From Halobacteriales archaeon YIM A00013 (GTDB taxonomy: Archaea > Halobacteriota > Halobacteria > Halobacteriales > Haloarculaceae), in NCBI GenBank assembly GCA_025041195.1, contig JAKCFM010000001.1, forward strand, positions 1,674,001 to 1,738,000: a stretch of 64,000 bases of DNA. Reading direction: 5' to 3'. This document shows, piece by piece, positions 1-64,000 of this stretch. Every line of letters begins with the position of its first letter. Position 1 is the stretch's first letter. A model generated the notes under the pieces. That model had not been told where the DNA came from. It saw nothing but the letters and a program-made list of their open reading frames with translations, and did not search any database. The translations under genes were made by a program, and so were the position numbers.

Positions 1-504
1 ACGCTGTCCAAGTGTCACAACACGGTCTTCGATATCAGGATCGACAAACGCACCGTCATCAATCTGACTGTTCACGGATGGAATTGCCACCTGGTGGGGT
101 ATCACCCAGGCGTTCAGCGACCGACACACCGATCGTAGATGGTTCAGCGTCGGGACCGGGAACGAACCACCAGAAACGGCCAGCAGCCCAACGGTCGTGT
201 TTTCGAACTCGTCGAAGCCACAGTAATCCAGCGCGTTCTTCAGGGCACCCGAATACGAGCCGTGATACATCGGCGAACCAAGAATGACGGCATCAGCCGC
301 TCGGACCGAGGATCTGAGCGCCACAGCGTCGCCGGCATCACTGTTGTCGGCGTTGAACACCGGCAGCTCCATCGTTTCGAGATCGATGAGCTCCGTCGAT
401 CCATCCATCGATCTGACCGTCGTCAGTGCTCGTTCGAGTGCAATCCGCGTGTTGCTGTCAGTTCGGAGGCTGCCACAGACCGCAACGACGTGGGGAGCAG
501 TCAT
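1..504 (-). CDS. NAD(P)H-dependent FMN reductase (partial, runs off left edge)
   Basis: Flavodoxin-fold oxidoreductase, expected to reduce FMN or quinone-like substrates with NAD(P)H in the cytoplasm. The 168 visible residues begin with a beta strand followed by the phosphate-binding loop GSLRTDSNTR (residues 11-20). The flavin-binding motif GSPMYHGSYSGALKNALDY starts at residue 76. Both are signatures of the NADPH-dependent FMN reductase family, whose members are about 175-200 residues, so only a short C-terminal piece is missing. The frame is open to base 1. The ATG at 502-504 gives the conserved N-terminus. It lies 69 nt downstream of the MutY gene on the same strand. The exact substrate cannot be told. 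Confidence 0.85.
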   Translation of the reverse strand, partial: MTAPHVVAVCGSLRTDSNTRIALERALTTVRSMDGSTELIDLETMELPVFNADNSDAGDAVALRSSVRAADAVILGSPMYHGSYSGALKNALDYCGFDEFENTTVGLLAVSGGSFPVPTLNHLRSVCRSLNAWVIPHQVAIPSVNSQIDDGAFVDPDIEDRVVTLGQR

Positions 505-573
505 GAGAGAAACACATCTCTGTGTGTGAAAAACATTCCGAATGTCGATATCGCGAGGGGACAGCCCTTACCG

Positions 574-1467
574 TCAAAGCCGGACAGTGGTGTCTTCGAG
601 CTCGACGAGATCGTCATCGGCCAGATCCGAGCAGAGATCCCTGAGCCACTCGCGGCCGTGGGTGCCATCCGGAGTATAGTCAACACGCACGCGTGGCCCG
701 AGTCGATCGAGTTCGAGTTCGTCGTGCTCGGAGAGCACACTGATCACCCGACCACGGAGTTGTCGTCGACTTCCCTCGAAGCTGGGCTGGGTCGGAACGT
801 CTGGCGCGGTGAAATCACCGCTCTGAAAGGCAGCGCAGTCGTCGCGCCACGGACACCCTGCTTCCTCACAGCGGGGGGTTTTCTGACAGGCAACGGCGCC
901 GAGTTCCATGATCGCGTTGTTCCAGACGCGAGAGTTCTCTTCGGGCATGCACTCGTTTGCGACCGACTCGAACGTCGCGTCGTCGTCTTCGATCTCGAAC
1001 AGCCGATAGTAGACCCGCTTGACGTTCGTATCGACCACTGCGTTTCCGTTGTTGAACGCAAAGCTCGCGACGGCGTTGGCCGTGTACGGACCAACACCCT
1101 GGAGCTCCTGGAGCGTTGCTGGATCCTTCGGAAATTCGCCGTCGAACTCCGAGCAGACCTGATTGGCAGCCGTGTGGAGATACTTCGCCCGATTGTTGTA
1201 GCCGAGGCTGTGATTCGACCAGAACCCCACCACGGCCGCCTGTTCAGCCGACGCAAGCGCATCGACCGTGGGCCAGCGCTCTAGAAAGTCGTGATAAGCG
1301 GCTTCTACCCGATCCAGTTGTGTCTGCTGGCTCATCACCTCCGAGATCAGAATGGGGTACGGGTTGGTGGTCTCTCGCCAGGGATACGATCGGTGGTCGG
1401 ACTCGTACCACTCGATGAGCGATGAACGAAGTGACGCGAGTCCGTTCGATGTGAGCGCCTCGGCCAT
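574..1467 (-). CDS. mutY: A/G-specific adenine DNA glycosylase (MutY)
   Basis: Base-excision repair enzyme that removes adenine mispaired with 8-oxoguanine. It is 297 aa from the ATG at 1465-1467; an in-frame extension to 1518 looks non-conserved. The catalytic glutamate lies in SEVMSQQTQ (Glu43). The helix-hairpin-helix reads LQGVGPYTANAV (about 122-133) and is followed by the catalytic aspartate in VVDTNVKRV (Asp146). Four cysteines near residue 200 form the [4Fe-4S] loop with spacing C-x5-C-x4-C-x5-C, slightly different from the textbook C-x6-C-x2-C-x5-C. The C-terminal region is shorter than bacterial MutY and lacks an obvious NUDIX-like 8-oxoG domain. Confidence 0.88.
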   Translation of the reverse strand: MAEALTSNGLASLRSSLIEWYESDHRSYPWRETTNPYPILISEVMSQQTQLDRVEAAYHDFLERWPTVDALASAEQAAVVGFWSNHSLGYNNRAKYLHTAANQVCSEFDGEFPKDPATLQELQGVGPYTANAVASFAFNNGNAVVDTNVKRVYYRLFEIEDDDATFESVANECMPEENSRVWNNAIMELGAVACQKTPRCEEAGCPWRDDCAAFQSGDFTAPDVPTQPSFEGSRRQLRGRVISVLSEHDELELDRLGPRVRVDYTPDGTHGREWLRDLCSDLADDDLVELEDTTVRL

Positions 1468-1559
1468 CGACCGATGACTCCGCGACCAATCCGCTTGAAC
1501 GTGGCGTTCTGGAACCACGATCAGTACGCTAATGGCGGTACTCCCCCCACCAGTCGAAT

Positions 1560-2222
1560 ATGTCGTTCACTGATGAACTCAAACCGATTGCCGAGCCGAT
1601 CTGGGAGGCGACGCTCGAACACCCGATGGTCAGCCAGCTCGGCGAGGGAACGCTTGAGCAGTCGCCGTTCGAACAGTGGGTACGGCAGGACTACGTCTTC
1701 TTGATCGATTACAGCCGCGTGTTTGCGTTGGGTGCGGCTGCGGCGCCGGATCTTGAGCGGATGGGTCGGTTTGCAACGCTTCTCGAATCGACAGTCAACA
1801 CGGAGATGGACCTGCATCGCTCGTACGCAGAGGAGTTTGGCATTACCGAATCCGAGCTGGAAGCGACGGTGAAATCACCCACAACGCAGGCGTACACCGA
1901 CTTTCTCGTCCGGAGTGCCCACGAGGGATTCGGTGCGACGGTTGTCTCGCTCTTGCCGTGTATGTGGGGCTTCAACGTCACCGCGAAACGGCTTGCCGAG
2001 TCCGGGTTTCCCGACCATTCGGGGTACCGGCAGTGGATCGAACTGTATGCCGGCGACGAGTTCACCGAGCTGACAGAGTGGTGTAAAAATCTCGCCGACG
2101 ATGTGGGGGCAACGGCGACTTCCAGCGAGCGAACACGATACGAGGAGCTGTTTGTGACCTCTGCGCGATACGAATATCTGTTCTGGGACGGTGCCTGGAA
2201 CGAGGAATCCTGGCCGGTGTGA
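1560..2222 (+). CDS. tenA: TenA family protein (thiaminase II / aminopyrimidine aminohydrolase)
   Basis: Helical TenA/PQQC-fold protein of 220 aa, the usual family length. Family members hydrolyse aminopyrimidine for thiamine salvage. Visible landmarks are RQDYVFLIDY (Asp44 region), the active-site cysteine in LLPCMWGF (Cys134) and the C-terminal aromatic stretch YEYLFWDGAW. This places it in the cysteine-containing (TenA_C) class. It is divergent from mutY; the starts are separated by about 90 nt. A T6 tract follows at 2241-2246. No other thiamine gene is adjacent, so the salvage role is inferred from the family only. Confidence 0.85.
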   Translation: MSFTDELKPIAEPIWEATLEHPMVSQLGEGTLEQSPFEQWVRQDYVFLIDYSRVFALGAAAAPDLERMGRFATLLESTVNTEMDLHRSYAEEFGITESELEATVKSPTTQAYTDFLVRSAHEGFGATVVSLLPCMWGFNVTAKRLAESGFPDHSGYRQWIELYAGDEFTELTEWCKNLADDVGATATSSERTRYEELFVTSARYEYLFWDGAWNEESWPV

Positions 2223-2240
2223 CAGTCGTCTCGCAACCCC

Positions 2241-2246
2241 TTTTTT
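2241..2246 (+). terminator. T-tract terminator after tenA
   Basis: Six consecutive T preceded by CCCC, 19 nt after the tenA stop. Archaeal intrinsic termination is typically at short oligo-T tracts. No strong stem is seen. Confidence 0.45.
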
Positions 2247-2270
2247 CACCGACGCCGTTGGTCGCTACCG

Positions 2271-2591
2271 ATGACACTCGATGACCTGACGGAGACCGTC
2301 GAAACAAGCTACTCGGCGTTCGACGACTCACTCGATGTGGCGCTCGATCGCGAGACGAAAAACGAGCTCTCATTGCTTGAAGCGGCGCTCGAACCGGACA
2401 ACACCGACGAACTCGTTCGCCGAGCGATCCATATGCTCTTTCAGACCTCCGTCGACACTGGATCAATGGATTTCCACCTTCGCAGGGGGTTCGACGTCAC
2501 CTACGATGAGTATCTCTCTGGGATGACGTTCGATGAGATGACTGGGGGGTACGACACCCATGACAGCGATCCACGACGCTACCAGTTCTGA
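2271..2591 (+). CDS. Conserved haloarchaeal hypothetical protein, 106 aa
   Basis: Small acidic soluble protein with no membrane segment or known catalytic motif. The middle (about residues 28-66) is predicted helical. The C-terminal third carries FDVTYDEYLSGMTFDEMTG and a final acidic/aromatic tail, DPRRYQF. Codon use matches the core genes. The ATG at 2271 follows the tenA T-tract by 24 nt. I do not recognise a function. Confidence 0.65.
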   Translation: MTLDDLTETVETSYSAFDDSLDVALDRETKNELSLLEAALEPDNTDELVRRAIHMLFQTSVDTGSMDFHLRRGFDVTYDEYLSGMTFDEMTGGYDTHDSDPRRYQF

Positions 2592-2645
2592 ACCCATCCA
2601 GTTACTATCCAGAAAACATTTGCCGTAAGAAATGCAACATCTGGT

Positions 2646-2864
2646 ATGGACCCAGGTGTCATTCTGATCGTCGTTGTGATTTTCGGACTGATACAACTAT
2701 TTCGCCGACTCGCATCCAGCGATTCGAGGCGTCGGTCCCGAGGGTCGAGCGCCTATCACGATCACACCAACGGCGACGACGGCGCAACCGACGGTGGCGG
2801 GGGCATTTTCGGTGGCGATGGTGGGGGTGGCGGATTCGGTGGCGACGGCGGTGGCGGCGAGTAG
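2646..2864 (+). CDS. Small membrane protein with glycine-rich C-terminus, 72 aa
   Basis: An N-terminal hydrophobic helix (VILIVVVIFGLIQLF, residues 5-19) is followed by an Arg/Ser segment and a C-terminal Gly/Asp repeat (GGDGGGGG-type units, residues 51-72). The repeat DNA is itself a short imperfect GGTGGCGAT-type direct repeat. Similar small proteins with one TM and a Gly-rich tail occur in haloarchaea; the function is unknown. Its stop is 4 nt from the end of the convergent aminotransferase gene. Confidence 0.6.
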   Translation: MDPGVILIVVVIFGLIQLFRRLASSDSRRRSRGSSAYHDHTNGDDGATDGGGGIFGGDGGGGGFGGDGGGGE

Positions 2865-2868
2865 CTCC

Positions 2869-4209
2869 TCAGGCCGCTCGATCGACGGCGCTTGCGAGCA
2901 GTTCTGCGGCCAAATCAATTTCTCGTTCAGTCACATCGAGCGGTGGGAGCAATCGAAGGGTTTTCTGTCCGCAGCCCAACGTGAGCAATCCCTCGGCGAG
3001 TGCCGCGTCCACAACATCATCGCGCAACGCTTTCGACTCGAACTCAACGGCGAGCATCAATCCGAGTCCACGCACGTCGACGACACCCTGGAGCGGCATG
3101 TCATCCAGCAGTTCGAGGGCCTGACGACCGCGTGCCGTCGCATTTGCCAACAGCCCATCGTTCTCGATCGCATCAAGCGTGAACACGCCCAGTGCAGAAT
3201 CAATGATCGCACCCGCACCCCATGTCGATGAGATGCGCGCTTTTTCCTCTGGGAACACGTCTTCGCTGGCTATTGTCGCCCCAACACGGAGTCCCTTTGC
3301 GGAGGTGATCACGTCGGGTTCGATCGGGAACTGATCCGAGGCCCACATCTCGCCGGTGCGGCCGATTCCGGCCTGAATCTCGTCGGCGATCAACAGAATA
3401 TCCTGTTCGTCACAGATCGTCGCGAGATCGCGCATGAACGCGTCGCTCGGGAGTCGGTAACCACCTTCTCCCTGAATGGGCTCAACGATGCAGTAAGCCA
3501 CGTCGGACGCCCCTACGGCGCCACGGTCCGGGTCCAATAGCGATTGGAGCTGTGAGCCATCCGCGGTGAAATACCCACAGCCACACGGTTCAGTCCCGCT
3601 TGCGTTCGTATCGTCACAGTATGGAATCGTGTGAACGTCCGAGATCGACGGATAACCGCGTCGATGAACGGCTTTCGATCGATTGAGCGACAACGCACCG
3701 AGCGTCCGGCCGTGAAACGCCCCGTCGAACGTGATGGCGTACTCGCCGCCTGTGTGGTCGTAGGCGATTTTGATCCCGTTTTCGACGGCTTCAGCCCCCG
3801 AGTTGGAGAGAAACACCGTGTCAAGGCCGTACTGACTCGTCGTCCCAACGATGCGTTCCATCAGCTCAGTTGGACCGGGAAGCCCAGAGTCACCCACGTT
3901 CTGCCCGCTAACGTAGAAATCCTGTCCGGCAATCGTGAGCGGATCCACGAGATCAAACTCTCGGAGCCGCTCCATGACGGCGGGATGGTTGTATCCCAGC
4001 GGTGCCCCACCGACGTGACTGGTGAAATCCATCAACACGTTCCCGTCGATATCCGTACAGAACGGGCCTGTAGCCGGTGCAGCCGGATCCCAGACGAAGT
4101 CGTAGACGTATGTGCTCGGAGCCGAGTGTTCGTGATGACGGTCAGCCCAGCGCTCTGCGTTCGGTCCAGGCATCGACGTTACCGATGGGGTTGTGTTCTC
4201 ACGGTTCAT
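2869..4209 (-). CDS. PLP-dependent class III aminotransferase
   Basis: Class III (ornithine/GABA/lysine-type) aminotransferase of 446 aa. SNSGAEAVE (135-143) binds the PLP phosphate, ADEIQAGIGRTG (275-286) carries the PLP-ring aspartate Asp276, and ITSAKGL carries the Schiff-base Lys305. IVEPIQGEGG (241-250) is the family hallmark. The ATG at 4207-4209 is preferred over the in-frame upstream start at 4278, whose added residues do not look conserved and would abut the next gene. Substrate preference (4-aminobutyrate, L-lysine or acetylornithine-like) cannot be settled from sequence alone. It lies downstream of the MgtC/DUF4010 gene on the same strand. Confidence 0.85.
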   Translation of the reverse strand: MNRENTTPSVTSMPGPNAERWADRHHEHSAPSTYVYDFVWDPAAPATGPFCTDIDGNVLMDFTSHVGGAPLGYNHPAVMERLREFDLVDPLTIAGQDFYVSGQNVGDSGLPGPTELMERIVGTTSQYGLDTVFLSNSGAEAVENGIKIAYDHTGGEYAITFDGAFHGRTLGALSLNRSKAVHRRGYPSISDVHTIPYCDDTNASGTEPCGCGYFTADGSQLQSLLDPDRGAVGASDVAYCIVEPIQGEGGYRLPSDAFMRDLATICDEQDILLIADEIQAGIGRTGEMWASDQFPIEPDVITSAKGLRVGATIASEDVFPEEKARISSTWGAGAIIDSALGVFTLDAIENDGLLANATARGRQALELLDDMPLQGVVDVRGLGLMLAVEFESKALRDDVVDAALAEGLLTLGCGQKTLRLLPPLDVTEREIDLAAELLASAVDRAA

Positions 4210-4274
4210 GTTCGGCCGTTGGAACTCCAGTAGTAAATAATGGATTGGGTTTAGTGCAGTATTTACCTTGACAA

Positions 4275-5528
4275 TCAAACGACGACAATTCCCGTCAACA
4301 GAATCCCGAGGGCAGACAACCCAATTGAGAACATCACCACCCGCTTGCGCAACGTTTGCGATGGGCCAACGGAGATGAGTGCTGCTTTGACGAGAATGCT
4401 GGTTATCGAGGCGACCATGACGGCAACGATTGTTGTCGTCGCCGAGATCGCACCCCCATTGTACAGCACGATCGCCGAAGTGGTCGCTCCGGCACTCGAA
4501 ATAAGGCTACCGAGAAACGCCGCGACGAAAAAGCCGGCATTCCCGAAGATGGCTGTTGCAATCGCCGCCCCCACGAGGACAACCGCGAACAACGCTCCGA
4601 AGCCAAGCGCGTTGCGGAGTGAGAACGGACTTTCGAGCGAAAGATCGAGCTGTCGTGACCAGTCAGCCGTGAGATAGGCGATGACGATGCTTGCAATGAT
4701 GAGTCCTCCCAGTGGGACGATGAGTGTCCGAATCGCCCAGCGCTCGGTTGCAAACGCCACGACGATCGCCAGATTCCGCAGCGCCATCGCGCCGTCGGCG
4801 AGCAAGATTGCGGCAACGGCGTACGATACCGTCTGTTCGTCGCTGCGGACGTGATCGACCATCGCGCCAACCACAGCAGTAGACGAGACGAGCCCGCCAA
4901 AAAATCCCGTGACGACCACACCTCGACCGCCGTATGACCGAACAACGGCGTAGTTGATGATACCGATTGCAGCTATGCTCACGACGAGCAGCCAGATGAC
5001 GCGTGGTTCGATGGCAATCCGAAGATCAGCGATCCAGACCGGCATTTCACCCGATGGAAGCAGTGGATAGATGACGAACGCGAGGACGCCGAATTCGATC
5101 GCCGATCGCAGTTCGGCCCGGGAGAGTCCCCAGGCAAAATCGTGGAGTTCCCGCTTCAAGACGAGTAGCATCGACGAGAGAATCGCGACGGTGACACCGG
5201 CAAGCAGGAGCTCTGATCCAACGAGGACGCCAACCCCGTAGGCCACCATCATCGAGACGCCAGTCGTCAGTCCTAGCCCGGTATCGTCCTCAAGGAGTCC
5301 TCTGACAGCGAGCATCGTTCCCTGGAGCACGATGAGCAAGCCACCAAGAGCGAGTAGCCACGGCTCTTCGAGGACGGTGAACACCGCACCGAGCAACGAG
5401 ATCAGCGAAAACGTTCGGATGCCCGCCGACCGATGCGACCATTCGCGCTCTACGCCAAGGAACAATCCGAGCGCAGCCGCCAGCAACAGCCGGACGAGAA
5501 CGGGGGCTGTCAGCTGGGTGAGTGCCAT
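4275..5528 (-). CDS. MgtC/SapB-DUF4010 family multi-pass membrane protein
   Basis: 417 aa with about 11-12 hydrophobic segments. The first part (about 1-140) is an MgtC/SapB-type domain with the hallmark LGLFLGVEREWSHRSAGIRT around residues 20-39. The remainder is DUF4010, with the characteristic ARNxL-like alternation of helices and Gly/Ser-rich turns. MgtC proteins are linked to magnesium limitation and membrane physiology; DUF4010 has no defined transport substrate. The start ATG at 5526-5528 is opposite the AI-2E family gene, with an 80-nt shared promoter region. Confidence 0.8.
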   Translation of the reverse strand: MALTQLTAPVLVRLLLAAALGLFLGVEREWSHRSAGIRTFSLISLLGAVFTVLEEPWLLALGGLLIVLQGTMLAVRGLLEDDTGLGLTTGVSMMVAYGVGVLVGSELLLAGVTVAILSSMLLVLKRELHDFAWGLSRAELRSAIEFGVLAFVIYPLLPSGEMPVWIADLRIAIEPRVIWLLVVSIAAIGIINYAVVRSYGGRGVVVTGFFGGLVSSTAVVGAMVDHVRSDEQTVSYAVAAILLADGAMALRNLAIVVAFATERWAIRTLIVPLGGLIIASIVIAYLTADWSRQLDLSLESPFSLRNALGFGALFAVVLVGAAIATAIFGNAGFFVAAFLGSLISSAGATTSAIVLYNGGAISATTTIVAVMVASITSILVKAALISVGPSQTLRKRVVMFSIGLSALGILLTGIVVV

Positions 5529-5607
5529 CCTGTCTCACCGTTCGGCAGGCATACTAATCACGATTGTGCCGGGTGGATTTTTGCGCCCACTCGATCAACT
5601 CACTGCC

Positions 5608-6738
5608 ATGGACTCATCGCAGCCGAACTGGCACCGACGCGCGTGGATCGGTGTTGGCCTGCTCCTGGGACTGTTTTTTCTGTTCGTCGTCTACTCGTTC
5701 ATCGGAACGGTTGTCTTTGGGATATTCATCTACTACGCCACGCGACCGGTGTATCGACGACTCGACGACCGACTCAGATACGACAGCTTCTCGGCAATCA
5801 TCGCACTGGTTGTGCTGGCACTCCCTGCGCTCGTGTTGTTCTCGCTCGTAGTCGCCGTCGGTGTAGAGCAGCTGTCACGGTTCACCAGGACGATCGATCC
5901 GGGCGTTTTTGGCGGGTTGATGGGCCCCATGCTCGAACTCCAGGCGAGTCTCTCCGATCCAGCGACGCTTTTCGATCGACTCAGTGGTATTGATCTCGGT
6001 GTTGTTGGCCAGATTCAGGGCGTCTTTGGACACGTTGGGCGCTATCTCGCCACCTTTGGCAACGTTCTGTTACACCTGTTCGTGATGTTCGCGCTCGCGT
6101 TCTATCTCCTCCGCGACGGTGAGCGTGGCTATCACTGGTTTATCGATCAGTTCGACGACGAGAGCGGGTTGCTCGCCCGCTATCTCCGGGCCGTTGATAC
6201 GGATTTTTCCTCAATTCTGTTCGGGAATATCCTCAACGCCGTGTTGACCGGGTTGATCGGTGCCGTCGTCTACGGACTGCTCAATCGACTTCCTCACGGA
6301 TCGATACCGTATCCCGAGCTGCTGGGACTGTTGACCGGCGTCGGGAGCCTGATTCCCGTCGTTGGAATGAAACTGGTGTACGTCCCGGTTGCGCTGTTGC
6401 TGGCCGTCCAGTACGGTGGGACGCCGGGTGGCGCGGGGTTTGTCATCGTGTTTGTCGCCGTCTCGTTCGTGATTGTGGATACGCTGCCGGATTTCATCCT
6501 CCGACCGTACGTCTCGGGGAGAAATCTCCACATCGGGATGGTGATGTTCGCGTACATCCTCGGACCGCTCTTGTTTGGCTGGTATGGCATCTTTCTTGGC
6601 CCGATCTTGCTCGTGCTTGGCTTTCATTTCGCCAGAATCGTGCTCCCTGCACTGCTCGGCACCGACGCTACCGAACGCGACGAGCGAACCCAATCCAATG
6701 ACGCAGAAAAAGACGACCCCGATGACGCAGACGACTAG
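5608..6738 (+). CDS. AI-2E family transporter (DUF20/PerM-like membrane protein)
   Basis: 376 aa with eight hydrophobic helices. The N-terminal helix pair (about 12-50) and the C-terminal core with PDFILRPYVSGRNLHIGMV followed by a GPLLFGWYGIFLGPILLVL helix are diagnostic of the AI-2E exporter/PerM family. Archaeal members are not shown to move autoinducer-2, and some act in Na+/H+ exchange. The start at 5608 is chosen over a long upstream extension because the upstream residues overlap the divergent gene and are not hydrophobic. The tail is acidic and soluble, typical for halophiles. Confidence 0.8.
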   Translation: MDSSQPNWHRRAWIGVGLLLGLFFLFVVYSFIGTVVFGIFIYYATRPVYRRLDDRLRYDSFSAIIALVVLALPALVLFSLVVAVGVEQLSRFTRTIDPGVFGGLMGPMLELQASLSDPATLFDRLSGIDLGVVGQIQGVFGHVGRYLATFGNVLLHLFVMFALAFYLLRDGERGYHWFIDQFDDESGLLARYLRAVDTDFSSILFGNILNAVLTGLIGAVVYGLLNRLPHGSIPYPELLGLLTGVGSLIPVVGMKLVYVPVALLLAVQYGGTPGGAGFVIVFVAVSFVIVDTLPDFILRPYVSGRNLHIGMVMFAYILGPLLFGWYGIFLGPILLVLGFHFARIVLPALLGTDATERDERTQSNDAEKDDPDDADD

Positions 6739-6743
6739 CTCGT

Positions 6744-7898
6744 TTAGAAGCCCTTGTCCATCAGCTCGCGCGCGATGACGTTCTTCTGAATTTCGGAGGT
6801 GCCCTCGTAGATCTGGGTGATCTTCGCGTCACGGTAGAGCCGCTCGACGTCGAAGTCGTTGACATAGCCCGACCCGCCGTGGATCTGGACGGCTTCGTTC
6901 GCACAGTCGACTGCCACGCGGGAAGCGTACTCTTTGGCCATCGATGCGAGCGTGGTGAGCTGATCGTCATCGTTCTCGACGCTCCATGCCGACTTGTAGG
7001 TGAGCTGGCGTGCGGCCTCGGTCTGGGTGTGCATATCAGCGAGCTTGTGCTGAATTGCCTGGAAGTCGCCGATCGGACGGCCGAACTGTTCGCGCTCTTT
7101 GGCGTATTCGAGTGCGCGTTCGTTTGCACCTTTGGCGATACCAACACCCTGGGCGGCCACCATCGTCCGCGTGATGTCGAAGAACTGCATGAGCTGCAAA
7201 AAGCCCATGCCGCGCGTGCCAACGAGGTTATCCTCGGGGACGCGAACGTCATCGAAGATGAGTTCGGCCGTGTCGCTCGCGCGAATACCGAGCTTGCCCG
7301 TGATTTTCTCGCTTTTGAACCCGTCACGATCCGATTCGATGACGATCTGGGAGAAGCCGTTGTACCGGCCCTCGGCGTCAGGGTCGGTCTCACACATTGC
7401 AACGAAGTAATCGCCAACCGATCCGTTGGTGATCCACATCTTGTTTCCGTTGATCACCCACTCGTCGCCGTCTTTTTCGGCCGATGTCGACACCGATGAG
7501 ACGTCCGAGCCGGTGTCAGGCTCCGAAATTGCAGCGCCCATGATCGCTTCGCCCGTGGCGACCGGCTCCAAAAAGCGCTCTTTCTGTTCTTCGGTGCCGT
7601 ATTCGATCAGCGCGTCACTGCCAAAGGCCGTCGCCGTGAGCGACAGTGCAATGCCAGGATCTGCGGCGAACAGTTCCTCGACGATGATCGCCGTCTCAAG
7701 TGCGCTATAGTCAGCGCCGCCGTATTCGATCGGAATCGACGCGCCATTCAATCCCATCTCGGTTGCTGCCTCAAGCACCTCGAACGGGAACTTTTCGTCC
7801 ACGTCGTATTCGGTCGCGACCGGCTTGATTTCGTTTTCCGCAAAGCGGCGTACTTCTTCCCTGATCTGTTGTTGCTCCTCGGAAAGTTCGAAGTCCAT
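6744..7898 (-). CDS. Acyl-CoA dehydrogenase
   Basis: FAD-dependent acyl-CoA dehydrogenase of 384 aa catalysing the first beta-oxidation step. Seen are AISEPDTGSDVSS (FAD/substrate loop), MWITNGSVGDYFV, and near the C-terminus QIHGGSGYVNDFDVERLYRDAKI... ending in the IYEGTSEIQ catalytic-glutamate region. The length is typical. The ATG at 7896-7898 lies about 24 nt from a TATA-like TTATATTTT at 7917-7925, which supports a leaderless mRNA. An in-frame GTG at 7907 is an alternative. It is divergent from the fused HAD/ECH gene, so the two together form a fatty-acid oxidation module. Confidence 0.9.
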   Translation of the reverse strand: MDFELSEEQQQIREEVRRFAENEIKPVATEYDVDEKFPFEVLEAATEMGLNGASIPIEYGGADYSALETAIIVEELFAADPGIALSLTATAFGSDALIEYGTEEQKERFLEPVATGEAIMGAAISEPDTGSDVSSVSTSAEKDGDEWVINGNKMWITNGSVGDYFVAMCETDPDAEGRYNGFSQIVIESDRDGFKSEKITGKLGIRASDTAELIFDDVRVPEDNLVGTRGMGFLQLMQFFDITRTMVAAQGVGIAKGANERALEYAKEREQFGRPIGDFQAIQHKLADMHTQTEAARQLTYKSAWSVENDDDQLTTLASMAKEYASRVAVDCANEAVQIHGGSGYVNDFDVERLYRDAKITQIYEGTSEIQKNVIARELMDKGF

Positions 7899-7916
7899 GC
7901 CCTCCACTCATACTGG

Positions 7917-7926
7917 TTAAAATATA
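7917..7926 (-). promoter_or_regulatory. TATA-like promoter for the acyl-CoA dehydrogenase gene
   Basis: An A/T-only stretch (minus strand TTATATTTTA) is centred about 24 nt upstream of the ATG at 7898. This is the spacing of haloarchaeal leaderless promoters. Confidence 0.45.
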
Positions 7927-8016
7927 ACGATTTTGCGCAGCCGATAAACCTGTAAACGGTTGTTACGCGGGCAATGGGAAACGTTGAACACCGCTGAGTT
8001 GGATCCACTAACCGTC

Positions 8017-9987
8017 ATGGAAATCGATGACATCGACACCATAGCTGTGCTCGGTGCGGGGAATATGGGCCACGGGATTGCGGAAGTGGCTGCCCTGGCG
8101 GGCTATTCGGTAAACCTCCGGGACATCAACGAGGAGTTCGTACAGGATGGCTACGAGCAGATCGAGTGGAGTCTCGGAAAGCTCGCAGAAAACGACCGGA
8201 TCACTGACGATGACGCCGACGCGGCGCTCGATGCGATCACGCCGCTGGTTTCGATGGAAGAAGCCGTCGGGGATGTGGACGTGATCATTGAGGCCGTTCC
8301 CGAACAGATGTCCATCAAACAGGACGTCTACGGTGAGGTTGAGGAGTATGCGCGTGCGGACACCATCATCGCGTCGAACACCTCCTCGCTGTCGATCACG
8401 GATCTCTCGGAGGTCACCGAGCGAGAGTCACAGTTCTGTGGGATGCACTTTTTCAATCCGCCAGTGCGGATGCAGCTCGTCGAGGTCATCTCCGGAGCGC
8501 ACACTGACGATTCGACGCTCGACGCCATCGAAGCGCTCGCTGAGGACTTCGGAAAGACGCCAGTTCGCGTGCGAAAGGACACGCCCGGCTTCATCGTCAA
8601 CCGAATTCTCGTCCCGTTGATGAACGAGACGTGTTGGCTGGTGTCCGAAGACGAGTCCACGATCGCCGAGATCGACGCCACCACGAAGTACGATGTTGGG
8701 CTCCCGATGGGCGCGTTCGAGCTGGGCGATCAGGTGGGCAATGACGTCACCTATCACGTTCTTGAGTACATGAACGACGTGCTCGGCGATGCCTACGAAC
8801 CAGCGCCGCTTCTGGAGACGGTGATGGACGAAGAGCGCTTCGGGAAAAAGACCGGCGAGGGGTTCTACGACTACGAGAACGGCGACGGCGTTGACATCCC
8901 AACTGACGCGGGCAGTGATGAGATCAAACAGCAGTTGCTCGCCACGATGGCCAACGAGGTTGGCAATCTGGTCGGCCAGGGCGTTGCTCCGCCCGAAGAC
9001 ATTGATCAGGCGGTCCAGCTCGGTGCGGGTTATCCAGAAGGCCCCGCAAAACTGACGGATGCGGCCGGTCTCGAATCGCTCGTCGAACTCCTCGATGAGC
9101 GCTACGAAGCAACTGGTGCAGAGCGCTATGCGGTCTCCGACGGGCTTCGCGAGCACGCCGACGCAGGCGGCTTCTACGATGACGACGATGCGGAGGAGGG
9201 CATCGAGTACGACGCCGTTCGCGTCGAGTATCCCGGCGAGATGGTTGGGCAGATCGTTCTCGATCGCCCACACCGGATGAACACTGTCAGCCCGCAGCTG
9301 CTCGAAGAGCTTGAGCACGCGATCGAGACGCTCGAAGATGACGACGACGTTCGTTCGATCCTTCTCACCGGCGCTGGTGATAAAGCGTTCTCGGCCGGCG
9401 CGGACGTGCAGGCGATGGCTGCCAACGCCGATCCGCTTGAGGCAATCCAGCTTTCGCGGACGGGCCAGCAGGCATTCGGAACGCTTGAAGAGTCCGATCT
9501 GCCGGTCGTTGCTGGTATTGATGGCTACTGTCTGGGCGGTGGCATGGAGCTGGCCACCTGTGCGGACATGCGCGTTGCAACCGAGCGCTCTACCTTCGGT
9601 CAGCCCGAGCTCGATCTCGGACTGCTTCCCGGCTGGGGTGGCACACAGCGCCTCCAGAAGATCATTGGCCAGGGACGTGCCAAGGAGGTCATTCTCACCG
9701 CAGAGCAGTATGACACCGAGACGATGGCAGGGTACGGCTTCGTCAACGATGTTGTCGACAACGACGAGCTCGAAGACGCTGCGTTCGAGCTTGCTGCCGA
9801 TCTCGCAGCTGGCCCGCCAGTCGCCACCCGGTTCACCAAGAAGGCGATGCTCCGTGGCTGGGAGGACGTAGACGCCGGGCTTGAGATCGAATCGCAGGCG
9901 TTCGGCCATCTCATCAGCACCGACGATCTGATGGAAGGCATCACCGCGTTCATGGGCGACGGCGACCCTGAGTTCGAGGGCAAATAG
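8017..9987 (+). CDS. Bifunctional 3-hydroxyacyl-CoA dehydrogenase / enoyl-CoA hydratase
   Basis: 656 aa fusion for two consecutive beta-oxidation steps. The N-terminal Rossmann domain begins at residue 9 with VLGAGNMGHG and contains the HAD signature CGMHFFNPPVRMQLVEV. A second HAD C-terminal domain repeat follows (about 185-390). From about residue 405 the crotonase domain starts, with the oxyanion-hole motifs GDKAFSAGAD (about 451) and GYCLGGGMELATCADMRVA, then GLLPGWGGTQRL. The order HAD then ECH is the reverse of bacterial FadB. The start at 8017 gives the conserved N-terminus; an upstream in-frame start at 7960 falls in the divergent promoter region. A T6 tract follows at 10023-10028. 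Confidence 0.9.
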   Translation: MEIDDIDTIAVLGAGNMGHGIAEVAALAGYSVNLRDINEEFVQDGYEQIEWSLGKLAENDRITDDDADAALDAITPLVSMEEAVGDVDVIIEAVPEQMSIKQDVYGEVEEYARADTIIASNTSSLSITDLSEVTERESQFCGMHFFNPPVRMQLVEVISGAHTDDSTLDAIEALAEDFGKTPVRVRKDTPGFIVNRILVPLMNETCWLVSEDESTIAEIDATTKYDVGLPMGAFELGDQVGNDVTYHVLEYMNDVLGDAYEPAPLLETVMDEERFGKKTGEGFYDYENGDGVDIPTDAGSDEIKQQLLATMANEVGNLVGQGVAPPEDIDQAVQLGAGYPEGPAKLTDAAGLESLVELLDERYEATGAERYAVSDGLREHADAGGFYDDDDAEEGIEYDAVRVEYPGEMVGQIVLDRPHRMNTVSPQLLEELEHAIETLEDDDDVRSILLTGAGDKAFSAGADVQAMAANADPLEAIQLSRTGQQAFGTLEESDLPVVAGIDGYCLGGGMELATCADMRVATERSTFGQPELDLGLLPGWGGTQRLQKIIGQGRAKEVILTAEQYDTETMAGYGFVNDVVDNDELEDAAFELAADLAAGPPVATRFTKKAMLRGWEDVDAGLEIESQAFGHLISTDDLMEGITAFMGDGDPEFEGK

Positions 9988-9990
9988 ACC

Positions 9991-10230
9991 CTAAGCGATA
10001 GCATCCGATATCGCATAGGTCCTTTTTTCGCCACCTGAGTAGCAGCGCCATGGGTACCACGGTCGCCCCCGGAGTACGGGCATCACGATTCTCGCGTCCT
10101 CGAATTCAATATTGTATGCAGTCTCTGTGCCGAAGTTCCGTAACCCCGGTACTTCAGCATCGTACTCGTCGCTCTTGTGAATGTCCCGCTGAATTGGGTG
10201 AGATCGCGTCTGCTCTCTCACTACCCTCAT
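9991..10230 (-). pseudogene. Possible remnant of a cell-surface FxLYD-like domain protein
   Basis: An open frame of 79 codons ends 4 nt from the convergent HAD/ECH stop. Its middle, LRNFGTETAYNIEFED, and its end, YSGGEKRTYAIS, resemble the end of FxLYD-type domains of haloarchaeal surface lipoproteins. There is no signal peptide, and the N-terminus looks random. On the opposite strand (about 10144-10330) another readable stretch is interrupted by a TGA at about 10282 and a TAG at about 10336. I read the region as decayed gene debris. It may equally be coincidence. Confidence 0.25.
10023..10028 (+). terminator. T-tract terminator after the HAD/ECH fusion gene
   Basis: T6 preceded by GGTCC, 36 nt beyond the stop codon. 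It is a candidate archaeal oligo-T terminator. Confidence 0.4.
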
Positions 10231-10489
10231 TTGATTGAAAGTGGTGAAAACGTATACTCCCGTTTCTATGATGAGGATGCCTGAAAGAATATCCTGATTG
10301 AACCCGACGATAATCCCAATCTCGACCGCGAATTATAGGAGAAGCGGAAGTCTACAGACTGTGTTCCAAAAGTCGAAAAATAATTGAACGACATTTTTCT
10401 TGTCTTCCCACCCCCTATAGGCCATAATGAAAATTATTGGCATTAAAGTCTTCTCTGGAAACAGCGCCGCGCTAACCACACGGCCGCTT
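10231..10489. other. Gene-free AT-rich stretch
   Basis: No convincing gene. It continues the fragment-rich zone starting at 9988, with scattered in-frame stops in every readable stretch. No repeat or hairpin of note was seen. Confidence 0.5.
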
Positions 10490-10978
10490 CTATGGTTCGT
10501 CCAAGGTTTCGTGGCGACGATACAGGTAGGCACCACCGCTGAATATGTTGATCACTGGGATCGCCCCACCGAGAATCCACAAGCCGCTCGGATTCCACTT
10601 GCTATTGGCACGAACATATTGGCTGTCGAAGAAGGTGGCCAGTGGAACGCCTACCCATGATGCCAATCCAATGAGTCCGACTAGGGTTGGGCCTACTACG
10701 GCGCTCGGTAACATAAAAAATATCACCCAACCAATAACACTGGCTGCAACTATGTAATACCAATCTTCAGACACCGTGGTCTGATATTGAGATGGATCGT
10801 GTTGCGTCGACCGTGTGGTAGGCGGGGAAGACGAAGTCGTGCTCTGCTGGCCTGGTTCCGATGACTTCTGTTTCTGCCTGTTCTTGACCCCACACGCTGG
10901 ACAGACCTCCGCCTGCTTTTTGATTGGCTCACCACACGATCGGCAGAAAACCTCGTCCGACTCTTTTTGCCGTGTCAT
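10490..10978 (-). CDS. Zinc-ribbon membrane protein, 162 aa
   Basis: The N-terminal zinc ribbon has CRSCG (12-16) and CPACG (26-30), i.e. two CxxC knuckles. A low-complexity Ser/Thr/Gln linker (about 36-70) follows, then about three hydrophobic segments between residues 74 and 155 (including YIVAASVIGWVIFFMLPSAVV). The ribbon is expected in the cytoplasm. It lies 3 nt downstream of the similarly built gene at 10982-11434 and is probably co-transcribed with it. The function is unknown; such zinc-ribbon/TM proteins are common in haloarchaea. Confidence 0.7.
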   Translation of the reverse strand: MTRQKESDEVFCRSCGEPIKKQAEVCPACGVKNRQKQKSSEPGQQSTTSSSPPTTRSTQHDPSQYQTTVSEDWYYIVAASVIGWVIFFMLPSAVVGPTLVGLIGLASWVGVPLATFFDSQYVRANSKWNPSGLWILGGAIPVINIFSGGAYLYRRHETLDEP

Positions 10979-10981
10979 AGT

Positions 10982-11434
10982 TCACCAGGTCTCTCCGTGA
11001 ACTTCCAATTCCTGACGAGCATCCTTTATGATTTTCCGAGAGTGGATAGGGACGATGATAAACCCAAGAAGGAGGTAATTGAAGGTGAGGAAATTAAGAA
11101 CCGCTAACCCAACTTCATCTACGTACCAGTATCCAGCAGGAGTAAGTAGGAAGCCCAGCGCTATTGCAGTTCCTACGTCCTTACGTGCCAGCTTCTGAAG
11201 CTCATATACCCGCGAATCTGGGAGTCCACCTGATGATCCTCGTCCAGTATCGGTGCTCTCTCTCCCTTCTCCGGAAAATTGCCGGACACCACACTCAGGG
11301 CAAATCTCTGCCTCTTCTTTTATGACTTCACCGCAACTCGTACAGTAGACCTCATCGGCTTTCAGTTCTTTTCCACCAGTAGAATCCTCAACCTCAGAGG
11401 AGTCCTCCGACGTATCTGGATCATTAGATGACAT
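10982..11434 (-). CDS. Zinc-ribbon membrane protein, 150 aa
   Basis: A very acidic N-terminus is followed by a zinc ribbon with CTSCG (30-34) and CPECG (44-48), a Gly/Ser linker, and two hydrophobic helices (about 92-130, including VGLAVLNFLTFNYLLLGFIIV). The layout (ribbon, linker, short membrane domain) matches its downstream neighbour, so the pair may be diverged paralogues or partners. The membrane part resembles small TM2-type domains with a GYWYVDEVG turn. The function is unknown. The start ATG is at 11432-11434. Confidence 0.7.
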   Translation of the reverse strand: MSSNDPDTSEDSSEVEDSTGGKELKADEVYCTSCGEVIKEEAEICPECGVRQFSGEGRESTDTGRGSSGGLPDSRVYELQKLARKDVGTAIALGFLLTPAGYWYVDEVGLAVLNFLTFNYLLLGFIIVPIHSRKIIKDARQELEVHGETW

Positions 11435-12067
11435 CTCTTAATGGCTTGAACGCACCCTTACTTAATATTTACCACATAACACCAATTGATTTCCACATAT
11501 TCCTTCCATTCTCAGGACGCGAGAGGTGCGTTACAGCTTTCTCCTCTCGTTATAGATTCTTTTCATCTCACAAATATAGCTTAAATATGAAGCTGTAGTG
11601 TCTATTCGCCGATCTCGGAGGTGGAGTAATCTATGGGTATAATCGGAGGTGGCACAAGTTTGAATACGATCTGGATTCGGATAGCGAGTGACGCCCCGGA
11701 CCTCCAGAAGTTCTGACTATCGAACTCCTGCATCCGATTCTCGAGACGTTGAAGCTTGTCGCTGATTTCGGAGAACTAACCCGAATAGTCGGGTTTGCAC
11801 GCCGAATCCCCGGAAGTATCGGATGCCATATCCTGTACAACGGCGCGATGAATCATTCCGGAGAACGTTCAATTGACTCCTTGCCCTACTCATTCCGGCG
11901 ATCATTTTCAAATTTTGACACACAGAGCAGCACTTGTTTTCGCTCGCTCACGGCATAGTCATGTCATAGAGCCCACGGTTCCTATATCACATACTAACTA
12001 TCACATTTATTTTCGAGGGCGAGTAAGGAGACCGAACGGTCAACTGCGTCGCTCCGTTCACTGGGGT
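11435..12067. other. Intergenic region without a supportable gene
   Basis: About 630 nt. The left third is AT-rich and could hold the promoter of the leftward zinc-ribbon pair. The section 11600-11830 has core-like base composition and protein-like stretches in short frames broken by stops, suggesting an eroded gene. I cannot name it. Confidence 0.4.
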
Positions 12068-12499
12068 ATGGCGATTCACCCCACAGCACAGATTCAGGAT
12101 TCGACCGTCGAGACCGAGCATGTTCGTGAATTTGTGACGGTGCACGATTCGACGGTGGCTGTGGATGCGCGGCTCTACGAGCGGGTGTCGGTCAAGAAAG
12201 CCACGATTGGACCGCACGTCGACATCAACGCCGGCAGCTATGTTGAAAACGCGGCGATTGAATCGAACGTGCAGATCGGCCCGAACGCGTCGGTTGTGGG
12301 CGTCACCCATCGGCTCAGCGAGGCGTCGGGGATGGAACACCGCAACGATCAGTTCGAGGAGATCGTTCTCGAAACGGGAGCGTTCGTAGGTGCGGGGGCC
12401 GTCGTTCTTCCCGGCGTTACGGTGGGAGCGAACGCCGTGATTGGGGCGAACGTCACCGTGACCGATGATGTTCCCGAGGGGGTTGTTATCCGTGGGTAG
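12068..12499 (+). CDS. Gamma-carbonic-anhydrase-like left-handed beta-helix protein
   Basis: 143 aa built of hexapeptide repeats ([LIV]-G-x4), for example IGPHVDINAGSYVENAAI, VQIGPNASVVG and VVLPGVTVGANAVIGANV. This defines the LbH/hexapeptide acyltransferase superfamily. A central loop with VTHRLSEASGMEHRNDQFE interrupts the coils, as in sugar-nucleotide acetyltransferases. The gene is short, and the zinc-ligand histidines of classical gamma-carbonic anhydrases are not clearly laid out, so an acyltransferase role is as likely. The start at 12068 gives the conserved MAIHPTAQI opening. Confidence 0.7.
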   Translation: MAIHPTAQIQDSTVETEHVREFVTVHDSTVAVDARLYERVSVKKATIGPHVDINAGSYVENAAIESNVQIGPNASVVGVTHRLSEASGMEHRNDQFEEIVLETGAFVGAGAVVLPGVTVGANAVIGANVTVTDDVPEGVVIRG

Positions 12500-12542
12500 C
12501 TCTCCCATGTTGCTGGTTGCATAAGCGGCCACGAAAGGCCAT

Positions 12543-12550
12543 GCTTATTA
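12543..12550 (+). promoter_or_regulatory. TATA box of the left tRNA-Glu copy
   Basis: GCTTATTA centred about 29 nt upstream of the mature tRNA 5' end. The right tRNA copy has no equivalent A/T-rich box at this distance. Confidence 0.5.
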
Positions 12551-12566
12551 CCCAGTGGTGCTCACC

Positions 12567-12650
12567 TGGTAATACGCTCGGTTGGTGTAGCCCGGCCAAT
12601 CATGCGGGCCTTTCGAGCCTGCGACACGGGTTCAAATCCCGTACCGAGCA
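12567..12650 (+). repeat. Left 84-bp direct repeat (possible attL)
   Basis: Identical to 17928-18011. It covers TGGTAATAC plus the whole tRNA-Glu gene. The bases immediately outside differ (C versus T on the left, CATAAC versus GTGGTT on the right). The repeats bracket the AT-rich island with the cyclase and S9 hydrolase genes, as expected for integration at a tRNA gene. Confidence 0.75.
12576..12650 (+). tRNA. tRNA-Glu (anticodon TTC), left copy
   Basis: 75 nt. The acceptor stem GCTCGGT pairs with ACCGAGC, with discriminator A at 12650. The anticodon stem CGGGC/GCCTG (one G-U) holds the loop CTTTCGA, giving anticodon TTC. The T arm is ACGGG-TTCAAAT-CCCGT. CCA is not encoded. An identical copy lies at 17937-18011. 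The shared sequence also includes 9 nt of 5' flank (84 nt in total). Confidence 0.95.
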
Positions 12651-12788
12651 CATAACAAATTCTTCACTTCTTAGTGTGGTAAGTTACTGAGTGGTAGTTC
12701 TAGTACTGTCGTGCAGTTGTGTATGGCGGTCGGATGCGATAGTCTACGAACCCTCACCAGTACTGTTCCTTTATTTTGGAGTATCTCT

Positions 12789-13385
12789 TCAGACTCCATC
12801 CGGTCGCCCGTAGTCAGCCAAGAAGGGTTCATCATCAATCACGACGAAGTTTTCTGCCCGAAGCTCTTGGAGGTTGAGCGGAAACATTGCCAGCTCCGCC
12901 GTGGCCCGCTGTAAAAGTGGACGTCCTTCTTCTTTTGGTAGCTCCGTGAGTGGTTCACCATATGGCATGATTAGCCATCGGAATCGACGCTGATGATGAT
13001 CTGGAACTGGGAGCAGCGGCCAATCGCCCGAGATACCGTGGCGATGCCATAGTACAGCTTCACGTTTATTTTGGACAAATCCGCTGGAGAACAGATCGTC
13101 TCCGAACCGGGCCAATTTTACGACATAGTTTGCGAGCGATGACTCGACGGGAAACTGAAGCACACACCGTGCAACACCGATGCCAACGAGATCAAAGCCG
13201 TCGTCAAGTAACGGTGATAGTATTGTTTGTTCACTTTCGTGGATTGTCGATCGTTCCTCACTATCCGGTGAGCAGCCATCTCGCACCGCCTCCTGATCAA
13301 GTCTGTCGGTACAGTAACACAGATCAGTCGCAATGCGATTGATTCTCTGTCGCTCATCCTCTGGGAGTAACCGTTTGGTGGACAT
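12789..13385 (-). CDS. Diverged kinase-like protein of the RiPP-like island
   Basis: 198 aa. Several features are laid out like a reduced protein-kinase fold: a strand with lysine (NYVVKLAR, Lys90), a hinge-like RFRWLIMPYGEPL (about 135-147), ENFVVIDDEPFLADYG with Asn179 and a DYG (191-193) in the place of DFG. A typical HRD motif and glycine loop are missing, so it may be a small kinase or a pseudokinase. A TATA box at 13406-13415 sits 25 nt upstream, so translation is probably leaderless. It is divergent from the 41-aa peptide gene; the start codons are 157 nt apart. A role in tailoring or immunity of the island's peptide is speculation. Confidence 0.55.
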   Translation of the reverse strand: MSTKRLLPEDERQRINRIATDLCYCTDRLDQEAVRDGCSPDSEERSTIHESEQTILSPLLDDGFDLVGIGVARCVLQFPVESSLANYVVKLARFGDDLFSSGFVQNKREAVLWHRHGISGDWPLLPVPDHHQRRFRWLIMPYGEPLTELPKEEGRPLLQRATAELAMFPLNLQELRAENFVVIDDEPFLADYGRPDGV

Positions 13386-13405
13386 ACACCATACTGAAGA
13401 ACGGG

Positions 13406-13415
13406 ATAAAATAAA
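13406..13415 (-). promoter_or_regulatory. TATA box for the kinase-like gene
   Basis: Minus-strand TTTATTTTAT centred 25 nt upstream of the ATG at 13385, the classical spacing for a leaderless haloarchaeal transcript. Confidence 0.6.
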
Positions 13416-13504
13416 TCATTTTAACAATATTGGTATCACAGAGATGGATGCCAGTGAATTTGATTTAGTGATATATAGAATACAATATCCAATAATGCAA
13501 TAGA

Positions 13505-13515
13505 TTTTTATATTA
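13505..13515 (+). promoter_or_regulatory. TATA box for the 41-aa peptide gene
   Basis: TTTTTATATTA ends 27 nt before the ATG at 13542. Transcription would start at or just before the ATG. The box is separate from the divergent kinase-like promoter. Confidence 0.6.
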
Positions 13516-13541
13516 CATGTGCGTGTATAGTACAGTAGACA

Positions 13542-13667
13542 ATGGGTAACGATAATAATGTCCTCGATTCAGGCACAGGCAAAGCACCAGAATACAACAA
13601 ATCTGATACTGTGAGTCTCATCTCTTTGGCCCAGAAAGGGATTAAAGATAAGCTCATACGAAAGTGA
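13542..13667 (+). CDS. 41-aa peptide, candidate RiPP precursor
   Basis: The peptide starts MGNDNNVLDSGTGKAPEY and ends GIKDKLIRK. It has its own TATA box at leaderless distance and lies 79 nt upstream of the lasso-cyclase-like gene on the same strand. In that position, a tiny gene before an asparagine-synthetase-like cyclase is normally the lasso-peptide precursor. However, the usual leader motif (Y-x2-P and a penultimate Thr) and a core beginning with Gly and carrying Asp/Glu at position 7-9 near the C-terminus are not visible. The only such spacing is Gly11 to Glu17, which would leave a 10-residue leader. It contains no cysteine. Its role is inferred from position and promoter only. Confidence 0.5.
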   Translation: MGNDNNVLDSGTGKAPEYNKSDTVSLISLAQKGIKDKLIRK

Positions 13668-13746
13668 AGACTCCAACAGTATTCGATTATAAAATACCAT
13701 ATCTTTACTAGTACATCTTAGCAACCTCTGATTTGTTTTCCATAAT

Positions 13747-15573
13747 ATGAAGAGTGAATTTCATGCATGTATTGATCACCAAGAGAGGACTACAGAACCT
13801 TGCTTTCGTGAATGTTGGATAAAAGATCGACTGAAAAGAGAATCCATCCGTGAGGGGAATGTATCTCTTCATGTCGATAAGTATGAGCACCTTCCAATTT
13901 TGCACGAATTGTATGTGACCGACAACGAATTGCTCATCGCCTTTTCGGGCGAGCTACACGATATAAGCCATGATTTCCATCGCCAGTCAGAAATATCATT
14001 CACTACAAGAACGACGTACGACATTCTTGCAGTTGCATATCGAACGTTCGGCTGGTCATTTCCCAAGCATTTAATCGGTGATTATCACGTTCTCATAGCC
14101 GACTATTCACAAGATCGACTACTCGCTGGCCGAGATCACGTAACAGCAGATCCACTCTTCTTCGCAGTAAAGGACGGTGCAACGTTGGTGAGCACCGATC
14201 TGAGTGCCCTAGCTAACGAGATTCAGGCCGATGTGAACGAAACATATCTGGGACAGCATCTGACCGGTACCATCGAATCTCCTCGTAAAACGTTTTATGA
14301 CAACATATACAGAGTTCCACCTGGTTGTGTCGTGGTGTCGTCACCCGACACGACACAAGTGAGGCGATACTATCATCCCCATCCTGATAATCGCACTACG
14401 TATCGATCCAAATCCACCGAGGAGTTGGCAGAGACTTTGCGAGAGTTACTTGAAGACGCTATCGACTGTCGAACCATTCAGACGGAGACAGTAGGGGTAT
14501 TTATGAGCGGTGGGGCCGATTCGACAGCCCTTGCTACCATCGCTAACGATCAATATTCGTCGCCCTCTCTGAAGACGTATTCCTACACGTATCCATCTAC
14601 CACTGCAATAAACGAGAATCAAGGCATTGAGGCCGTCGTCAGCGAAAAAGGACTCCACAACGAACAAATCAGCGTCGACGATTACTGGGTGCTGAAGGAT
14701 AAGACACTCTACGAACGAGCGTGGGCCTACGCCCCTGCTGTCGATTCTCTACTCCAACCGAAACATGAATTGATACAACGAGCAGCAGCTGATGGCGTAG
14801 GAACGGTGCTTGTCGGTGACAACGGTAATATGCTGGATGGTTATCGAATATCAATAGCCGATGCGTTCGCCACCGGACAGTATCTTGATGCGATTAAAAC
14901 AGCCCAGGAAGATCCAACATACACGACTCTGGCCTGTCTAGTACAGTACGGTCTTTTTCCGCTCTTGTCAATCGGCGAAGTAGAGTATCTACCTCCAAGA
15001 CAGGTTCAATCGCCCGTAAGAGATCGGCTTTCCGACCACATACGAACTCAGGTGGAGGATATTCGGCGATCGCCCCGGCGATGTAAGTCACTCCAAGCTC
15101 ACAGTGACCAAGCTCTCTATCGTGTGCTCACCTCCCCGATTTTCGACTACCGATACGACATTTTCCGTAAGATAGCTAAGTATCACGGGGTAAACGTCAT
15201 TGATCCCTATCAAGACCTCCGCCTTGTTGAGTTTGTGTTCGATCTTCCGCTGACAGCGAATCTCCAACGCGGATATAACAAAGCTATCTTCCGCCGTGCA
15301 CTGTCTGACGTATTACCGAAACAGATCCTTACTCGACGCAAAACAGACCGCGTGGAGGAAGAGGTAGCGGACGGGTTGCGCCAGGAAATAGAGTATCTCG
15401 GATCACTTCTTTCGGAGTCATATCTTACTGACTACGGTATTGTCTCCGATCGTCGTTCAATCCCTGACCTACACCAAGCTATAGACGCGTTCGGGTCACT
15501 CGAAACGGCTGATGTAGATCTATGGCAGCACATATCTGCGCAAGCATGGCTTGAACAGCGACAGAGCAAGTAA
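13747..15573 (+). CDS. Asparagine-synthetase-like, lasso-peptide-cyclase-type protein
   Basis: 608 aa. The N-terminal part (about 20-200) is a glutaminase-fold domain with HLIGDYHVLIADYSQDRLLAGRD, but the protein starts MKSEF and has no Cys2, so it cannot hydrolyse glutamine. The C-terminal synthetase domain has the ATP pyrophosphatase loop SGGADS (254-259). Loss of Cys2 with retention of the ATP loop is the hallmark of lasso-peptide macrolactam synthetases (McjC type), which adenylate an Asp/Glu side chain and close the ring onto the N-terminus. The gene sits between a 41-aa peptide gene and an S9 hydrolase. A TATA-like TTATAAAAT at 13687-13695 could also drive it alone. An asparagine synthetase paralogue with another amide-forming role is the alternative. 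Confidence 0.7.
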   Translation: MKSEFHACIDHQERTTEPCFRECWIKDRLKRESIREGNVSLHVDKYEHLPILHELYVTDNELLIAFSGELHDISHDFHRQSEISFTTRTTYDILAVAYRTFGWSFPKHLIGDYHVLIADYSQDRLLAGRDHVTADPLFFAVKDGATLVSTDLSALANEIQADVNETYLGQHLTGTIESPRKTFYDNIYRVPPGCVVVSSPDTTQVRRYYHPHPDNRTTYRSKSTEELAETLRELLEDAIDCRTIQTETVGVFMSGGADSTALATIANDQYSSPSLKTYSYTYPSTTAINENQGIEAVVSEKGLHNEQISVDDYWVLKDKTLYERAWAYAPAVDSLLQPKHELIQRAAADGVGTVLVGDNGNMLDGYRISIADAFATGQYLDAIKTAQEDPTYTTLACLVQYGLFPLLSIGEVEYLPPRQVQSPVRDRLSDHIRTQVEDIRRSPRRCKSLQAHSDQALYRVLTSPIFDYRYDIFRKIAKYHGVNVIDPYQDLRLVEFVFDLPLTANLQRGYNKAIFRRALSDVLPKQILTRRKTDRVEEEVADGLRQEIEYLGSLLSESYLTDYGIVSDRRSIPDLHQAIDAFGSLETADVDLWQHISAQAWLEQRQSK

Positions 15574-15584
15574 CAATACATTTT

Positions 15585-15597
15585 ATTTATAATTTGT
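15585..15597 (+). promoter_or_regulatory. AT-rich promoter candidate before the S9 hydrolase gene
   Basis: ATTTTATTTATAA-like stretch directly after the cyclase stop, about 75 nt before the ATG at 15668. It would give a short 5' leader. A weak AGAGGAAG lies immediately before the ATG. Confidence 0.35.
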
Positions 15598-15667
15598 GAG
15601 TGCGTCAAAGTATCACATTTACTCTACTGCTCCGTACTACTAACTCGCTGTCTGTGGTAGAGGAAGT

Positions 15668-17446
15668 ATGACACAGTCAGCGCTTGATATCTTTTCTTCC
15701 CTTCCATCGTTCGCGGCTCCGACGGTACTTCCCGAGGAAGAGGCTATCGCATACTGGTGGTCTGTGGATGACACGATCACTCTCCGGATCCATGACCTAT
15801 CCCAGGACACAATCAATATCATCCCCCTCGATCGTCATTCACTCACATTAGAAGGAGAAGAACCCCTACATTGGATCGGTGATGGGTTTCTCATACAGAG
15901 CGATCCCAATGTTTATTTTTGCGAGTGTGACGGCAGTGTCGAGACTGTTTCGTTTGGTGCTCCCGAGACGTACACGTATATTATCGACATCGATTCCAAG
16001 ACACATCGTGTCTTGTATACCAACTACGATGATCCGTGGACGCTCCGACTTTCGGAGGCCGATGGAAAGCAGTCAAAAGTGCTGACAGAGCATCCCGAGC
16101 AAAGTGGCCACGCAGGGTTTAGTCCGGATGGACAGTGGCTTGCCTATCGTGAAAATCCCACCGAATCGTTTGGGGCCGGTCGGATCGTCATTACCGATCG
16201 GGCTGGCGAGCAAGTGAGGACAGTTAATATCGGGGATGCCTCAGCACGGACTCGCCTCCGAGGTTGGCACCCAGACAGTCAACGGCTGCTCATTGATGAT
16301 CGTTCAACGGGCTGGTATCGTGTCGGCCTCCATGACTGGCAAGTCGAGGACACCACGTGGTTCGGGGACGGCGAGTACAACGAATATCCACTCACGATCA
16401 CATCTGATGGTAGCCAACTCATTACAGTTCGCAGTCACGCCGGCCGTAGGAGTGCGATCGTTTATTCTATCCACAACCCAGCAGATGGCTGCCAATTTGA
16501 TCTCCCCGAAGGTGTGGTGGATCGGACGCCTGTACAGCCTCCCGGCATGACGTTTGCGTCCGATATGGTCTATCTCGTTCACGAAACGGGGACACGCCCG
16601 CCTCAGCTTCTTCAGTATGACCTTGAGACGGACACCATTACGGTGCTCATCGACACCGCGACGTCAGCACTCACTGCGTGTTCACTCGTTGAACCCGCAC
16701 ATGTAACCTACGATGCCCCCGATGGACAATCGATCAATGCCATACTACACCGAGCATCAGAAACTCCTTCGCCCGCCGTCGTGGTCGTGCATGGTGGACC
16801 AACAACGGCTGTTACTTGCGGTTTTGACCCATTTGCGCAGTATCTCGTATCCGAGGGATACACAGTCCTTCAGCCGAACTATCGTGGATCAACTGACCAG
16901 GATCGTGGATTCGAGCGAGCCATTAAGGGCGATCTCGGCCGGGGCGAGGTAGATGATGTTGCAGCTGGTGGCCAGTGGCTGGCTGAACAGCCGTGGGTTG
17001 ATGATAACCGGCTTGCAGTCTTTGGGCATTCTCATGGTGCGTACAATGCGGCCCTACAGGCGGTCAGTTATCCCGAATTATGGAGGGTCGTTATCCCCGA
17101 AAATGGATATCTTGACGCCGTGGCAGTGTTCAACGAGCCAAATCTCTATGCACAGCGTCGCATCATTGATAACCAGACGTGTGAAACGACTAAAGCGTAT
17201 CTCCAGTCCGTAAGCCCGATTCACCGTACAGCAGACGTTGGATGCCCGGTCTGCATCATTCAAGGAGAGGACGACGCCACTGACCAAGCTAGAGCGTTTG
17301 CCGACGGGCTTCGAGAACGAGGTTGGACAGCTGGTGAACAGTTTCGACTCGAAATTATTGAGGGAGAAGGGCACGTTATTCAGAATAAGGCCCAGCTCTG
17401 GGGGCTTATTACCGATATACTTGAAATATATGTCGGATGCTATTAA
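15668..17446 (+). CDS. S9 prolyl-oligopeptidase-family hydrolase, candidate lasso isopeptidase
   Basis: 592 aa. The N-terminal beta-propeller (about 1-350) has WSVDDTITLRIHDL-type blades and GFSPDGQWLAYRENP. The C-terminal alpha/beta-hydrolase domain has HGGPTTA (oxyanion), NYRGSTDQDRGFERAIKGDL, the nucleophile in FGHSHGAY (Ser455), the acid in GEDDATDQ (Asp535/536) and the base in EGEGHVIQ (His569). There is no signal peptide, so it is probably cytoplasmic. S9 enzymes of the same architecture (AtxE type) are dedicated lasso-peptide isopeptidases in some bacterial clusters. The adjacency to a lasso-cyclase-like gene makes that role worth testing here. A general acylaminoacyl-peptidase is the alternative. 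Confidence 0.75.
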   Translation: MTQSALDIFSSLPSFAAPTVLPEEEAIAYWWSVDDTITLRIHDLSQDTINIIPLDRHSLTLEGEEPLHWIGDGFLIQSDPNVYFCECDGSVETVSFGAPETYTYIIDIDSKTHRVLYTNYDDPWTLRLSEADGKQSKVLTEHPEQSGHAGFSPDGQWLAYRENPTESFGAGRIVITDRAGEQVRTVNIGDASARTRLRGWHPDSQRLLIDDRSTGWYRVGLHDWQVEDTTWFGDGEYNEYPLTITSDGSQLITVRSHAGRRSAIVYSIHNPADGCQFDLPEGVVDRTPVQPPGMTFASDMVYLVHETGTRPPQLLQYDLETDTITVLIDTATSALTACSLVEPAHVTYDAPDGQSINAILHRASETPSPAVVVVHGGPTTAVTCGFDPFAQYLVSEGYTVLQPNYRGSTDQDRGFERAIKGDLGRGEVDDVAAGGQWLAEQPWVDDNRLAVFGHSHGAYNAALQAVSYPELWRVVIPENGYLDAVAVFNEPNLYAQRRIIDNQTCETTKAYLQSVSPIHRTADVGCPVCIIQGEDDATDQARAFADGLRERGWTAGEQFRLEIIEGEGHVIQNKAQLWGLITDILEIYVGCY

Positions 17447-17927
17447 ATAGCACCAAAGTGCAAGTTTGTCACTATCTAGCTGAGTAATATTGAGAAGTGA
17501 CCTGGTTGATAATATTCTCGTGAAAAGATGCTTGCAGACATGATCACTGAGAGCTATGGAACTGACTAGGAAGAACCCAGCGAACATTTCGAAATCGCAT
17601 CTTTCAGGTCATCAAGTTCTCCCGACAACTTCGAGGTCGATATCCGCAGTAGCCATCCCACCGGTGTCAATTTCGCCGGATGACTGATTGAATAGCCGTT
17701 GTGATTGTTTGACTGCTGAGACGTATCGACAAAGATCTTCGCGGTGATCAAGCGCGTGGTACCATCCGTCCCCACTTCCGATATACCCCGCATCTCGAAA
17801 TCGCATGTGGGTGGTTATGGCAGTTCAATGTGGATAGCAAGTTCCTCAGTAGTTTTGTAACCTGTCCGCAGGAGCTTTACTTCAGTCCTGGTGATCGCTT
17901 CAAACCAACTACGGTAGTTCTGTAACT
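17447..17927. other. Island right end, no firm gene
   Basis: 481 nt between the S9 gene and the right repeat. A minus-strand frame at 17612-17806 (64 codons, opening MRFRDAGYIGSGDGW) has an ATG and reads protein-like. It has no TATA box at the right distance and no recognisable motif, so I leave it as a possibility. Confidence 0.35.
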
Positions 17928-18011
17928 TGGTAATACGCTCGGTTGGTGTAGCCCGGCCAATCATGCGGGCCTTTCGAGCCTGCGACACGGGTTCAAATCC
18001 CGTACCGAGCA
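17928..18011 (+). repeat. Right 84-bp direct repeat (possible attR)
   Basis: Perfect copy of 12567-12650. The sequence at -24 to -32 from the tRNA (17905-17913) is not A/T-rich, so no promoter was carried along. It is followed by GTGGTTTTT, which could be the original tRNA terminator. Confidence 0.75.
17937..18011 (+). tRNA. tRNA-Glu (anticodon TTC), right copy
   Basis: Identical in all 75 nt to the copy at 12576-12650, so it can fold into the same cloverleaf. It lacks a TATA box at the expected distance, so it may be silent or rely on read-through from the island. Confidence 0.9.
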
Positions 18012-18584
18012 GTGGTTTTTCGAGTGAACAACGTGGATAGCTCTGTTCTTGGGATTGGGTGGCGACTGCTGGGAGGTCTTACGATAACGATCAGTGGACC
18101 GTACTCGATCGTTCAGTAAATTGCTTCTATGGGTCTTTATGAATCTCGGAGGACTGCTGGGTCTCGAAGCAGTCAATTGTGGTTCCCACAGCGATTGGAT
18201 CGGGTCAGTTGGAGACGATATCGACAGCGCCATTCATTGACGTGTACGTGTCGCCGTTCCACTCGTTCCAGCCCAGCAGCTCCCGCTTGGAGATATTGAG
18301 ATTCATTAGCAGATGGTCCTTCGTGATCAGCGTCGAGACCCGTACTATGTGCCTTCTGAGGGGGCGCGTGACCTTCATTGGTATCAGCAGTCAGGTCCAT
18401 AGACACAGCAATCTCCAAATCAACTACGGCCACAATCTACGGAGTGACATCGGTGTGATCACGCCCAGATCATTGCTGTTCTGTCAGTTCACGTCACCGT
18501 CACAGTGTGGCCCTGAAACACGATGACAAAGTGAGCGGCGAACGAGAATCGGGAGATAACAGCGCAGAATTCCGCTTGTTATTT
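18012..18584. other. Region right of the island, no firm gene
   Basis: 573 nt. A T5 tract at 18016-18020 may terminate the tRNA transcript. A minus-strand frame at 18205-18378 (57 codons, with LLGWNEWNGDTYTSMNG near its end) reads protein-like and has an ATG, but shows no promoter or motif I recognise. Otherwise nothing was seen. Confidence 0.35.
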
Positions 18585-19304
18585 TCAGGAGAGTTCGAGG
18601 AGCTGGTGAGCCAGTTCCCGAGGCATCGACACCATTGGCCAATGTCCCGTCTCTAGTTCGTGGAGCTTCCACTCTCTCTGGTCGCACAGTTGTCGAATCG
18701 TATCGAGGATGGAGTCGTCCATTCCGTTCTGGGTGCAGAGGATGTAGCTGGTGGGTAGTGCTGCAGTGGCCGGATTACCGACGTTCACCGACTGTTTGAA
18801 CGTGTTCAGTGGATGCGGAACAGCGTTTTCCCGCAGCCACTGCGTGTCCTCATCCGAGATATCCACCCAGCCCGGATGGGAATCTGGCAACGGCCAGCCG
18901 CCAGCATGGTCTTTCGCGGCACGTTCCATCGCGTCCCATTCGTCAGGGGGATAGAACGCAGATGCCGAAATGGGTTCGTCATCCATCGGAACCAGTGCAT
19001 CCAGGTAAATAACGTGTGCGAGCCGTTCAGGAACCCGTTCTGCTACACCAGTCACTACCAGCCCAGCATAGCTATGTCCGAGGAGGATAACGTCCGTGAG
19101 CTCGTTGTATTCCAGCGTATTCACAATGTCAGTGATGTGTGTTTCGAGGCTGATCTCTCGGCACATGAGGTGTTCTCGTTCACCAAGTCCAGTGAGCGTC
19201 GGAGTATAGACGTCATGGCCTTCATCGCGGAGCAACGGAGTGAGATACTTCCAGCACCAGCCACCAAGCCATGCACCGGGGACGAGAACGAATTGTCGTG
19301 CCAT
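18585..19304 (-). CDS. Alpha/beta-fold hydrolase (EstC/salicylate-esterase-like)
   Basis: 239 aa. VLVPGAWLGGWCWKYLTPLL at the N-terminus supplies the oxyanion region. The nucleophile lies in LLGHSYAGLVV (Ser about 79) and the C-terminal base in LETGHWPM. Together these match the esterase/hydroxynitrile-lyase-like group (plant methylesterases, bacterial EstC). The substrate is unknown. The ATG at 19302-19304 gives the conserved MARQFVLVPG start; an in-frame ATG at 19313 is possible. Confidence 0.8.
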   Translation of the reverse strand: MARQFVLVPGAWLGGWCWKYLTPLLRDEGHDVYTPTLTGLGEREHLMCREISLETHITDIVNTLEYNELTDVILLGHSYAGLVVTGVAERVPERLAHVIYLDALVPMDDEPISASAFYPPDEWDAMERAAKDHAGGWPLPDSHPGWVDISDEDTQWLRENAVPHPLNTFKQSVNVGNPATAALPTSYILCTQNGMDDSILDTIRQLCDQREWKLHELETGHWPMVSMPRELAHQLLELS

Positions 19305-19430
19305 GGTTCTCAAACGGGTGTGAAGGTGATATAGTTCTTCGTGCCAGAATAAAAGTGAGTTCGATAATGGCAGTATTTATTGCATCTCACAAAGGAAACG
19401 TATAATATTCCATATAGACATTTCTTACAT

Positions 19431-19895
19431 ATGGCGAACAATAGAATGGGATCTATATCTGATCACATTAAAAAAACTCCGTGGCATCTGTGGTTTGTGG
19501 CGCTGTTTTTTCTTCTACTGAATATCTTCGGCCTATATGATTATATTATGGTACTTGATCTCAATGAAGCATACTTCAAATCACAAAACTTCGGATCACC
19601 CATTATCACTTATTTCACATATTATCCACTGCTACCACGGATATTCTGGACGATAGGTGTTACGAGCGGCGTGATCACACCTATTCTGATTCTGATGCGA
19701 ACCCGTTGGGCAGTGTGGCTTGCATTCGTTTGTGTTATTTCTCTAGGATGCCTACATATTATCACGTTTGGATTTATGAACCGGTGGAACGTGTTTGGGC
19801 CGTGGCTATCTCTTTTCGATACATCGATTTTCCTGTTGACTGTCGGACTCTATCTCTATTGCCGGCGAATGTCTGCTCGTGGTGTGTTACAATAG
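19431..19895 (+). CDS. Four-helix membrane protein, 154 aa
   Basis: Four hydrophobic helices (about 20-42, 62-86, 93-116, 122-146) with short loops and a basic C-terminus (CRRMSARG). The DNA is AT-rich relative to the flanks. I do not recognise the family; the spacing resembles small uncharacterised DoxX/DUF-type membrane proteins. The ATG at 19431 is chosen because the first helix begins shortly after it; an upstream in-frame ATG at 19380 adds a non-hydrophobic tail. Confidence 0.6.
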   Translation: MANNRMGSISDHIKKTPWHLWFVALFFLLLNIFGLYDYIMVLDLNEAYFKSQNFGSPIITYFTYYPLLPRIFWTIGVTSGVITPILILMRTRWAVWLAFVCVISLGCLHIITFGFMNRWNVFGPWLSLFDTSIFLLTVGLYLYCRRMSARGVLQ

Positions 19896-20210
19896 ATTTT
19901 TTCTGAGGAGTATTTCGCAGGGGAGTCCGTCGTATATATGTAGTCCAGATTAGATGTATTGAAGTGATGGACTCGAACACGGCGGCTGGATCTTTCGATT
20001 CGAGCGTGGCGACGACATCGACGAGTTCAAAACTACAGAGGTGGCCGAGAGTGACGCGCTCTCGCTTGGTCAAAAAAAAAACTTTTGAACGTGAGAATAA
20101 CCCGGGAAACACGATAATCAGACTGAGGAAAAAGGTGAATGACTTTCTCTTATCTTATATATCCCTAATAATCGCGAGTTTATTATTATTTGCTATGCAT
20201 CTGTACTACT
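19896..20210. other. AT-rich intergenic stretch
   Basis: 315 nt with an A9 run near 20073-20081. A minus-strand stretch around 19950-20070 (SFELVDVVATLESKDPAAVFES) reads like part of a protein but has no intact reading frame of useful length. It is probably gene debris. Confidence 0.35.
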
Positions 20211-20621
20211 ATGGAATGGTCACCACTCACACCAGAATTACTTGTTTCAGATTATCAGAAGAGCCTCTCGTTTTATGTTGAAACGCTTGGGTTTACCGTT
20301 GAGTATGCCCGTGAAGATCCATTGTTCGCCTATCTTTCCATAGAAGGTGCTCAGCTCATGATTGAAGAGCGGTCGGATAACGAATGGTGGGTAACAAGTG
20401 AGCTGAGCCATCCATATGGAAGAGGAGTGAATTTTCAGATAACAGTCAGTTCTATTGATCCGTATGCAAACCGCCTCATGGATGATGGCTACCAGTTATT
20501 TGAAGAGATTCGGGAAGAGTGGTATCAGGTAGATGAAGTTGAACGTGGGAATAGACAATTCTTGATTCAAGACCCAGATGGGTATCTTCTCCGGTTTATG
20601 GAACACATAGGCACGCGTTGA
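20211..20621 (+). CDS. VOC/glyoxalase-bleomycin-resistance family protein
   Basis: 136 aa, a single vicinal-oxygen-chelate unit made of two beta-alpha-beta-beta-beta modules. It opens with PELLVSDYQKSLSFYVETLGFTVEY and ends with QFLIQDPDGYLLRFME, the classical VOC start and end. Members bind a divalent metal and act as lyases, dioxygenases or drug-binding proteins; the substrate cannot be read. An upstream in-frame ATG at 20190 would add 7 residues. Confidence 0.8.
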   Translation: MEWSPLTPELLVSDYQKSLSFYVETLGFTVEYAREDPLFAYLSIEGAQLMIEERSDNEWWVTSELSHPYGRGVNFQITVSSIDPYANRLMDDGYQLFEEIREEWYQVDEVERGNRQFLIQDPDGYLLRFMEHIGTR

Positions 20622-20891
20622 GTGGTTGCACTCCGTGGGGGGTCATTGCGATTGGCGAAGTACGTACTGACGAGCGGACATACCTACCATCGTTGGTCTA
20701 TGACGCACAGCATTAGCCCACAACAGATAGTAACAATCAAACAGACAATAAATTTCTACCAATTAAGTATATCTAAGTAATTATAATTGCAATATCCTGA
20801 TGGCTGAATTCGTACAATTGTCAAAGAGAGTGCTTATAGAGACTGTTCTGATTGATCACACAACGCCATTGAAATCCAACACATACGAAAC
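20622..20891. other. AT-rich spacer upstream of the microprotein operon
   Basis: No gene supported. It is notably AT-rich at 20740-20800. Confidence 0.4.
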
Positions 20892-20898
20892 TTTATAA
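20891..20898 (+). promoter_or_regulatory. TATA box of the microprotein operon
   Basis: CTTTATAA centred about 32 nt upstream of the ATG at 20927. It would give a near-leaderless transcript. Confidence 0.55.
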
Positions 20899-20926
20899 CC
20901 CAGTGGGTTGGCACAATCAATTGGGA

Positions 20927-21007
20927 ATGCCAGTCCCCGATGTGGGCGCGCGTATCAAATCGCGCCGGGTGTCCATAGCACCCGACGCTGGGGTTCCCAT
21001 ACGGTGA
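20927..21007 (+). CDS. 26-aa leaderless peptide at the head of a small operon
   Basis: Basic peptide beginning MPVPDVGARIKSRRV. The ATG lies at near-leaderless distance from a clear TATA box. The stop at 21005-21007 is followed after 8 nt by the next start. It could be a real microprotein or a regulatory leader peptide. No family is recognised. Confidence 0.4.
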   Translation: MPVPDVGARIKSRRVSIAPDAGVPIR

Positions 21008-21015
21008 GGTAACCC

Positions 21016-21153
21016 ATGAAGGGAAATGCACCGCGGTACTGTAATCCTGTCGTATCGTCAATGACTACCACACGGTGTGCTCGCTGTGGCCAGCCGGTGG
21101 CTCGCCAACGGGCGCACGCAACGGGCTGTCCATCGTGGAGGGTTGGCTCGTGA
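21016..21153 (+). CDS. 45-aa zinc-finger microprotein
   Basis: Cys21-x2-Cys24 with His34-x3-Cys38 makes a plausible single zinc site (RCARCGQPVARQRAHATGC). GGTGAGG at 21003-21009 is positioned as a Shine-Dalgarno element for the ATG at 21016; an internal in-frame ATG at 21061 would give 30 aa. The stop overlaps the next gene as GTGA (21150-21153), a sign of translational coupling. Small CxxC proteins are widespread in haloarchaea and their viruses; the function is unknown. Confidence 0.5.
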   Translation: MKGNAPRYCNPVVSSMTTTRCARCGQPVARQRAHATGCPSWRVGS

Positions 21154-21674
21154 GTCTCCCGCAGTTCAGCTTCCGGACGGTAGATGGTCAGGTCAGAACG
21201 CTTGCGGGGATCGAGGATCGTGAGGAACTCTCCAGTGCGGAGTTGCATCACGTCGTGGACATCGCGGAGAACTGCTGGTGTCGGCCCTGTCAGTCAACGG
21301 AGTGTCGACACAGTCGTCAGGTTGAGGAGGTGCTGGCGATCGCTGATCTGAGCGAGCGCTCTCGCGGTGGTCCGGATTCACTTCCGTCGCTCGATCGAAT
21401 CACCCGGTTTCGATCGCAGGGCGAGACGATCTACACCGCCTGGTTCGACAATGATGCTCGGTTGCGGGCGCATGAGCAACGGAGCGGGGACGTTACGTTG
21501 TTGGCGTTTTCTCCGGATCGGCCGGAGGATCCTGCACGGGCGCAGACGCAGGATGAAGCTGTCTCGGCTGCGAGCTGTTTGCTAGAGGCGGTGGTTCCGT
21601 TCTGTGAGGCTCGATCAACTGAAGAACTTCCCGCGATCCTCCAGTTGTTGGTTTCTCCAGCAAACTGCGAATAA
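21150..21674 (+). CDS. 174-aa protein with SWIM-like zinc motif
   Basis: Starts with GTG, overlapping the upstream stop by 4 nt. Near residues 42-54 the pattern C-x-C-x7-C-x-H (CWCRPCQSTECRH, with an extra Cys47) matches the SWIM-type zinc finger CxC...CxH, a DNA- or protein-binding motif. The remainder is acidic and helical, with a C-terminal part rich in Ala/Glu. No catalytic motif was seen. Third and last gene of the microprotein operon. T6 tracts at 21743-21748 and 21757-21762 follow. Confidence 0.55.
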   Translation: MSLPQFSFRTVDGQVRTLAGIEDREELSSAELHHVVDIAENCWCRPCQSTECRHSRQVEEVLAIADLSERSRGGPDSLPSLDRITRFRSQGETIYTAWFDNDARLRAHEQRSGDVTLLAFSPDRPEDPARAQTQDEAVSAASCLLEAVVPFCEARSTEELPAILQLLVSPANCE

Positions 21675-21742
21675 CCTCTACGGAGGAATTTTTCGAAACC
21701 GCGTGTGGCTAGAATCACCCACCGCGAGCGCAGCGAGCGGCC

Positions 21743-21762
21743 TTTTTTCATCAACGTTTTTT
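21743..21762 (+). terminator. Double T-tract terminator after the microprotein operon
   Basis: Two T6 runs 8 nt apart, the second inside a small ATCAA/TTGAT inverted repeat. Consistent with archaeal oligo-T termination. Confidence 0.5.
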
Positions 21763-21770
21763 GATCGAGC

Positions 21771-21787
21771 GGTTGCCGAAGGCAACC
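21771..21787. repeat. Perfect 7-bp hairpin
   Basis: GGTTGCC, loop GAA, GGCAACC. It sits between the rightward operon and the minus-strand T6 at 21795-21800, and may belong to a bidirectional terminator. Confidence 0.5.
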
Positions 21788-21814
21788 CGAGATTAAAAAA
21801 GGTTGGGCAGTGTG

Positions 21815-21859
21815 ACCACAGACCCCCAATACCCCCTGAACCCCCGGGTGGTCTGTGGT
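21815..21859. repeat. 10-bp inverted repeat flanking three C5 runs
   Basis: ACCACAGACC (21815-21824) and GGTCTGTGGT (21850-21859) are perfect inverted repeats with a 25-nt spacer. CCCCC occurs at 21823-21827, 21832-21836 and 21841-21845, exactly 9 nt apart. On the minus strand a T6 follows the stem at 21795-21800, so one use could be termination of leftward transcripts. The regular G runs on the minus strand also suggest a protein-binding or G-quadruplex-prone element. Confidence 0.5.
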
Positions 21860-22041
21860 ATATGACTGTTAGATGATCGAAAAACATCACATCAGCCACT
21901 ATCCGAGTGCAATGGATCTCAGTGACTACTCTTCAGACGATTGTGGCCCTCTAACCGAACAATCTCGTCTGAAGCTTGTTCAAAAGGGAGGAACGAGGGT
22001 GTAAGCAAACGCACTACCTTCCAGTAGTAAGCGAGATACCG
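21860..22041. other. Gene-free stretch
   Basis: No gene or repeat supported between the inverted repeat and the small minus-strand frame at 22042. Confidence 0.4.
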
Positions 22042-22251
22042 CTATCCATTGCGAACCGCATAACGGTCACCGGAATAGTAGCTCACGACAACCGTGAGCA
22101 AATTTGCCACACCAACACCGATGGCCACCAAGCCAGCTATCGAACGTCTATACTGCACCGCGTGCGAAATGACCTTCACGAACCCACAGACGACCCGAAC
22201 GACGTAATGGCGAGTTCTTACGACGATTCCAGGTGGCTCCAAACCGAGCAC
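22042..22251 (-). CDS. Possible small membrane protein, 69 aa
   Basis: A GTG-started frame directly downstream of the helicase gene on the same strand. It contains two hydrophobic stretches (YVVRVVCGFVKVISHAV and IAGLVAIGVGVANLLTVVV) separated by basic residues, a plausible two-helix topology. There is no ATG and no convincing TATA box at the right distance. It could be chance. Confidence 0.28.
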   Translation of the reverse strand: MLGLEPPGIVVRTRHYVVRVVCGFVKVISHAVQYRRSIAGLVAIGVGVANLLTVVVSYYSGDRYAVRNG

Positions 22252-22309
22252 CGACCTGGACGGGTTTATCTGAATGACAGTCAGCCAGAAAACCCTCCAA
22301 TCGCCTCAC

Positions 22310-25135
22310 CTACCAGAACGCCTTCGTTCTGGCATACTGCTGCTCCTGGGCGAGAATATCCCGGTAGAAATCGTCCTCGTTCTCGCGGAGCTTCGCAATA
22401 ATTCGCGCGGCGTTGTGCGGCCCGACACCCCGAGCAGCGAGCGCAATCACTGCCTGCTTACCGTGGGCTTGCACCAGACTCGCGGACTGATAGGCCCGCT
22501 TTGTCATCTTCTCCTGCTCGTCATCCTTCTCGTTTGCTGTCACCGCATCGATCACGTCATCCGCCCACGGATTGAGCGCGGCGATCTGCGTCGATTCACA
22601 GAGCGGACACTGTGGCTGCTCGCGAACACGTTTGACAGACTGTTTCCGCTCGAACTCCTGGCAATGAAGACAGAACAACAGAATCCGATCCTCCTGAATC
22701 CGCTCTTTGACCGTCTGAATAACGCTCGCATCAGCGTTCTCTGGCGTGAGTAACTCCCGTTTCGAGGATCGACCACCAGTCCCGATTGGCGTCCGTCCGG
22801 AAACGGTCTCGACGCCGAGCGCACCCGATTGAATGCGTTCCAACACGTCAGCCGTCCGTTCCACGTCGAGCTCCTCGTATAACACCGCACGGACGGCTTC
22901 ATCATACACCGGCGTCTCTGACAGCGCATCGAGCAACCGAGTGCGACCGATTGAGCCCGATCCACGCCAGCGCTTGAGCGCACCAAACTTGCCGGCAACC
23001 TGCGCGAGCATGAACTTCAACACATCCGAATTTTTCAACGCGAGCTCGATGATACCGGCGACGTGGGCTGGCTCGGTCGTTTCGAGCAGCTCCACAACCG
23101 TATCCCGACTGACGCCACGCGGCAGCTCGAATTCGATCCGATACGGATCGGTGTCCATCCCAACGGAAGAGCCGGTCTGCTGGCCAATCAATGCGGAAAG
23201 CACCCGACCAAGCGTCTCATTGACCGTGTGACCGAAACAGGCGTTGAGTACCATCTCGCGACCACGGGACTCAATGACGAGCGTGTTGGCGTCGGGGAGC
23301 GCCTGCGTGTGTCGCTCTAGCTGTTTGAGCGCCTGCCCTGCAGTGTGGTCATCCGTCAGATACCGTTCACAGAGCCACGCTGCAACCGCCTCCATCGATT
23401 CACCCGCGTCGAACTGGTCCCGGAGGGCCCGCCTGAGTGAACCAACATCCTGCGCGACGGCGTACGGCACCGGAATCTCCTTGCCGGTCCAGGAGGGCAC
23501 CTCACCGCCCGGATCCTCGATCGGTGACACCGTCACCGATCCGTCCTCCTCATCAACCTCCACGATCCGCCACATCTCACCCTGCTGAATGAACACCTCG
23601 CCCGGCTCTGCAAAATTGACGACGAACTTCTCATCCAGCGTGCCAATCTGGCGACCGCTCGCCACGTCGTCAACGGCGAACGTCTCTTCGTCAGGGATCA
23701 TCGAGAGATTCTCATAAAAATACTGCCACGTGCCGCCGGATTTTTCAAGCCGGTCGGCGGACTCCTCAAGCCAGATGAGCCGATTGTTCGACAGCTCGCG
23801 AACGATCTCCCGGAACGTCGACTCATCGAGCGACGCAAACGGGTACGCGCGGGTGATGATCTCATACGCACGCCGAGCACTGATCTCGCCGTGACCCATC
23901 AACAGCCCGGTGATCTGATTGGCAACCGTATCGAGACTCCCCTCGTGGATTGGCGTCGGCTCGACTGCACCGCGTTTTGCTCGCTCGGCGATCACGAGCG
24001 CCTCGAAGGTATCGTCCGGCCGTGTTGTGATGATTGTTCCGTGCGAGCGCTCGTCTCGATGATGGCCAGCCCGGCCAACCCGCTGGAGCAATCTGGAGAC
24101 CTCCCGCGGGCTGGAATACTGTATCACGTGATCAATCCGACCCACGTCGATACCGAGCTCCATCGAAGAGGTACACAACAGCGCATCGAGTTCGCCGGCT
24201 TTGAACCGGTTTTCAACGTCGATACGCGCCCGTTTCGAGAGCGAGCCGTGGTGAACGCCAATGTTGGCGTCGATCGCTTTGAACCGCGAACCGAGCGCTT
24301 CTGCCGTCTGTCTGGTGTTGACGAAAATGAGCGTCGACTCGTTTGCCGCGACGATCTCATCCATCGCGCGGACGTGACTTGCCACGTCGGCTTCCGTCAT
24401 CAGCTGGCCGGCGAGTCGTTCGTCCTCTGACGTGATTTCAGGCGTCGTAACCGTGAGCGAAAGATCACTCCCGGCATTAATCTCGACGATTGATACGGGG
24501 CGATTGCCGGTCAGAAACGCGCCAACGGTGTCGGGATCGCCAACGGTCGCCGAAAGCCCAATCCGCTGGCTCTGGCCCGCGAGATCGCGGAGGCGCTCCA
24601 GCGCAATCGAGAGCTGCGCACCGCGCTTCGAATCAGCGAGTTCGTGGACCTCATCGACGACAACGTGGTCGACCGTCGACAGCGCACGACGGAGCTTCGA
24701 GCCAGTGAGCATCGCCTGGACGGTCTCTGGCGTGGTAACGAGCACGTCCGGGGGATCGTTCGCCTGTTGGGTTCGGCGATATCGGGTCGTATCACCGTGA
24801 CGAACGTCGATGTCGAGATCGAGTTCATCACCCCACCAGTCCAGTCGATCGCGCATGTCCCGGTTGAGCGCGCGCAAGGGTGTGATATAGAGCGCACCGA
24901 TCCCTTCACGGTCGCCTGCGTCCACGAGCGCATCGAACACCGGGAGCATCGCGGTTTCGGTTTTGCCAGTGCCAGTGGGAGCAATGATGAGCGCGTGGGC
25001 GCCAGTCGCAAGCACCGGAATAGCGCGTTGCTGGGGTTCCGTTGGCGTCTGAAAGCCGCGTTCAGAAAGCACTGCGCGAACCGTCGGCCCCAACTCCGTA
25101 AACGCATCCACCCCGCCACCAGACTGGCGATCCAT
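22310..25135 (-). CDS. Lhr-like superfamily 2 ATP-dependent helicase
   Basis: 941 aa. The RecA1 domain has Q-motif residues in TPTEPQQRAIP, Walker A APTGTGKTE, DEVHEL (motif II) and SATVGDP (motif III). RecA2 carries FVNTRQTAEAL and the motif VI region QRVGRAGHHRDE. A winged-helix and Lhr-core (DUF1998/DEAD-assoc-like) region follows. The C-terminus has a CLHC...CPLC zinc pair (about residues 835-865) and a helix-hairpin-helix-like end, AARGVGPHNAARII. Lhr-core helicases unwind branched DNA and are linked to repair. The start at 25133-25135 (MDRQSGGG) is preferred over upstream in-frame codons. Confidence 0.88.
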   Translation of the reverse strand: MDRQSGGGVDAFTELGPTVRAVLSERGFQTPTEPQQRAIPVLATGAHALIIAPTGTGKTETAMLPVFDALVDAGDREGIGALYITPLRALNRDMRDRLDWWGDELDLDIDVRHGDTTRYRRTQQANDPPDVLVTTPETVQAMLTGSKLRRALSTVDHVVVDEVHELADSKRGAQLSIALERLRDLAGQSQRIGLSATVGDPDTVGAFLTGNRPVSIVEINAGSDLSLTVTTPEITSEDERLAGQLMTEADVASHVRAMDEIVAANESTLIFVNTRQTAEALGSRFKAIDANIGVHHGSLSKRARIDVENRFKAGELDALLCTSSMELGIDVGRIDHVIQYSSPREVSRLLQRVGRAGHHRDERSHGTIITTRPDDTFEALVIAERAKRGAVEPTPIHEGSLDTVANQITGLLMGHGEISARRAYEIITRAYPFASLDESTFREIVRELSNNRLIWLEESADRLEKSGGTWQYFYENLSMIPDEETFAVDDVASGRQIGTLDEKFVVNFAEPGEVFIQQGEMWRIVEVDEEDGSVTVSPIEDPGGEVPSWTGKEIPVPYAVAQDVGSLRRALRDQFDAGESMEAVAAWLCERYLTDDHTAGQALKQLERHTQALPDANTLVIESRGREMVLNACFGHTVNETLGRVLSALIGQQTGSSVGMDTDPYRIEFELPRGVSRDTVVELLETTEPAHVAGIIELALKNSDVLKFMLAQVAGKFGALKRWRGSGSIGRTRLLDALSETPVYDEAVRAVLYEELDVERTADVLERIQSGALGVETVSGRTPIGTGGRSSKRELLTPENADASVIQTVKERIQEDRILLFCLHCQEFERKQSVKRVREQPQCPLCESTQIAALNPWADDVIDAVTANEKDDEQEKMTKRAYQSASLVQAHGKQAVIALAARGVGPHNAARIIAKLRENEDDFYRDILAQEQQYARTKAFW

Positions 25136-25204
25136 CACAGTTACTAGTCGAAGGAATCGATTAAGCCTCACGCGGTGTGTGTCAGCAGTCCACCAGATTG
25201 GGAC

Positions 25205-25879
25205 TCAGCCCTCTGGGAGCGGTTCGATCGCTCCACGGCGACCATTGAGAATCGAAAACTGCTCATCACGATCGCGTTCGAGCCAGTAGAGCAGCCGTTC
25301 GGCCCAGTCGAGCTTTCGACGTTTGATCGAAGCAACCGATGGGTCTTCGAATGACCAGCCAGCGAACTCAAGTTGTCCTGCGCCACAGTGATCGACGATG
25401 AACGCGGCGCGATCACCATCGGTGAACCCGCCAACGTTACACAACGGGGCAACCGGCCGGGCCTGAGTCGTTCCGAGGACGTTTTGTTGATCCATCAACG
25501 GCACATACTGGGAAAGCTGCTCCTGGTTATCACCATGCGCCGCAACTGCGACCGGTACACCCTCGGTGGTGAGTTTGACGACGCGTTCGGGATCAGTGTC
25601 GAGATCGGTGACGACGAGATCGATTGGCATCTCGTCTGAGACGTGTCTGAGGCCACTACCGGCGACGACAAGCCGCTCGGTGTCGTCCAGTGCGATCGTC
25701 TCAGCGAGCGGGCCACCGCCGACGAGGAGGACCGTCTCCGCCGTGAAGTCCAGTCGCTCCGCTTCGAATTCGGTGCACACTGTTGCGAGGTGATCGCGTG
25801 CGCGACGATCCGCACTCTGGTCGTAGCCAAAGGCCTCGCAGATGGCGGTGTAAATCGGCTCCCATCGCTCGAATTCCAT
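25205..25879 (-). CDS. MptE-like 6-hydroxymethylpterin diphosphokinase (DUF115)
   Basis: 224 aa. VLLVGGGPL (about 49-57) is followed by LVVAGSGLRHV and DLVVTDLDTDPE (about 80-92), the Asp-rich nucleotide-binding region typical of archaeal DUF115/MptE. These enzymes diphosphorylate 6-hydroxymethyl-7,8-dihydropterin for tetrahydrofolate or methanopterin synthesis. LCNVGGFTDGDRAAF and a terminal KRRKLDWAERLLYWL are also conserved. The ATG at 25877-25879 is preferred; longer frames upstream run into the divergent PAP2 gene. Confidence 0.8.
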   Translation of the reverse strand: MEFERWEPIYTAICEAFGYDQSADRRARDHLATVCTEFEAERLDFTAETVLLVGGGPLAETIALDDTERLVVAGSGLRHVSDEMPIDLVVTDLDTDPERVVKLTTEGVPVAVAAHGDNQEQLSQYVPLMDQQNVLGTTQARPVAPLCNVGGFTDGDRAAFIVDHCGAGQLEFAGWSFEDPSVASIKRRKLDWAERLLYWLERDRDEQFSILNGRRGAIEPLPEG

Positions 25880-26024
25880 CAGTGGGCCGTTAGTAGTCAC
25901 TACCAATAGGGCGTCCGATCCAGCGGTCAACTCCCAAACCAAAACCTCTACACCGATCAGTGACGTTTTTCTCTCACGAACAGGGGGTCGGTCGGCGAGT
26001 CGGTGGCAGGCCGGACAAGAAACG

Positions 26025-26747
26025 ATGACCAGGGGACTCGGGGTAGTTGTCGACGGTTCGCACCTTCCAGAGTGGCTCATCACCCTCGCTGGGGTAGTGA
26101 CACAGCTCGGCGATCTCTGGTTTGTGCTGGCTATCGTGATTGTGGTGATTCTCATGGGAACCAGACAGAACCGAATGACACGAACCCCCATCGAAGACAG
26201 CGCGTTCTTGCTCGCACTCGGGCTCGGTGCGTTTGCTCTCACTATCATTCTCAAGGCGGCGTTCGCGCTGCCACGGCCACCCGGCGCTACGTCGGCGGTG
26301 ATCCCGGTGTGGGTTCCCCCACCAACGGCTGGCATCTACGAATCGTTCGTGACGGCCAGTGGCTTTGGCTTTCCGAGCGGTCACGCGCTGAAATCCACGG
26401 CCGTCTATGGCGGGGCTGCTCTCCTCTTTCGTGATGTGGCACGGCGACGAATTCGTATCCTCGCCGCCACGACCATCGTGGGGCTCATTGGTGGCTCTCG
26501 AATCATTCTCGGCGTCCACTACACGATCGACGTGCTCGTCGGCACCGTCTGCGGTGTGCTCTTTCTCTGGGCGATGTGGACGTCGACACGTCGCTCACCC
26601 CGGCGTGCGCTGGGAGTAACGGCCGGCCTCGGGGTTGTGGCGACGGTCGTCACACTGGATTCGAACGCAGTATTGGTCGTCGGTGGAGCGGCGATCGCGC
26701 TGGTCGCCTGGCGATACTGGCGCTCGCAGCAAGCCACGCAGGGGTGA
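26025..26747 (+). CDS. PAP2-family membrane phosphatase
   Basis: 240 aa with six or more hydrophobic helices. The three phosphatase signatures are visible: KAAFALPRP (about 82-90), FPSGH (about 114-118) and SRIILGVHYTIDVLVG (about 153-168). Members dephosphorylate phosphatidic acid or polyprenyl diphosphates at the membrane. A role in recycling the dolichyl carrier for N-glycans is plausible but not shown. It is adjacent to a methyltransferase gene 32 nt downstream. Confidence 0.85.
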   Translation: MTRGLGVVVDGSHLPEWLITLAGVVTQLGDLWFVLAIVIVVILMGTRQNRMTRTPIEDSAFLLALGLGAFALTIILKAAFALPRPPGATSAVIPVWVPPPTAGIYESFVTASGFGFPSGHALKSTAVYGGAALLFRDVARRRIRILAATTIVGLIGGSRIILGVHYTIDVLVGTVCGVLFLWAMWTSTRRSPRRALGVTAGLGVVATVVTLDSNAVLVVGGAAIALVAWRYWRSQQATQG

Positions 26748-26778
26748 AGTGGACGTATATGGTCGTTCGAGCGGTAGC

Positions 26779-27339
26779 ATGACCATGGGATTTCACACCT
26801 ACGACATCGAAAACGCAGCAGCAATGAACGATTCCGATCGGTTTCGATTCTGCTCGATCGAAGAGCTGCTCGGGCTGTTCGAACCCGGAGGAACAGTTGC
26901 GGATCTCGGCAGCGGAACCGGGTTTTTCACCCAGCACGTTGCAGCGCACGCCGATCGGCTCATTGCGATCGACATCCAGCCAGCCATGCACGAGTGGTTC
27001 CGACGAGAGGGCCTCCCCGCAAACGTTGATCTACTGACAGCTCCGATCGGTTCGCTTGGCCTTGCCGATGACGCTCTCGATGGGGCGGTTTCGACGTTCA
27101 CCTTCCACGAGTTCAACAGCCAGTCGGCAATCGACGAGCTGGCTCGGACGATCCGTCCTGGCGGGCAGATTGCGATCGTCGACTGGACGGCCACCGGACC
27201 CGGTGCAGAGGGACCACCCACCGACCACCGCTACTCGCTCGCAGAGGCGACTGCGGCAGTGGCTGACCAGCCGTTCACGGTCGAAGTGGCGAGCGAGCGC
27301 GATGAGACGTTTGCAATTGGCCTCCGTCGAGACGCCTAG
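26779..27339 (+). CDS. Class I SAM-dependent methyltransferase
   Basis: 186 aa. VADLGSGTGFFTQHVA (about 39-54) is motif I, LIAIDIQPAMHEW gives the acidic ribose-binding residue, and ELARTIRPGGQIAIVDW is motif post-III. The layout is UbiE/Methyltransf_11-like. The substrate is unknown. Start at 26779; a second ATG two codons later is equally possible. The stop overlaps the end of the convergent gene by 4 nt. Confidence 0.8.
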   Translation: MTMGFHTYDIENAAAMNDSDRFRFCSIEELLGLFEPGGTVADLGSGTGFFTQHVAAHADRLIAIDIQPAMHEWFRREGLPANVDLLTAPIGSLGLADDALDGAVSTFTFHEFNSQSAIDELARTIRPGGQIAIVDWTATGPGAEGPPTDHRYSLAEATAAVADQPFTVEVASERDETFAIGLRRDA

Positions 27340-27791
27340 AACTCTGGAAGATCGTCTGGAGGCTCGTAATCGGACTCCCAGTCGATATACTCCGCTTCGA
27401 GCACGTCACAGACCTCCTGTCCGAACTCCGTGAGCGTTGCGTTGATCGTCGAAACGGTCTCCCAGGAATCAATCGCTGGGTGGATCTCGCGTTCGCGCCA
27501 GTCCTCTGGCAGTCCAGGGGCGTGATAGCCAACCCGGTCGGCAAAGCTGTCCCAGAAGAAATCGAACTCGGCGAACAGCGCAAGATCGGTGGCAATTTCG
27601 AACGTCTCCTCATCCATCGAGGTGTCCTGCGCCCACCGGTCAAACGCTCGTTCCCAGGCCCCCTCGACGAGAAACGATTCGAGCTCATCGCGCCGATACT
27701 CCTCCCCCATCACGGTCGCGTCCTCGTACGCGTCGGGATCGAGCGCCGTTTCGAGATCGGGTGGATCAGGCAGCGCAAACGTGTCGCTCAT
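27336..27791 (-). CDS. Conserved haloarchaeal hypothetical protein, 151 aa
   Basis: Very acidic, mostly helical soluble protein with several Trp/Tyr residues (for example FDFFWDSFADRVGYHAPGL and IDWESDYEPPDDLPEF at the end). There are no cysteines and no catalytic motif. It lies 35 nt downstream of FlpA on the same strand, so it may be co-transcribed with the C/D-box RNP genes. The ATG at 27789-27791 is preferred over an upstream frame start at 27830 that would overlap flpA. Confidence 0.65.
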   Translation of the reverse strand: MSDTFALPDPPDLETALDPDAYEDATVMGEEYRRDELESFLVEGAWERAFDRWAQDTSMDEETFEIATDLALFAEFDFFWDSFADRVGYHAPGLPEDWREREIHPAIDSWETVSTINATLTEFGQEVCDVLEAEYIDWESDYEPPDDLPEF

Positions 27792-27826
27792 ACGCGTCGT
27801 TCGAGGGGCGTAGAAATAAATGGGCC

Positions 27827-28456
27827 TCACTCAGGCGTGGCAATAACCGCAAGATGGTCGTCGTGAAACGGATCGAGACGCTCGGTCTCCAGCACTGAAT
27901 ACCCCTCCAGGCGATCGAGAAACCGATCGAAAACCGTCTCAGGATCGGCCGTCACGTCTTCGCTACGGGCCTTCACCACTGCGAGCAATCGGCCGTCGTC
28001 CGACAGAAACTGTCGATTTGCGTTCGCGACCTGGGCCTGATCTCGCGTCGCCACATCCTGGACGATCACGTCAACGGGTTCGACGACGTGTGCGTACTCC
28101 GACGGTGATCTGGCGTCTTCGAGCAGGACGAAGAGGTTGGGCCGTTCGGCAGCAACCTCCAACAGATCGGCAACCGGACGAGCTGCGAACTCAACGGCAT
28201 ACGTTGGCCCGGCGAAATCCGCCACATGACTCACGGTCGTTCCGGCAGCTGCACCGAGATACAGCACAGTTTCGCCCCCTTCGAGCCCGGTGTCCATCCC
28301 GCGCTCGAACATCGCCCCGAGCTTTGAGCGTCGTACGTCCCAGGCGCGCCACCCCTCGCTCGTTGGCTCACCGTACACTGGTGGCCCCTCGGTGACGAGT
28401 CGGTCCGACCCTTCGATCGTTCGATAGGTAACGCCCGACGGGAGGCGGTCACTCAT
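27827..28456 (-). CDS. flpA: Fibrillarin-like 2'-O-methyltransferase FlpA
   Basis: 209 aa, the catalytic subunit of archaeal box C/D sRNPs that methylates the 2'-OH of rRNA and tRNA guided by sRNAs. The N-terminal beta domain is followed by the SAM motif VLYLGAAAGTTVSHVAD (64-80), the acidic motif YAVEFAARP and DVIVQDVATRDQ. ARSEDVT carries the catalytic-region residues. The start at 28454-28456 overlaps the 3' end of nop5 by 8 nt, the usual archaeal arrangement for coordinated synthesis of partners. Confidence 0.93.
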   Translation of the reverse strand: MSDRLPSGVTYRTIEGSDRLVTEGPPVYGEPTSEGWRAWDVRRSKLGAMFERGMDTGLEGGETVLYLGAAAGTTVSHVADFAGPTYAVEFAARPVADLLEVAAERPNLFVLLEDARSPSEYAHVVEPVDVIVQDVATRDQAQVANANRQFLSDDGRLLAVVKARSEDVTADPETVFDRFLDRLEGYSVLETERLDPFHDDHLAVIATPE

Positions 28457-29321
28457 CGCCGTCACCCCGTGATTGAATCGTCGCAATGCGTTCGTCAAGC
28501 TCGGCCTGCAGTGATGGCCGGCGGTCGCCCGCGTAATGATCAATTCTGGCGGCTATTGCGAGCTTTCCAGCCAGCGCTCTGGCCGCCGATCCGCGTAGGG
28601 ATGGCTCAGTGCCCGAAACGTATTCGTGAACGAAAATGACGCCGTGTTTCGGCGAACTGCCCCGTCCGGCGAGATGCGCGAACAGCGCATCCTCAGCACC
28701 GAGCACCTGAATCGTCCCGCTCGGTTGTTTTGCGAGGGCTTCAAGGCCGCCAGCGAGCGCGATCAGCCGCGCCCCAAGAACCGGCCCCGCCAGCATCGAG
28801 AGATTCGGCGCGACGGTGGGCATCGATTTCTCGATGGTTTCGCGGAGCGCAGTTGCTTCGTCATCGAGCGACACCACCTGTTCTGCGAGCGACACCAGGC
28901 GCTCGTCGGTCGCGGCGGCGATTGCATCATCCGTTTGTGTTGGTGAGCGCGACAACAGCTCGCGAGCGCCATCAATCCCTGAAACCGGCGTATCCGTTGT
29001 CGACGACCAGGCACTCACGCGCTCGGCCAGCTCATTCGCCACTCGCTCGGTGTCGTCCATCGCACGAATGCAGTGAATCAACCGCTGATCGTCAGTTCGC
29101 TCGCGCCGGCGCACCTGTGCGCGGGCGGTGGCCTGTGTCGCAGCATGGAGCAGTTCGTAGTACGAAGACTGATCGGGAACAACACCCGACTCGATCGAAC
29201 GCGACGGCCAGTCGGCCGGTTCGTTGGCGCTGCCATCGGCGATCGCTCCGACGTACGTTTCGGGATCGCCGGGTGACACCGACGAAAACCAACCCCGGTC
29301 GCTCCCCCGATCTGCGTTCAT
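28449..29321 (-). CDS. nop5: C/D-box RNP protein Nop5 (Nop56/58-like)
   Basis: 290 aa. A short N-terminal fibrillarin-binding domain and a coiled-coil (about 115-165) precede the Nop domain with APNLSMLAGPVLGARLIALAGG and GAEDALFAHLAGRGSSPKHGVIF, the GAxxxF-type RNA/L7Ae-binding signature. The protein bridges L7Ae-bound sRNA and FlpA. It lacks the long basic tail of eukaryotic Nop56/58. It is the first gene of the leftward nop5-flpA operon, and its start faces sufC. Confidence 0.92.
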   Translation of the reverse strand: MNADRGSDRGWFSSVSPGDPETYVGAIADGSANEPADWPSRSIESGVVPDQSSYYELLHAATQATARAQVRRRERTDDQRLIHCIRAMDDTERVANELAERVSAWSSTTDTPVSGIDGARELLSRSPTQTDDAIAAATDERLVSLAEQVVSLDDEATALRETIEKSMPTVAPNLSMLAGPVLGARLIALAGGLEALAKQPSGTIQVLGAEDALFAHLAGRGSSPKHGVIFVHEYVSGTEPSLRGSAARALAGKLAIAARIDHYAGDRRPSLQAELDERIATIQSRGDGDE

Positions 29322-29541
29322 AGCCCACCATACCACCGGCGAACCAAAGGTGTTCTCGAATCGAATGGCCCGCCCGCAGATATACAATACACATAAATTC
29401 ATACCGTAATTAACCATCAGCAGCCAGGCGGTATTTTGTATATGTGTAAATTTGATTTCTGAAAATCGAACTCTAACACGAGCGTTACGAAAAGATTATA
29501 CGCGACACGATCTGATCACAGGACAAGAAGGTGCGCACGTC

Positions 29542-30450
29542 ATGGCACAATTAGAGATCAAAAACCTTCATGCGAAGGTAAACGAAGACGGTGGAGAAGA
29601 GATTCTGAACGGCGTTGATCTCGTGGTCAACTCCGGTGAGATCCACGCGCTGATGGGTCCGAACGGGAGTGGTAAATCCACGACGGCGAAGGTCATTGCC
29701 GGTCATCCAGCCTATGAGGTCACCGACGGACAGGTGCTCATTCATCTCGATGACGACGAGTTTGGTGACGAGGAGGTCCCAGAGGACCTTCAGACGTGGG
29801 AACTGCTCGAACTTGAACCGAACGAGCGGGCTGCACTCGGCGTCTTCCTCGGCTTTCAGTATCCGGCCGAGATCGAAGGCGTGACGATGGTGAACTTCCT
29901 CCGGACGGCACTGAACGCAAAGCTCGACGAGCGCGAAGAGCTGTTCGGGGGCGATGAGTCCGAGGATGACGAAGACGATGAGGCTGGCTACGAGACCAGC
30001 CCGATGGAAGGAGCCGCGGACGAGGGCGAAATCGGTGTCGCCGAGTTCCAGCAGCTGCTCAAAGAGAAGATGGAACAGCTCGACATGGACGAGGCGTTCG
30101 CTCAGCGGTATCTGAACGCTGGCTTCTCCGGCGGGGAGAAAAAGCAAAACGAAGTCTTGCAGGCTGCGATCCTTGAGCCATCGGTTGCCGTGCTCGATGA
30201 GATCGACTCCGGACTGGATATCGACCGACTGCAGGATGTGGCGACTGGCATTAACGCACTCCGCGACGAACAGGGCGCTGGCATCTTGCAGATCACGCAC
30301 TATCAGCGCATTCTCGACTACGTCGAACCCGACCACGTGCACATTATGCTCGACGGAGAGGTCGTCATGAGCGGCGACGCGGATCTGTCGGTAAAACTCG
30401 AAGAGAAGGGATATGACTGGGTTCGCGAGGAAGTGTACGGAACAGCCTGA
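29542..30450 (+). CDS. sufC: Fe-S cluster assembly ATPase SufC
   Basis: 302 aa ABC-type ATPase. Walker A GPNGSGKSTT (39-48), signature FSGGEKKQNEVLQAA (about 197-211), Walker B AVLDEIDSGLDID and switch His in LQITHYQRIL. An acidic insertion (about 133-165, with GGDESEDDEDDEAG) makes it some 50 residues longer than bacterial SufC, a halophile-type expansion. The product drives the SufBCD scaffold for Fe-S clusters. Start at 29542 (MAQLEIKNLH); upstream in-frame codons are in the AT-rich promoter region. It heads the sufC-sufB-sufD operon. Confidence 0.93.
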   Translation: MAQLEIKNLHAKVNEDGGEEILNGVDLVVNSGEIHALMGPNGSGKSTTAKVIAGHPAYEVTDGQVLIHLDDDEFGDEEVPEDLQTWELLELEPNERAALGVFLGFQYPAEIEGVTMVNFLRTALNAKLDEREELFGGDESEDDEDDEAGYETSPMEGAADEGEIGVAEFQQLLKEKMEQLDMDEAFAQRYLNAGFSGGEKKQNEVLQAAILEPSVAVLDEIDSGLDIDRLQDVATGINALRDEQGAGILQITHYQRILDYVEPDHVHIMLDGEVVMSGDADLSVKLEEKGYDWVREEVYGTA

Positions 30451-30480
30451 TAAGTGTAGAGGACCAACAATTCACAACTA

Positions 30481-31911
30481 ATGAGCTCCGAACAAGACCA
30501 TCTCAAAGAAACCGATACGGAGGCCCGCTTCGGATTCAAAAAGGAACAGCAATCCGCGTTCCAGACCGAAAAAGGGCTGACTGAGGAGACGATTCGGCTC
30601 ATCTCCGAGGACAAGGACGAACCCGACTGGATGCTTGACCGGCGGCTCCGTGCCCTCCGGCAGTTCCACGAAATGCCGATGCCGACCGACTGGCCGGGCC
30701 AACCCGATCTCAGCGAAGTCGACATCGACGAAATCGTCCCGTACATCCGCCCGGATATCGACGCCCGTGGTGGCGTCGACGACTGGGAGGACCTGCCAGA
30801 GGAGATCCAGGACACGTTCGATAAACTCGGCATTCCCGAAGCGGAGAAGAACGCGCTTTCGGGGGTTGGTGCCCAGTACGAGTCCGAGATCGTCTATCAG
30901 AACATGCAAGAACAGTGGGAAGAGAAAGGTGTCATCTTCTGTGACATGGACAAGGCGGTCCAGGAGTACCCCGACCTCGTCGAGGAGTACTTCATGACAA
31001 AATGCGTTCCGCCAAGCGACAACAAGTTCGCAGCCCTTCACGGGGCGGTCTGGTCCGGCGGATCGTTCGTCTACGTTCCAGAGGGCGTCACGGTAGAGAT
31101 GCCAGTGCAGGCCTACTTCCGGATGAACTCCGAAGGGATGGGTCAGTTCGAGCACACGCTGATCGTTGCCGAGGAAAACAGCGAAGTCCACTACATTGAG
31201 GGCTGTTCGGCACCGAAATACTCGGCGTTCAATCTCCACTCGGGCTGTGTCGAAGTCTTCGTGAAAGACGGCGCACACGTCCAGTATTCGACCGTCCAGA
31301 ACTGGTCGAAGAACACCTACAACCTCAACACCAAGCGTGCAATCGTTGAACGCGACGCTACGATGGAGTGGGTGTCCGGATCGATGGGCTCGAAGGCGAC
31401 GATGCTCTATCCGTGTACGATTCTCAAGGGCCCGGGCGCGACGGACAACCACATCACGATCGCGTTCGCGGGCGAGGGCCAGGATATCGACACCGGCGCG
31501 AAAGTGTATCACAACGCGCCGAACACCAAGTCCACGATCGAGTCCAAATCCATCTCGAAAGACGGTGGGCGGACGAACTACCGTGGACTGGTTCACATCG
31601 CCGACGGCGCAGAAGATTCCTCGACAAGCGTCGAGTGTGACGCGCTGATGTTCGACAACGAATCGACCTCCGATACGATGCCGTACATGGAGATCGAGGA
31701 GTCGAAGGTTGACGTGGCTCACGAGGCAACCGTCGGGAAGATCGGCGACGAGGACGTCTTCTATCTGCAGTCGCGCGGACTGGACGACGACGACGCAAAG
31801 CAGATGATCGTCGCCGGCTTCATCGAGCCGATCACGGAGGAACTGCCCATCGAATACGCAGTCGAGCTCAACCGTCTCATCGAACTTGAGATGGAGGGAA
31901 GCCTCGGCTAA
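30481..31911 (+). CDS. sufB: Fe-S cluster assembly protein SufB
   Basis: 476 aa, the usual SufB length. The right-handed beta-helix core contains FVYVPEGVTVEMPVQAYFR and HYIEGCSAPKYSAFNLHSGCVEV, with several cysteines kept. The C-terminal part has MEIEESKVDVAHEATVGKIG and FYLQSRGLDDDDAKQMIVAGF, the SufB/SufD family end. It is 30 nt downstream of sufC and 15 nt upstream of sufD. Confidence 0.93.
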   Translation: MSSEQDHLKETDTEARFGFKKEQQSAFQTEKGLTEETIRLISEDKDEPDWMLDRRLRALRQFHEMPMPTDWPGQPDLSEVDIDEIVPYIRPDIDARGGVDDWEDLPEEIQDTFDKLGIPEAEKNALSGVGAQYESEIVYQNMQEQWEEKGVIFCDMDKAVQEYPDLVEEYFMTKCVPPSDNKFAALHGAVWSGGSFVYVPEGVTVEMPVQAYFRMNSEGMGQFEHTLIVAEENSEVHYIEGCSAPKYSAFNLHSGCVEVFVKDGAHVQYSTVQNWSKNTYNLNTKRAIVERDATMEWVSGSMGSKATMLYPCTILKGPGATDNHITIAFAGEGQDIDTGAKVYHNAPNTKSTIESKSISKDGGRTNYRGLVHIADGAEDSSTSVECDALMFDNESTSDTMPYMEIEESKVDVAHEATVGKIGDEDVFYLQSRGLDDDDAKQMIVAGFIEPITEELPIEYAVELNRLIELEMEGSLG

Positions 31912-31926
31912 TTTCGCTTACAATCT

Positions 31927-33150
31927 ATGAGTAAACAGGTACACAGAACATTATCGGAGAGCCAGGTGACGGCGATCAGCGAGGAGCTGAACGAACCCGA
32001 CTGGCTGCGGGAGCTTCGCCTCGACGCGTTGCAGTCGCTAGATGAGCTTGAGTTTCCGGACGTCATTCAAACGCCGGGTCGGACGTGGACGGATCTCTCG
32101 AAGCTGGATTTCGAGGCACTCGTCGATCCCGAGGGCGCACTCGAACAGAAAGAGCGTGTCGCACCGGAGGGTGTCGAAGTGCTTTCGTTCGCAGAGGCGC
32201 TTGAGGCTCACGAATCGCTCGTTCGTGAGCATTTCGGCAGCGTCGTCGATCCCCAGGAGAACTACCTGACCGCACTGCAGACGGCGTTGTTCACGACCGG
32301 AACAGTCATCTACGTTCCCGAAGGCGTCGAGGCCCAGGCCGCGACGATTCGAACGACGATGGCGGGCCAGTCGCTGTTCAACTACACGCTAATCATCGCC
32401 GAGCAGTCGTCCTCAGTGACGATTCTCGAACGGCAGGAAACAGCCGAGGAAGGCGAGTTCGACGAGCGCTACTACAGCGGAATCGTCGAGTTGGTCGCCG
32501 GCGAAAACAGCTACGTGCAGTACGGCTCGTTGCAGGATCTGACCGAGAACACTTACAACTACGGGCTCAAACGGGCTGACACCGACACGTACGCCACCGC
32601 CAACTGGATCGACTGTAACGTTGGGTCGCGACTGACGAAAACCAGCGTCGAAACGGTCCTCTCGGGTGAGGCCTCCGAGTCGCAGATCGTCGGTGCGTTC
32701 TACGGACACGACGACCAGCACTTCGACGTGGACGCCCGCGTCTGGCACGAAAACGAGCACACCACGGCCGATCTCGTCACGCGCGGCGTCATCGACGATG
32801 AGGCCCGCTCGGTGTACGAAGGCGTTCAGGACGTTGGTCGTGAGGCCTGGAATACGAGTTCTTATCAGCGAGAAAACACGCTGATGCTCTCAGATGAAAG
32901 CGAGGCCGACGCATCGCCAAAGCTGATCATCAACAACCACGACACTGAAGCGAGTCACTCAGCAACCGTCGGACAGGTCGACGAAGAGGACCTGTTCTAC
33001 ATGAAATCCCGCAGTGTTGACGAGCATCTTGCAAAGAACATGCTCGTTAGTGGCTTTTTCGTTCCGGTGCTTGAGGAGATCGAAGTCGAAGAGCTCCGTG
33101 AGGATCTGAACGGGCGTATTCAGGATCGGCTGGCCCAGCGGACGGCCTGA
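31927..33150 (+). CDS. sufD: Fe-S cluster assembly protein SufD
   Basis: 407 aa SufB/SufD paralogue. TVIYVPEGVEAQAATIRT and a beta-helix with SHSATVGQVDEEDLFYMKSRSVDEHLAKNMLVSGFF match SufB, but it is shorter and poor in cysteines, as expected for SufD. It contacts SufC through the C-terminal helices. Last gene of the suf operon; TTTTT at 33163-33167 may end transcription. Confidence 0.9.
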   Translation: MSKQVHRTLSESQVTAISEELNEPDWLRELRLDALQSLDELEFPDVIQTPGRTWTDLSKLDFEALVDPEGALEQKERVAPEGVEVLSFAEALEAHESLVREHFGSVVDPQENYLTALQTALFTTGTVIYVPEGVEAQAATIRTTMAGQSLFNYTLIIAEQSSSVTILERQETAEEGEFDERYYSGIVELVAGENSYVQYGSLQDLTENTYNYGLKRADTDTYATANWIDCNVGSRLTKTSVETVLSGEASESQIVGAFYGHDDQHFDVDARVWHENEHTTADLVTRGVIDDEARSVYEGVQDVGREAWNTSSYQRENTLMLSDESEADASPKLIINNHDTEASHSATVGQVDEEDLFYMKSRSVDEHLAKNMLVSGFFVPVLEEIEVEELREDLNGRIQDRLAQRTA

Positions 33151-33162
33151 GATCGGGGATTA

Positions 33163-33167
33163 TTTTT
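33163..33167 (+). terminator. Possible T-tract terminator after sufD
   Basis: T5 run 13 nt after the sufD stop. Weak evidence only; read-through into the ferritin-like gene is possible. Confidence 0.3.
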
Positions 33168-33257
33168 CCGCGTCGCAAGAGGGAACCACTTAACTGTAAC
33201 CATCACCGATTAGAGGTATGACCGTATCGTTCATCGAAAATACCTGTATGAGCAGCT

Positions 33258-33746
33258 ATGAGTGTCACACGTACTGTTGGATCTGATCATCAGCTCGCGC
33301 GACTCCTCCAGATCGGGATGGTCTTAGAGGAGGTCGTCGAGGCCCGGGCGTACAAACACGCGCAGTCAACTGATATCGATCTTGAGGATGACGTGCTCGA
33401 ACTGCTCGAAGAGGCCGCCGAGGAGTCGGCCGACCATCGCAGTCGGCTCGAAGCGCTGATCGACGAGCTCGAAGCAGAGCCGGTTGCATTCGAGAAGATC
33501 GAACCGCTCGTCGAGGCACAGTACGGCAAGACGAAGCCCGACGATTTCGACGGCGTCCTGTACGATCAGCTCTGCAACGAAGAGACGGCGTATAAGTTCT
33601 ACGACGACGTGATCGGTGCCATTGCGGCCTCTGAGACCTCGTTCAGCATCGATCGCGCAGAACTGGTCTCCGTGTTGGAGTCGATTCGCGAAGAAGAACG
33701 GGAGGGAGTTGAGGAGGTAACCGAGCTCATGGAGACGCACCAATGA
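33258..33746 (+). CDS. Ferritin/rubrerythrin-like helical protein
   Basis: 162 aa, almost all helix. Glu/His spacing is reminiscent of ferritin-like diiron proteins: LEEVVEARAYKHAQ (about 23-36), EAAEESADHRSRLEAL, and CNEETAYKFYDDVI (about 106-119), so E-x6-H/E-x2-H-type ligands can be proposed. There is no rubredoxin domain. It is placed between suf and a DtxR-type regulator, which it overlaps by ATGA, suggesting an iron storage or sensing role. The metal-binding assignment is inference. Confidence 0.65.
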   Translation: MSVTRTVGSDHQLARLLQIGMVLEEVVEARAYKHAQSTDIDLEDDVLELLEEAAEESADHRSRLEALIDELEAEPVAFEKIEPLVEAQYGKTKPDDFDGVLYDQLCNEETAYKFYDDVIGAIAASETSFSIDRAELVSVLESIREEEREGVEEVTELMETHQ

Positions 33747-34192
33747 ACACGTCTGATCAGTATCTCAAAGCGATCTATCTGGTACAACAAGTCGAAGACG
33801 GTCCCGCAGCGACGGGGAAAGTCGCTGATATGCTCGATGTGAGTCCGGCCAGCGCCAACGAGATGATTGGCAAGCTCGAAGCCGATGGGTTCGCCGACCA
33901 CGAGAAGTACAAAGGGGTGTCGCTCACCGATGAGGGGATCGTTCGCGCCGAGCAAGCGCTCCAGACCTACTGCATCATCGAGCGGTTCCTGATCGAGGTG
34001 CTCGAAGTCGAGCGCTTCCGCGAGGAAGCAAAGGCGCTCCAAACCGTGATCGACTCGACCGTGGCAGAGCGGTTGGATACGATCATCGATCGCCGGTCTG
34101 AGTGTCCGTCCTGTTTCAGTGCCGAGGACGATGTCTGTCAGCACATCGAGTGTGAGCTCGTCGAGACGGCCGATTCTGAGATTGCGGATTGA
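33743..34192 (+). CDS. DtxR/SirR-type metal-dependent transcriptional regulator
   Basis: 149 aa. The N-terminal winged helix reads DQYLKAIYLVQQVEDGPAATGKVADMLDVSPASANEMIGKLEADGF (starts at residue 5). The dimerisation/metal domain follows, with ERFLIEVLEVE and a C-terminal CPSC...CQHIEC segment that adds cysteines to the usual E/H metal ligands. There is no SH3-like third domain. Family members repress iron or manganese uptake genes when loaded with metal. The overlap with the ferritin-like gene (ATGA) implies coupled expression. Confidence 0.85.
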   Translation: MNTSDQYLKAIYLVQQVEDGPAATGKVADMLDVSPASANEMIGKLEADGFADHEKYKGVSLTDEGIVRAEQALQTYCIIERFLIEVLEVERFREEAKALQTVIDSTVAERLDTIIDRRSECPSCFSAEDDVCQHIECELVETADSEIAD

Positions 34193-34203
34193 TGGGACTC
34201 TGG

Positions 34204-34209
34204 TTTTTT
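34204..34209 (+). terminator. T-tract terminator after the metalloregulator
   Basis: T6 preceded by CTGG, 11 nt beyond the stop. Confidence 0.4.
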
Positions 34210-34492
34210 GATTGAATCTCAACAGCAAGTAGTGACTACGCGTGAGAATTTGGGTGGCGAACACTGAGACCGTGTGTCGTAATCTGCAATGCCATTCATC
34301 TATCTCTGTATTCGACTATGTTGTAATATTTGATAAAATATACGACCTAGCTTATTCCGCGTGTCAAATATTGAGGATAGTTGATATCACCAACTATTGT
34401 TCCTTTGGAGGTATTTCCCACAATATACTATCGTATCCACATTGAGTTATATCTGTGTCGATTATCTCAAAACAATTATAAACATCTCCAAC
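34210..34492. other. AT-rich intergenic region
   Basis: No gene supported. Its right end holds a TATA-like ATTATAAA near 34475-34482, which could start transcription of the next gene at about 34505. Confidence 0.4.
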
Positions 34493-34975
34493 ATGAGTAC
34501 AAGAAGGATGGTTGAACGAGATACAAACCATATAACCGATATTAGTCTCTCAATAGACTTCTCTACAGCCATAACAGAGGAAATTCCAGCGGTCCCAGAT
34601 GCATTTGAAATACTAATGGAACGCGAGAATGAACGTGGTGAAGCCGTAGCGGTCCATTACGCATATGCATCGTTAGAACAGCTCTTCCTTGTACTAGAAT
34701 TGATAGAAAAAGAAGAATCAGGAAGGGTGAATTTCGGGACAAGTGGGATAAGAGTCCAGATAGTCGATGAATCAATAATATTGAAACGGCAATTTAACAT
34801 TTGTGGTGACCACGACAAGATTCGCAATGAAATCGAATCCCTCATCCAGCAGGCCATTACCGAACTGCAACAGAGTGAGATAGATCTACAGAGTGCGATT
34901 GATGAAATTGCTACGGGTCGGTTTGCTCCCTGGCATATCGGTCTAACAGCGATTCAAGATAGACTAGTTGATTAA
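34493..34975 (+). CDS. Hypothetical protein of AT-rich DNA, 160 aa
   Basis: Soluble alpha/beta protein with no recognised motif. The middle has YASLEQLFLVLELIEKEESGRVNFGTSGIRVQ and the end is helical (IESLIQQAITELQQSEIDLQ). Base composition is much more AT-rich than the neighbours, so it may be acquired. The start ATG at 34493 is the first of two; an ATG at 34508 sits about 29 nt from the TATA-like box and would be leaderless (155 aa), so it may be the true start. Confidence 0.55.
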   Translation: MSTRRMVERDTNHITDISLSIDFSTAITEEIPAVPDAFEILMERENERGEAVAVHYAYASLEQLFLVLELIEKEESGRVNFGTSGIRVQIVDESIILKRQFNICGDHDKIRNEIESLIQQAITELQQSEIDLQSAIDEIATGRFAPWHIGLTAIQDRLVD

Positions 34976-35102
34976 GGGCAGTAATCAACTTTATATAAAT
35001 AATTCAAAGATTCAATAACTAGAGTTGGTAATGACGAATAACTAATTTATATCTCACAACTAATCCGGTGGTTTTTAGCCACATTGTATTCGTCGGTTAC
35101 AT

Positions 35103-36008
35103 ATGCAACGCCGTGCCACAGCAGTGTACGCGACGTTCTTTTTCGTGATCGCGATCGGATCGTACGCCGGGCTGGGACTTATCGCACAGCCCGCGCTCTC
35201 GATGGACGATCCGGAGCAAACGCTCTCTGTGAACGATACGTTCTCAGTTGGTGATCAGTCGTACACCGTCACCGCAATCGACGGCGGGGCCGACAGCGAC
35301 GGGAACCTCCAGCGCTCGGGAACCGTCGAATGGGTGAACGAAACGGGAACCCACACCAGCGAGTGGGCGAACAACTCGACGTTCGAGCGCCAAAACGAGA
35401 CGTACTTTCTGTTGACGAACACCACTGGTGAGCAACCCACGGCAACGCTAACCCAGCCACTCAATCGAACGGCGATCCTCGTGAACGATTCCGCAGCTCG
35501 CAACGAGCTCGTCACGTCGAACGGCACCGACTACGTTGTCATCGGCTCCAACGACAACCAGGAGGTGGTCAGGGCAGACGAATACTTCCCAACACCACCG
35601 ACGCAACGACTGGAAGCCAACGAAACGTTCGACTTTTACGGCAACGAGACGACCGTCACCGAGATCACGAACGACTCGGTGACCGTCCAGTGGCAGGCAC
35701 CAAAAACGAACACAATTGAGCTGGGTGCCACGACAACGCACACAACGACGCTCGTTCGTGGTGGCCTCCCCGCCGATACGACAATCGCAGCAGGAGCGAA
35801 CGTCACGCTGAATGGCGAGCAATTTGCGGTCCACTACCCCGACAACACGACGGCAACACTCTCAAGCGATCCAGCAACGTATCACAACGCTCTCACAGAA
35901 ATTACCGATCGGTTCAATCGAATTAAAGGGCTCTGGGCAGTCACTGTGATGAGCGCACTGGCTGGACTGTTGTTGATCGCGCTCGCCGCACTCCCACGAC
36001 GGGGCTAA
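35103..36008 (+). CDS. Secreted, membrane-anchored, sequon-rich surface protein
   Basis: 301 aa. An N-terminal hydrophobic helix (about 7-30) is followed by an extracellular domain with repeated beta-rich segments (SVNDTFSVGDQSYTVTAI and FDFYGNETTVTEITNDSVTV look like two versions of one module). A C-terminal helix (about 278-297) ending in RRG anchors it. At least a dozen N-x-S/T sequons (NDT, NET, NST, NTT, NRT, NGT, NVT) make heavy N-glycosylation likely. I do not recognise the family. Confidence 0.7.
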   Translation: MQRRATAVYATFFFVIAIGSYAGLGLIAQPALSMDDPEQTLSVNDTFSVGDQSYTVTAIDGGADSDGNLQRSGTVEWVNETGTHTSEWANNSTFERQNETYFLLTNTTGEQPTATLTQPLNRTAILVNDSAARNELVTSNGTDYVVIGSNDNQEVVRADEYFPTPPTQRLEANETFDFYGNETTVTEITNDSVTVQWQAPKTNTIELGATTTHTTTLVRGGLPADTTIAAGANVTLNGEQFAVHYPDNTTATLSSDPATYHNALTEITDRFNRIKGLWAVTVMSALAGLLLIALAALPRRG

Positions 36009-36049
36009 CCGACCGCCACACACATTCCGGTTGCGCCCGTTCGTCCGGT

Positions 36050-36577
36050 ATGGAGTATACGGTGATCGGCTGGCCTGAAGACGAACCGACGCTGCGCCTC
36101 GATCATCGCCAGTTCGCCTACGCCGGGAAATTCGTCATGTCGAACAGTGGCAAAGCAGTCGTTCGCGGCCCCAGAGGGACGCTACTGAGTGCGGTCGCGT
36201 TCAACGCAGATCGAACCGACGACGACCAGCTCCGCCTTCGGTATATCACCACCAGAAACAGCCACCGCGGCCAGGGAATCGGCACCCGTCTCGCTTCGTT
36301 CATCACGGCGCGCGCCCACGAACGTGCGTTCGACACCGTCACCATTGCCGTCAACAATCCGTTCGCGTTTCACGCACTCTCGAAGGCGGGATTCGGATTC
36401 ACGGGCGAGCAAACTGGCATGGCGGAGCTCGTCCTCGAACATCCACACGACCGATCAGGCTACCAGAGCGGCCTCGATCTGTTTCGCGAACGCGACCTTT
36501 CGATGGCGGAACTGGCGTTTTTACAGCGCAAAGCCGACTCGTCAGCGCCTACAATCGTTCCCGATCCCAGCGGGTAG
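36050..36577 (+). CDS. GNAT-family N-acetyltransferase
   Basis: 175 aa. Acetyl-CoA-binding motif A is RGQGIGTRLASFI (about 78-90), preceded by a beta strand LRLRYITT and followed by HALSKAGFGFTGE (motif B). The C-terminal 40 residues are an extra helical tail. The substrate is unknown. It lies 41 nt downstream of the surface protein and 45 nt upstream of the FEN-1 gene on the same strand. Confidence 0.8.
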   Translation: MEYTVIGWPEDEPTLRLDHRQFAYAGKFVMSNSGKAVVRGPRGTLLSAVAFNADRTDDDQLRLRYITTRNSHRGQGIGTRLASFITARAHERAFDTVTIAVNNPFAFHALSKAGFGFTGEQTGMAELVLEHPHDRSGYQSGLDLFRERDLSMAELAFLQRKADSSAPTIVPDPSG

Positions 36578-36622
36578 GACGACCCCAGACTGCTTTTATC
36601 CGCCGGGCGGATACCCACACCA

Positions 36623-37597
36623 ATGGGAAACGCTGCGTTCCGAGAGATCGCGACGATCGAGGAGGTCTCCTTCGATGAGCTCTCTGGTGTTGTCGCGGTC
36701 GATGCACACAACTGGCTGTATCGATATCTGACCACGACTGTCCGATTCACATCGAGCGACGTCTACACCACTGAGGATGGCACTGAGGTCGCAAACCTTG
36801 TTGGGGTCGTCCAGGGCCTCGGAAAGTTCTTCGAAAACGATCTCGTTCCGGTGTTCGTCTTCGATGGCGGCGTCACCGAGCTGAAAGCCGAAGAGGTTGA
36901 CGACCGGCGCGAACAGCGCGAAACGTACGAACAACAGCTCGAAGACGAACGCGAGGAGGCAGATGCAACGCGAATCGCCCAGCTCGAATCGCGTACGCAG
37001 CGACTGACAGATGTGATCCACGAAACGACTCGCGAACTGCTGGATCATCTCGACGTGCCGGTCGTCGAAGCGCCAGCCGAAGGTGAAGCCCAGGCTGCCC
37101 ACATGGCACGCAACGGCGACGCCGACTTCGTTGGAAGCGAGGATTACGACACGCTGTTGCTCGGGGCACCCGTGACACTCCGGAAGCTCACCAGCTCCGG
37201 AGATCTCGAACGAATGGACTTTCAGGCGACGCTGAACGCACACGATCTCACATGGGAGCAGCTTGTTGACGTGGGGATCCTCTGTGGGACGGACTTCAAC
37301 AACGGTGTCGACGGAATTGGCCCGAAAACGGCCGTGAAAAAGATCCACGAGCATGGTGATCTCTGGGGCGTCCTCGAAGCAGAAGACGCCTACGTCGACC
37401 GGGGCGACGCGATCAGATCACTGTTTTTGAACCCTGATGTTACTGATGATTATTCCGTTGATACCGACGTGTCGCCAGATATTGACGCCGCAAGCGACTA
37501 CCTCACTGAATGGGAGATTCCCTACGATGCAATCGAGCGTGGACTCCAACGGATCGAGGATGCGACCGCACAGACCGGGCTTGACGAATTCTTCTGA
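36623..37597 (+). CDS. fen: Flap endonuclease 1
   Basis: 324 aa XPG/RAD2-family nuclease that cuts 5' flaps during Okazaki-fragment maturation and repair. The N domain has [13 protein letters not shown] (Asp27). The I domain has [14 protein letters not shown] and [14 protein letters not shown] with the acidic metal ligands. A helix-hairpin-helix [20 protein letters not shown] follows. The C-terminus TGLDEFF is a PCNA-interacting (PIP) motif. A long charged helix (about 85-130) forms the arch. The length is normal for haloarchaea. Confidence 0.95.
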
Positions 37598-37694
37598 ATA
37601 TAATAATTAAGTGTAATTCAATAAATTGCTTTCTAAAAATACTCCATATTATATGAATTTAAGTTTATCTTTTGATAACTAATATTCTGGAAAA

Positions 37695-38672
37695 TTACCC
37701 CTTTGATTGAACAACTTCCCATACACTAGCCACTTTACGCTTCACTAGTTTTCCTAGCCTGTACCCAGATTTACCCGAAATTGATGCTATCAAGAATATG
37801 AAAGCCTTCGCATTGAATGGCCATCGAATTAGGGATAAGGCAAAATATTTTCGAGCCTCGTCATAAATATGATTTCCAAGAGCAGAATATGCTAACTCAA
37901 ATGTGATATATCCATAGACCTTCTTCTTGAACAACCACCCATATTCTTCAGCTATTGGTAATGATTTTTCAACAAGACCTGGATACGAGATATCTCTCTT
38001 TTTATCAAAATTATGACTAATGCGATCTCTTCCGTCCTCACGGTAGCTTACAACCAACGGCTCGTCAATCGCTTCAAATTCACATTCCTGTGCCACACGG
38101 ATCAACCACTCGCGATCGTTCCAGGAGGGGAACGATTCATTGAACGTTCCAGCCGTTTTAAGAATATCTCTTCGTACTACAATTGATGGGAATGCTGGGG
38201 TTTTTCCACAGAGGAATTGCTTAGTCATATCACCCTTTGTTTCCGCACTTCGTACAGTAATCAAAGAACCATCTGGTTCCATTACCTTGATTCCAGAGTA
38301 GATGGCACCCACTTCTGGACCAGTTGCTAGTAGCCGATTAACCTGTTTTTTAATTTTATCTTCAACCCACACCTCATCATCATCCAAGAATGCTACGAAA
38401 TCTCCAGTAGCAGCCTCAATACCCGTATTTCTCGCTGCACTAGCTCCTTTATTTTCTTTGTGCTCTATAAATTCGACAGGAACTGATGATCCACTAGTTG
38501 TTTCTTTCACAATGCTTTCTGGAGACTGGGGTGAACTATCATCAACAACTATCAGTTCTAAACTTTCATATGATTGTTTCAATACGGACTGAATCGCATT
38601 CTTTAGATGCGCCTGTCGATTGTATGTCGTTATAATAGCACTTACGAGAGGCGATTCTGTCTCGCATTTCAT
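37695..38672 (-). CDS. Glycosyltransferase family 2
   Basis: 325 aa. The GT-A fold opens with VSAIITTYNRQAHLKNAIQSVL (about 10-31), ELIVVDDSS binds the nucleotide, GASAARNTGIEAATGDFVAFLDDDEVW carries the DxD-type motif, and SWNDREWLIRVAQE is the ED-type catalytic region. No TM domain, so it is probably a peripheral membrane enzyme. The DNA is AT-rich. First gene of the glycan cluster, on the minus strand. The ATG at 38670-38672 is preferred to an in-frame TTG at 38693. Confidence 0.85.
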   Translation of the reverse strand: MKCETESPLVSAIITTYNRQAHLKNAIQSVLKQSYESLELIVVDDSSPQSPESIVKETTSGSSVPVEFIEHKENKGASAARNTGIEAATGDFVAFLDDDEVWVEDKIKKQVNRLLATGPEVGAIYSGIKVMEPDGSLITVRSAETKGDMTKQFLCGKTPAFPSIVVRRDILKTAGTFNESFPSWNDREWLIRVAQECEFEAIDEPLVVSYREDGRDRISHNFDKKRDISYPGLVEKSLPIAEEYGWLFKKKVYGYITFELAYSALGNHIYDEARKYFALSLIRWPFNAKAFIFLIASISGKSGYRLGKLVKRKVASVWEVVQSKG

Positions 38673-38864
38673 TTGTTTAGGAGAGATTTGCAAACATCAT
38701 AAGCAAACCGATTGCTCAATCACATCGGTGTTTCCATCTATATCCTATTGAGATAGAAACATTAAATAACAATAATATTGCAGATATATATTTGGATGAA
38801 GAGACATCATGAACGTCGAAATGAAGCGTAATGCTTACCCGCTCAAAAAAATAACAGAAGACAA

Positions 38865-39806
38865 ATGTTCGGAGACACCAGATATAATTTCGAGAATTTT
38901 GTTGATGCAATAAATAATCCGGAGCAATTCATTGGAGAAGTCAATAGAATTGGCGTAGGAATAAATAAGCGAATTCACGCATTAAGCCGACGTAACTCTG
39001 GTACTCGTGTGGCTGATGAAGATTGGGACAACTTTGTAATATTAGATGGTTGTAGATATGACATGTTCGAAGAACAGTGTCCAATTGATGGGGAACTCCA
39101 GCAAAGACGATCTCTTGGTAGCGAGAGTTGGGAATTTCTTCGGGAAAACTTCCTAGGAGAAACACACCACGACACTGTATATGTGACTGCAAATCCTCAT
39201 GCTCCAAAATTACCGGAAGGAACGTTCTACACGACAATTAATTTGCTTGAAGAAGGTTGGAGTGAAGAGGATCAGACAGTTCTTCCGGGTACTGTAGTTA
39301 AAGAGGTTCTTAACGCATACGATCAGTACCCCAACAAAAGATTTATAATACACTTTATGCAGCCACACTATCCCTTCATTGGTGAACACGGGAAAGAACT
39401 AACCCATAGAGGTCTGCTTCATCCCGACAAATCAGATTCAGACACGGAGCGTCAGCTGTGGGGCAGTCTTGGACATGGTCGTTTAGATATCGACAACGTG
39501 TGGAAAGCATACAGAGAAAACCTCGACATTGTGTTCGATCACGTCACTCGACTCATGGAAGATCTGCCGGGGAAATACATAATAACGTCTGATCATGGGA
39601 ATCTGCTCGGCGATCGAACTCGGCCACTTCCATTTAAAGGATATGGCCATCCACGTGGGTTGGATGTCCCAGAACTCCGGAACGTTCCCTGGCTGATTGT
39701 TGAATCTGAAAAAAGACGATCTGTGAGAGCAGCTCAACCTATTGCCACAGATAGACCTGGTTCATCAGTCATTGATGATCGACTGTCGTCCCTCGGATAC
39801 AAGTGA
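38865..39806 (+). CDS. Sulfatase/alkaline-phosphatase-superfamily protein of the glycan cluster
   Basis: 313 aa. DNFVILDGCRYDMF near residue 52 supplies the N-terminal metal/nucleophile region (Asp with a Cys/Arg neighbourhood). HFMQPHYPFIGEHG (about 165-178) and YIITSDHGNLLGDR (about 241-254) provide His/Asp metal ligands typical of the sulfatase fold. There is no signal peptide, so it is presumably cytoplasmic. Such proteins recur in haloarchaeal N-glycan and polysaccharide clusters, perhaps transferring or removing sulfate or phospho-groups. The exact reaction is unknown. Confidence 0.65.
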   Translation: MFGDTRYNFENFVDAINNPEQFIGEVNRIGVGINKRIHALSRRNSGTRVADEDWDNFVILDGCRYDMFEEQCPIDGELQQRRSLGSESWEFLRENFLGETHHDTVYVTANPHAPKLPEGTFYTTINLLEEGWSEEDQTVLPGTVVKEVLNAYDQYPNKRFIIHFMQPHYPFIGEHGKELTHRGLLHPDKSDSDTERQLWGSLGHGRLDIDNVWKAYRENLDIVFDHVTRLMEDLPGKYIITSDHGNLLGDRTRPLPFKGYGHPRGLDVPELRNVPWLIVESEKRRSVRAAQPIATDRPGSSVIDDRLSSLGYK

Positions 39807-39827
39807 TTTTTTGCGCTACGAGAAGAT

Positions 39828-41486
39828 TCAGTTATATGTAGTCTTCAGTTCTCGGTTAAATGGAGCTCCTAGAATGAATCCAGAGAATAACCAGAAAATC
39901 ATCAGGGCAACACTTCCTGATGCGTGAATTGCTGTCCAAAATGAGAATGCATAGAATCCTATTAAGCCACACAATACACTACCCCACAGCAACCGGTCTT
40001 GATCTGACATCATAAATTGTTTAATGCAGAGATAGAAGATCGAAGCTAAACAACACAAATATAAAAGAGCCCCAGGAATCCCTCCACTCGCTAGTGCCAT
40101 TAAATATATATTATGAATCGCAAGCGGCTCTGTTATTCCATATGTAGAAGTATACCAATAAAAATTATACCCTCCAATTCCAAATATTGGGTGTTGAAAT
40201 CCAAGATCGATAGCGCCAATATACTGGCGTATGCGTACTGTTGTATTGTTGGTGCTTATTACAGGAATCGCATCTAGTGCCGAAATTATACTATCTTCGA
40301 ATTGGAAGGATCTCTTTATTGTCCCGCCTTCAGAATCGGGATTATAACTGCTACCAACTTGTGTGCTCTCAGAACCCTTATCTTCCGAAATACTACGGAA
40401 ACGGAACAACAATAAATTGACGAGTTCTAAAAATAGCGAGATACCGATACCAATAAAGCTACCTTTAACTGCTGATAATGATGTACCGGATTCACGAATA
40501 TAACCATCTATCAGGTAAATCAATGCAGAAACAAACAGTATCAATGACAGCGCGCCAAAACCCGCGTCAGTTCCACTCACACGAATAACCAGTACACCCA
40601 GTAGAAGACTTGTGAGAGAAGCCAATCTTACCCAACGTTCTCTGGTGACAAAGATCAAAAGGAGAACGGGGACCAACAGGAGGACAGCTGCAGTTAAGAT
40701 TCTGGAAGATCCTGTAAATCCTCCCGCAAACTGCCCTACGTTAATTGAGGTGATACCCAGATCCAAAAATCCGTACGAGGGTTTAACAGATTCACCAAGA
40801 TAAGTAAGTCCAAATCCCTCCCCATAGATCATTTGCACGAAGGCAAAGGCCATCTGAGAACAAACAACAATAATTAGCGAATGCAATGACGTGGTTATTC
40901 CAATATATCGAACGATTACTGCACCCGCCAGCAAAAGGAGAAGATTTCTCACCATAGAAGCAACAAATATGAATGCTGCGGGTTGTGAACGGCCATTCCC
41001 AACGGTAGCCGCCAACAACATCCATATAATAAATCCTCCAAGCGATCCAATGATGATCTTCTGAGTGCGTGTAAGTAATGACGAGAATGAGTAATTAAAA
41101 TCGCTATTGGCCGATATAAAGATTAATAATAAGAGAAAGGGGAATAAAGCGACATCAACGAGCATAGCATCGAGCGATACAACTTTCCACCGAATATGTA
41201 TTTCATATAACGGAACATTAGCAGCAAACGATGAGAGAACAATTATAGAACTACCAAGACTCGTGAATAATCCAAACTTATTAGTCAGCATCAAAATACT
41301 CGCAATAAGAACAAGAGGAGTTACAATAAGTAAGCTAATATTTGTAGTCAGATATACCAAAGGAACCCCAAAAATCAACAATATACTCAGTATAGTTGTA
41401 GACATCAAGAAGTCTCGTTTATCAATCTGCCATAGATCAAGATCAACTGCAGACATAGTTACGTCGCTTCTTAATGATGATCTCAT
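39828..41486 (-). CDS. O-antigen polymerase/ligase-like (Wzy/WaaL) membrane protein
   Basis: 552 aa with 12 or more hydrophobic helices. A large extracellular loop around residues 340-440 ends with IGAIDLGFQHPIFGIGGYNFYWY, followed by the HNIYLMALASGGIPGALLYL helix. This H-N-x-Y/L-x-G-I-G pattern is the O-antigen ligase/polymerase (Wzy_C) signature. It is expected to join repeat units on a lipid carrier. Start ATG at 41486; an ATG at 41456 is an alternative. It lies downstream of the flippase gene on the same strand. Confidence 0.8.
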   Translation of the reverse strand: MRSSLRSDVTMSAVDLDLWQIDKRDFLMSTTILSILLIFGVPLVYLTTNISLLIVTPLVLIASILMLTNKFGLFTSLGSSIIVLSSFAANVPLYEIHIRWKVVSLDAMLVDVALFPFLLLLIFISANSDFNYSFSSLLTRTQKIIIGSLGGFIIWMLLAATVGNGRSQPAAFIFVASMVRNLLLLLAGAVIVRYIGITTSLHSLIIVVCSQMAFAFVQMIYGEGFGLTYLGESVKPSYGFLDLGITSINVGQFAGGFTGSSRILTAAVLLLVPVLLLIFVTRERWVRLASLTSLLLGVLVIRVSGTDAGFGALSLILFVSALIYLIDGYIRESGTSLSAVKGSFIGIGISLFLELVNLLLFRFRSISEDKGSESTQVGSSYNPDSEGGTIKRSFQFEDSIISALDAIPVISTNNTTVRIRQYIGAIDLGFQHPIFGIGGYNFYWYTSTYGITEPLAIHNIYLMALASGGIPGALLYLCCLASIFYLCIKQFMMSDQDRLLWGSVLCGLIGFYAFSFWTAIHASGSVALMIFWLFSGFILGAPFNRELKTTYN

Positions 41487-41645
41487 CTTATTAAATATCT
41501 ATGACCATCAACCTTTTAGGGGTTACGTATTTCCTATTGTCACAGATGGACGGTTACAGCACAACTGCAATGATAAACTTCCCCATCTACAAAAAATACG
41601 TCAAAACTTGCAATAATATGCAGGATTAGAAAGACTGCATTCAGA

Positions 41646-43148
41646 TCACGAAATTATAATATCTTTCGCAAGTTCGACATCCGAGGGTTCGAACCCAAGC
41701 AGATATAGGCAAATTCCATAAACTAATAAACCAAGAATTCCTCCAATGATAACTGTAATAAGACCCGAATAAAAGAGGGTTGGAAGAAGCATTATTCCTC
41801 CTGCGAAAACGCTAGCTACAAAAGGTTTGTAGTAGCTCTTTTTGAATGGTGAAAGTCCTTCAAGCTGTCGTATCTCAATCCATCGTACAATATTCAATAC
41901 ACCCAATACGGACGCAGTCGCAGCAGCCGCACCAATCATCCCATACTCAAGAATTAGAACGACATTTAGAATTACATTCAAAATTCCAAACGCCCAATGA
42001 TTTATAAAGGTTAAATACTGGTTGTCAGTCATCATGAGCAAATAATTGCTAGGACCAACCCCTGCATTCAATAATTGCCCCAAAGATAGCAGTATTAATA
42101 CAGGTGCACCGACAGCATAATTTGGGTCAATAAAGACAAGTATTTCGTGGGCATAAATCACACCACCAACTGTTGTAAATAGTGCGATCGTAAATGACCA
42201 TCTAGTTACCGTACTATATATCTCGTTCAATTCATCCAGTTTGTCCTCATCATACAATTGAGAAGCGATTGGAGCGAATAATTGATTGCAGGCAACAAGA
42301 GGGAGGGTTATAGCCGTTGATAGTAAAAATGATATTTGATAGTAACCGACCGCACTTGTTCCCACAAAAAATCCAACCATAAACAGATCAATTCGGTTAT
42401 AAAGGACTGATCCGGCCCTCGAGAGCATTAGTGGGAATGAATAATTGAAGAACGATCGCAGACCGGTAGTTTCCGGTGATTTGTTTATTCGAGCTCCTAT
42501 AGGCCTTACAGATGTGCGTTTATAGAGTAGGATGATACCTAATAAGAGGGAAATAACACTCGCAACTATGAGTGCTGCAATCGTGCCAATGAGTGCAAAT
42601 CCAAGTATTAATGCGAATATTACGGCACAAACGCGTAAGCCAGGTCGAATTAGTTTCTGTAGGAAGATTTGTTCAGTTGGTTTACCAAGTCCACGGAATA
42701 CATTCACCAAAACTCTAATAAGAGTGTCTAATGGAAGAAGAATCGCAATAATTCTCAATACATCCACAAATAGAGGATCATTTAGTGTGAAACTATTTAT
42801 TAAAGGAGAAAAGACGAAAAGACCAGCAGCAATTGAGAGACTGCCGGCTATAGTAGATATGATAGACACTGCTATCACCCAATTTTGATTGTGTAAATCA
42901 TCACTGTACTTTGGGAGAAAACGCAACACAGCCTGATCTGTTCCTAAACTAGCGAACATAGTTGAAACTGTTATATATAGATAGGCGAATGTATATATCC
43001 CATACATAACTGGTCCCAGTACACGTGCGAGAAGAATATTCAAGATGAAGCCAGATGCCTTATAAAGGATTTCCCCCACAATAAAAATTGAGGCACCATC
43101 AACTATCGAACGTAGAAATTCAAAGCGAGACGTTGTTTGGTCTACCAT
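41646..43148 (-). CDS. Flippase (Wzx/MOP superfamily)
   Basis: 500 aa with about 14 hydrophobic helices. The opening SIFIVGEILYKASGFILNILLARVLGPVMYGIYTFA is the standard polysaccharide-biosynthesis flippase N-terminus; LFTTVGGVIYAHEILVFIDPNY occurs in the second half. It would move lipid-linked glycans across the membrane. It pairs with the Wzy-like protein encoded immediately downstream. Confidence 0.85.
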   Translation of the reverse strand: MVDQTTSRFEFLRSIVDGASIFIVGEILYKASGFILNILLARVLGPVMYGIYTFAYLYITVSTMFASLGTDQAVLRFLPKYSDDLHNQNWVIAVSIISTIAGSLSIAAGLFVFSPLINSFTLNDPLFVDVLRIIAILLPLDTLIRVLVNVFRGLGKPTEQIFLQKLIRPGLRVCAVIFALILGFALIGTIAALIVASVISLLLGIILLYKRTSVRPIGARINKSPETTGLRSFFNYSFPLMLSRAGSVLYNRIDLFMVGFFVGTSAVGYYQISFLLSTAITLPLVACNQLFAPIASQLYDEDKLDELNEIYSTVTRWSFTIALFTTVGGVIYAHEILVFIDPNYAVGAPVLILLSLGQLLNAGVGPSNYLLMMTDNQYLTFINHWAFGILNVILNVVLILEYGMIGAAAATASVLGVLNIVRWIEIRQLEGLSPFKKSYYKPFVASVFAGGIMLLPTLFYSGLITVIIGGILGLLVYGICLYLLGFEPSDVELAKDIIIS

Positions 43149-43453
43149 TTCTTCACTTACACTCCAACCTCGTAATTATTATGGGGGTTGTCAACACTAT
43201 AGAGTTCCGGAATATCCACTGAGTGCGTAGTTCGACAGAACCTCATCAACACTGAGACTGTCGCAGGGTATTGCAATGTCATCATGGTTTGAAGCTAGGT
43301 CATTACAGGTAAAGATTTTACTTTAGAGAGTTTGCGGAGGTAGTAGATCCTCCAAAGCACCGCTTGGACGCTACAAGTATAATATTTTATTCTCATTCTA
43401 ATTAATATATTAATATATAATATCTTAATTGGAATATATATCCTTTTCAAAGA
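43149..43453. other. Divergent promoter region of the glycan cluster
   Basis: 305 nt, strongly AT-rich near 43378-43440. AATATATA at 43433-43440 lies 13 nt from the ATG at 43454, too near for that start; an upstream T/A box at 43412-43424 fits better. No small gene seen. Confidence 0.45.
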
Positions 43454-44644
43454 ATGGAGAAAACGCTATCTTTTTCAAGGGTCGCTGCTATTTTTCCAGC
43501 AAATGAGGTGCCAGCCACGGTGAAAGTCTGTTTTCTAATTAATCAACTTGCTCCAGACGGAGCACCAACACTCCTGCTCGATATCGTTCGCCAGACTCAA
43601 AACCAGACAGATATCGATTACACAGTTTTATTCCTTGAAGGAGAAGACACGCTCGCGCCCGAGTTTGAATCTGAGGGGGCAAGGGTTGTCGATTTTGATG
43701 CAACATTCAAATTTGATCCAGTTGCAATATTTCGGCTAGCTCGATATCTCCGCCGTGAAAAATTCGATATCCTTCACACGCATCTTCCGTACTCACAGTC
43801 CCTTGGTCGTCTATTTGGATTTTTAGGAGAATCAGACAACCTGGTCTCAACACAGCACAACGTACCATATGAGCGTCATCCAATAACACGAACACTTGAA
43901 CGAGTCACGAGACCACTGGACAACGCAACAATCGCAGTCGCTAGTGATATTGAGCGCGAGTATACTAATAGTGTGCATCTATACGACGGTCAGCAAGACG
44001 GCCAATGGTGCACGATATATAATGGTATAGATGTTGAAGGATTCCACGAGAATGTTAAAAATGCATCACCTGAAACGTTTAAAGCCAAGAAGAATATCCA
44101 AGGGAACCCAATATTTCTTACTGTAGGTCGGTACGTCCCAGCGAAAGCACAAACGGATATCATAGAGGCAATGTCACATGTCACGGAAGAACTCCCCGAT
44201 GCGAAATTACTCCTCGTTGGATGGGGAGAGCTCGAAGAGGAGCTAAATGATGCTGTCACCACTCATGCCGTTGAAGATTCTGTAACCGTAGTTGGACGCG
44301 TTCCTGCAGAAGAGATTCCCGAATACTTTGCACTAGGGGATGTATTCGTCTCTTCCTCCCTTCGAGAAGGACTCCCAATTGCAATTCTTGAGGCGATGGC
44401 TGCGAATCTTCCCGTAGTTGGGACCAAAATACCCGGAGTAAAAGAAGTAGTGAAAGCAGAAAAAACCGGGCTACTTGTCCCTCCAGAAGATCCTCATGCC
44501 CTCGCTGAGTCGATGGTCCAATCTGTAGAGATGAACCATCAATACGGTCAAAACGGCTATGAGCGTGTGCGTAACCACTTTAATGTGCGTACGACTGCCC
44601 AATCTTACGTGAATCTTTACGAAGAGCTGACTCAGAGTGAGTAG
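43454..44644 (+). CDS. Glycosyltransferase family 4 (first copy)
   Basis: 396 aa GT-B enzyme. The N-terminal Rossmann half opens VCFLINQLAPDGAPTLLLDIV (about 25-45) and the donor half has FLTVGRYVPAKAQTDIIEA and VFVSSSLREGLPIAILEAMAANLPVVG, the E-x7-E nucleotide-sugar motif. The product is probably cytoplasmic, adding a sugar to the lipid-linked glycan. The first 20 residues look unconserved, so the real start may be further in. The DNA is moderately AT-rich. Confidence 0.85.
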   Translation: MEKTLSFSRVAAIFPANEVPATVKVCFLINQLAPDGAPTLLLDIVRQTQNQTDIDYTVLFLEGEDTLAPEFESEGARVVDFDATFKFDPVAIFRLARYLRREKFDILHTHLPYSQSLGRLFGFLGESDNLVSTQHNVPYERHPITRTLERVTRPLDNATIAVASDIEREYTNSVHLYDGQQDGQWCTIYNGIDVEGFHENVKNASPETFKAKKNIQGNPIFLTVGRYVPAKAQTDIIEAMSHVTEELPDAKLLLVGWGELEEELNDAVTTHAVEDSVTVVGRVPAEEIPEYFALGDVFVSSSLREGLPIAILEAMAANLPVVGTKIPGVKEVVKAEKTGLLVPPEDPHALAESMVQSVEMNHQYGQNGYERVRNHFNVRTTAQSYVNLYEELTQSE

Positions 44645-44783
44645 TCGTCAGGAGAGTGTTTGAAACACCGATGATAGTATCAGATAATAATCTCGCTATC
44701 GGCTCAATCGATGGCTTTGAAAATTAATCAACAATCCATTAATATCACCCAACCAAACTACTAGATACCATTCATTAAACATC

Positions 44784-45911
44784 ATGTCATGTCCATCGAT
44801 ATTACACGTCATCACGCGGTCCGATTGGGGGGGCGCACCCCATATCGTTCAACTGCTTGCGGAGGGAACCAATGCAGACGTCGCTGTTGCATGTGGACCT
44901 GGTGGTGAGTTGATCGACCGACTAGAAAGGAGTGGGATAAGGGTGTATGAGCAGCCACACTTCAAACGGAGCATCGAACCAATGAATGATATCCGTGAAC
45001 TGGTGAGCCTCTATCGGCTCATGCGACGAGAGTCATTCGATCTCGTTCATTGCCACTCGACGAAAGCAGGACTTCTTGGGCGGATTGCGGCATCGCTCGC
45101 GGGGATTCCATCCGTGTTCACGGTTCACGGGTGGGGATTTTACAACACCGAATTTGGTTCATTCCGCAAAGCTATCGTCAGTGGTGAACGGCTGTTGTCT
45201 CGATGGACGGACGCAATCGTGTGCGTCTCGAACGACGATCATCGGCAGGGAATGACACGTTCGATACTTTCTCACACCGAAGACGTAGTTGTCCACAACG
45301 GTATCGCCCCAATCGAGATTCCAGATGACAGAGAGCACCTCGATAATCATGTCAATAGTATTTCAGACAGTACGGTAATCGGAGCAATCGCACGACTCGC
45401 TCCACAAAAGAATCCCCTTACAATTCTCAAAGCAGGGAAACGGATCCAGGATGACGGCGAAGATGTTGTCGTGGTGCTCATTGGCGACGGACCACTAATG
45501 GAGGAGTGCCAGGAGTACGTCGACACGCATGATGTCGACGCGCATCTGCTTGGGTTTCAGGAGCATGCACTAGAGCTGCTCTGTGACATCAATACGTTCT
45601 TGCTTCCGTCTCGATTCGAGGGGCTCCCTCTCACGGTGATTGAATGTCTTCACCTCGGCATACCAATCGTCGCATACGATGTTGGTGGCGTTGCCGAAGC
45701 AATCGAAGACGGCGAGACAGGTTACATCGTCCCGGAAGATGACTTCGAACAGTTTGTCGAACAGGTACGAACGCTGGCTCGTGAGCCAGACCGTCGAGAG
45801 CAGATGGGTGAGCAGGCTCAACAAACTGCAGCCGAACGATTCACTGCTGAGCGTATGGTCACCGAATACGAACGTGTTTACGCCGACATTCTTGGTTACT
45901 CAACGCTGTAA
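44784..45911 (+). CDS. Glycosyltransferase family 4 (second copy)
   Basis: 375 aa GT-B enzyme. LHVITRSDWGGAPHIVQLL opens the acceptor domain, FDLVHCHSTKAGLLGRIAA is typical of family 4, and FLLPSRFEGLPLTVIECLHLGIPIVAYDVGGVAEAI is the E-x7-E donor motif. Most similar in layout to EPS-type transferases (EpsD/WbnH-like). Codon use is closer to the core genes than that of its neighbours. Last gene of the glycan cluster. Confidence 0.87.
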   Translation: MSCPSILHVITRSDWGGAPHIVQLLAEGTNADVAVACGPGGELIDRLERSGIRVYEQPHFKRSIEPMNDIRELVSLYRLMRRESFDLVHCHSTKAGLLGRIAASLAGIPSVFTVHGWGFYNTEFGSFRKAIVSGERLLSRWTDAIVCVSNDDHRQGMTRSILSHTEDVVVHNGIAPIEIPDDREHLDNHVNSISDSTVIGAIARLAPQKNPLTILKAGKRIQDDGEDVVVVLIGDGPLMEECQEYVDTHDVDAHLLGFQEHALELLCDINTFLLPSRFEGLPLTVIECLHLGIPIVAYDVGGVAEAIEDGETGYIVPEDDFEQFVEQVRTLAREPDRREQMGEQAQQTAAERFTAERMVTEYERVYADILGYSTL

Positions 45912-45984
45912 CGAGATCGACTGAAAAAGTGGCGTCATATATTACCGTCAGAGTCAAAGCGTCGGTCTGGATACTAACAACCAA

Positions 45985-46407
45985 ATGAGTACGGATCAGG
46001 GACGCGAACGACAGACGATTCGGTGTCTCGTGGCGAAAGTTGGTCTTGATGGGCACGACCGTGGAGCACACGTGATTGCTCGTGCGTTTCGTGACGCAGG
46101 CTTCGAAGTGATCTACTCCGGACTCCACAAATCTCCAGACGAGATCGTCCAGGCCGCGGTGCAAGAGGACGTAGATGTACTTGGTATCTCGATTCTCTCG
46201 GGGGCGCACAACACGCTCGTGCCGAAAATCATGAGCGGACTCGAAGAGTACGGCGCCGCATCAGACACGCTAGTCATCGTCGGCGGGATCGTTCCCGAAG
46301 AAGATAGATCGGAGCTGAAAGAGTTGGGCGTTGCCGAGATCTTCGGCCCTGGCGCAACGATGGAAGAAACCATCGAATACGTCCGGGAACACACTGAGCA
46401 CCGATGA
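45985..46407 (+). CDS. Methylmalonyl-CoA mutase, cobalamin-binding subunit
   Basis: 140 aa B12-binding domain. The lower-ligand motif is VGLDGHDRGAHV (D-x-H-x2-G, His24), followed by VDVLGISILSGAHNTLVP and VIVGGIVP with the GG turn. In haloarchaea methylmalonyl-CoA mutase is split, and this is the small subunit; the catalytic large subunit is not in the window. The stop overlaps the MeaB start (ATGA), so the two are translationally coupled. Confidence 0.9.
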   Translation: MSTDQGRERQTIRCLVAKVGLDGHDRGAHVIARAFRDAGFEVIYSGLHKSPDEIVQAAVQEDVDVLGISILSGAHNTLVPKIMSGLEEYGAASDTLVIVGGIVPEEDRSELKELGVAEIFGPGATMEETIEYVREHTEHR

Positions 46408-47426
46408 GTCTCGTTGCAGACCTGCTCGACGGTGACCATCGAGCGCTTGCCCGGGTGATCACCAGAATCGAAAACAGAGCGCCAGGCTACCGCGATATGG
46501 TGAGCGAACTCCACAGCCACACGGGCGGTGCCAATGTGATCGGCATCACCGGCAGTCCGGGCGCCGGGAAATCCACGCTGGTCGATAAGCTCACCGCGGC
46601 GTATCGCGACGCCGGCCAGACGGTTGGCGTGCTTGCGATCGATCCCTCCTCGCCGTTCACCGGCGGCTCCGTCCTTGGTGATCGGATTCGCATGCAGTCT
46701 ACCGCCACCGACATGGACGTGTTCGTCCGATCGATGAGCGCGCGTGGGCGACTGGGCGGCCTCTCGACGGCCACTGCTGACGCCGTCAAAGCACTCGATG
46801 CCTTTGGAAAAGACACGATCATCATCGAAACGGTCGGTGCTGGACAAAACGAGATCGATATCGTGAAAACCGCAGACACGGTTGCAGTGCTCGTCCCACC
46901 CGGCTCTGGCGACGACGTCCAGATGCTAAAAGCCGGCATCTTCGAGATTGGCGATCTGTTCGTCGTGAACAAAGCCGATCTGTCGGGGGCCGATCGAACC
47001 GTCACCGAGCTCCGGGAGATGATTCGGACGCGATCGGACTACACAACTGGAGATGACCAGCCACCTGGACGAATCGAACCGGCGATCGAAGACCAGACGA
47101 ACGGCTGGGAGCCCTCAGTAGTTGAAACGGTCGCCAAAACCGGCGAAGGGGTCGACGCACTCATTGACGAACTCGACGAGCATCTCGCGCATCTCGATCG
47201 ATCTGGAAAACGCGAACAGCGGACCCACAGGCGATTCACCGAGGAGATCGCAACGCACGTCCGCGAAGACCTCCGCCGACTGAGCACGACCGAAATCGAA
47301 CGCAGAGGCGGCCTCGATGAGCTCGCGAGCGCCGTTCAGGCGCGTGATACCGATCCCTATTCTGCCGTCGATGAGCTTCTCGAACCGATCCGAACGTGTG
47401 TGGAGTCGAAAACGAACCAGCACTGA
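46404..47426 (+). CDS. meaB: Methylmalonyl-CoA mutase-associated GTPase MeaB
   Basis: 340 aa G3E-family GTPase that gates cofactor loading and protection of methylmalonyl-CoA mutase. Walker A is TGSPGAGKSTLV (49-60), followed by VLAIDPSSPFTGGSVLGDRIRM (switch region), IIETVGAGQNEIDI and VNKADLSGAD (NKxD). The length is normal. Its place directly after the B12 subunit supports the propionate/methylmalonyl pathway role. Confidence 0.92.
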   Translation: MSLVADLLDGDHRALARVITRIENRAPGYRDMVSELHSHTGGANVIGITGSPGAGKSTLVDKLTAAYRDAGQTVGVLAIDPSSPFTGGSVLGDRIRMQSTATDMDVFVRSMSARGRLGGLSTATADAVKALDAFGKDTIIIETVGAGQNEIDIVKTADTVAVLVPPGSGDDVQMLKAGIFEIGDLFVVNKADLSGADRTVTELREMIRTRSDYTTGDDQPPGRIEPAIEDQTNGWEPSVVETVAKTGEGVDALIDELDEHLAHLDRSGKREQRTHRRFTEEIATHVREDLRRLSTTEIERRGGLDELASAVQARDTDPYSAVDELLEPIRTCVESKTNQH

Positions 47427-47486
47427 ACATTGTGGCGGCGTCTCGATTTACACAGGATTAAGCCGGTGACGCCCCTACAGATCGAC

Positions 47487-48431
47487 ATGCGAATGCGAAA
47501 ACTTCTCACAGGAGCTGCTGGCTCCGTTGGACTGGTTGCAGGAACCAACAAACTCCTCCAACGACAGGCCGGAACGCTTCCAACGCCGCTTGGGAGAGCG
47601 ACCGACGAGTATCGCTGGCGGGGCTTCGACGTATCGTACACTGAAGCCGGCGATCCGTCCGATCCTGATCTGGTGTTGATTCACGGCGTCAACGCCGCAG
47701 CAACCAGCGCGGAGTTCGCCGGGATCTTCGATTCGCTGGCTGAATCGTATCACGTGTTCGCCCCAGATCTGCCCGGCTTCGGGCTGTCGGATCGACCACC
47801 GCTTGAGTATTCGGCCGCGTTGTACACGACGTTTGTCGAGGAGTTTCTCGAAGAGCTCACGGACGAACCGACGGTGGTTGGTGCGTCGCTCGGCGGTGCG
47901 TACGCGGCGGTCGCCGCGACCGAAACGCCGGTTTCCGAGCTGTTTTTGATCTGTCCAACCACGACGACGATGCCTGGCAACCGAACCTGGCTTCGGACCC
48001 TGTTGCGCTCGCCGCTGCTCGGTGAGGGGCTGTTCAACCTCACCACGAGTCGGAAGGCGCTCGATTACTTCAGCGCCGACCACGGGCTGTTTGACCCGAC
48101 GGTTGCGGACGATGAGTATATCGAATATCGATGGGAGAGTAGCCATCAGCCGGGCGCCAGATACGCTCCGGCCTCATTTTTGAGCGGCGCGCTCGATCCC
48201 GCCGTTGATCTGAGCACGACCCTCGCATCGATCGAGCAGCCATGCACGCTCATCTGGGGTCGAGATGCGAGTACGAGCCCGCTTTCAGCCGGCGAATCGC
48301 TGGCTGCACACGCTGACGCCAAGCTAGCCGTGTTCGACGACGCACAGCTGCTTCCACACGTCGAACATCCTGACGACGTCGTGACAGTGCTCACCCACAG
48401 CGACGACGCGACGGCGTATTTCAACGAGTAG
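47487..48431 (+). CDS. Alpha/beta-fold hydrolase
   Basis: 314 aa. After a short amphipathic N-terminus the fold has VLIHGVNAAATSAEF (oxyanion HG), VFAPDLPGFGLSDRPP and VVGASLGGAYAA (nucleophile in G-x-S-x-G). The closing aspartate is near IWGRDAST, and the base is probably in LLPHVEHP. The substrate is unknown. The ATG at 47487 is preferred; an ATG at 47430 adds a stretch without conservation. It is convergent with the MscS gene, stops 4 nt apart. Confidence 0.8.
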   Translation: MRMRKLLTGAAGSVGLVAGTNKLLQRQAGTLPTPLGRATDEYRWRGFDVSYTEAGDPSDPDLVLIHGVNAAATSAEFAGIFDSLAESYHVFAPDLPGFGLSDRPPLEYSAALYTTFVEEFLEELTDEPTVVGASLGGAYAAVAATETPVSELFLICPTTTTMPGNRTWLRTLLRSPLLGEGLFNLTTSRKALDYFSADHGLFDPTVADDEYIEYRWESSHQPGARYAPASFLSGALDPAVDLSTTLASIEQPCTLIWGRDASTSPLSAGESLAAHADAKLAVFDDAQLLPHVEHPDDVVTVLTHSDDATAYFNE

Positions 48432-48434
48432 CTG

Positions 48435-49286
48435 TTATCCGTTTGGGCCATCCGTTTCGATCGCTCCCGACAGTGAGCGCTGTGGATACGGAATATCGAT
48501 GCCGTGCTCGTCGAAACTGGATTTTACGGTGCGAATATAGGTGCTGCGAATGGCGAGAAAATCACTCCGATTCGGCTCATCGATCCACACCCAGGCCGTG
48601 AGTGCGACGTACGAATCAGCAAGCTCGGTGCAGTACGCCGTGGGCGAGGGGTGATTCAAGATGGCATCCATCGATTCAGCCTCCGACTCGATGATCGAAA
48701 TCGCGGTCTCGATGTCATCATCGTAACCGATGCCGAACGTGAACTGAATTCTGAGACGGTCGTTGGCGACGTGATTGGTGATGACACCTTCAGTCAACAC
48801 CCCATTGGGAACGGTTAACAACTCGTTGTCGAACGTGCGGACACGAGTAACCCGTAGCGTAATGTCTTCGACGGTCCCCTCGCCGTCTTCCCACTCGATC
48901 CAGTCACCAATTCTGAACGGGCGATCAACGTAGATGAAGACACCTGCAACGAAGTTCCCGAGCACATTACTCATCGCATACCCAACCGCAAGCGTCCCTG
49001 CGGCCGTGATGGTCGAGACTGACCGGAGCAAGGATTCGAGTTGTGCAACAGTGAGTGCCAGTAACAGCGCCAACAACACGATTGCTGCGAGTGCCAATCG
49101 CCGGAGCGGTTGTCGTGCGTGATCATCGATCTCTGCGTGTCGATCAATCAATCGGCGACCGAGTGGCAAAATGACGAGCCGACCGATAATGAACGTCAGA
49201 CAGAACGTGAGGGCGAAATAGATGGCTTGCGTCAGCGCAACCCCATAGTGGCCCAGAAACTTGAAAATCGGGAGCGCCTCAACCAT
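48435..49286 (-). CDS. MscS-family mechanosensitive channel
   Basis: 283 aa. Three hydrophobic helices lie in the first 130 residues; the third carries the Gly/Ala-rich pore sequence AAGTLAVGYAMSNVLGNFVAGVFIY. The beta domain follows with RPFRIGDWIEWEDGEGTVEDITLRVTRV and LLTVPNGVLTEGVITNHV, the standard MscS signature. It protects cells from hypo-osmotic shock. The start overlaps the yhbY stop as TAATG, so the two are translated in tandem. Confidence 0.9.
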   Translation of the reverse strand: MVEALPIFKFLGHYGVALTQAIYFALTFCLTFIIGRLVILPLGRRLIDRHAEIDDHARQPLRRLALAAIVLLALLLALTVAQLESLLRSVSTITAAGTLAVGYAMSNVLGNFVAGVFIYVDRPFRIGDWIEWEDGEGTVEDITLRVTRVRTFDNELLTVPNGVLTEGVITNHVANDRLRIQFTFGIGYDDDIETAISIIESEAESMDAILNHPSPTAYCTELADSYVALTAWVWIDEPNRSDFLAIRSTYIRTVKSSFDEHGIDIPYPQRSLSGAIETDGPNG

Positions 49287-49528
49287 TACTGAAAGACAGC
49301 AGTGTGACCTCGCGTTTCAACGAGATCCGCACCGGCTGCCGACGCGAGTTCCTCTGCCAGCGCTGCAGTATCGGTGGCACCCAGCGCTGAACGGAGGAAC
49401 TTCACCTTCACGAGCCGCCGGTTTTGTAACTGGTCGGAAAGCTCATCGACGACCGGATCGATGCCGCGCTTGCCGACCCGAATTGTCGCATCGATTTCGT
49501 GTATCTTCCGGCGAAGCTCGTCGTTCAT
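49286..49528 (-). CDS. CRS1-YhbY (CRM) domain RNA-binding protein
   Basis: 80 aa. The CRM fold is seen in DATIRVGKRGIDPVVDELSDQL (with the GxxG-like loop), RRLVKVKFLRSALG and a final strand VETRGHTAVFQ. Bacterial YhbY associates with pre-50S ribosomes. The start at 49526-49528 (MNDELRRKI) is preferred. Same strand as the RNase P gene upstream, 71 nt away. Confidence 0.85.
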   Translation of the reverse strand: MNDELRRKIHEIDATIRVGKRGIDPVVDELSDQLQNRRLVKVKFLRSALGATDTAALAEELASAAGADLVETRGHTAVFQ

Positions 49529-49599
49529 AGCTCTAGGTTTACGCGGTAGCACAGTGAAGGTGACGGTTCCAGTCGCTGCGTCTGTCTGTCGCGTGCTAC

Positions 49600-49875
49600 C
49601 TATCGGTATGGATACCGATCATGTGCGCCACAGGAACAGCTGATGACGACGTGCCCATCCTGGAGTCGAACGCGAGCGTTCTGTCCGGGAACGAGCGCCA
49701 CATCACACCGATCGCAGCTGAATCGTGAGATCGATCGCGGTAGCTCCAGACGATTCCGTTCGGCGATGCGGCGCGCGCGTCGAACGTACGTCCGTGAACG
49801 GTCCTGGTCGCCCGATTGAACCGCCTCGGTCGCGAACGTGTGCAAGCGCTCGATTCGTTCCGCTGCGATTGCCAT
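49600..49875 (-). CDS. rnp4: Ribonuclease P protein component 4
   Basis: 91 aa, the archaeal Rpr2/Rpp21 homologue that helps RNase P RNA process tRNA 5' ends. Two long N-terminal helices are rich in Arg (RTYVRRARRIAERNRL), followed by a zinc ribbon with Cys54-x2-Cys57 and Cys80-x-Cys82. The upstream rnp4/yhbY/mscS order on one strand suggests an RNA-processing operon. Confidence 0.9.
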   Translation of the reverse strand: MAIAAERIERLHTFATEAVQSGDQDRSRTYVRRARRIAERNRLELPRSISRFSCDRCDVALVPGQNARVRLQDGHVVISCSCGAHDRYPYR

Positions 49876-49946
49876 ACCAATAGCTACGGTGGGTGGACGG
49901 TTAAGCGATGAGAATCGGTGAGACGAACGGCCGCGGTCCGAACCGG

Positions 49947-50918
49947 TTACATGTAGCCGAGATCACGCAGCCGACCCATTAGATCCTCTTTGTCCTGGGC
50001 TCGGCCAGCGCGCTCGGTTGTTTCCTCAAGATTCTGCAGCCAGGCCGGTTCGTTGTTGGCCTTATCCGTACTGACTTCGCTGCCGAGCGACCGGAAGCCC
50101 TCGAAGTATTTCGGGCTCACCGGCAGCGCATCGTGGTTGAGTCCGTTTGGCAGATCGTCATAGTCCTGCGGGACGTGCCCCATTGGGTAGTCCTCGACGG
50201 TGTCCGGCACGACGAAGTTCCAGAACGCATCCCAGACAGCGCGCTCTTCGAACTGAAGAATCGGCTGAACGCGGTCGTGAGGCGGGTAAATCTCTGGGTC
50301 GTGTCGCGGGCTGAAGAAGGTCTCATCCGCGCGGGCCTCCTGTTCGTCCCAGCGAATGCCCGAGATGATCCCGTCGATTCCCTCGGCCTCAAGCGTCTCG
50401 TTGAGCGCCACCGTCTTCAGGAGGTGGTTGCCAACGTAGGTGTCGAGCAAGAACGGGAACGTATCCTCTTCGTATTCGAGGATGTCACGAACGTGGTGCT
50501 GGTTCTGCTCGTTCAGATCCGAGACGGCGACCTCCTCGCCGGGCGTGTCTGCGATCTGGCCAACGTTCTCGTTTCGTGCGAAAATCACATCCAGGTCCCA
50601 CTCATCGGCCCAGTGATCGACGAAATCAAGCAGCTCATCGAAGTGCTGGTAGTGGTCGATGAACACCGCGGGTGGCACCTCAAGATCGTGTTTTTCGGCC
50701 ACTTGCGCGACGAAATACAGCGTCAGCGTCGAGTCTTTCCCGCCAGTCCACATCACTGCAGGCGACTCATACTCCTCAAGGCCTTTCCGCGTTACCTCGA
50801 TCGCCTTCTCCATCTTGTCCTCAAGCGCCGGGTAATCGTCCGGCGACTCACCGTCTCCGTCTTCGTACGACACGTCGAGATAGTCGGGAAACTCTGGCAT
50901 CTCGTAATTAGATATCAT
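49947..50918 (-). CDS. PAPS-reductase-family (adenine nucleotide alpha-hydrolase) protein
   Basis: 323 aa. The PP-loop reads MWTGGKDSTLTLYFV (about 55-69), a variant of the SGGKDS ATP loop. HYQHFDELLDFVDHWADEWDL and GIISGIRWDEQEARADE continue the PAPS-reductase fold. The C-terminal catalytic cysteine of classical PAPS reductases is absent, so it may be an adenylyl- or sulfur-transferring relative rather than a sulfate reductase. Start ATG at 50918; an ATG at 50900 (MPEFPDYL) is an alternative. Confidence 0.8.
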   Translation of the reverse strand: MISNYEMPEFPDYLDVSYEDGDGESPDDYPALEDKMEKAIEVTRKGLEEYESPAVMWTGGKDSTLTLYFVAQVAEKHDLEVPPAVFIDHYQHFDELLDFVDHWADEWDLDVIFARNENVGQIADTPGEEVAVSDLNEQNQHHVRDILEYEEDTFPFLLDTYVGNHLLKTVALNETLEAEGIDGIISGIRWDEQEARADETFFSPRHDPEIYPPHDRVQPILQFEERAVWDAFWNFVVPDTVEDYPMGHVPQDYDDLPNGLNHDALPVSPKYFEGFRSLGSEVSTDKANNEPAWLQNLEETTERAGRAQDKEDLMGRLRDLGYM

Positions 50919-50990
50919 TACCAGCCTAAAGTTAGTTTCGGCCCCCGACGGTTGAGTGACCTGTTACCAAACTCCAAACTCCGAAAGGAA

Positions 50991-51593
50991 TTAGCTGATG
51001 AATTCGTTGTTTCGCCAGTCAACGCCGTTCGAGCCCGCCGATTCGTGTGGATCTTCACGCACTTCGATGGTGGCCGGTCGTTCGTCACCGTCGACAATGC
51101 GCGTCGCTTCGAGCTGGCCGTTGACTGCGGTTATTGCGGTGAGATTTCCTTTTTCAGCGTTTCGCGCGATCTCACAGAGTACTTCAAACATCGGATACTG
51201 CAACGCCGTGTTCTGAAGCACCGTTTCGCGATCTCCCTTGAAGCAGGCGTACTCCACGAGTTCTGAGGGGCGTTCTTCCTGTTCTTCCTGTTGGCCAAAC
51301 GCGCCCCACTGTGGGCCACTCGGTGAGGTGCCCATCGGACCGCTGTTTTCCTCTTCTTCTTCCTCATCAAGATACACGCGATTCTCGCTGACACTCGCCT
51401 TGAGCTGTGCAGTCGGTGTGTACTTGCTTATATCGTCTTCTGCGGCTACGGCGCTCAGAATCAAGGTGTTGTTCCGACGCGTGATCTCCACGTCTTCGAT
51501 CTCTACCGGGAGATCCGCATCGTCGAAGTGCGAATGAACGTCTTCGAGTGGCAATTCGAGTGTCGAATGTAGCGTGTATACGTGGCTGGTCAT
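50991..51593 (-). CDS. Conserved haloarchaeal hypothetical protein, 200 aa
   Basis: Acidic two-part protein. Residues 1-80 form a strand-rich domain (VYTLHSTLELPLEDVHSHF, TLILSAVAAEDD), followed by a very acidic linker (EEEEEEN) with Gly/Pro/Gln-rich sequence. Residues 110-190 form a second alpha/beta domain with YACFKGDRETVLQNTALQ and ITAVNGQLEATRIVDGDE. It is seen in haloarchaea as an uncharacterised family. The ATG at 51591-51593 is preferred. Confidence 0.7.
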   Translation of the reverse strand: MTSHVYTLHSTLELPLEDVHSHFDDADLPVEIEDVEITRRNNTLILSAVAAEDDISKYTPTAQLKASVSENRVYLDEEEEEENSGPMGTSPSGPQWGAFGQQEEQEERPSELVEYACFKGDRETVLQNTALQYPMFEVLCEIARNAEKGNLTAITAVNGQLEATRIVDGDERPATIEVREDPHESAGSNGVDWRNNEFIS

Positions 51594-51793
51594 AGCTATG
51601 ACAGGCGCTCGATGGGGTACTGGCATCCCCGGGACCGTAATTGGTCGTACCTATTCTATGAATTCGTCACTTATACTGTTTTCGAGCCATCCAGCGAAAG
51701 GAACACACACGTATCATATCCGCCGTCAAACATCACAGACAGCGGGCAACGGGCCGATTTCAGTGAGCCATTTCTTGACCGAGCATTACGTCG

Positions 51794-52144
51794 TTAGCTC
51801 GTTGCTTCCGCAAGTGTTGGTTCGAGTTCGCCCCGTTCGTCCAGTTCGGCGACGACGTCACTCCCGCCAATGAACTCGCCATCGACGTACACCTGTGGGA
51901 TCGTCTCCCAGGAGCTGTGTGATTCGAGCGCCGCACGGTAGGCGTCCAGTGATTCGAGGACATCGACCGTCTCGATGTCGTCGCAGTACTGCTGGAGCAG
52001 CCCCAATGCGCGTCGCGAGTAGCCACACTGTGGCATCAGCGGCGTTCCTTTCATGAACAGAACGACATCGTTGCTCTCGATCGCATCCGAGACGCGTTCG
52101 GATACCTCTGACTCGCTGAGACCACCGGAGGGGTCGAACGTCAT
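51794..52144 (-). CDS. Monothiol-type glutaredoxin-family protein
   Basis: 116 aa. The thioredoxin fold has the active site PQCGYSRRALG (Cys40, single Cys as CGYS), the cis-Pro in WETIPQVYVDGEFIGGSDVV, and an N-terminal helix. This is the Grx4/CGFS-like layout. Such proteins bind glutathione-like thiols (gamma-glutamylcysteine in haloarchaea) and carry Fe-S clusters. It is divergent from the thioredoxin-reductase-like gene. Confidence 0.85.
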   Translation of the reverse strand: MTFDPSGGLSESEVSERVSDAIESNDVVLFMKGTPLMPQCGYSRRALGLLQQYCDDIETVDVLESLDAYRAALESHSSWETIPQVYVDGEFIGGSDVVAELDERGELEPTLAEATS

Positions 52145-52236
52145 ACTCGAACGTTTTCGTTCTCGACAGAAACGTGTTTCGCCCGGTACGGAGTTGTATC
52201 CCGTCAGTTATGTCTGGTGGATACATACACACCCCC

Positions 52237-53256
52237 ATGACGAAACGGGAGTACGAAGTCGCGGTGATTGGCGGTGGTCCTGCTGGGTTGACGGCTGCAT
52301 TGTATGCGACACGACTCGGGCACGATACGATTTGTATCAATCGTGGCGGTGGTCGGGCTGCGATGATGCTCGACACCCACAACGTGATTGGCGTCCCCGA
52401 GTCCGTTTCTGGCAACGAGTTCCTGCAGACGGCGATCGAGCAGCTCGAAGAGTACGGCACCACGTATGAGCGTGGCTACGTCGAGGCGATCGAACCGACG
52501 GCGGCTGGCTTTCAGCTCACGGTTGGCGACAGTTCGATAGCAACGAAGCGAGTGGTTCTCGCCACGGGCTTTTCTGACGTGCGTCCCGACCCGCCACTTC
52601 CACGGACCGGGCGTGGACTCCACTACTGCCTCCACTGTGATGCCTATATGTTCGTTGATGAGCCGGTCTACGTGATGGGCCACGGAGAGAGCGCCGCGCA
52701 GGTGGCGATGATCATGCTCAACTTCACCGACGACGTGGATCTGCTCACGCGTGGTGAAGCGCCAACCTGGAGCGAAGAAACCGAGCGCCAGCTCAACGCG
52801 CATCCAGTCGAGTTGATCGATGCCGACATCACGGACGCGCACACCACTGATGACGGCTGGCTGGAGGGGTTCACCTTCGAAACCGGTGAGACGAGGGCCT
52901 ATCGCGGCGGCTTTCCGATGTACGGCTCCGAGTACAACAACGAGCTCGCCGAAGCACTCGGCTGTGCTCTCAACGACGATGGAACTGTCGTTGTCAATGA
53001 TCACGGTCGCACCTCGGTTGATGGGGTGTATGCGGTCGGTGATCTCACTCCCGGTCACAACCAGATCCCGGTTGCAATGGGGGATGGCGCACGAGCTGGC
53101 ATCGATCTGCACTACTCGCTCAGAACGTATCCGAAATCGCTCGATGAGATCGAACGCGACGGCGTGGTTTCAGAGACGGAGGTGCCGGCCGTTTCCGAAC
53201 AGCTCCGAAAGTCTGCGCGCAAACACCGACAGCAACCGACCGCAGCGGACGACTAA
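52237..53256 (+). CDS. Thioredoxin-reductase-like FAD/NAD(P) oxidoreductase
   Basis: 339 aa. The FAD motif is VAVIGGGPAGLTAALYA (8-24), the redox-active pair Cys131-x2-Cys134 lies in HYCLHCDAY, and the NAD(P)-binding region around YVMGHGESAAQVAMI deviates from the usual G-x-G-x2-G. The C-terminal FAD motif is GVYAVGDLTPGHNQIPVAMGDG. The low-potency NADPH loop suggests it may use another donor. The ATG at 52237 is preferred; one at 52210 is possible. Close to glutaredoxin and SOD genes. Confidence 0.85.
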   Translation: MTKREYEVAVIGGGPAGLTAALYATRLGHDTICINRGGGRAAMMLDTHNVIGVPESVSGNEFLQTAIEQLEEYGTTYERGYVEAIEPTAAGFQLTVGDSSIATKRVVLATGFSDVRPDPPLPRTGRGLHYCLHCDAYMFVDEPVYVMGHGESAAQVAMIMLNFTDDVDLLTRGEAPTWSEETERQLNAHPVELIDADITDAHTTDDGWLEGFTFETGETRAYRGGFPMYGSEYNNELAEALGCALNDDGTVVVNDHGRTSVDGVYAVGDLTPGHNQIPVAMGDGARAGIDLHYSLRTYPKSLDEIERDGVVSETEVPAVSEQLRKSARKHRQQPTAADD

Positions 53257-53354
53257 CGGCCAACCTGATCTGCAATCAATCATTTATATAACTAGTTACA
53301 AAAATGCAGTTCAGGAAACGTTAAATGGTGGCCCGCTCCTGGATTCGAGTGCAT

Positions 53355-53954
53355 ATGAGCTACGAACTACCACCGCTGCCGTACGACTACGACGCACTCG
53401 AACCGCACATCTCCGAGCAGGTGCTCACCTGGCATCACGACACCCACCACCAGGGCTACGTAAACGGCTGGAACAGCGCCGAAGAGACGCTTGCAGAGAA
53501 CCGTGACGCTGGCGAGTTCGGCGATTCGGCCGGAGCGCTCCGCTCTGTGACGCACAACGGCTGTGGACACATCCTCCACGAGCTGTTCTGGGACGCAATG
53601 GGTCCAGAGGGTGGCGACGAGCCGTCCGGTGCGCTCGCAGAGCGCATCGAAGCAGACTTTGGCTCCTACGAGGCCTGGAAGGGCGAGTTCGAGGCCGCAG
53701 CAAGCGACGCCGGCGGCTGGGCACTGCTCGTTTACGACAGCTTCTCGAACCAGCTACGCAACGTCGTGGTCGATAAACACGACCAGGGTGCGCTCTGGGG
53801 CGCACAGCCGATTCTCGCACTCGACGTGTGGGAGCACTCGTACTACTACGACTACGGTCCTGCCCGTGGCGACTTCGTCGAAGCGTTCTTCGAGGTCGTC
53901 GACTGGGAAGAGCCGGCAGATCGCTTCGAGCAGGCTGTTGAACTGTTCGAATAG
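53355..53954 (+). CDS. sod: Superoxide dismutase (Fe/Mn family)
   Basis: 199 aa. The four metal ligands are in place: His27 (LTWHHDTHH), His75 (GHILHELFW), Asp157 and His161 (LALDVWEHSYYYDYG). Haloarchaeal enzymes of this type use manganese. Very acidic surface. A TATA-like TTTATATAA at 53283-53291 and a second A/T box near 53319-53325 lie upstream of the ATG; the second gives leaderless spacing. Confidence 0.95.
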   Translation: MSYELPPLPYDYDALEPHISEQVLTWHHDTHHQGYVNGWNSAEETLAENRDAGEFGDSAGALRSVTHNGCGHILHELFWDAMGPEGGDEPSGALAERIEADFGSYEAWKGEFEAAASDAGGWALLVYDSFSNQLRNVVVDKHDQGALWGAQPILALDVWEHSYYYDYGPARGDFVEAFFEVVDWEEPADRFEQAVELFE

Positions 53955-54053
53955 ACCACACTGTTCGAATACCCACCGCATACGGTCGAACAGGATGTGA
54001 CCGTCGCAGTTTTTGACGAAACCCTCTTGGGTGACTGACGGGTTAGTTTTTGT

Positions 54054-54479
54054 ATGGCGCAGGTTCGCAGGAGACGACCATGGATTGCTGCAGTACTGGG
54101 ATTCATTTTCACAGGCGTTGGGCACATCTATCTCCGCCGGTGGCTTCGAGGCGCCGCCTGGTTCATGGCAGCTTTGGCCAGTTCATTTTTCGTTCCAGAG
54201 GCCGCTGTCGAAGCAACGACACAAGCGGCAACGACCGCGTTCACGAACCCGCAAGCGGCCCAGTCGATGACCCTCCCGATAAAGGAGTTGCTCCCGATCT
54301 ACGCCGTCATTACCGCGAGCATCATTGACGCCTACATCATCGCGAAGATGAACAACCAGCTCGTCGAAGAGATCGAACAGGGGGTTCGGCGCTGTCCGTC
54401 GTGTGCGAAAAAAATAGACGATTCGGTGAACTTCTGTCAGTGGTGTGGGACCGATCTCGACGACGACCTTACTCTTTGA
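54054..54479 (+). CDS. Membrane protein with C-terminal zinc ribbon, 141 aa
   Basis: Two or three hydrophobic helices (WIAAVLGFIFTGVGHIYL, AAWFMAALASSFFV, LLPIYAVITASIIDAYII) are followed by a zinc ribbon with CPSC (113-116) and CQWC (128-131). The order (membrane part then ribbon) is opposite to the pair at 10.5-11.4 kb. The GHIYLRRWLRG turn resembles TM2-type domains. It overlaps the 3' end of the convergent acyl-CoA ligase by 11 nt. Function unknown. Confidence 0.75.
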   Translation: MAQVRRRRPWIAAVLGFIFTGVGHIYLRRWLRGAAWFMAALASSFFVPEAAVEATTQAATTAFTNPQAAQSMTLPIKELLPIYAVITASIIDAYIIAKMNNQLVEEIEQGVRRCPSCAKKIDDSVNFCQWCGTDLDDDLTL

Positions 54480-56133
54480 GCGCCTTCTTATCCGTCTTCC
54501 CGATGTCCGTGAGCGGCATCGTTTCGACGAATTCGATGACCTCGGGGAGCGCATGCCGAGGCACTTTCCCCTCCAAGAACGTGCGAATAGCCTTGGCGTC
54601 AAGATCCTCTGCGGTTGCTTCTGGCTCGATCACGATCTTTACGCGCTCGCTTCCCGGCCGTTCGGGGTCTGGAATGCCAATCGTCGCCGGACGGCGCACG
54701 TCAGGATGGGAGTAGAGTACTTCGTCCACTTCCTCCGAGTACACCTTCAGCCCGGAGACGTTGATCATATTTTTCACGCGATCAACGACGTAGAACCGGC
54801 CGCTCGGATCGATCTTCACTACGTCGCCGGTGGGGACGAAGCCGTCTGCATCGAACGGATCTTTCGAGCTATCGAGATAGCCGAGCATCCGCTGTGGCCC
54901 CTTCACGTATAGTTCCCCCTCGCGCTCGTTGGCAACGGCCTCCTCAATGGGGATCTTGTCGCTCGATTCCACGTCGATGAGTTTGATTTCGGTGTCGGGC
55001 ACCGGGACGCCGATCGTCGGATGGTCGAAGCCATCAGCAGCAGTTCCCTCCCCGGTCATCATATCCAACAGCCCGCGAACGTTGAAGTGGGTGATCGGCG
55101 ACATCTCCGAGAGGCCATATCCCTGTGAGATGCCCGTCGAGCGCTCTTCGAACGCAGATCGGGTTTCGTTCGCCAGCGGTGCCGACCCAGAGATGCCGAT
55201 GATCTCCTGTTCGAGGCGTTCGTCGACCAACTCCATGAACTGCGTCGGAACACCGAGCATGATGATGGCGCCGTACTCATTGATCAACTCGACCATCATG
55301 TCGGTGTCACGCGCGTCCGGGACGAGCAACACGTCCAGACCGAGTTCCAGCAGCGAGTGCATCACGGAGTAGCCATAGGAGTGATACATCGGCAACGCCA
55401 TGATTCCCGATTCCTGGCCGCGCATGAGCTGTGCCATTTGGGACTGGCTGGCCACCCCCTGGAGGGCGTTCGCATAGACGTTGCGGTGGGAGAGCCGACA
55501 GCCCTTCGGGAGTCCGGTAGTGCCGCCGGTGAACAACAGCGTGTGAACGTCTTCGGTGACGTCGAACGAGCGGGCTGGCGGGTCGGGGTCGGTCGACTCG
55601 ACAACGTTCGAAAACCACTCCACGCCGTCGATTGACGGATACGACGACGGGGGATCCGCACTGTAATCTTCGACGTTCGTGAGAATCACCGAGTCGAGAC
55701 CGAGTTCGTCACGGAGGGTGAACAGGAGCTCGCGGTGTTTGTCCTGGCCGATGAGGACGTCCGGCTCGCCCCGTTCCAGACGGTAGAGCAGGTCGTCGTC
55801 CGCATCGAGAAAGTCGTTGGGGATGTGAACGCCACCAGCACGGGAGATGGCACACGAACTGATGATGAACTGGATCGAGGTGGGCAACACTGTCGCCACC
55901 CGATCACCTTTTCCGACACCGCGTTCGGCGAGCGCCGTGGCGAGTCGTTCGGTGTGCTCAAGGACGGTTGGATACGGAACGTGTTCGCCGTGCTGGACCA
56001 GTCCCTGCTCGGGATAGGTCTCTGCGGCAGTGTACAGCAGGTGATGGACCGGTTCATCCGGATACGGCTCAAGCGTACGGTCAATTCCAAACGCCTCATA
56101 CTCGGATAACCACGGCTGTGCAGGGTCGGGCAT
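54469..56133 (-). CDS. AMP-forming acyl-CoA ligase (long-chain-fatty-acid-CoA ligase-like)
   Basis: 554 aa. ANL-superfamily motifs are LLFTGGTTGLPKGCRLSH (P-loop), YGLSEMSP (A5), GELYVKGPQRMLGYL and a catalytic DRVKNMINVSGLKVYSEEVDE, then the end-lysine in TDIGKTDKKAL. The N-terminal start MPDPAQPWL at 56133 is preferred over an upstream frame. It activates a carboxylic acid with ATP and CoA, supplying beta-oxidation (see the 6.7-10 kb genes). The chain length of the substrate cannot be read. Confidence 0.88.
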   Translation of the reverse strand: MPDPAQPWLSEYEAFGIDRTLEPYPDEPVHHLLYTAAETYPEQGLVQHGEHVPYPTVLEHTERLATALAERGVGKGDRVATVLPTSIQFIISSCAISRAGGVHIPNDFLDADDDLLYRLERGEPDVLIGQDKHRELLFTLRDELGLDSVILTNVEDYSADPPSSYPSIDGVEWFSNVVESTDPDPPARSFDVTEDVHTLLFTGGTTGLPKGCRLSHRNVYANALQGVASQSQMAQLMRGQESGIMALPMYHSYGYSVMHSLLELGLDVLLVPDARDTDMMVELINEYGAIIMLGVPTQFMELVDERLEQEIIGISGSAPLANETRSAFEERSTGISQGYGLSEMSPITHFNVRGLLDMMTGEGTAADGFDHPTIGVPVPDTEIKLIDVESSDKIPIEEAVANEREGELYVKGPQRMLGYLDSSKDPFDADGFVPTGDVVKIDPSGRFYVVDRVKNMINVSGLKVYSEEVDEVLYSHPDVRRPATIGIPDPERPGSERVKIVIEPEATAEDLDAKAIRTFLEGKVPRHALPEVIEFVETMPLTDIGKTDKKALKE

Positions 56134-56191
56134 CGACCGGAGAAAGCTACTGTCACCCCAAAAGGTCGTTCGCTGGAATACGCGGCCGTAT

Positions 56192-56524
56192 TTAATCGTC
56201 GGCGCCGACGGCCCCAGCAGATTCGACGTCGGCCTCAATGCTTGGTGGGTATTTTCCACGCTCAAGTTTCAGATCCGATGTCGGTCGTGCCATGCACGTG
56301 AGGGCGTACTCCTCGGCTTCGGCTTCCGTGAGTCCACGGGCGGCCGCAACGGTCTGTTCGACGTCGCCCTCGATGATCTCTGCAGAGCACGCCAGACACA
56401 TCCCAACACGGCAGGAGTACTCCTGTGCGATCCCTTCTTCGATGCAACGGCTCAGGATAGTTTCGCGTTCGTCAACCTGGATCGTCTCACCCGTCCCAAC
56501 GAACTCTACCGTGTGCTCGGTCAT
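56192..56524 (-). CDS. [2Fe-2S] plant-type ferredoxin
   Basis: 110 aa. The cluster-binding loop is YSCRVGMCLACSAEI (C-x4-C-x2-C) with the fourth cysteine in LTCMARP. The N-terminus has VEFVGTGETIQVDERETIL. Length and the acidic tail are typical of haloarchaeal ferredoxins, the electron acceptors of oxoacid oxidoreductases. Short gap (58 nt) to the acyl-CoA ligase gene on the same strand. Confidence 0.9.
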   Translation of the reverse strand: MTEHTVEFVGTGETIQVDERETILSRCIEEGIAQEYSCRVGMCLACSAEIIEGDVEQTVAAARGLTEAEAEEYALTCMARPTSDLKLERGKYPPSIEADVESAGAVGADD

Positions 56525-56618
56525 ACTGGCCAGGTTTGACGCGGACCATTAAACAGTTGTTGGAGTTACACGGCCGCTCAGCGGGCAATTTTATTGTGAA
56601 AGGTCCATAGTATCTGGT

Positions 56619-56990
56619 ATGAAACCCAACCCCGAATCGTTTCACGCTCAAACAACCGGTGTCGTTGCGCTGTTGGTGTTGGGTGTAGGGATGGTTGCGA
56701 TGTTCGCACGCGTTCCGAATTTCTACGCGATATGGGCTATCGGATTTGCGGTCGTCGTCCCGATCGTCGCCATTCTCACCAACAGTGAGTTCGGCAGCGA
56801 TGCGGAGCCGTCGGTCGAGGAATCCGATGCCGACAATCCACTCGAAATGCTCCGCGAGCGCTATGCTCGCGGCGAGCTCTCTGACGAACAGTTCGAGAAG
56901 AAACTCGATCGCTTGCTCGAAACCGAGACGATCGACGATGTCAAAACTCACAGGGCCACCAAAGACCCCCAGCGTGAGCGCGACCGATAA
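56619..56990 (+). CDS. SHOCT-domain membrane protein
   Basis: 123 aa. Two hydrophobic helices (about 12-45) are followed by a Glu/Asp linker and a SHOCT domain, LEMLRERYARGELSDEQFEKKLDRLL (about 84-109). A short charged tail ends it. SHOCT motifs mediate oligomerisation. Function unknown; common in haloarchaea. Confidence 0.8.
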   Translation: MKPNPESFHAQTTGVVALLVLGVGMVAMFARVPNFYAIWAIGFAVVVPIVAILTNSEFGSDAEPSVEESDADNPLEMLRERYARGELSDEQFEKKLDRLLETETIDDVKTHRATKDPQRERDR

Positions 56991-57038
56991 TACCGACGAA
57001 TCGATAATGGTTTTCCCGTCGGGGGGACTCTGGTGAGT

Positions 57039-58403
57039 ATGACCAGTTACGACGTTGTCGTCGTCGGTGCCGGAACAGGGGGTTGTTATGCCGGTGCGAC
57101 GATCGCGAGCGCTGGCTACGATGTAGTCGTGCTCGAACGGAAAACCGCCGAAGAAGCCGGTCACATCGCCTGTGGTGATGCGATCAAGGGCGCATCAAAC
57201 TTTCCGGAGGCGATCCCACGGAGTCAGATCGAACCAGCGTTTTCAAACAGCGTTGTCGATCACGGCCGGCTTGAGCTCCCGACAGAGGACGCCGTGCTCG
57301 ATATTCCGGTGCCCGGCGAGCTCGCCGTGTTGGACCGCTGGGAGTACGGTCGGCTCCTCATTGATGGCGCGGACAGCCAGGGCGTCGAATTCCACTACGA
57401 CACTGTCGTCCAGGACGTGCTCCAGGACGACGGTCGGGTAACGGGCGTTCGGGCAGTTCGCGACGACGACGTGGTCGATTATGAAGCGTCGGTGGTCGTT
57501 GATGGCGCTGGATCGCTCTCGATCCTTCAGGACAAAGCGGATCTCTCGAACGCGACGTTCGATACAAACGTCAGCTACTCGCAGTTCTGTTCGGCTTACC
57601 GGGAAATCGTCGAGGTCGATGAGCCGGTCGAGTGGGAGGATGCGCTGGTTTTTAAGCCGACCGAGCGGGCAGCGGGCTATCTGTGGTATTTCCCGCGATC
57701 GGCGACGGAGATCAACGTCGGTCTGGGCTTTCAGATGAACGAATCGCCCATGAAACTCGTCGATGCGCTCAAAGAAGATCTCCGCAATCGCCCGGAGTTC
57801 AAAGGCGCAACCGTCACGGACAAGCTCGGCGCGGCACTGCCAACGCGTCGGCCGTATGATTCGGCTGTCGCACCGGGATTCGTCGCGGTTGGTGATGCTG
57901 CCGGGCACGTCAACCCAACAACCGGTGGTGGAATTGCCGGGGCGGCCTACGCCGGACAGTACGCCGGCGAGCAGGCGATTTCGGCGATTGAAGCCGGCAC
58001 GGCCGGCGATGAGGGTGCCTTCTGGGAGTACAACAAGCGGATCATGGACCACTTTGGCGCGCGGTATGCCGCACTCGATGTGTACAACATCTTCATCACC
58101 GCCTACGGGATGGACGATCTCACCGGGCTACTGGCGGCAGTGCCGACCGAGAAGTTCTCCGAGGCGCTCTACTCCGGCAGCACCTCCGTTGGGCCTGCAC
58201 TCGCGCTGAAGACGCTGTACAACTCGTTTGGCCACTGGGACACGCTGTTTGATCTCTACTCCACCAAGCGACTCGCCGACCGGCTGCTGAACCACTACGA
58301 GAACTATCCGGCCACAATCGATGGCTTCGACAGCTGGCAGATCAAACGCGACCGGATCATGGAAGACATCTACGCGACGACCGGCGCAGACGCGAAATAC
58401 TGA
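57039..58403 (+). CDS. Geranylgeranyl reductase family flavoprotein
   Basis: 454 aa. FAD motif VVVVGAGTGGCYAG (about 5-18), a Cys in HIACGDAIKG (CxxC-like neighbourhood), and the second FAD motif GFVAVGDAAGHVNPTTGGGI. These are typical of archaeal geranylgeranyl reductases, which saturate isoprenoid chains of ether lipids or menaquinone. The haloarchaeal paralogues differ in substrate, so the exact role is open. The ATG at 57039 is preferred to the in-frame GTG at 57033. T6 at 58426-58431 follows. Confidence 0.85.
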   Translation: MTSYDVVVVGAGTGGCYAGATIASAGYDVVVLERKTAEEAGHIACGDAIKGASNFPEAIPRSQIEPAFSNSVVDHGRLELPTEDAVLDIPVPGELAVLDRWEYGRLLIDGADSQGVEFHYDTVVQDVLQDDGRVTGVRAVRDDDVVDYEASVVVDGAGSLSILQDKADLSNATFDTNVSYSQFCSAYREIVEVDEPVEWEDALVFKPTERAAGYLWYFPRSATEINVGLGFQMNESPMKLVDALKEDLRNRPEFKGATVTDKLGAALPTRRPYDSAVAPGFVAVGDAAGHVNPTTGGGIAGAAYAGQYAGEQAISAIEAGTAGDEGAFWEYNKRIMDHFGARYAALDVYNIFITAYGMDDLTGLLAAVPTEKFSEALYSGSTSVGPALALKTLYNSFGHWDTLFDLYSTKRLADRLLNHYENYPATIDGFDSWQIKRDRIMEDIYATTGADAKY

Positions 58404-58425
58404 GTTGGTACGTCGATTCTACTGA

Positions 58426-58431
58426 TTTTTT
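58426..58431 (+). terminator. T-tract terminator after the reductase gene
   Basis: T6 23 nt after the stop, preceded by ACTGA. Confidence 0.4.
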
Positions 58432-58518
58432 AGCGTTGTAAGTAGCCCACACCGCAAGCTCGTGTTTCGAAGGGCGAAAGCAATCGTTCACACAGCCGCG
58501 AAAACAGTCCGTCTTCGA

Positions 58519-59391
58519 TCAGGCAGCGAGCGCGCTCTGTGTCTCGTTTGCGGTTTCGTTGCCGGCATCGCCTGCAGTCTCATTACCTGCGTCGCCTGCA
58601 GTCTCGTTGCCGGCGCCGCCCTCACTCTGTTGTTGTTCGAGCCAGTTCTGATACTCCTGCTGGCTTTTCACTTCGATCGTTCCGAGCATCTGTGAGTGGC
58701 CCGATCCACAGAACTCCGCACAGTAGAGCTGGTAGGTGCCTGGTTCGTACGATTTCGTTTTGAGCGTGTGGTACTCACCGGGGAACGCGTCCTGTTTGAG
58801 GCCGAGCTTCGGTGCGTGGAACGAGTGGAGTGTATCAGCAGCCGTGAGATGGAGATACACCGGTTTGTCCGCCGGTATCACCAGTTTGTTCGTCGAGCTG
58901 AGATTCTCATCGGGACCAAGATAGTTGAACGTCCAGGAGAACTGCCGGGCGATGACCTCAACCTGGACAGCGTCCTCATCGGCTGCAGGAGCGTACGTCC
59001 CGTTGTAATCGTAGGAGAGCCCCTCAACGTCGCCTGGGGAGTTCGTGGTTGCGGTCGTTCCGCCGAGATAAACGTTCCCAAACGCGACCGTTGAGGAAAG
59101 TCCCACAAACAAGAGCACGATCGCGGTTGCAACCGTCCAGGAGATTTCGAGTCGACGGTTCTCCTGGGTTGGTTTTGCTTCGCCAGAGTTTCTGAACCGA
59201 TAGACAGTGTAGATGAGAATGACCTCAACCAGCACCGTGATCGGTATCGCTGCGTACAACAAAATCTCGTTGAGATTGTTGATCTGCTCGATGTTGACCG
59301 ACGGTTGGGCAGCTGCCGTCCCGGCCAAAACGGTGGCCACCAACAACCCCGTAATGACGGACAATGCGCTCCGTATCCGCGTCCCAGTCAT
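58519..59391 (-). CDS. coxB: Cytochrome c oxidase subunit II
   Basis: 290 aa. A signal-like first helix (12-28), two TM helices (about 42-66 and 84-104), then the extracytoplasmic cupredoxin domain. The CuA ligands are His189 (DTLHSF), Cys224 and Cys228 (YCAEFCG), His232 (SGHSQM) and Met235. The C-terminus carries an 8-residue tandem repeat AGNETAGD (260-283) with NET sequons facing outside. A TATA box at 59413-59422 supports a leaderless start at 59391. CoxA is not in the window; the neighbouring ctaB-type fusion gene faces away. Confidence 0.92.
   Translation of the reverse strand: MTGTRIRSALSVITGLLVATVLAGTAAAQPSVNIEQINNLNEILLYAAIPITVLVEVILIYTVYRFRNSGEAKPTQENRRLEISWTVATAIVLLFVGLSSTVAFGNVYLGGTTATTNSPGDVEGLSYDYNGTYAPAADEDAVQVEVIARQFSWTFNYLGPDENLSSTNKLVIPADKPVYLHLTAADTLHSFHAPKLGLKQDAFPGEYHTLKTKSYEPGTYQLYCAEFCGSGHSQMLGTIEVKSQQEYQNWLEQQQSEGGAGNETAGDAGNETAGDAGNETANETQSALAA
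58558..58617 (-). repeat. 24-bp tandem repeat in the coxB 3' end
   Basis: Units 58558-58581 and 58582-58605 share the half CGCCTGCAGTCTC and differ mostly in the first half; a partial third unit follows to 58617. They encode AGNETAGD-type octapeptides in the CoxB tail. Confidence 0.7.
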
Positions 59392-59412
59392 ATGCTGCGG
59401 TTAGATAGCCCA

Positions 59413-59422
59413 CGGTAAATAC
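59413..59422 (-). promoter_or_regulatory. TATA box for coxB
   Basis: Minus-strand GTATTTACCG centred 27 nt upstream of the coxB ATG at 59391. It fits a leaderless mRNA. Confidence 0.45.
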
Positions 59423-59470
59423 CTGCTGAACTATGGTGACGACGCGACAGAACGATGCAAAAAACGGGGA

Positions 59471-59478
59471 GAATAAGT
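59471..59478 (+). promoter_or_regulatory. TATA-like box deciding a GTG start
   Basis: GAATAAGT centred about 27 nt upstream of the GTG at 59502, whereas the in-frame ATG at 59433 lies upstream of the box. It favours the GTG as the true start of the fusion gene. Confidence 0.45.
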
Positions 59479-59501
59479 ATGAACGATACCGAGGTTCGGT
59501 A

Positions 59502-60890
59502 GTGTCCACGGAAGCCTCATCCCCGCGATTCACGCAGTTGTTGGTGGCCACTGTGGTCGGTGTTTATCTACTCGTTGTGGTTGGTGCGACAGCATCGCTC
59601 GCTGACAGTGTGCGGGCGTGTTCGACGTGGCCAGTCTGTACTGGCCCGCTCACCGATCTGCAGCTCGCGATCGCGATGGGCCATCGTGCGGTGGCGGTGC
59701 TCGTTTTCGGCTTGCTCTGTGCTGCCTGTCTGGTCGGCTATTCGAATGCGACGGCACGCGTGAAAGCCACACTGGTGCTCTCAGCGCTCATCTACCCCGT
59801 TCAGATTGGTGTCGGCGCGCTCGTCGCGACCAGCAGCGCGCCGGTAGAGCTCGCAACGCTCCATCTTCTCGGCGGCGGTGTGATTTTCGTTGCGCTCGCG
59901 CTGGGGCTCGCCTGGCAACTCGAAGCCGAAACCGGATCGGCCGACACCACACCAACGACACCTCCAACGGGAACAGTTTCGGAGTCGACACCACCTGAAC
60001 AGCCACCACAGGAGGACGGGCTCATCGCGACGATCCGGGCGTACTACACGCTAATGAAACCCCGGCTGATGTGGCTGCTCTGTCTCGTTGCGGGTGCGGG
60101 CATGGCGCTTGCAGCGTCCACCGGAGCCACGACGCTAACGGTGCGGACGGCAGTCTTCACACTCGGTGGGGGCGTCCTCTCGATCGGTGCGTCGGGAACG
60201 TTCAATCACGTGCTCGAACGCGACGTGGATCGGCGGATGGCGCGAACCGCAGATCGACCGCTGGCGACCGACACGGTTGGCGTCCGCAACGCGATCCTGT
60301 TCGGCGCCACGCTCGCGCTCGGATCATTAGTGTTGTTCGCACAGCTCAACGCACTCGCAGCGGCGCTCGGACTGTTTGCCATCGTGTTCTACAGCGTGAT
60401 CTACACGCTCGTGTTGAAACCAAACACCGTCCAGAACACGGTGCTTGGTGGTCTCGCCGGCGCGATTCCGGCACTAATCGGCTGGGCGGGCGTCACCGGT
60501 CGGATCGATCTTCCGGCGCTCGTGCTCGCCGCATTGATTTTCGCCTGGACGCCCGCGCATTTTTACAACCTCGCGCTGGCTTATCGCGATGATTACGAGC
60601 GCGGTGGCTTTCCGATGATGCCGGTCGTTCGCGGCGAAACCGCCACGAGAAAGCACATCATCTACTATCTGGTGGCGACGCTGCTCACGGCGATTGCGCT
60701 GACTGCACTCACCCCGCTGGGGTGGCTCTATGCGAGCGCGACCGTCTCGCTCGGCGGGCTCTTTCTCTGGTTCGTCGTCAAGCTCCACCGCGAACAGACT
60801 GATGTGGCAGCGCTCAAGGCGTTTCACGCCTCAAACGCCTATCTCGGGGTCGTGCTCGTCTCGGTGATCATCGATGCAATGGTCGTCTGA
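59502..60890 (+). CDS. ctaB: Heme A synthase (CtaA)-like / heme O synthase (CtaB) fusion
   Basis: 462 aa from a GTG at leaderless distance. The first part (about 10-145) has four helices with histidines in AIAMGHRAVAVLV and ATLHLLGGGVIF, a half-length CtaA-like module. After a low-complexity Thr/Pro linker (about 150-175) comes the UbiA-type heme O synthase: NHVLERDVDRRMARTADRP (N-x3-D-x3-D prenyl-binding motif) and YRDDYERGGFPMMPVV. It would farnesylate protoheme for the terminal oxidase. The four-helix module alone is too short for a complete heme A synthase. Confidence 0.85.
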   Translation: MSTEASSPRFTQLLVATVVGVYLLVVVGATASLADSVRACSTWPVCTGPLTDLQLAIAMGHRAVAVLVFGLLCAACLVGYSNATARVKATLVLSALIYPVQIGVGALVATSSAPVELATLHLLGGGVIFVALALGLAWQLEAETGSADTTPTTPPTGTVSESTPPEQPPQEDGLIATIRAYYTLMKPRLMWLLCLVAGAGMALAASTGATTLTVRTAVFTLGGGVLSIGASGTFNHVLERDVDRRMARTADRPLATDTVGVRNAILFGATLALGSLVLFAQLNALAAALGLFAIVFYSVIYTLVLKPNTVQNTVLGGLAGAIPALIGWAGVTGRIDLPALVLAALIFAWTPAHFYNLALAYRDDYERGGFPMMPVVRGETATRKHIIYYLVATLLTAIALTALTPLGWLYASATVSLGGLFLWFVVKLHREQTDVAALKAFHASNAYLGVVLVSVIIDAMVV

Positions 60891-61575
60891 GACGGCTCGG
60901 TCCGCGCTCAGTTCCTGGCTCACCCGCACCGAAACAGTGGCATGGCTCGCCGTCTGTAATGCCGAGCTGCTGATCGTCCTCTGGTATCTCCTCATAACAC
61001 CAGGGACAGCCCGATCGCCATGGCTGTACGTGATGCCGTTCGTCTGGATCAACGTCTCGATCTGGGCAGTGATACATGCAACCGTCCCAACGGGAGTTGC
61101 ACGGTCGAAACGACTCCTCGGCGGCGTCCTTGCGATTGGCTACTTTCTGGTGCTTGGCTACGTTGGTGGGCTTGTTGGCAGTGGGCTCGGCCCACTCGCA
61201 ACCGGACTTCGCCTCGAACTCGTTTCGTTGCCACCGGGATTTTCACCAGCACTGTTGTACGCCGGCGAGCAGCTCAGGATTGCACTGCTCCCGTTCAAGT
61301 TGGTCGGCTATCTCACGCTTGCCTGGCTGGTCTATCTGACCGCCATCGATGTCGCCGGCTCGCTCACGGCCAGCGTGCTGGGATTGTTCTCCTGTGTGTC
61401 GTGCGTGTTGCCCGTCATCGCGGCGGTGCTGGGATCAGTGCTGGGTGGCACTGGCGCGCTCGTGACGGTTGCGGGCGCACAGAGCTATCTCCTTTCGACC
61501 GTCGCGTTCGTGCTCACCGTTGGACTGCTCGTCTATCAGCCAACGGCGGGGAGCTTTTCGCGCTGGCGTTCCTAG
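60874..61575 (+). CDS. Multi-pass membrane protein of the oxidase region, 233 aa
   Basis: Six to seven hydrophobic helices. The C-terminal half has GLFSCVSCVLPVIAAVLGSVLGGTGALV with a CVSC pair in a membrane helix start, reminiscent of metal- or redox-handling membrane proteins. The start overlaps the ctaB-type stop by 17 nt, so translation is coupled. Haloarchaeal homologues sit next to oxidase genes; the function is unknown, and copper or heme delivery is a guess. Confidence 0.7.
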   Translation: MQWSSETARSALSSWLTRTETVAWLAVCNAELLIVLWYLLITPGTARSPWLYVMPFVWINVSIWAVIHATVPTGVARSKRLLGGVLAIGYFLVLGYVGGLVGSGLGPLATGLRLELVSLPPGFSPALLYAGEQLRIALLPFKLVGYLTLAWLVYLTAIDVAGSLTASVLGLFSCVSCVLPVIAAVLGSVLGGTGALVTVAGAQSYLLSTVAFVLTVGLLVYQPTAGSFSRWRS

Positions 61576-61583
61576 CCCGAATC

Positions 61584-61814
61584 ATGACAGTCGTCGAAAT
61601 CGAGTACTGTGTTCCGTGTGGCTTTCTTGAGCGCGCAGAGTCGATCCAGCACGCGCTGTTAGAGAACTTCGGCCAGCAGCTTGATGGTGTGCTCCTCCAG
61701 ACCGGGGATCATGGAGTTCTCCAGGTGCGGATGGATGAGACCCTCGTCTACGACAAACAGGAGGACTCGTACGACGTTGACGAGATCGTGCGTTCGGTCA
61801 GAAACGAGCTCTAA
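61584..61814 (+). CDS. SelW/Rdx-family thioredoxin-fold protein
   Basis: 76 aa. VVEIEYCVPCGFLERAESI (CxxC at 9-12) is followed by FGQQLDGVLLQTGDHGVLQVRMDETLVYDK, which is the SelW/SelT/Rdx layout with Cys instead of selenocysteine. A redox role on an unknown partner is expected. It lies 8 nt after the membrane protein gene, so it is likely the same operon. Confidence 0.8.
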   Translation: MTVVEIEYCVPCGFLERAESIQHALLENFGQQLDGVLLQTGDHGVLQVRMDETLVYDKQEDSYDVDEIVRSVRNEL

Positions 61815-61860
61815 CGACGAATCCGAAGCGCTTACCCAGCGACTGACCGTCTCTGTAGAT

Positions 61861-62793
61861 ATGGTTTGTAACGCCGAGAACGTTCGGCGTGCGTATGGCG
61901 ACACGGTCGCACTGGATGGCGTCTCCCTTGCCGTCGAGCGAGGCAGCGTGTTTGCGCTCATCGGACCGAACGGTGCAGGGAAAACGACACTCATTCGATC
62001 GTTAACCGGCACGACAGAGTACGAAGGAACGATCGAGCTGTTCGGTGAGCCACCATCGGCCGTCAATTCGCAGCGAATTGGGCTGTTGCCACAGTCGTTT
62101 TCACCACCAGAGCGATTGACAGCCAGAGAGCTCATCAGCTACTACGCCGGGCTGTTCGAGAACACACGCCCAGTCGATGTCGTGCTCGAAGATGTTGGCA
62201 TGGAAGATGCTGCCGACACCTGGTACGAATCGCTCTCTGGAGGCCAGCAACGACGCGTTTGTGTTGGCACAACGCTGGTGAACGATCCCGAACTGTTGTT
62301 ACTCGATGAACCGACAACGGGGATCGATCCAGCCGGCAGACAGGATCTCTGGTCGCTGCTCGACAATCTCGCCGCCGCGGGGACCACCGTTGTGCTGACA
62401 ACACATTACATGGAAGAGGCCCAGACGCTGGCCGATCAGGTCGCCCTCCTCGACGACGGGGTGATCGTGGCTGATGGACCACCCGAAAACCTGATCACAG
62501 AGTACGGTGGGCCGAGTCGACTCTCGATTGAGTGTGCCGACGGGACGGAGATCGAGACGGCAACGATGGCCGTTGGCGGGCTTGGTGAGGGCGTCGAAAC
62601 CAACCACCGTACGGTGACGATCCGCGGCGTCACCCCGCGTGAGATCGACGCCACACTGACAGCACTCGAACGCGCCGATGTCGAATTCGATGGCCTCACC
62701 TGGCAGGAGCCGGATCTGGAGACCGTTTATCTCACGCTAACAGGAGATACTAACGATGGTGCCACCCCCAGCCCGGAGGTGACAGCTCCATGA
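61861..62793 (+). CDS. ABC transporter ATP-binding protein
   Basis: 310 aa. Walker A GPNGAGKTT (35-43), Q-loop in IGLLPQSF, signature LSGGQQRRVCVG, Walker B LLLLDEPTTGID, and switch His in VLTTHYMEEA. A C-terminal extension (about 220-310) is typical of DRA/NatA-type exporters. Upstream in-frame codons lie inside the SelW-like gene. Its stop overlaps the permease start (ATGA), giving a two-gene exporter. Confidence 0.92.
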   Translation: MVCNAENVRRAYGDTVALDGVSLAVERGSVFALIGPNGAGKTTLIRSLTGTTEYEGTIELFGEPPSAVNSQRIGLLPQSFSPPERLTARELISYYAGLFENTRPVDVVLEDVGMEDAADTWYESLSGGQQRRVCVGTTLVNDPELLLLDEPTTGIDPAGRQDLWSLLDNLAAAGTTVVLTTHYMEEAQTLADQVALLDDGVIVADGPPENLITEYGGPSRLSIECADGTEIETATMAVGGLGEGVETNHRTVTIRGVTPREIDATLTALERADVEFDGLTWQEPDLETVYLTLTGDTNDGATPSPEVTAP

Positions 62794-63539
62794 CCTCCGT
62801 TGCGCGTGTAACCGCCGAGGCAGAGAGCGCCTATCGGTCGTTCGTCCGCCGACGGACGGCCGTCTTTTTCACGTTTTTCTTCCCGGTGATCATCATCCTC
62901 ATCTTCGGAGCCCTCGTCCAGACCCAGCCAACCGGTGGCGGGCTGTTCGCAGAGGCACCCGCCTACTACGTCCCGGGATATCTCGCCGTGGTCGTTCTGT
63001 TCACGCCGCTGTCGCGCGTCGGCTCGACCGTGGCTCGCCATCGAGACGGCAATCGATTCGAAAAACTGGCCACCACGCCGCTTACCAGGGTTGAGTGGTT
63101 GCTTGCCCACACGCTCGTCAACGTAGCCATTATCGGCGTCGCGAGCTGTATCATCCTCGGACTCGTGGTCGTCACCACCGGCGCAACGATCGTCTTCTCC
63201 TGGTGGCTGGTCCCGTTCATTGGCTTTGGCGTCGCCCTGTTCTGTGGGCTCGGCGCATTGCTCGGACGGATCGCAGACTCACAGGATGGCGTCATCGCCG
63301 CCAGCAACTCCATTGCGCTCCCGCTGTTGTTCCTCTCAGAAACGTTCATCACGCCGGCGCTGTTGCCCGACTGGTTCCGGCCGGCGCTCAATCTGTCGCC
63401 GTTAACCTACTTTGCCCGCGGCGTTCGCTCGGCGACGATGCCACCAGGTGGAGATCCAGCACGAGACTGTCTCGTACTCGCGCTCCTCGCAGTTGTGTTT
63501 GTGATCGCGGGCGCGTACGCGCTCCCACAAACCGACTGA
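62790..63539 (+). CDS. ABC-2 type transporter permease
   Basis: 249 aa with six hydrophobic helices. An N-terminal amphipathic start and FFTFFFPVIIILIFGALVQ are followed by a helix bundle with RDGNRFEKLATTPLTRVEWLLAH and SLPLL-like FLSETFITPALLPDWFRPALNLSPLTYFARGVR, the ABC-2 permease signature. It probably exports a lipid, drug or cofactor-related compound with the upstream ATPase. Because it is beside oxidase genes, a role in oxidase maturation is possible. Confidence 0.88.
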   Translation: MTSVARVTAEAESAYRSFVRRRTAVFFTFFFPVIIILIFGALVQTQPTGGGLFAEAPAYYVPGYLAVVVLFTPLSRVGSTVARHRDGNRFEKLATTPLTRVEWLLAHTLVNVAIIGVASCIILGLVVVTTGATIVFSWWLVPFIGFGVALFCGLGALLGRIADSQDGVIAASNSIALPLLFLSETFITPALLPDWFRPALNLSPLTYFARGVRSATMPPGGDPARDCLVLALLAVVFVIAGAYALPQTD

Positions 63540-63543
63540 CTGC

Positions 63544-64000
63544 TCAGCGGGGCGCCCAGCTGTAGAGGTGATTCAGCATGAAATACGTCAGCACCCCCAG
63601 CGCCAGGCTTACTGACCAGGCAACAACTGCGATACGGCCGACGCGCGCGTGAATCGTTTCGGTCAGCTCCGCTGGCGTGTGCGAAAGCCCGAGAACGATC
63701 GCATACAGCACGACCGGCACCGCGACCACGGACAGCAATATGTGAATCGCCAGCATGAGTAGATAGAGGGGTCGCACGATCGACCGGTATTCGTAGAGGA
63801 ACTGCCCCGGTTCGATCAGAATCGATTTCTCGAATCCACCGCCCACCTTCCAGAGGTATAACACCAGAAACAGGCAGATGAGCCCGAACGCGGTGACCAT
63901 TGCAACACGGTGGAGACGAACCCTATCACGTCGAATGAGATACCAGCCAATCAGCAGCGCTGACAACGCCAGGGAGTTGACGACCGCGATGAGATCCGAG
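63544..64000 (-). CDS. DUF420-like membrane protein (partial, runs off right edge)
   Basis: At least 151 residues, with the C-terminus in the window. Four hydrophobic helices are seen, with H-x-x-x-H-type residues in LHRVAMVTAFGLICLFLVLYLWKVGG and LLMLAIHILLSVVAVPVVLYAIVLG, and HARVGRIAVVAWSVSLALGVLTYFMLNHLY. This is the DUF420 layout often found with cytochrome oxidase genes. The true start lies beyond base 64000. Convergent with the ABC permease, 4 nt apart. Confidence 0.75.
   Translation of the reverse strand, partial: SDLIAVVNSLALSALLIGWYLIRRDRVRLHRVAMVTAFGLICLFLVLYLWKVGGGFEKSILIEPGQFLYEYRSIVRPLYLLMLAIHILLSVVAVPVVLYAIVLGLSHTPAELTETIHARVGRIAVVAWSVSLALGVLTYFMLNHLYSWAPR

Follow-up and report, generated by a model that had tools for sequence, protein, structure and literature searches.

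A haloarchaeal gene cassette pairing a lasso-type cyclase with a candidate leaderless precursor peptide

Can a lasso-type peptide be made from a precursor that has no leader? To our knowledge, the lasso pathways known so far depend on a leader, on an RRE protein, and on a peptidase that removes the leader. The question is raised by a gene set in Halobacteriales archaeon YIM A00013, within the 64,000-nt stretch of contig JAKCFM010000001.1 analyzed here (the window). The original prediction had read the set as lasso-type, with a small peptide, a cyclase, an S9 hydrolase, and a kinase-like protein. We consider it reasonably likely that this cassette makes a leaderless lasso-type RiPP. Its features are as follows:

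12564..12650, + strand: left copy of an 87-nt direct repeat with tRNA-Glu(TTC) (ARAGORN tRNA, 12576-12651)
12789..13385, - strand: ORF for a kinase-like protein, P0003, 198 aa, pathway membership uncertain
13505..13514, + strand: TATA-like element of the peptide gene, TTTTTATATT, ~30 nt before the ATG (from sequence)
13542..13667, + strand: precursor peptide gene, 41 aa, no leader (ORF and homologue comparison)
13545..13568, + strand: codons of the proposed 8-residue ring GNDNNVLD (from the pattern common to ten peptide families)
13602..13664, + strand: C-terminal part SDTVSLISLAQKGIKDKLIRK, proposed follower, similar to the Halocatena pleomorpha peptide
13747..15573, + strand: Cys2-less macrolactam cyclase of the asparagine synthetase fold, P0001, 608 aa (ORF, models, tree, and structure)
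15668..17446, + strand: S9 (prolyl oligopeptidase family) hydrolase, P0002, with a complete Ser-Asp-His triad
17925..18011, + strand: right copy of the 87-nt repeat, also containing tRNA-Glu(TTC) (ARAGORN tRNA, 17937-18011)

The cassette and its tRNA-Glu borders

The genome carrying the window is a Halocatena by kinship. A genome scan gave matches in Actinarchaeum halophilum YIM 93972 (99%) and Halocatena pleomorpha (51 to 52%), and the gene order of peptide, cyclase, and S9 hydrolase is also present in H. pleomorpha. The two repeat copies that bracket the cassette are 99% identical and spaced 5361 bp; this bracketing had been missed in the original prediction. Full-length tRNA-Glu occurs in two copies in genomes G000 and G001 and in one copy in the Halocatena genomes G002, G003, G004, and G006. 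The borders of the tRNA-Glu in G003 match the window at 12281-12474 and from 22313 onwards, so that this site looks like an empty site of the cassette. The G+C fraction is 0.41 to 0.53 in the cassette versus 0.59 to 0.60 in the flanks. Based on the repeats, the relatives with a single tRNA, the G003 site, and the low G+C content, the cassette was probably acquired at the tRNA-Glu site. PADLOC gave no match, and the PHROGs matches were to families of unknown function only, plus a weak QueC-like match.

The cyclase and its clade

P0001 begins with MKSEFHAC and thus lacks the Cys2 of the glutaminase site, and it keeps the SGGADS motif, at residue 254, both as originally described. Its top NCBIfam match was the lasso cyclase model NF033535 (186.7 bits, under the curated cutoff of 525), and it reached 153 bits against the asparagine synthetase model TIGR01536 (cutoff, 267). 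A score below the NCBIfam lasso cutoff is shared by the cyclase of a paeninodin-type cluster from Priestia (L144; 388.8 versus 525), which belongs to the same cyclase family; unlike the window set, that cluster encodes B1 and B2.

In a maximum-likelihood tree of 43 rows, 15 cyclases including P0001 formed one clade (support, 100/99). This clade was placed on the lasso side (100/98), sister to the canonical lasso cyclases and separate from the Cys2-bearing asparagine synthetases (AsnB), in a tree where several rows, including LL_L050 and both bacterial rows, were flagged for long branches and composition bias. The proposal of a lasso-type cyclase is thus borne out by the tree and by the best, if subthreshold, NCBIfam match. 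The possibility that P0001 is a true AsnB was ruled out by its tree position and the missing Cys2.

The AlphaFold model of P0001 (pLDDT, 79; pTM, 0.84) was AsnB-like throughout. VIA-align matched it to TsnB9 (Z, 28), beta-lactam synthetase (Z, 27), and AsnB (Z, 26), with Z values of 25 to 28 across about 440 to 520 residues. P0001 therefore resembles these enzymes in its overall fold and SGGxDS ATP motif but differs from them in having no glutaminase Cys and a peptide gene alongside, and its branch is separate from AsnB in the tree.

A search of genome contigs with A1 found YIM 93972 and H. pleomorpha only. Further, more distant Cys2-less cyclases occur in the window's own genome and in other haloarchaea, and no closer relatives of P0001 were found in 391 genomes drawn evenly from the class. 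Neither the family of G424 nor an even draw of the phylum held additional clade members. In viral contigs, searched with A1 and A4, we found distant AsnB-like matches only (18 to 30% identity).

Precursor peptides and missing helpers

The window peptide is MGNDNNVLDSGTGKAPEYNKSDTVSLISLAQKGIKDKLIRK. As the original prediction had it, a 41-aa peptide gene with its own promoter stands ahead of the cyclase; TATA-like elements lie upstream of the other peptides of the set too. An in-frame stop lies two codons ahead of its ATG. YIM 93972 encodes an identical peptide (100%), and the homologue at the same place in H. pleomorpha is MGDKKKSKHDAGRGKTKEYDKAPDRRSVVTLTRQAVKNKLFK. The two keep the motif GxGKxxEY[ND]K (GTGKAPE versus GRGKTKE).

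A small peptide gene (~40 aa) was present at every clade locus, mostly directly adjoining the cyclase. The peptides sorted into ten families, the window's and nine more, in haloarchaea; at two loci (L047 and L023), one peptide is shared between two cyclases. Residue 2 was G, A, S, or T in all 14 clade peptides, and each had Asp or Glu at position 8 or 9 after predicted Met removal. Since P0001 falls outside AsnB and every clade locus carries a peptide gene, neither of the two results that the original prediction had named as counting against it was seen.

It is important to note how the families were found. For an unfiltered route, we compared small ORFs between orthologous loci. This gave the conserved peptide MSKGDSGTDSED... 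at L047/L023, MSGKGNITEQKD... and MSETGPHTEQKD... at L048/L087, and MGQKMSTPPDS... at L063/L086, the last separated from its cyclase by a divergent gene. At L046, the peptide MGTDHVKADGQYG... is directly upstream of the cyclase. Each of these unfiltered families carries G, S, or T as its second residue, and its acid falls at position 8 or 9 when Met is not counted. For four families outside Halocatena (L050, L065, L088, and L089), the pattern itself was the filter, and at each of these loci a single plausible ORF close to the cyclase was left: MAYTGTEPDGG..., MGIGFYPAYDGTYFQYNY..., MGDYRGSSDSC..., and MGGACGCTSDS.... At L088 and L089, a few other ORFs passed the filter, in G+C-rich stretches of noncoding look.

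A forward test was set with G424, which was absent from the alignment of 14 clade-type cyclases used to train profile A2. The search with A2 scored G424:C8 at 619 bits, and the top canonical cyclase did not exceed 414 bits. Within 5 kb of this gene there was a single filtered candidate, directly upstream of the cyclase (MGLWLTGTDQDGRVQAFILSAGDDEDETAPEEVKHQLR, beginning MGLWLTGTDQDG...), and it fitted the predicted peptide pattern. As a control, we took the 255 genes of ≥300 aa in the fetched loci, and 27 had a pattern ORF in their vicinity. Lasso-type loci, whether of the clade or canonical, account for 24 of the 27, with some entering the count through neighboring genes, and the other 3 are elsewhere. 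When each peptide was shuffled, the whole pattern arose with a 7 to 13% chance per family, the product being 8e-11 for the ten families and 7.5e-6 for the five unfiltered ones if families are taken as independent. Acidic residues are frequent in haloarchaeal proteins, and for this reason Asp or Glu at position 8 or 9 is weak evidence when taken alone.

These results bear on another reading, in which the enzyme is an offshoot of the AsnB-like amide synthetases with a small-molecule substrate, and the adjoining small ORFs are unrelated to it. One clade member is automatically annotated as plain asparagine synthetase B, and beta-lactam synthetase is close in fold, as this reading would have it. 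With peptide genes at all clade loci, pattern ORFs rare near control genes, and the G424 prediction passed, we regard it as very improbable.

The reading frames of the clade peptides close shortly upstream of their start codons. An in-frame stop was found within 7 codons in 9 of the 14 and within 20 codons in 13, the lone exception being L047, whose ortholog L023 closes after 6. There is therefore no room for a leader, and the clade precursors, as judged from these frames, have no N-terminal leader. Convincing precursors with a YxxP or T(-2) leader were found at none of the 14 clade loci, and YxxP-leader precursors were found at all six canonical haloarchaeal loci examined (e.g., MSRESNDTYESPKVTEFGSVESLTESDKVGTGEDEYSGATSLTGSVV).

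We then asked about the helper proteins across whole genomes, with Pfam models PF13471 (B2, for which NF033537 is the NCBIfam model) and PF05402 (PqqD, B1). In the window's own genome, PqqD had no match and no B2 match was above the cutoff; a 737-aa reading frame gave a 23-bit partial match to PF13471, and a partial transglutaminase match of this kind is present in most relatives. In G001, a partial PF13471 match was just above the cutoff (27.8 bits) and covered model positions 53-97 only. PF05402 had no match in G000, G001, G005, G036, G041, G324, and G424, and its weak matches in G003 and G004 (33 to 34 bits) lay on different contigs from the clade loci. The positive control, canonical genome G331, reached 50.8 bits for PF13471 and 78.1 bits for PF05402, and both helpers were also detected in canonical genomes G010, G011, G014, and G030. 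Moreover, canonical locus L049 passes the NCBIfam B2, leader, and cyclase models and Pfam PqqD. By family models, then, the clade loci have no leader, B1, or B2, and the original report of no McjB-type peptidase or RRE/PqqD protein holds genome-wide; an RRE protein of divergent sequence could escape these models.

Like the canonical haloarchaeal lasso clusters (L049, and L145 on pHALXA01 of Halopiger xanaduensis), the new loci have a Cys-less AsnB-fold cyclase adjoining a small precursor gene, and a peptide with a small first residue and an acidic acceptor. The canonical loci carry a YxxP leader (NF033521), a PqqD-type B1, B2, an ABC transporter, and an HprK-like gene, whereas the new loci are without leader, B1, and B2. 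The original idea of a reduced or different archaeal variant was right and is exceeded, as the precursor lacks a leader altogether. The comparison, which gives solid support at the level of gene anatomy, suggests a new variant of lasso-type biosynthesis. NCBIfam recognized none of the six clade peptides tested, and no curated family model that we tried matched the clade precursors. With precursors that go unmatched and at least one cyclase annotated as asparagine synthetase, genome-mining tools that require a leader, an RRE, or B2 likely overlook this system.

Proposed maturation and the companion genes

Given the gene anatomy, the clade, the co-occurrence of peptide and cyclase, and the absence of leader, B1, and B2, we infer how the product might arise. 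The 41-aa peptide would be translated without an N-terminal leader, and the host methionine aminopeptidase, which removes Met ahead of G, A, S, or T, would take off Met1 and expose Gly. The AsnB-fold enzyme, its glutaminase site dead, would activate the Asp8 side chain with ATP, and the Gly1 amine would attack it to give a macrolactam of 8 residues, which may encircle the tail in the manner of a lasso peptide (Gly1-Asp8 being Gly2-Asp9 of the ORF). With its glutaminase site dead, the enzyme obtains no ammonia from glutamine, and the nucleophile is therefore likely a substrate amine. The C-terminal ~20 residues may serve as a follower recognized by the cyclase, replacing the leader, B1 (RRE), and B2 (leader peptidase). 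Such stretches are alike within subgroups only: PPEEIKELFELE (L046), PPKDVEDFIRTRR (L089), and APEEVKHQLR (L128) in one, VSLISLAQKGIKDKLIRK (window) and SVVTLTRQAVKNKLFK (H. pleomorpha) in another. The S9 enzyme would then trim the follower or open the product, and the kinase-like protein would be an accessory, with no role assigned.

In its fullest form, this would be a one-enzyme lasso system of haloarchaea, with an N-terminus set by the aminopeptidase, a follower-guided cyclase, a threaded product, and no RRE or leader peptidase, a proposal that we put forward tentatively. A published in vitro lasso system required B1 even with a leaderless core (2026 review, PMC13352647), and a cyclase that acts without partners would therefore have no precedent. 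In the papers inspected on leaderless or follower-guided lasso peptides, archaeal lasso cyclases, and methionine aminopeptidase, we found no such system, and a prior description is not fully excluded. If the proposal is true, a natural clade without leader, RRE protein, and leader peptidase would show how a cyclase can fold its substrate alone and would offer a minimal peptide-making tool. The window's own genome, A. halophilum, and H. pleomorpha are sources of directly testable predictions.

Whether the ring would be threaded deserves separate consideration. When B1 and B2 are absent there is no known folding helper, and the fold neighbors of P0001 include enzymes that form an amide in a single step (beta-lactam synthetase and the hydroxyamidotransferase TsnB9). 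The product might accordingly be an unthreaded macrolactam or another amide, for instance a Lys-Asp bridge, and so branched-cyclic and not a lasso. However, the clade is sister to the lasso cyclases, an N-terminal residue with D/E at 8 or 9 matches lasso ring geometry, and the peptides of L065 (GIGFYPAYD-GTYFQYNY) and L128 (GLWLTGTD-QDGRV) resemble a lasso ring plus tail. We find the unthreaded product rather unlikely.

The leaderless lasso-type reading leaves P0002 with two possible tasks. Its triad, located downstream of the cyclase as originally described (Ser455, Asp535/536, and His569), aligned with that of the acylaminoacyl peptidase 1ve6. AtxE enzymes are propeller-hydrolases of the POP family (PMC9266682), and P0002, a propeller with an S9 hydrolase of the same family that adjoins a cyclase, resembles the lasso isopeptidases AtxE2 and SpI in these respects. 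S9 genes also adjoin cyclases of three families. Unlike AtxE2 and SpI, P0002 is far under the isopeptidase model NF033523 (26.1 bits; cutoff, 400), and the solved structures closest to it are acylaminoacyl peptidases. The S9 part of the original assignment thus stood with its complete triad, but the AtxE part failed at the model, and the pairing with cyclases was seen in Halocatena loci only; no S9 gene adjoins the cyclase at L046, L050, L065, L088, L089, or L128. That P0002 is an AtxE2-like isopeptidase turning the product over, a role compatible with the leaderless reading, is possible, though we lean against it; trimming of the follower would fit equally well. The three S9-associated peptide families have [EDQ]Y[DN] in common, about 8 to 10 residues past the ring acid, and this is a possible S9 recognition site.

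A protease might also act earlier. The first ~10 residues could be a short leader cut by an unrecognized protease, perhaps the S9 enzyme, with the core inside (e.g., GTGKAPEYNK). The motif conserved between the window and H. pleomorpha peptides would allow an alternative 7-residue ring, Gly11-Glu17 (GTGKAPE), which would need such a protease, and a simple scan gave inner ring options in 12 of the 14 peptides. That scan gave none in L048 and L087, the six loci just listed have no S9 gene beside the cyclase, and a YxxP or T(-2) leader motif is present at no clade locus, all of which speaks against an inner core; we judge it improbable.

The kinase-like gene, named in the original prediction as part of the set, is present as an ORF, but it does not behave as a partner of the cyclase. 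P0003 had no Pfam or NCBIfam match, HprK models included, and in this it is unlike the HprK-like lasso-tailoring kinase PadeK; kinase companions are known in paeninodin-type lasso clusters (PMC9266682). It matched phrog_4301 weakly, and its structure model (pLDDT, 65) gave weak matches to the protein-kinase fold, so that P0003 may be called kinase-like and assigned no further. In H. pleomorpha, the kinase-like gene is not adjacent to the peptide and cyclase, and in G005 an 82% identical copy stands without a cyclase. For these reasons we rejected P0003 as a core part or conserved cyclase partner. APH-family kinases lie beside two cyclases (L063 and L086) and near a LanM gene that adjoins propeller-kinase fusions, and P0003 is homologous to the C-terminal domain of these fusions. 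Kinase-like proteins thus recur in Halocatena RiPP loci, and P0003 itself is not tied to this cyclase. The neighbors of the propeller-kinase fusion are LanM and a Cys-rich ORF of 86 aa.

Genomic setting of the cassette

The cassette is bracketed by a duplication of tRNA-Glu (window 12564-18011), and comparison with the Halocatena genome G003 places an insertion of ~9.7 kb 3' of this tRNA (window 12651-22310). Because genome G005 carries a second, partial tRNA copy at a distance of 51 kb, tRNA-Glu seems to be an integration site within the genus Halocatena. None of the genes in the cassette was recognised as an integrase.

Clade members and canonical lasso loci

On a Halocatena salina plasmid (NZ_CP096021.1), a cyclase of the same clade as the window enzyme is labelled asparagine synthetase B, and its peptide gene is without a feature in the listed annotation, for which the PLSDB tables are incomplete. 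Canonical haloarchaeal lasso loci are widespread, occurring in several haloarchaeal genera (L049-L064). These contain PqqD, the B2 leader peptidase, an ABC transporter, and an HprK-like gene, and their precursors have a common core resembling [DN]K[VIH]GxG[ED][DE][EQ]YS.

S9-associated peptides and an S9 remnant

The peptides of all three S9-associated families (L048/L087, L047/L023, and the window peptide with L003) share [EDQ]-Y-[DN], located ~8-10 residues C-terminal of the proposed ring acid. A relic of an S9 gene similar to that of the cassette's hydrolase, P0002, was found at one locus, where it adjoins an APH-like gene and its own cyclase is missing beside it:

L086 1802-2131, (-) strand: truncated S9 remnant, ~76% identity to the P0002 C terminus

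A LanM locus with a P0003-like domain

Genome G000 contains a class II lanthipeptide-type locus on contig C3 at ~80.7-87 kb (L140 5712-12126), with the following genes:

LanM (PF13575 and PF05147)
86-aa ORF, C-terminal end SSSTCKSTACGGKSCH
APH-family kinase
542-aa fusion of an S9-type propeller and a domain like the cassette's kinase-like P0003

A set related to this locus is present in G005 (L141).
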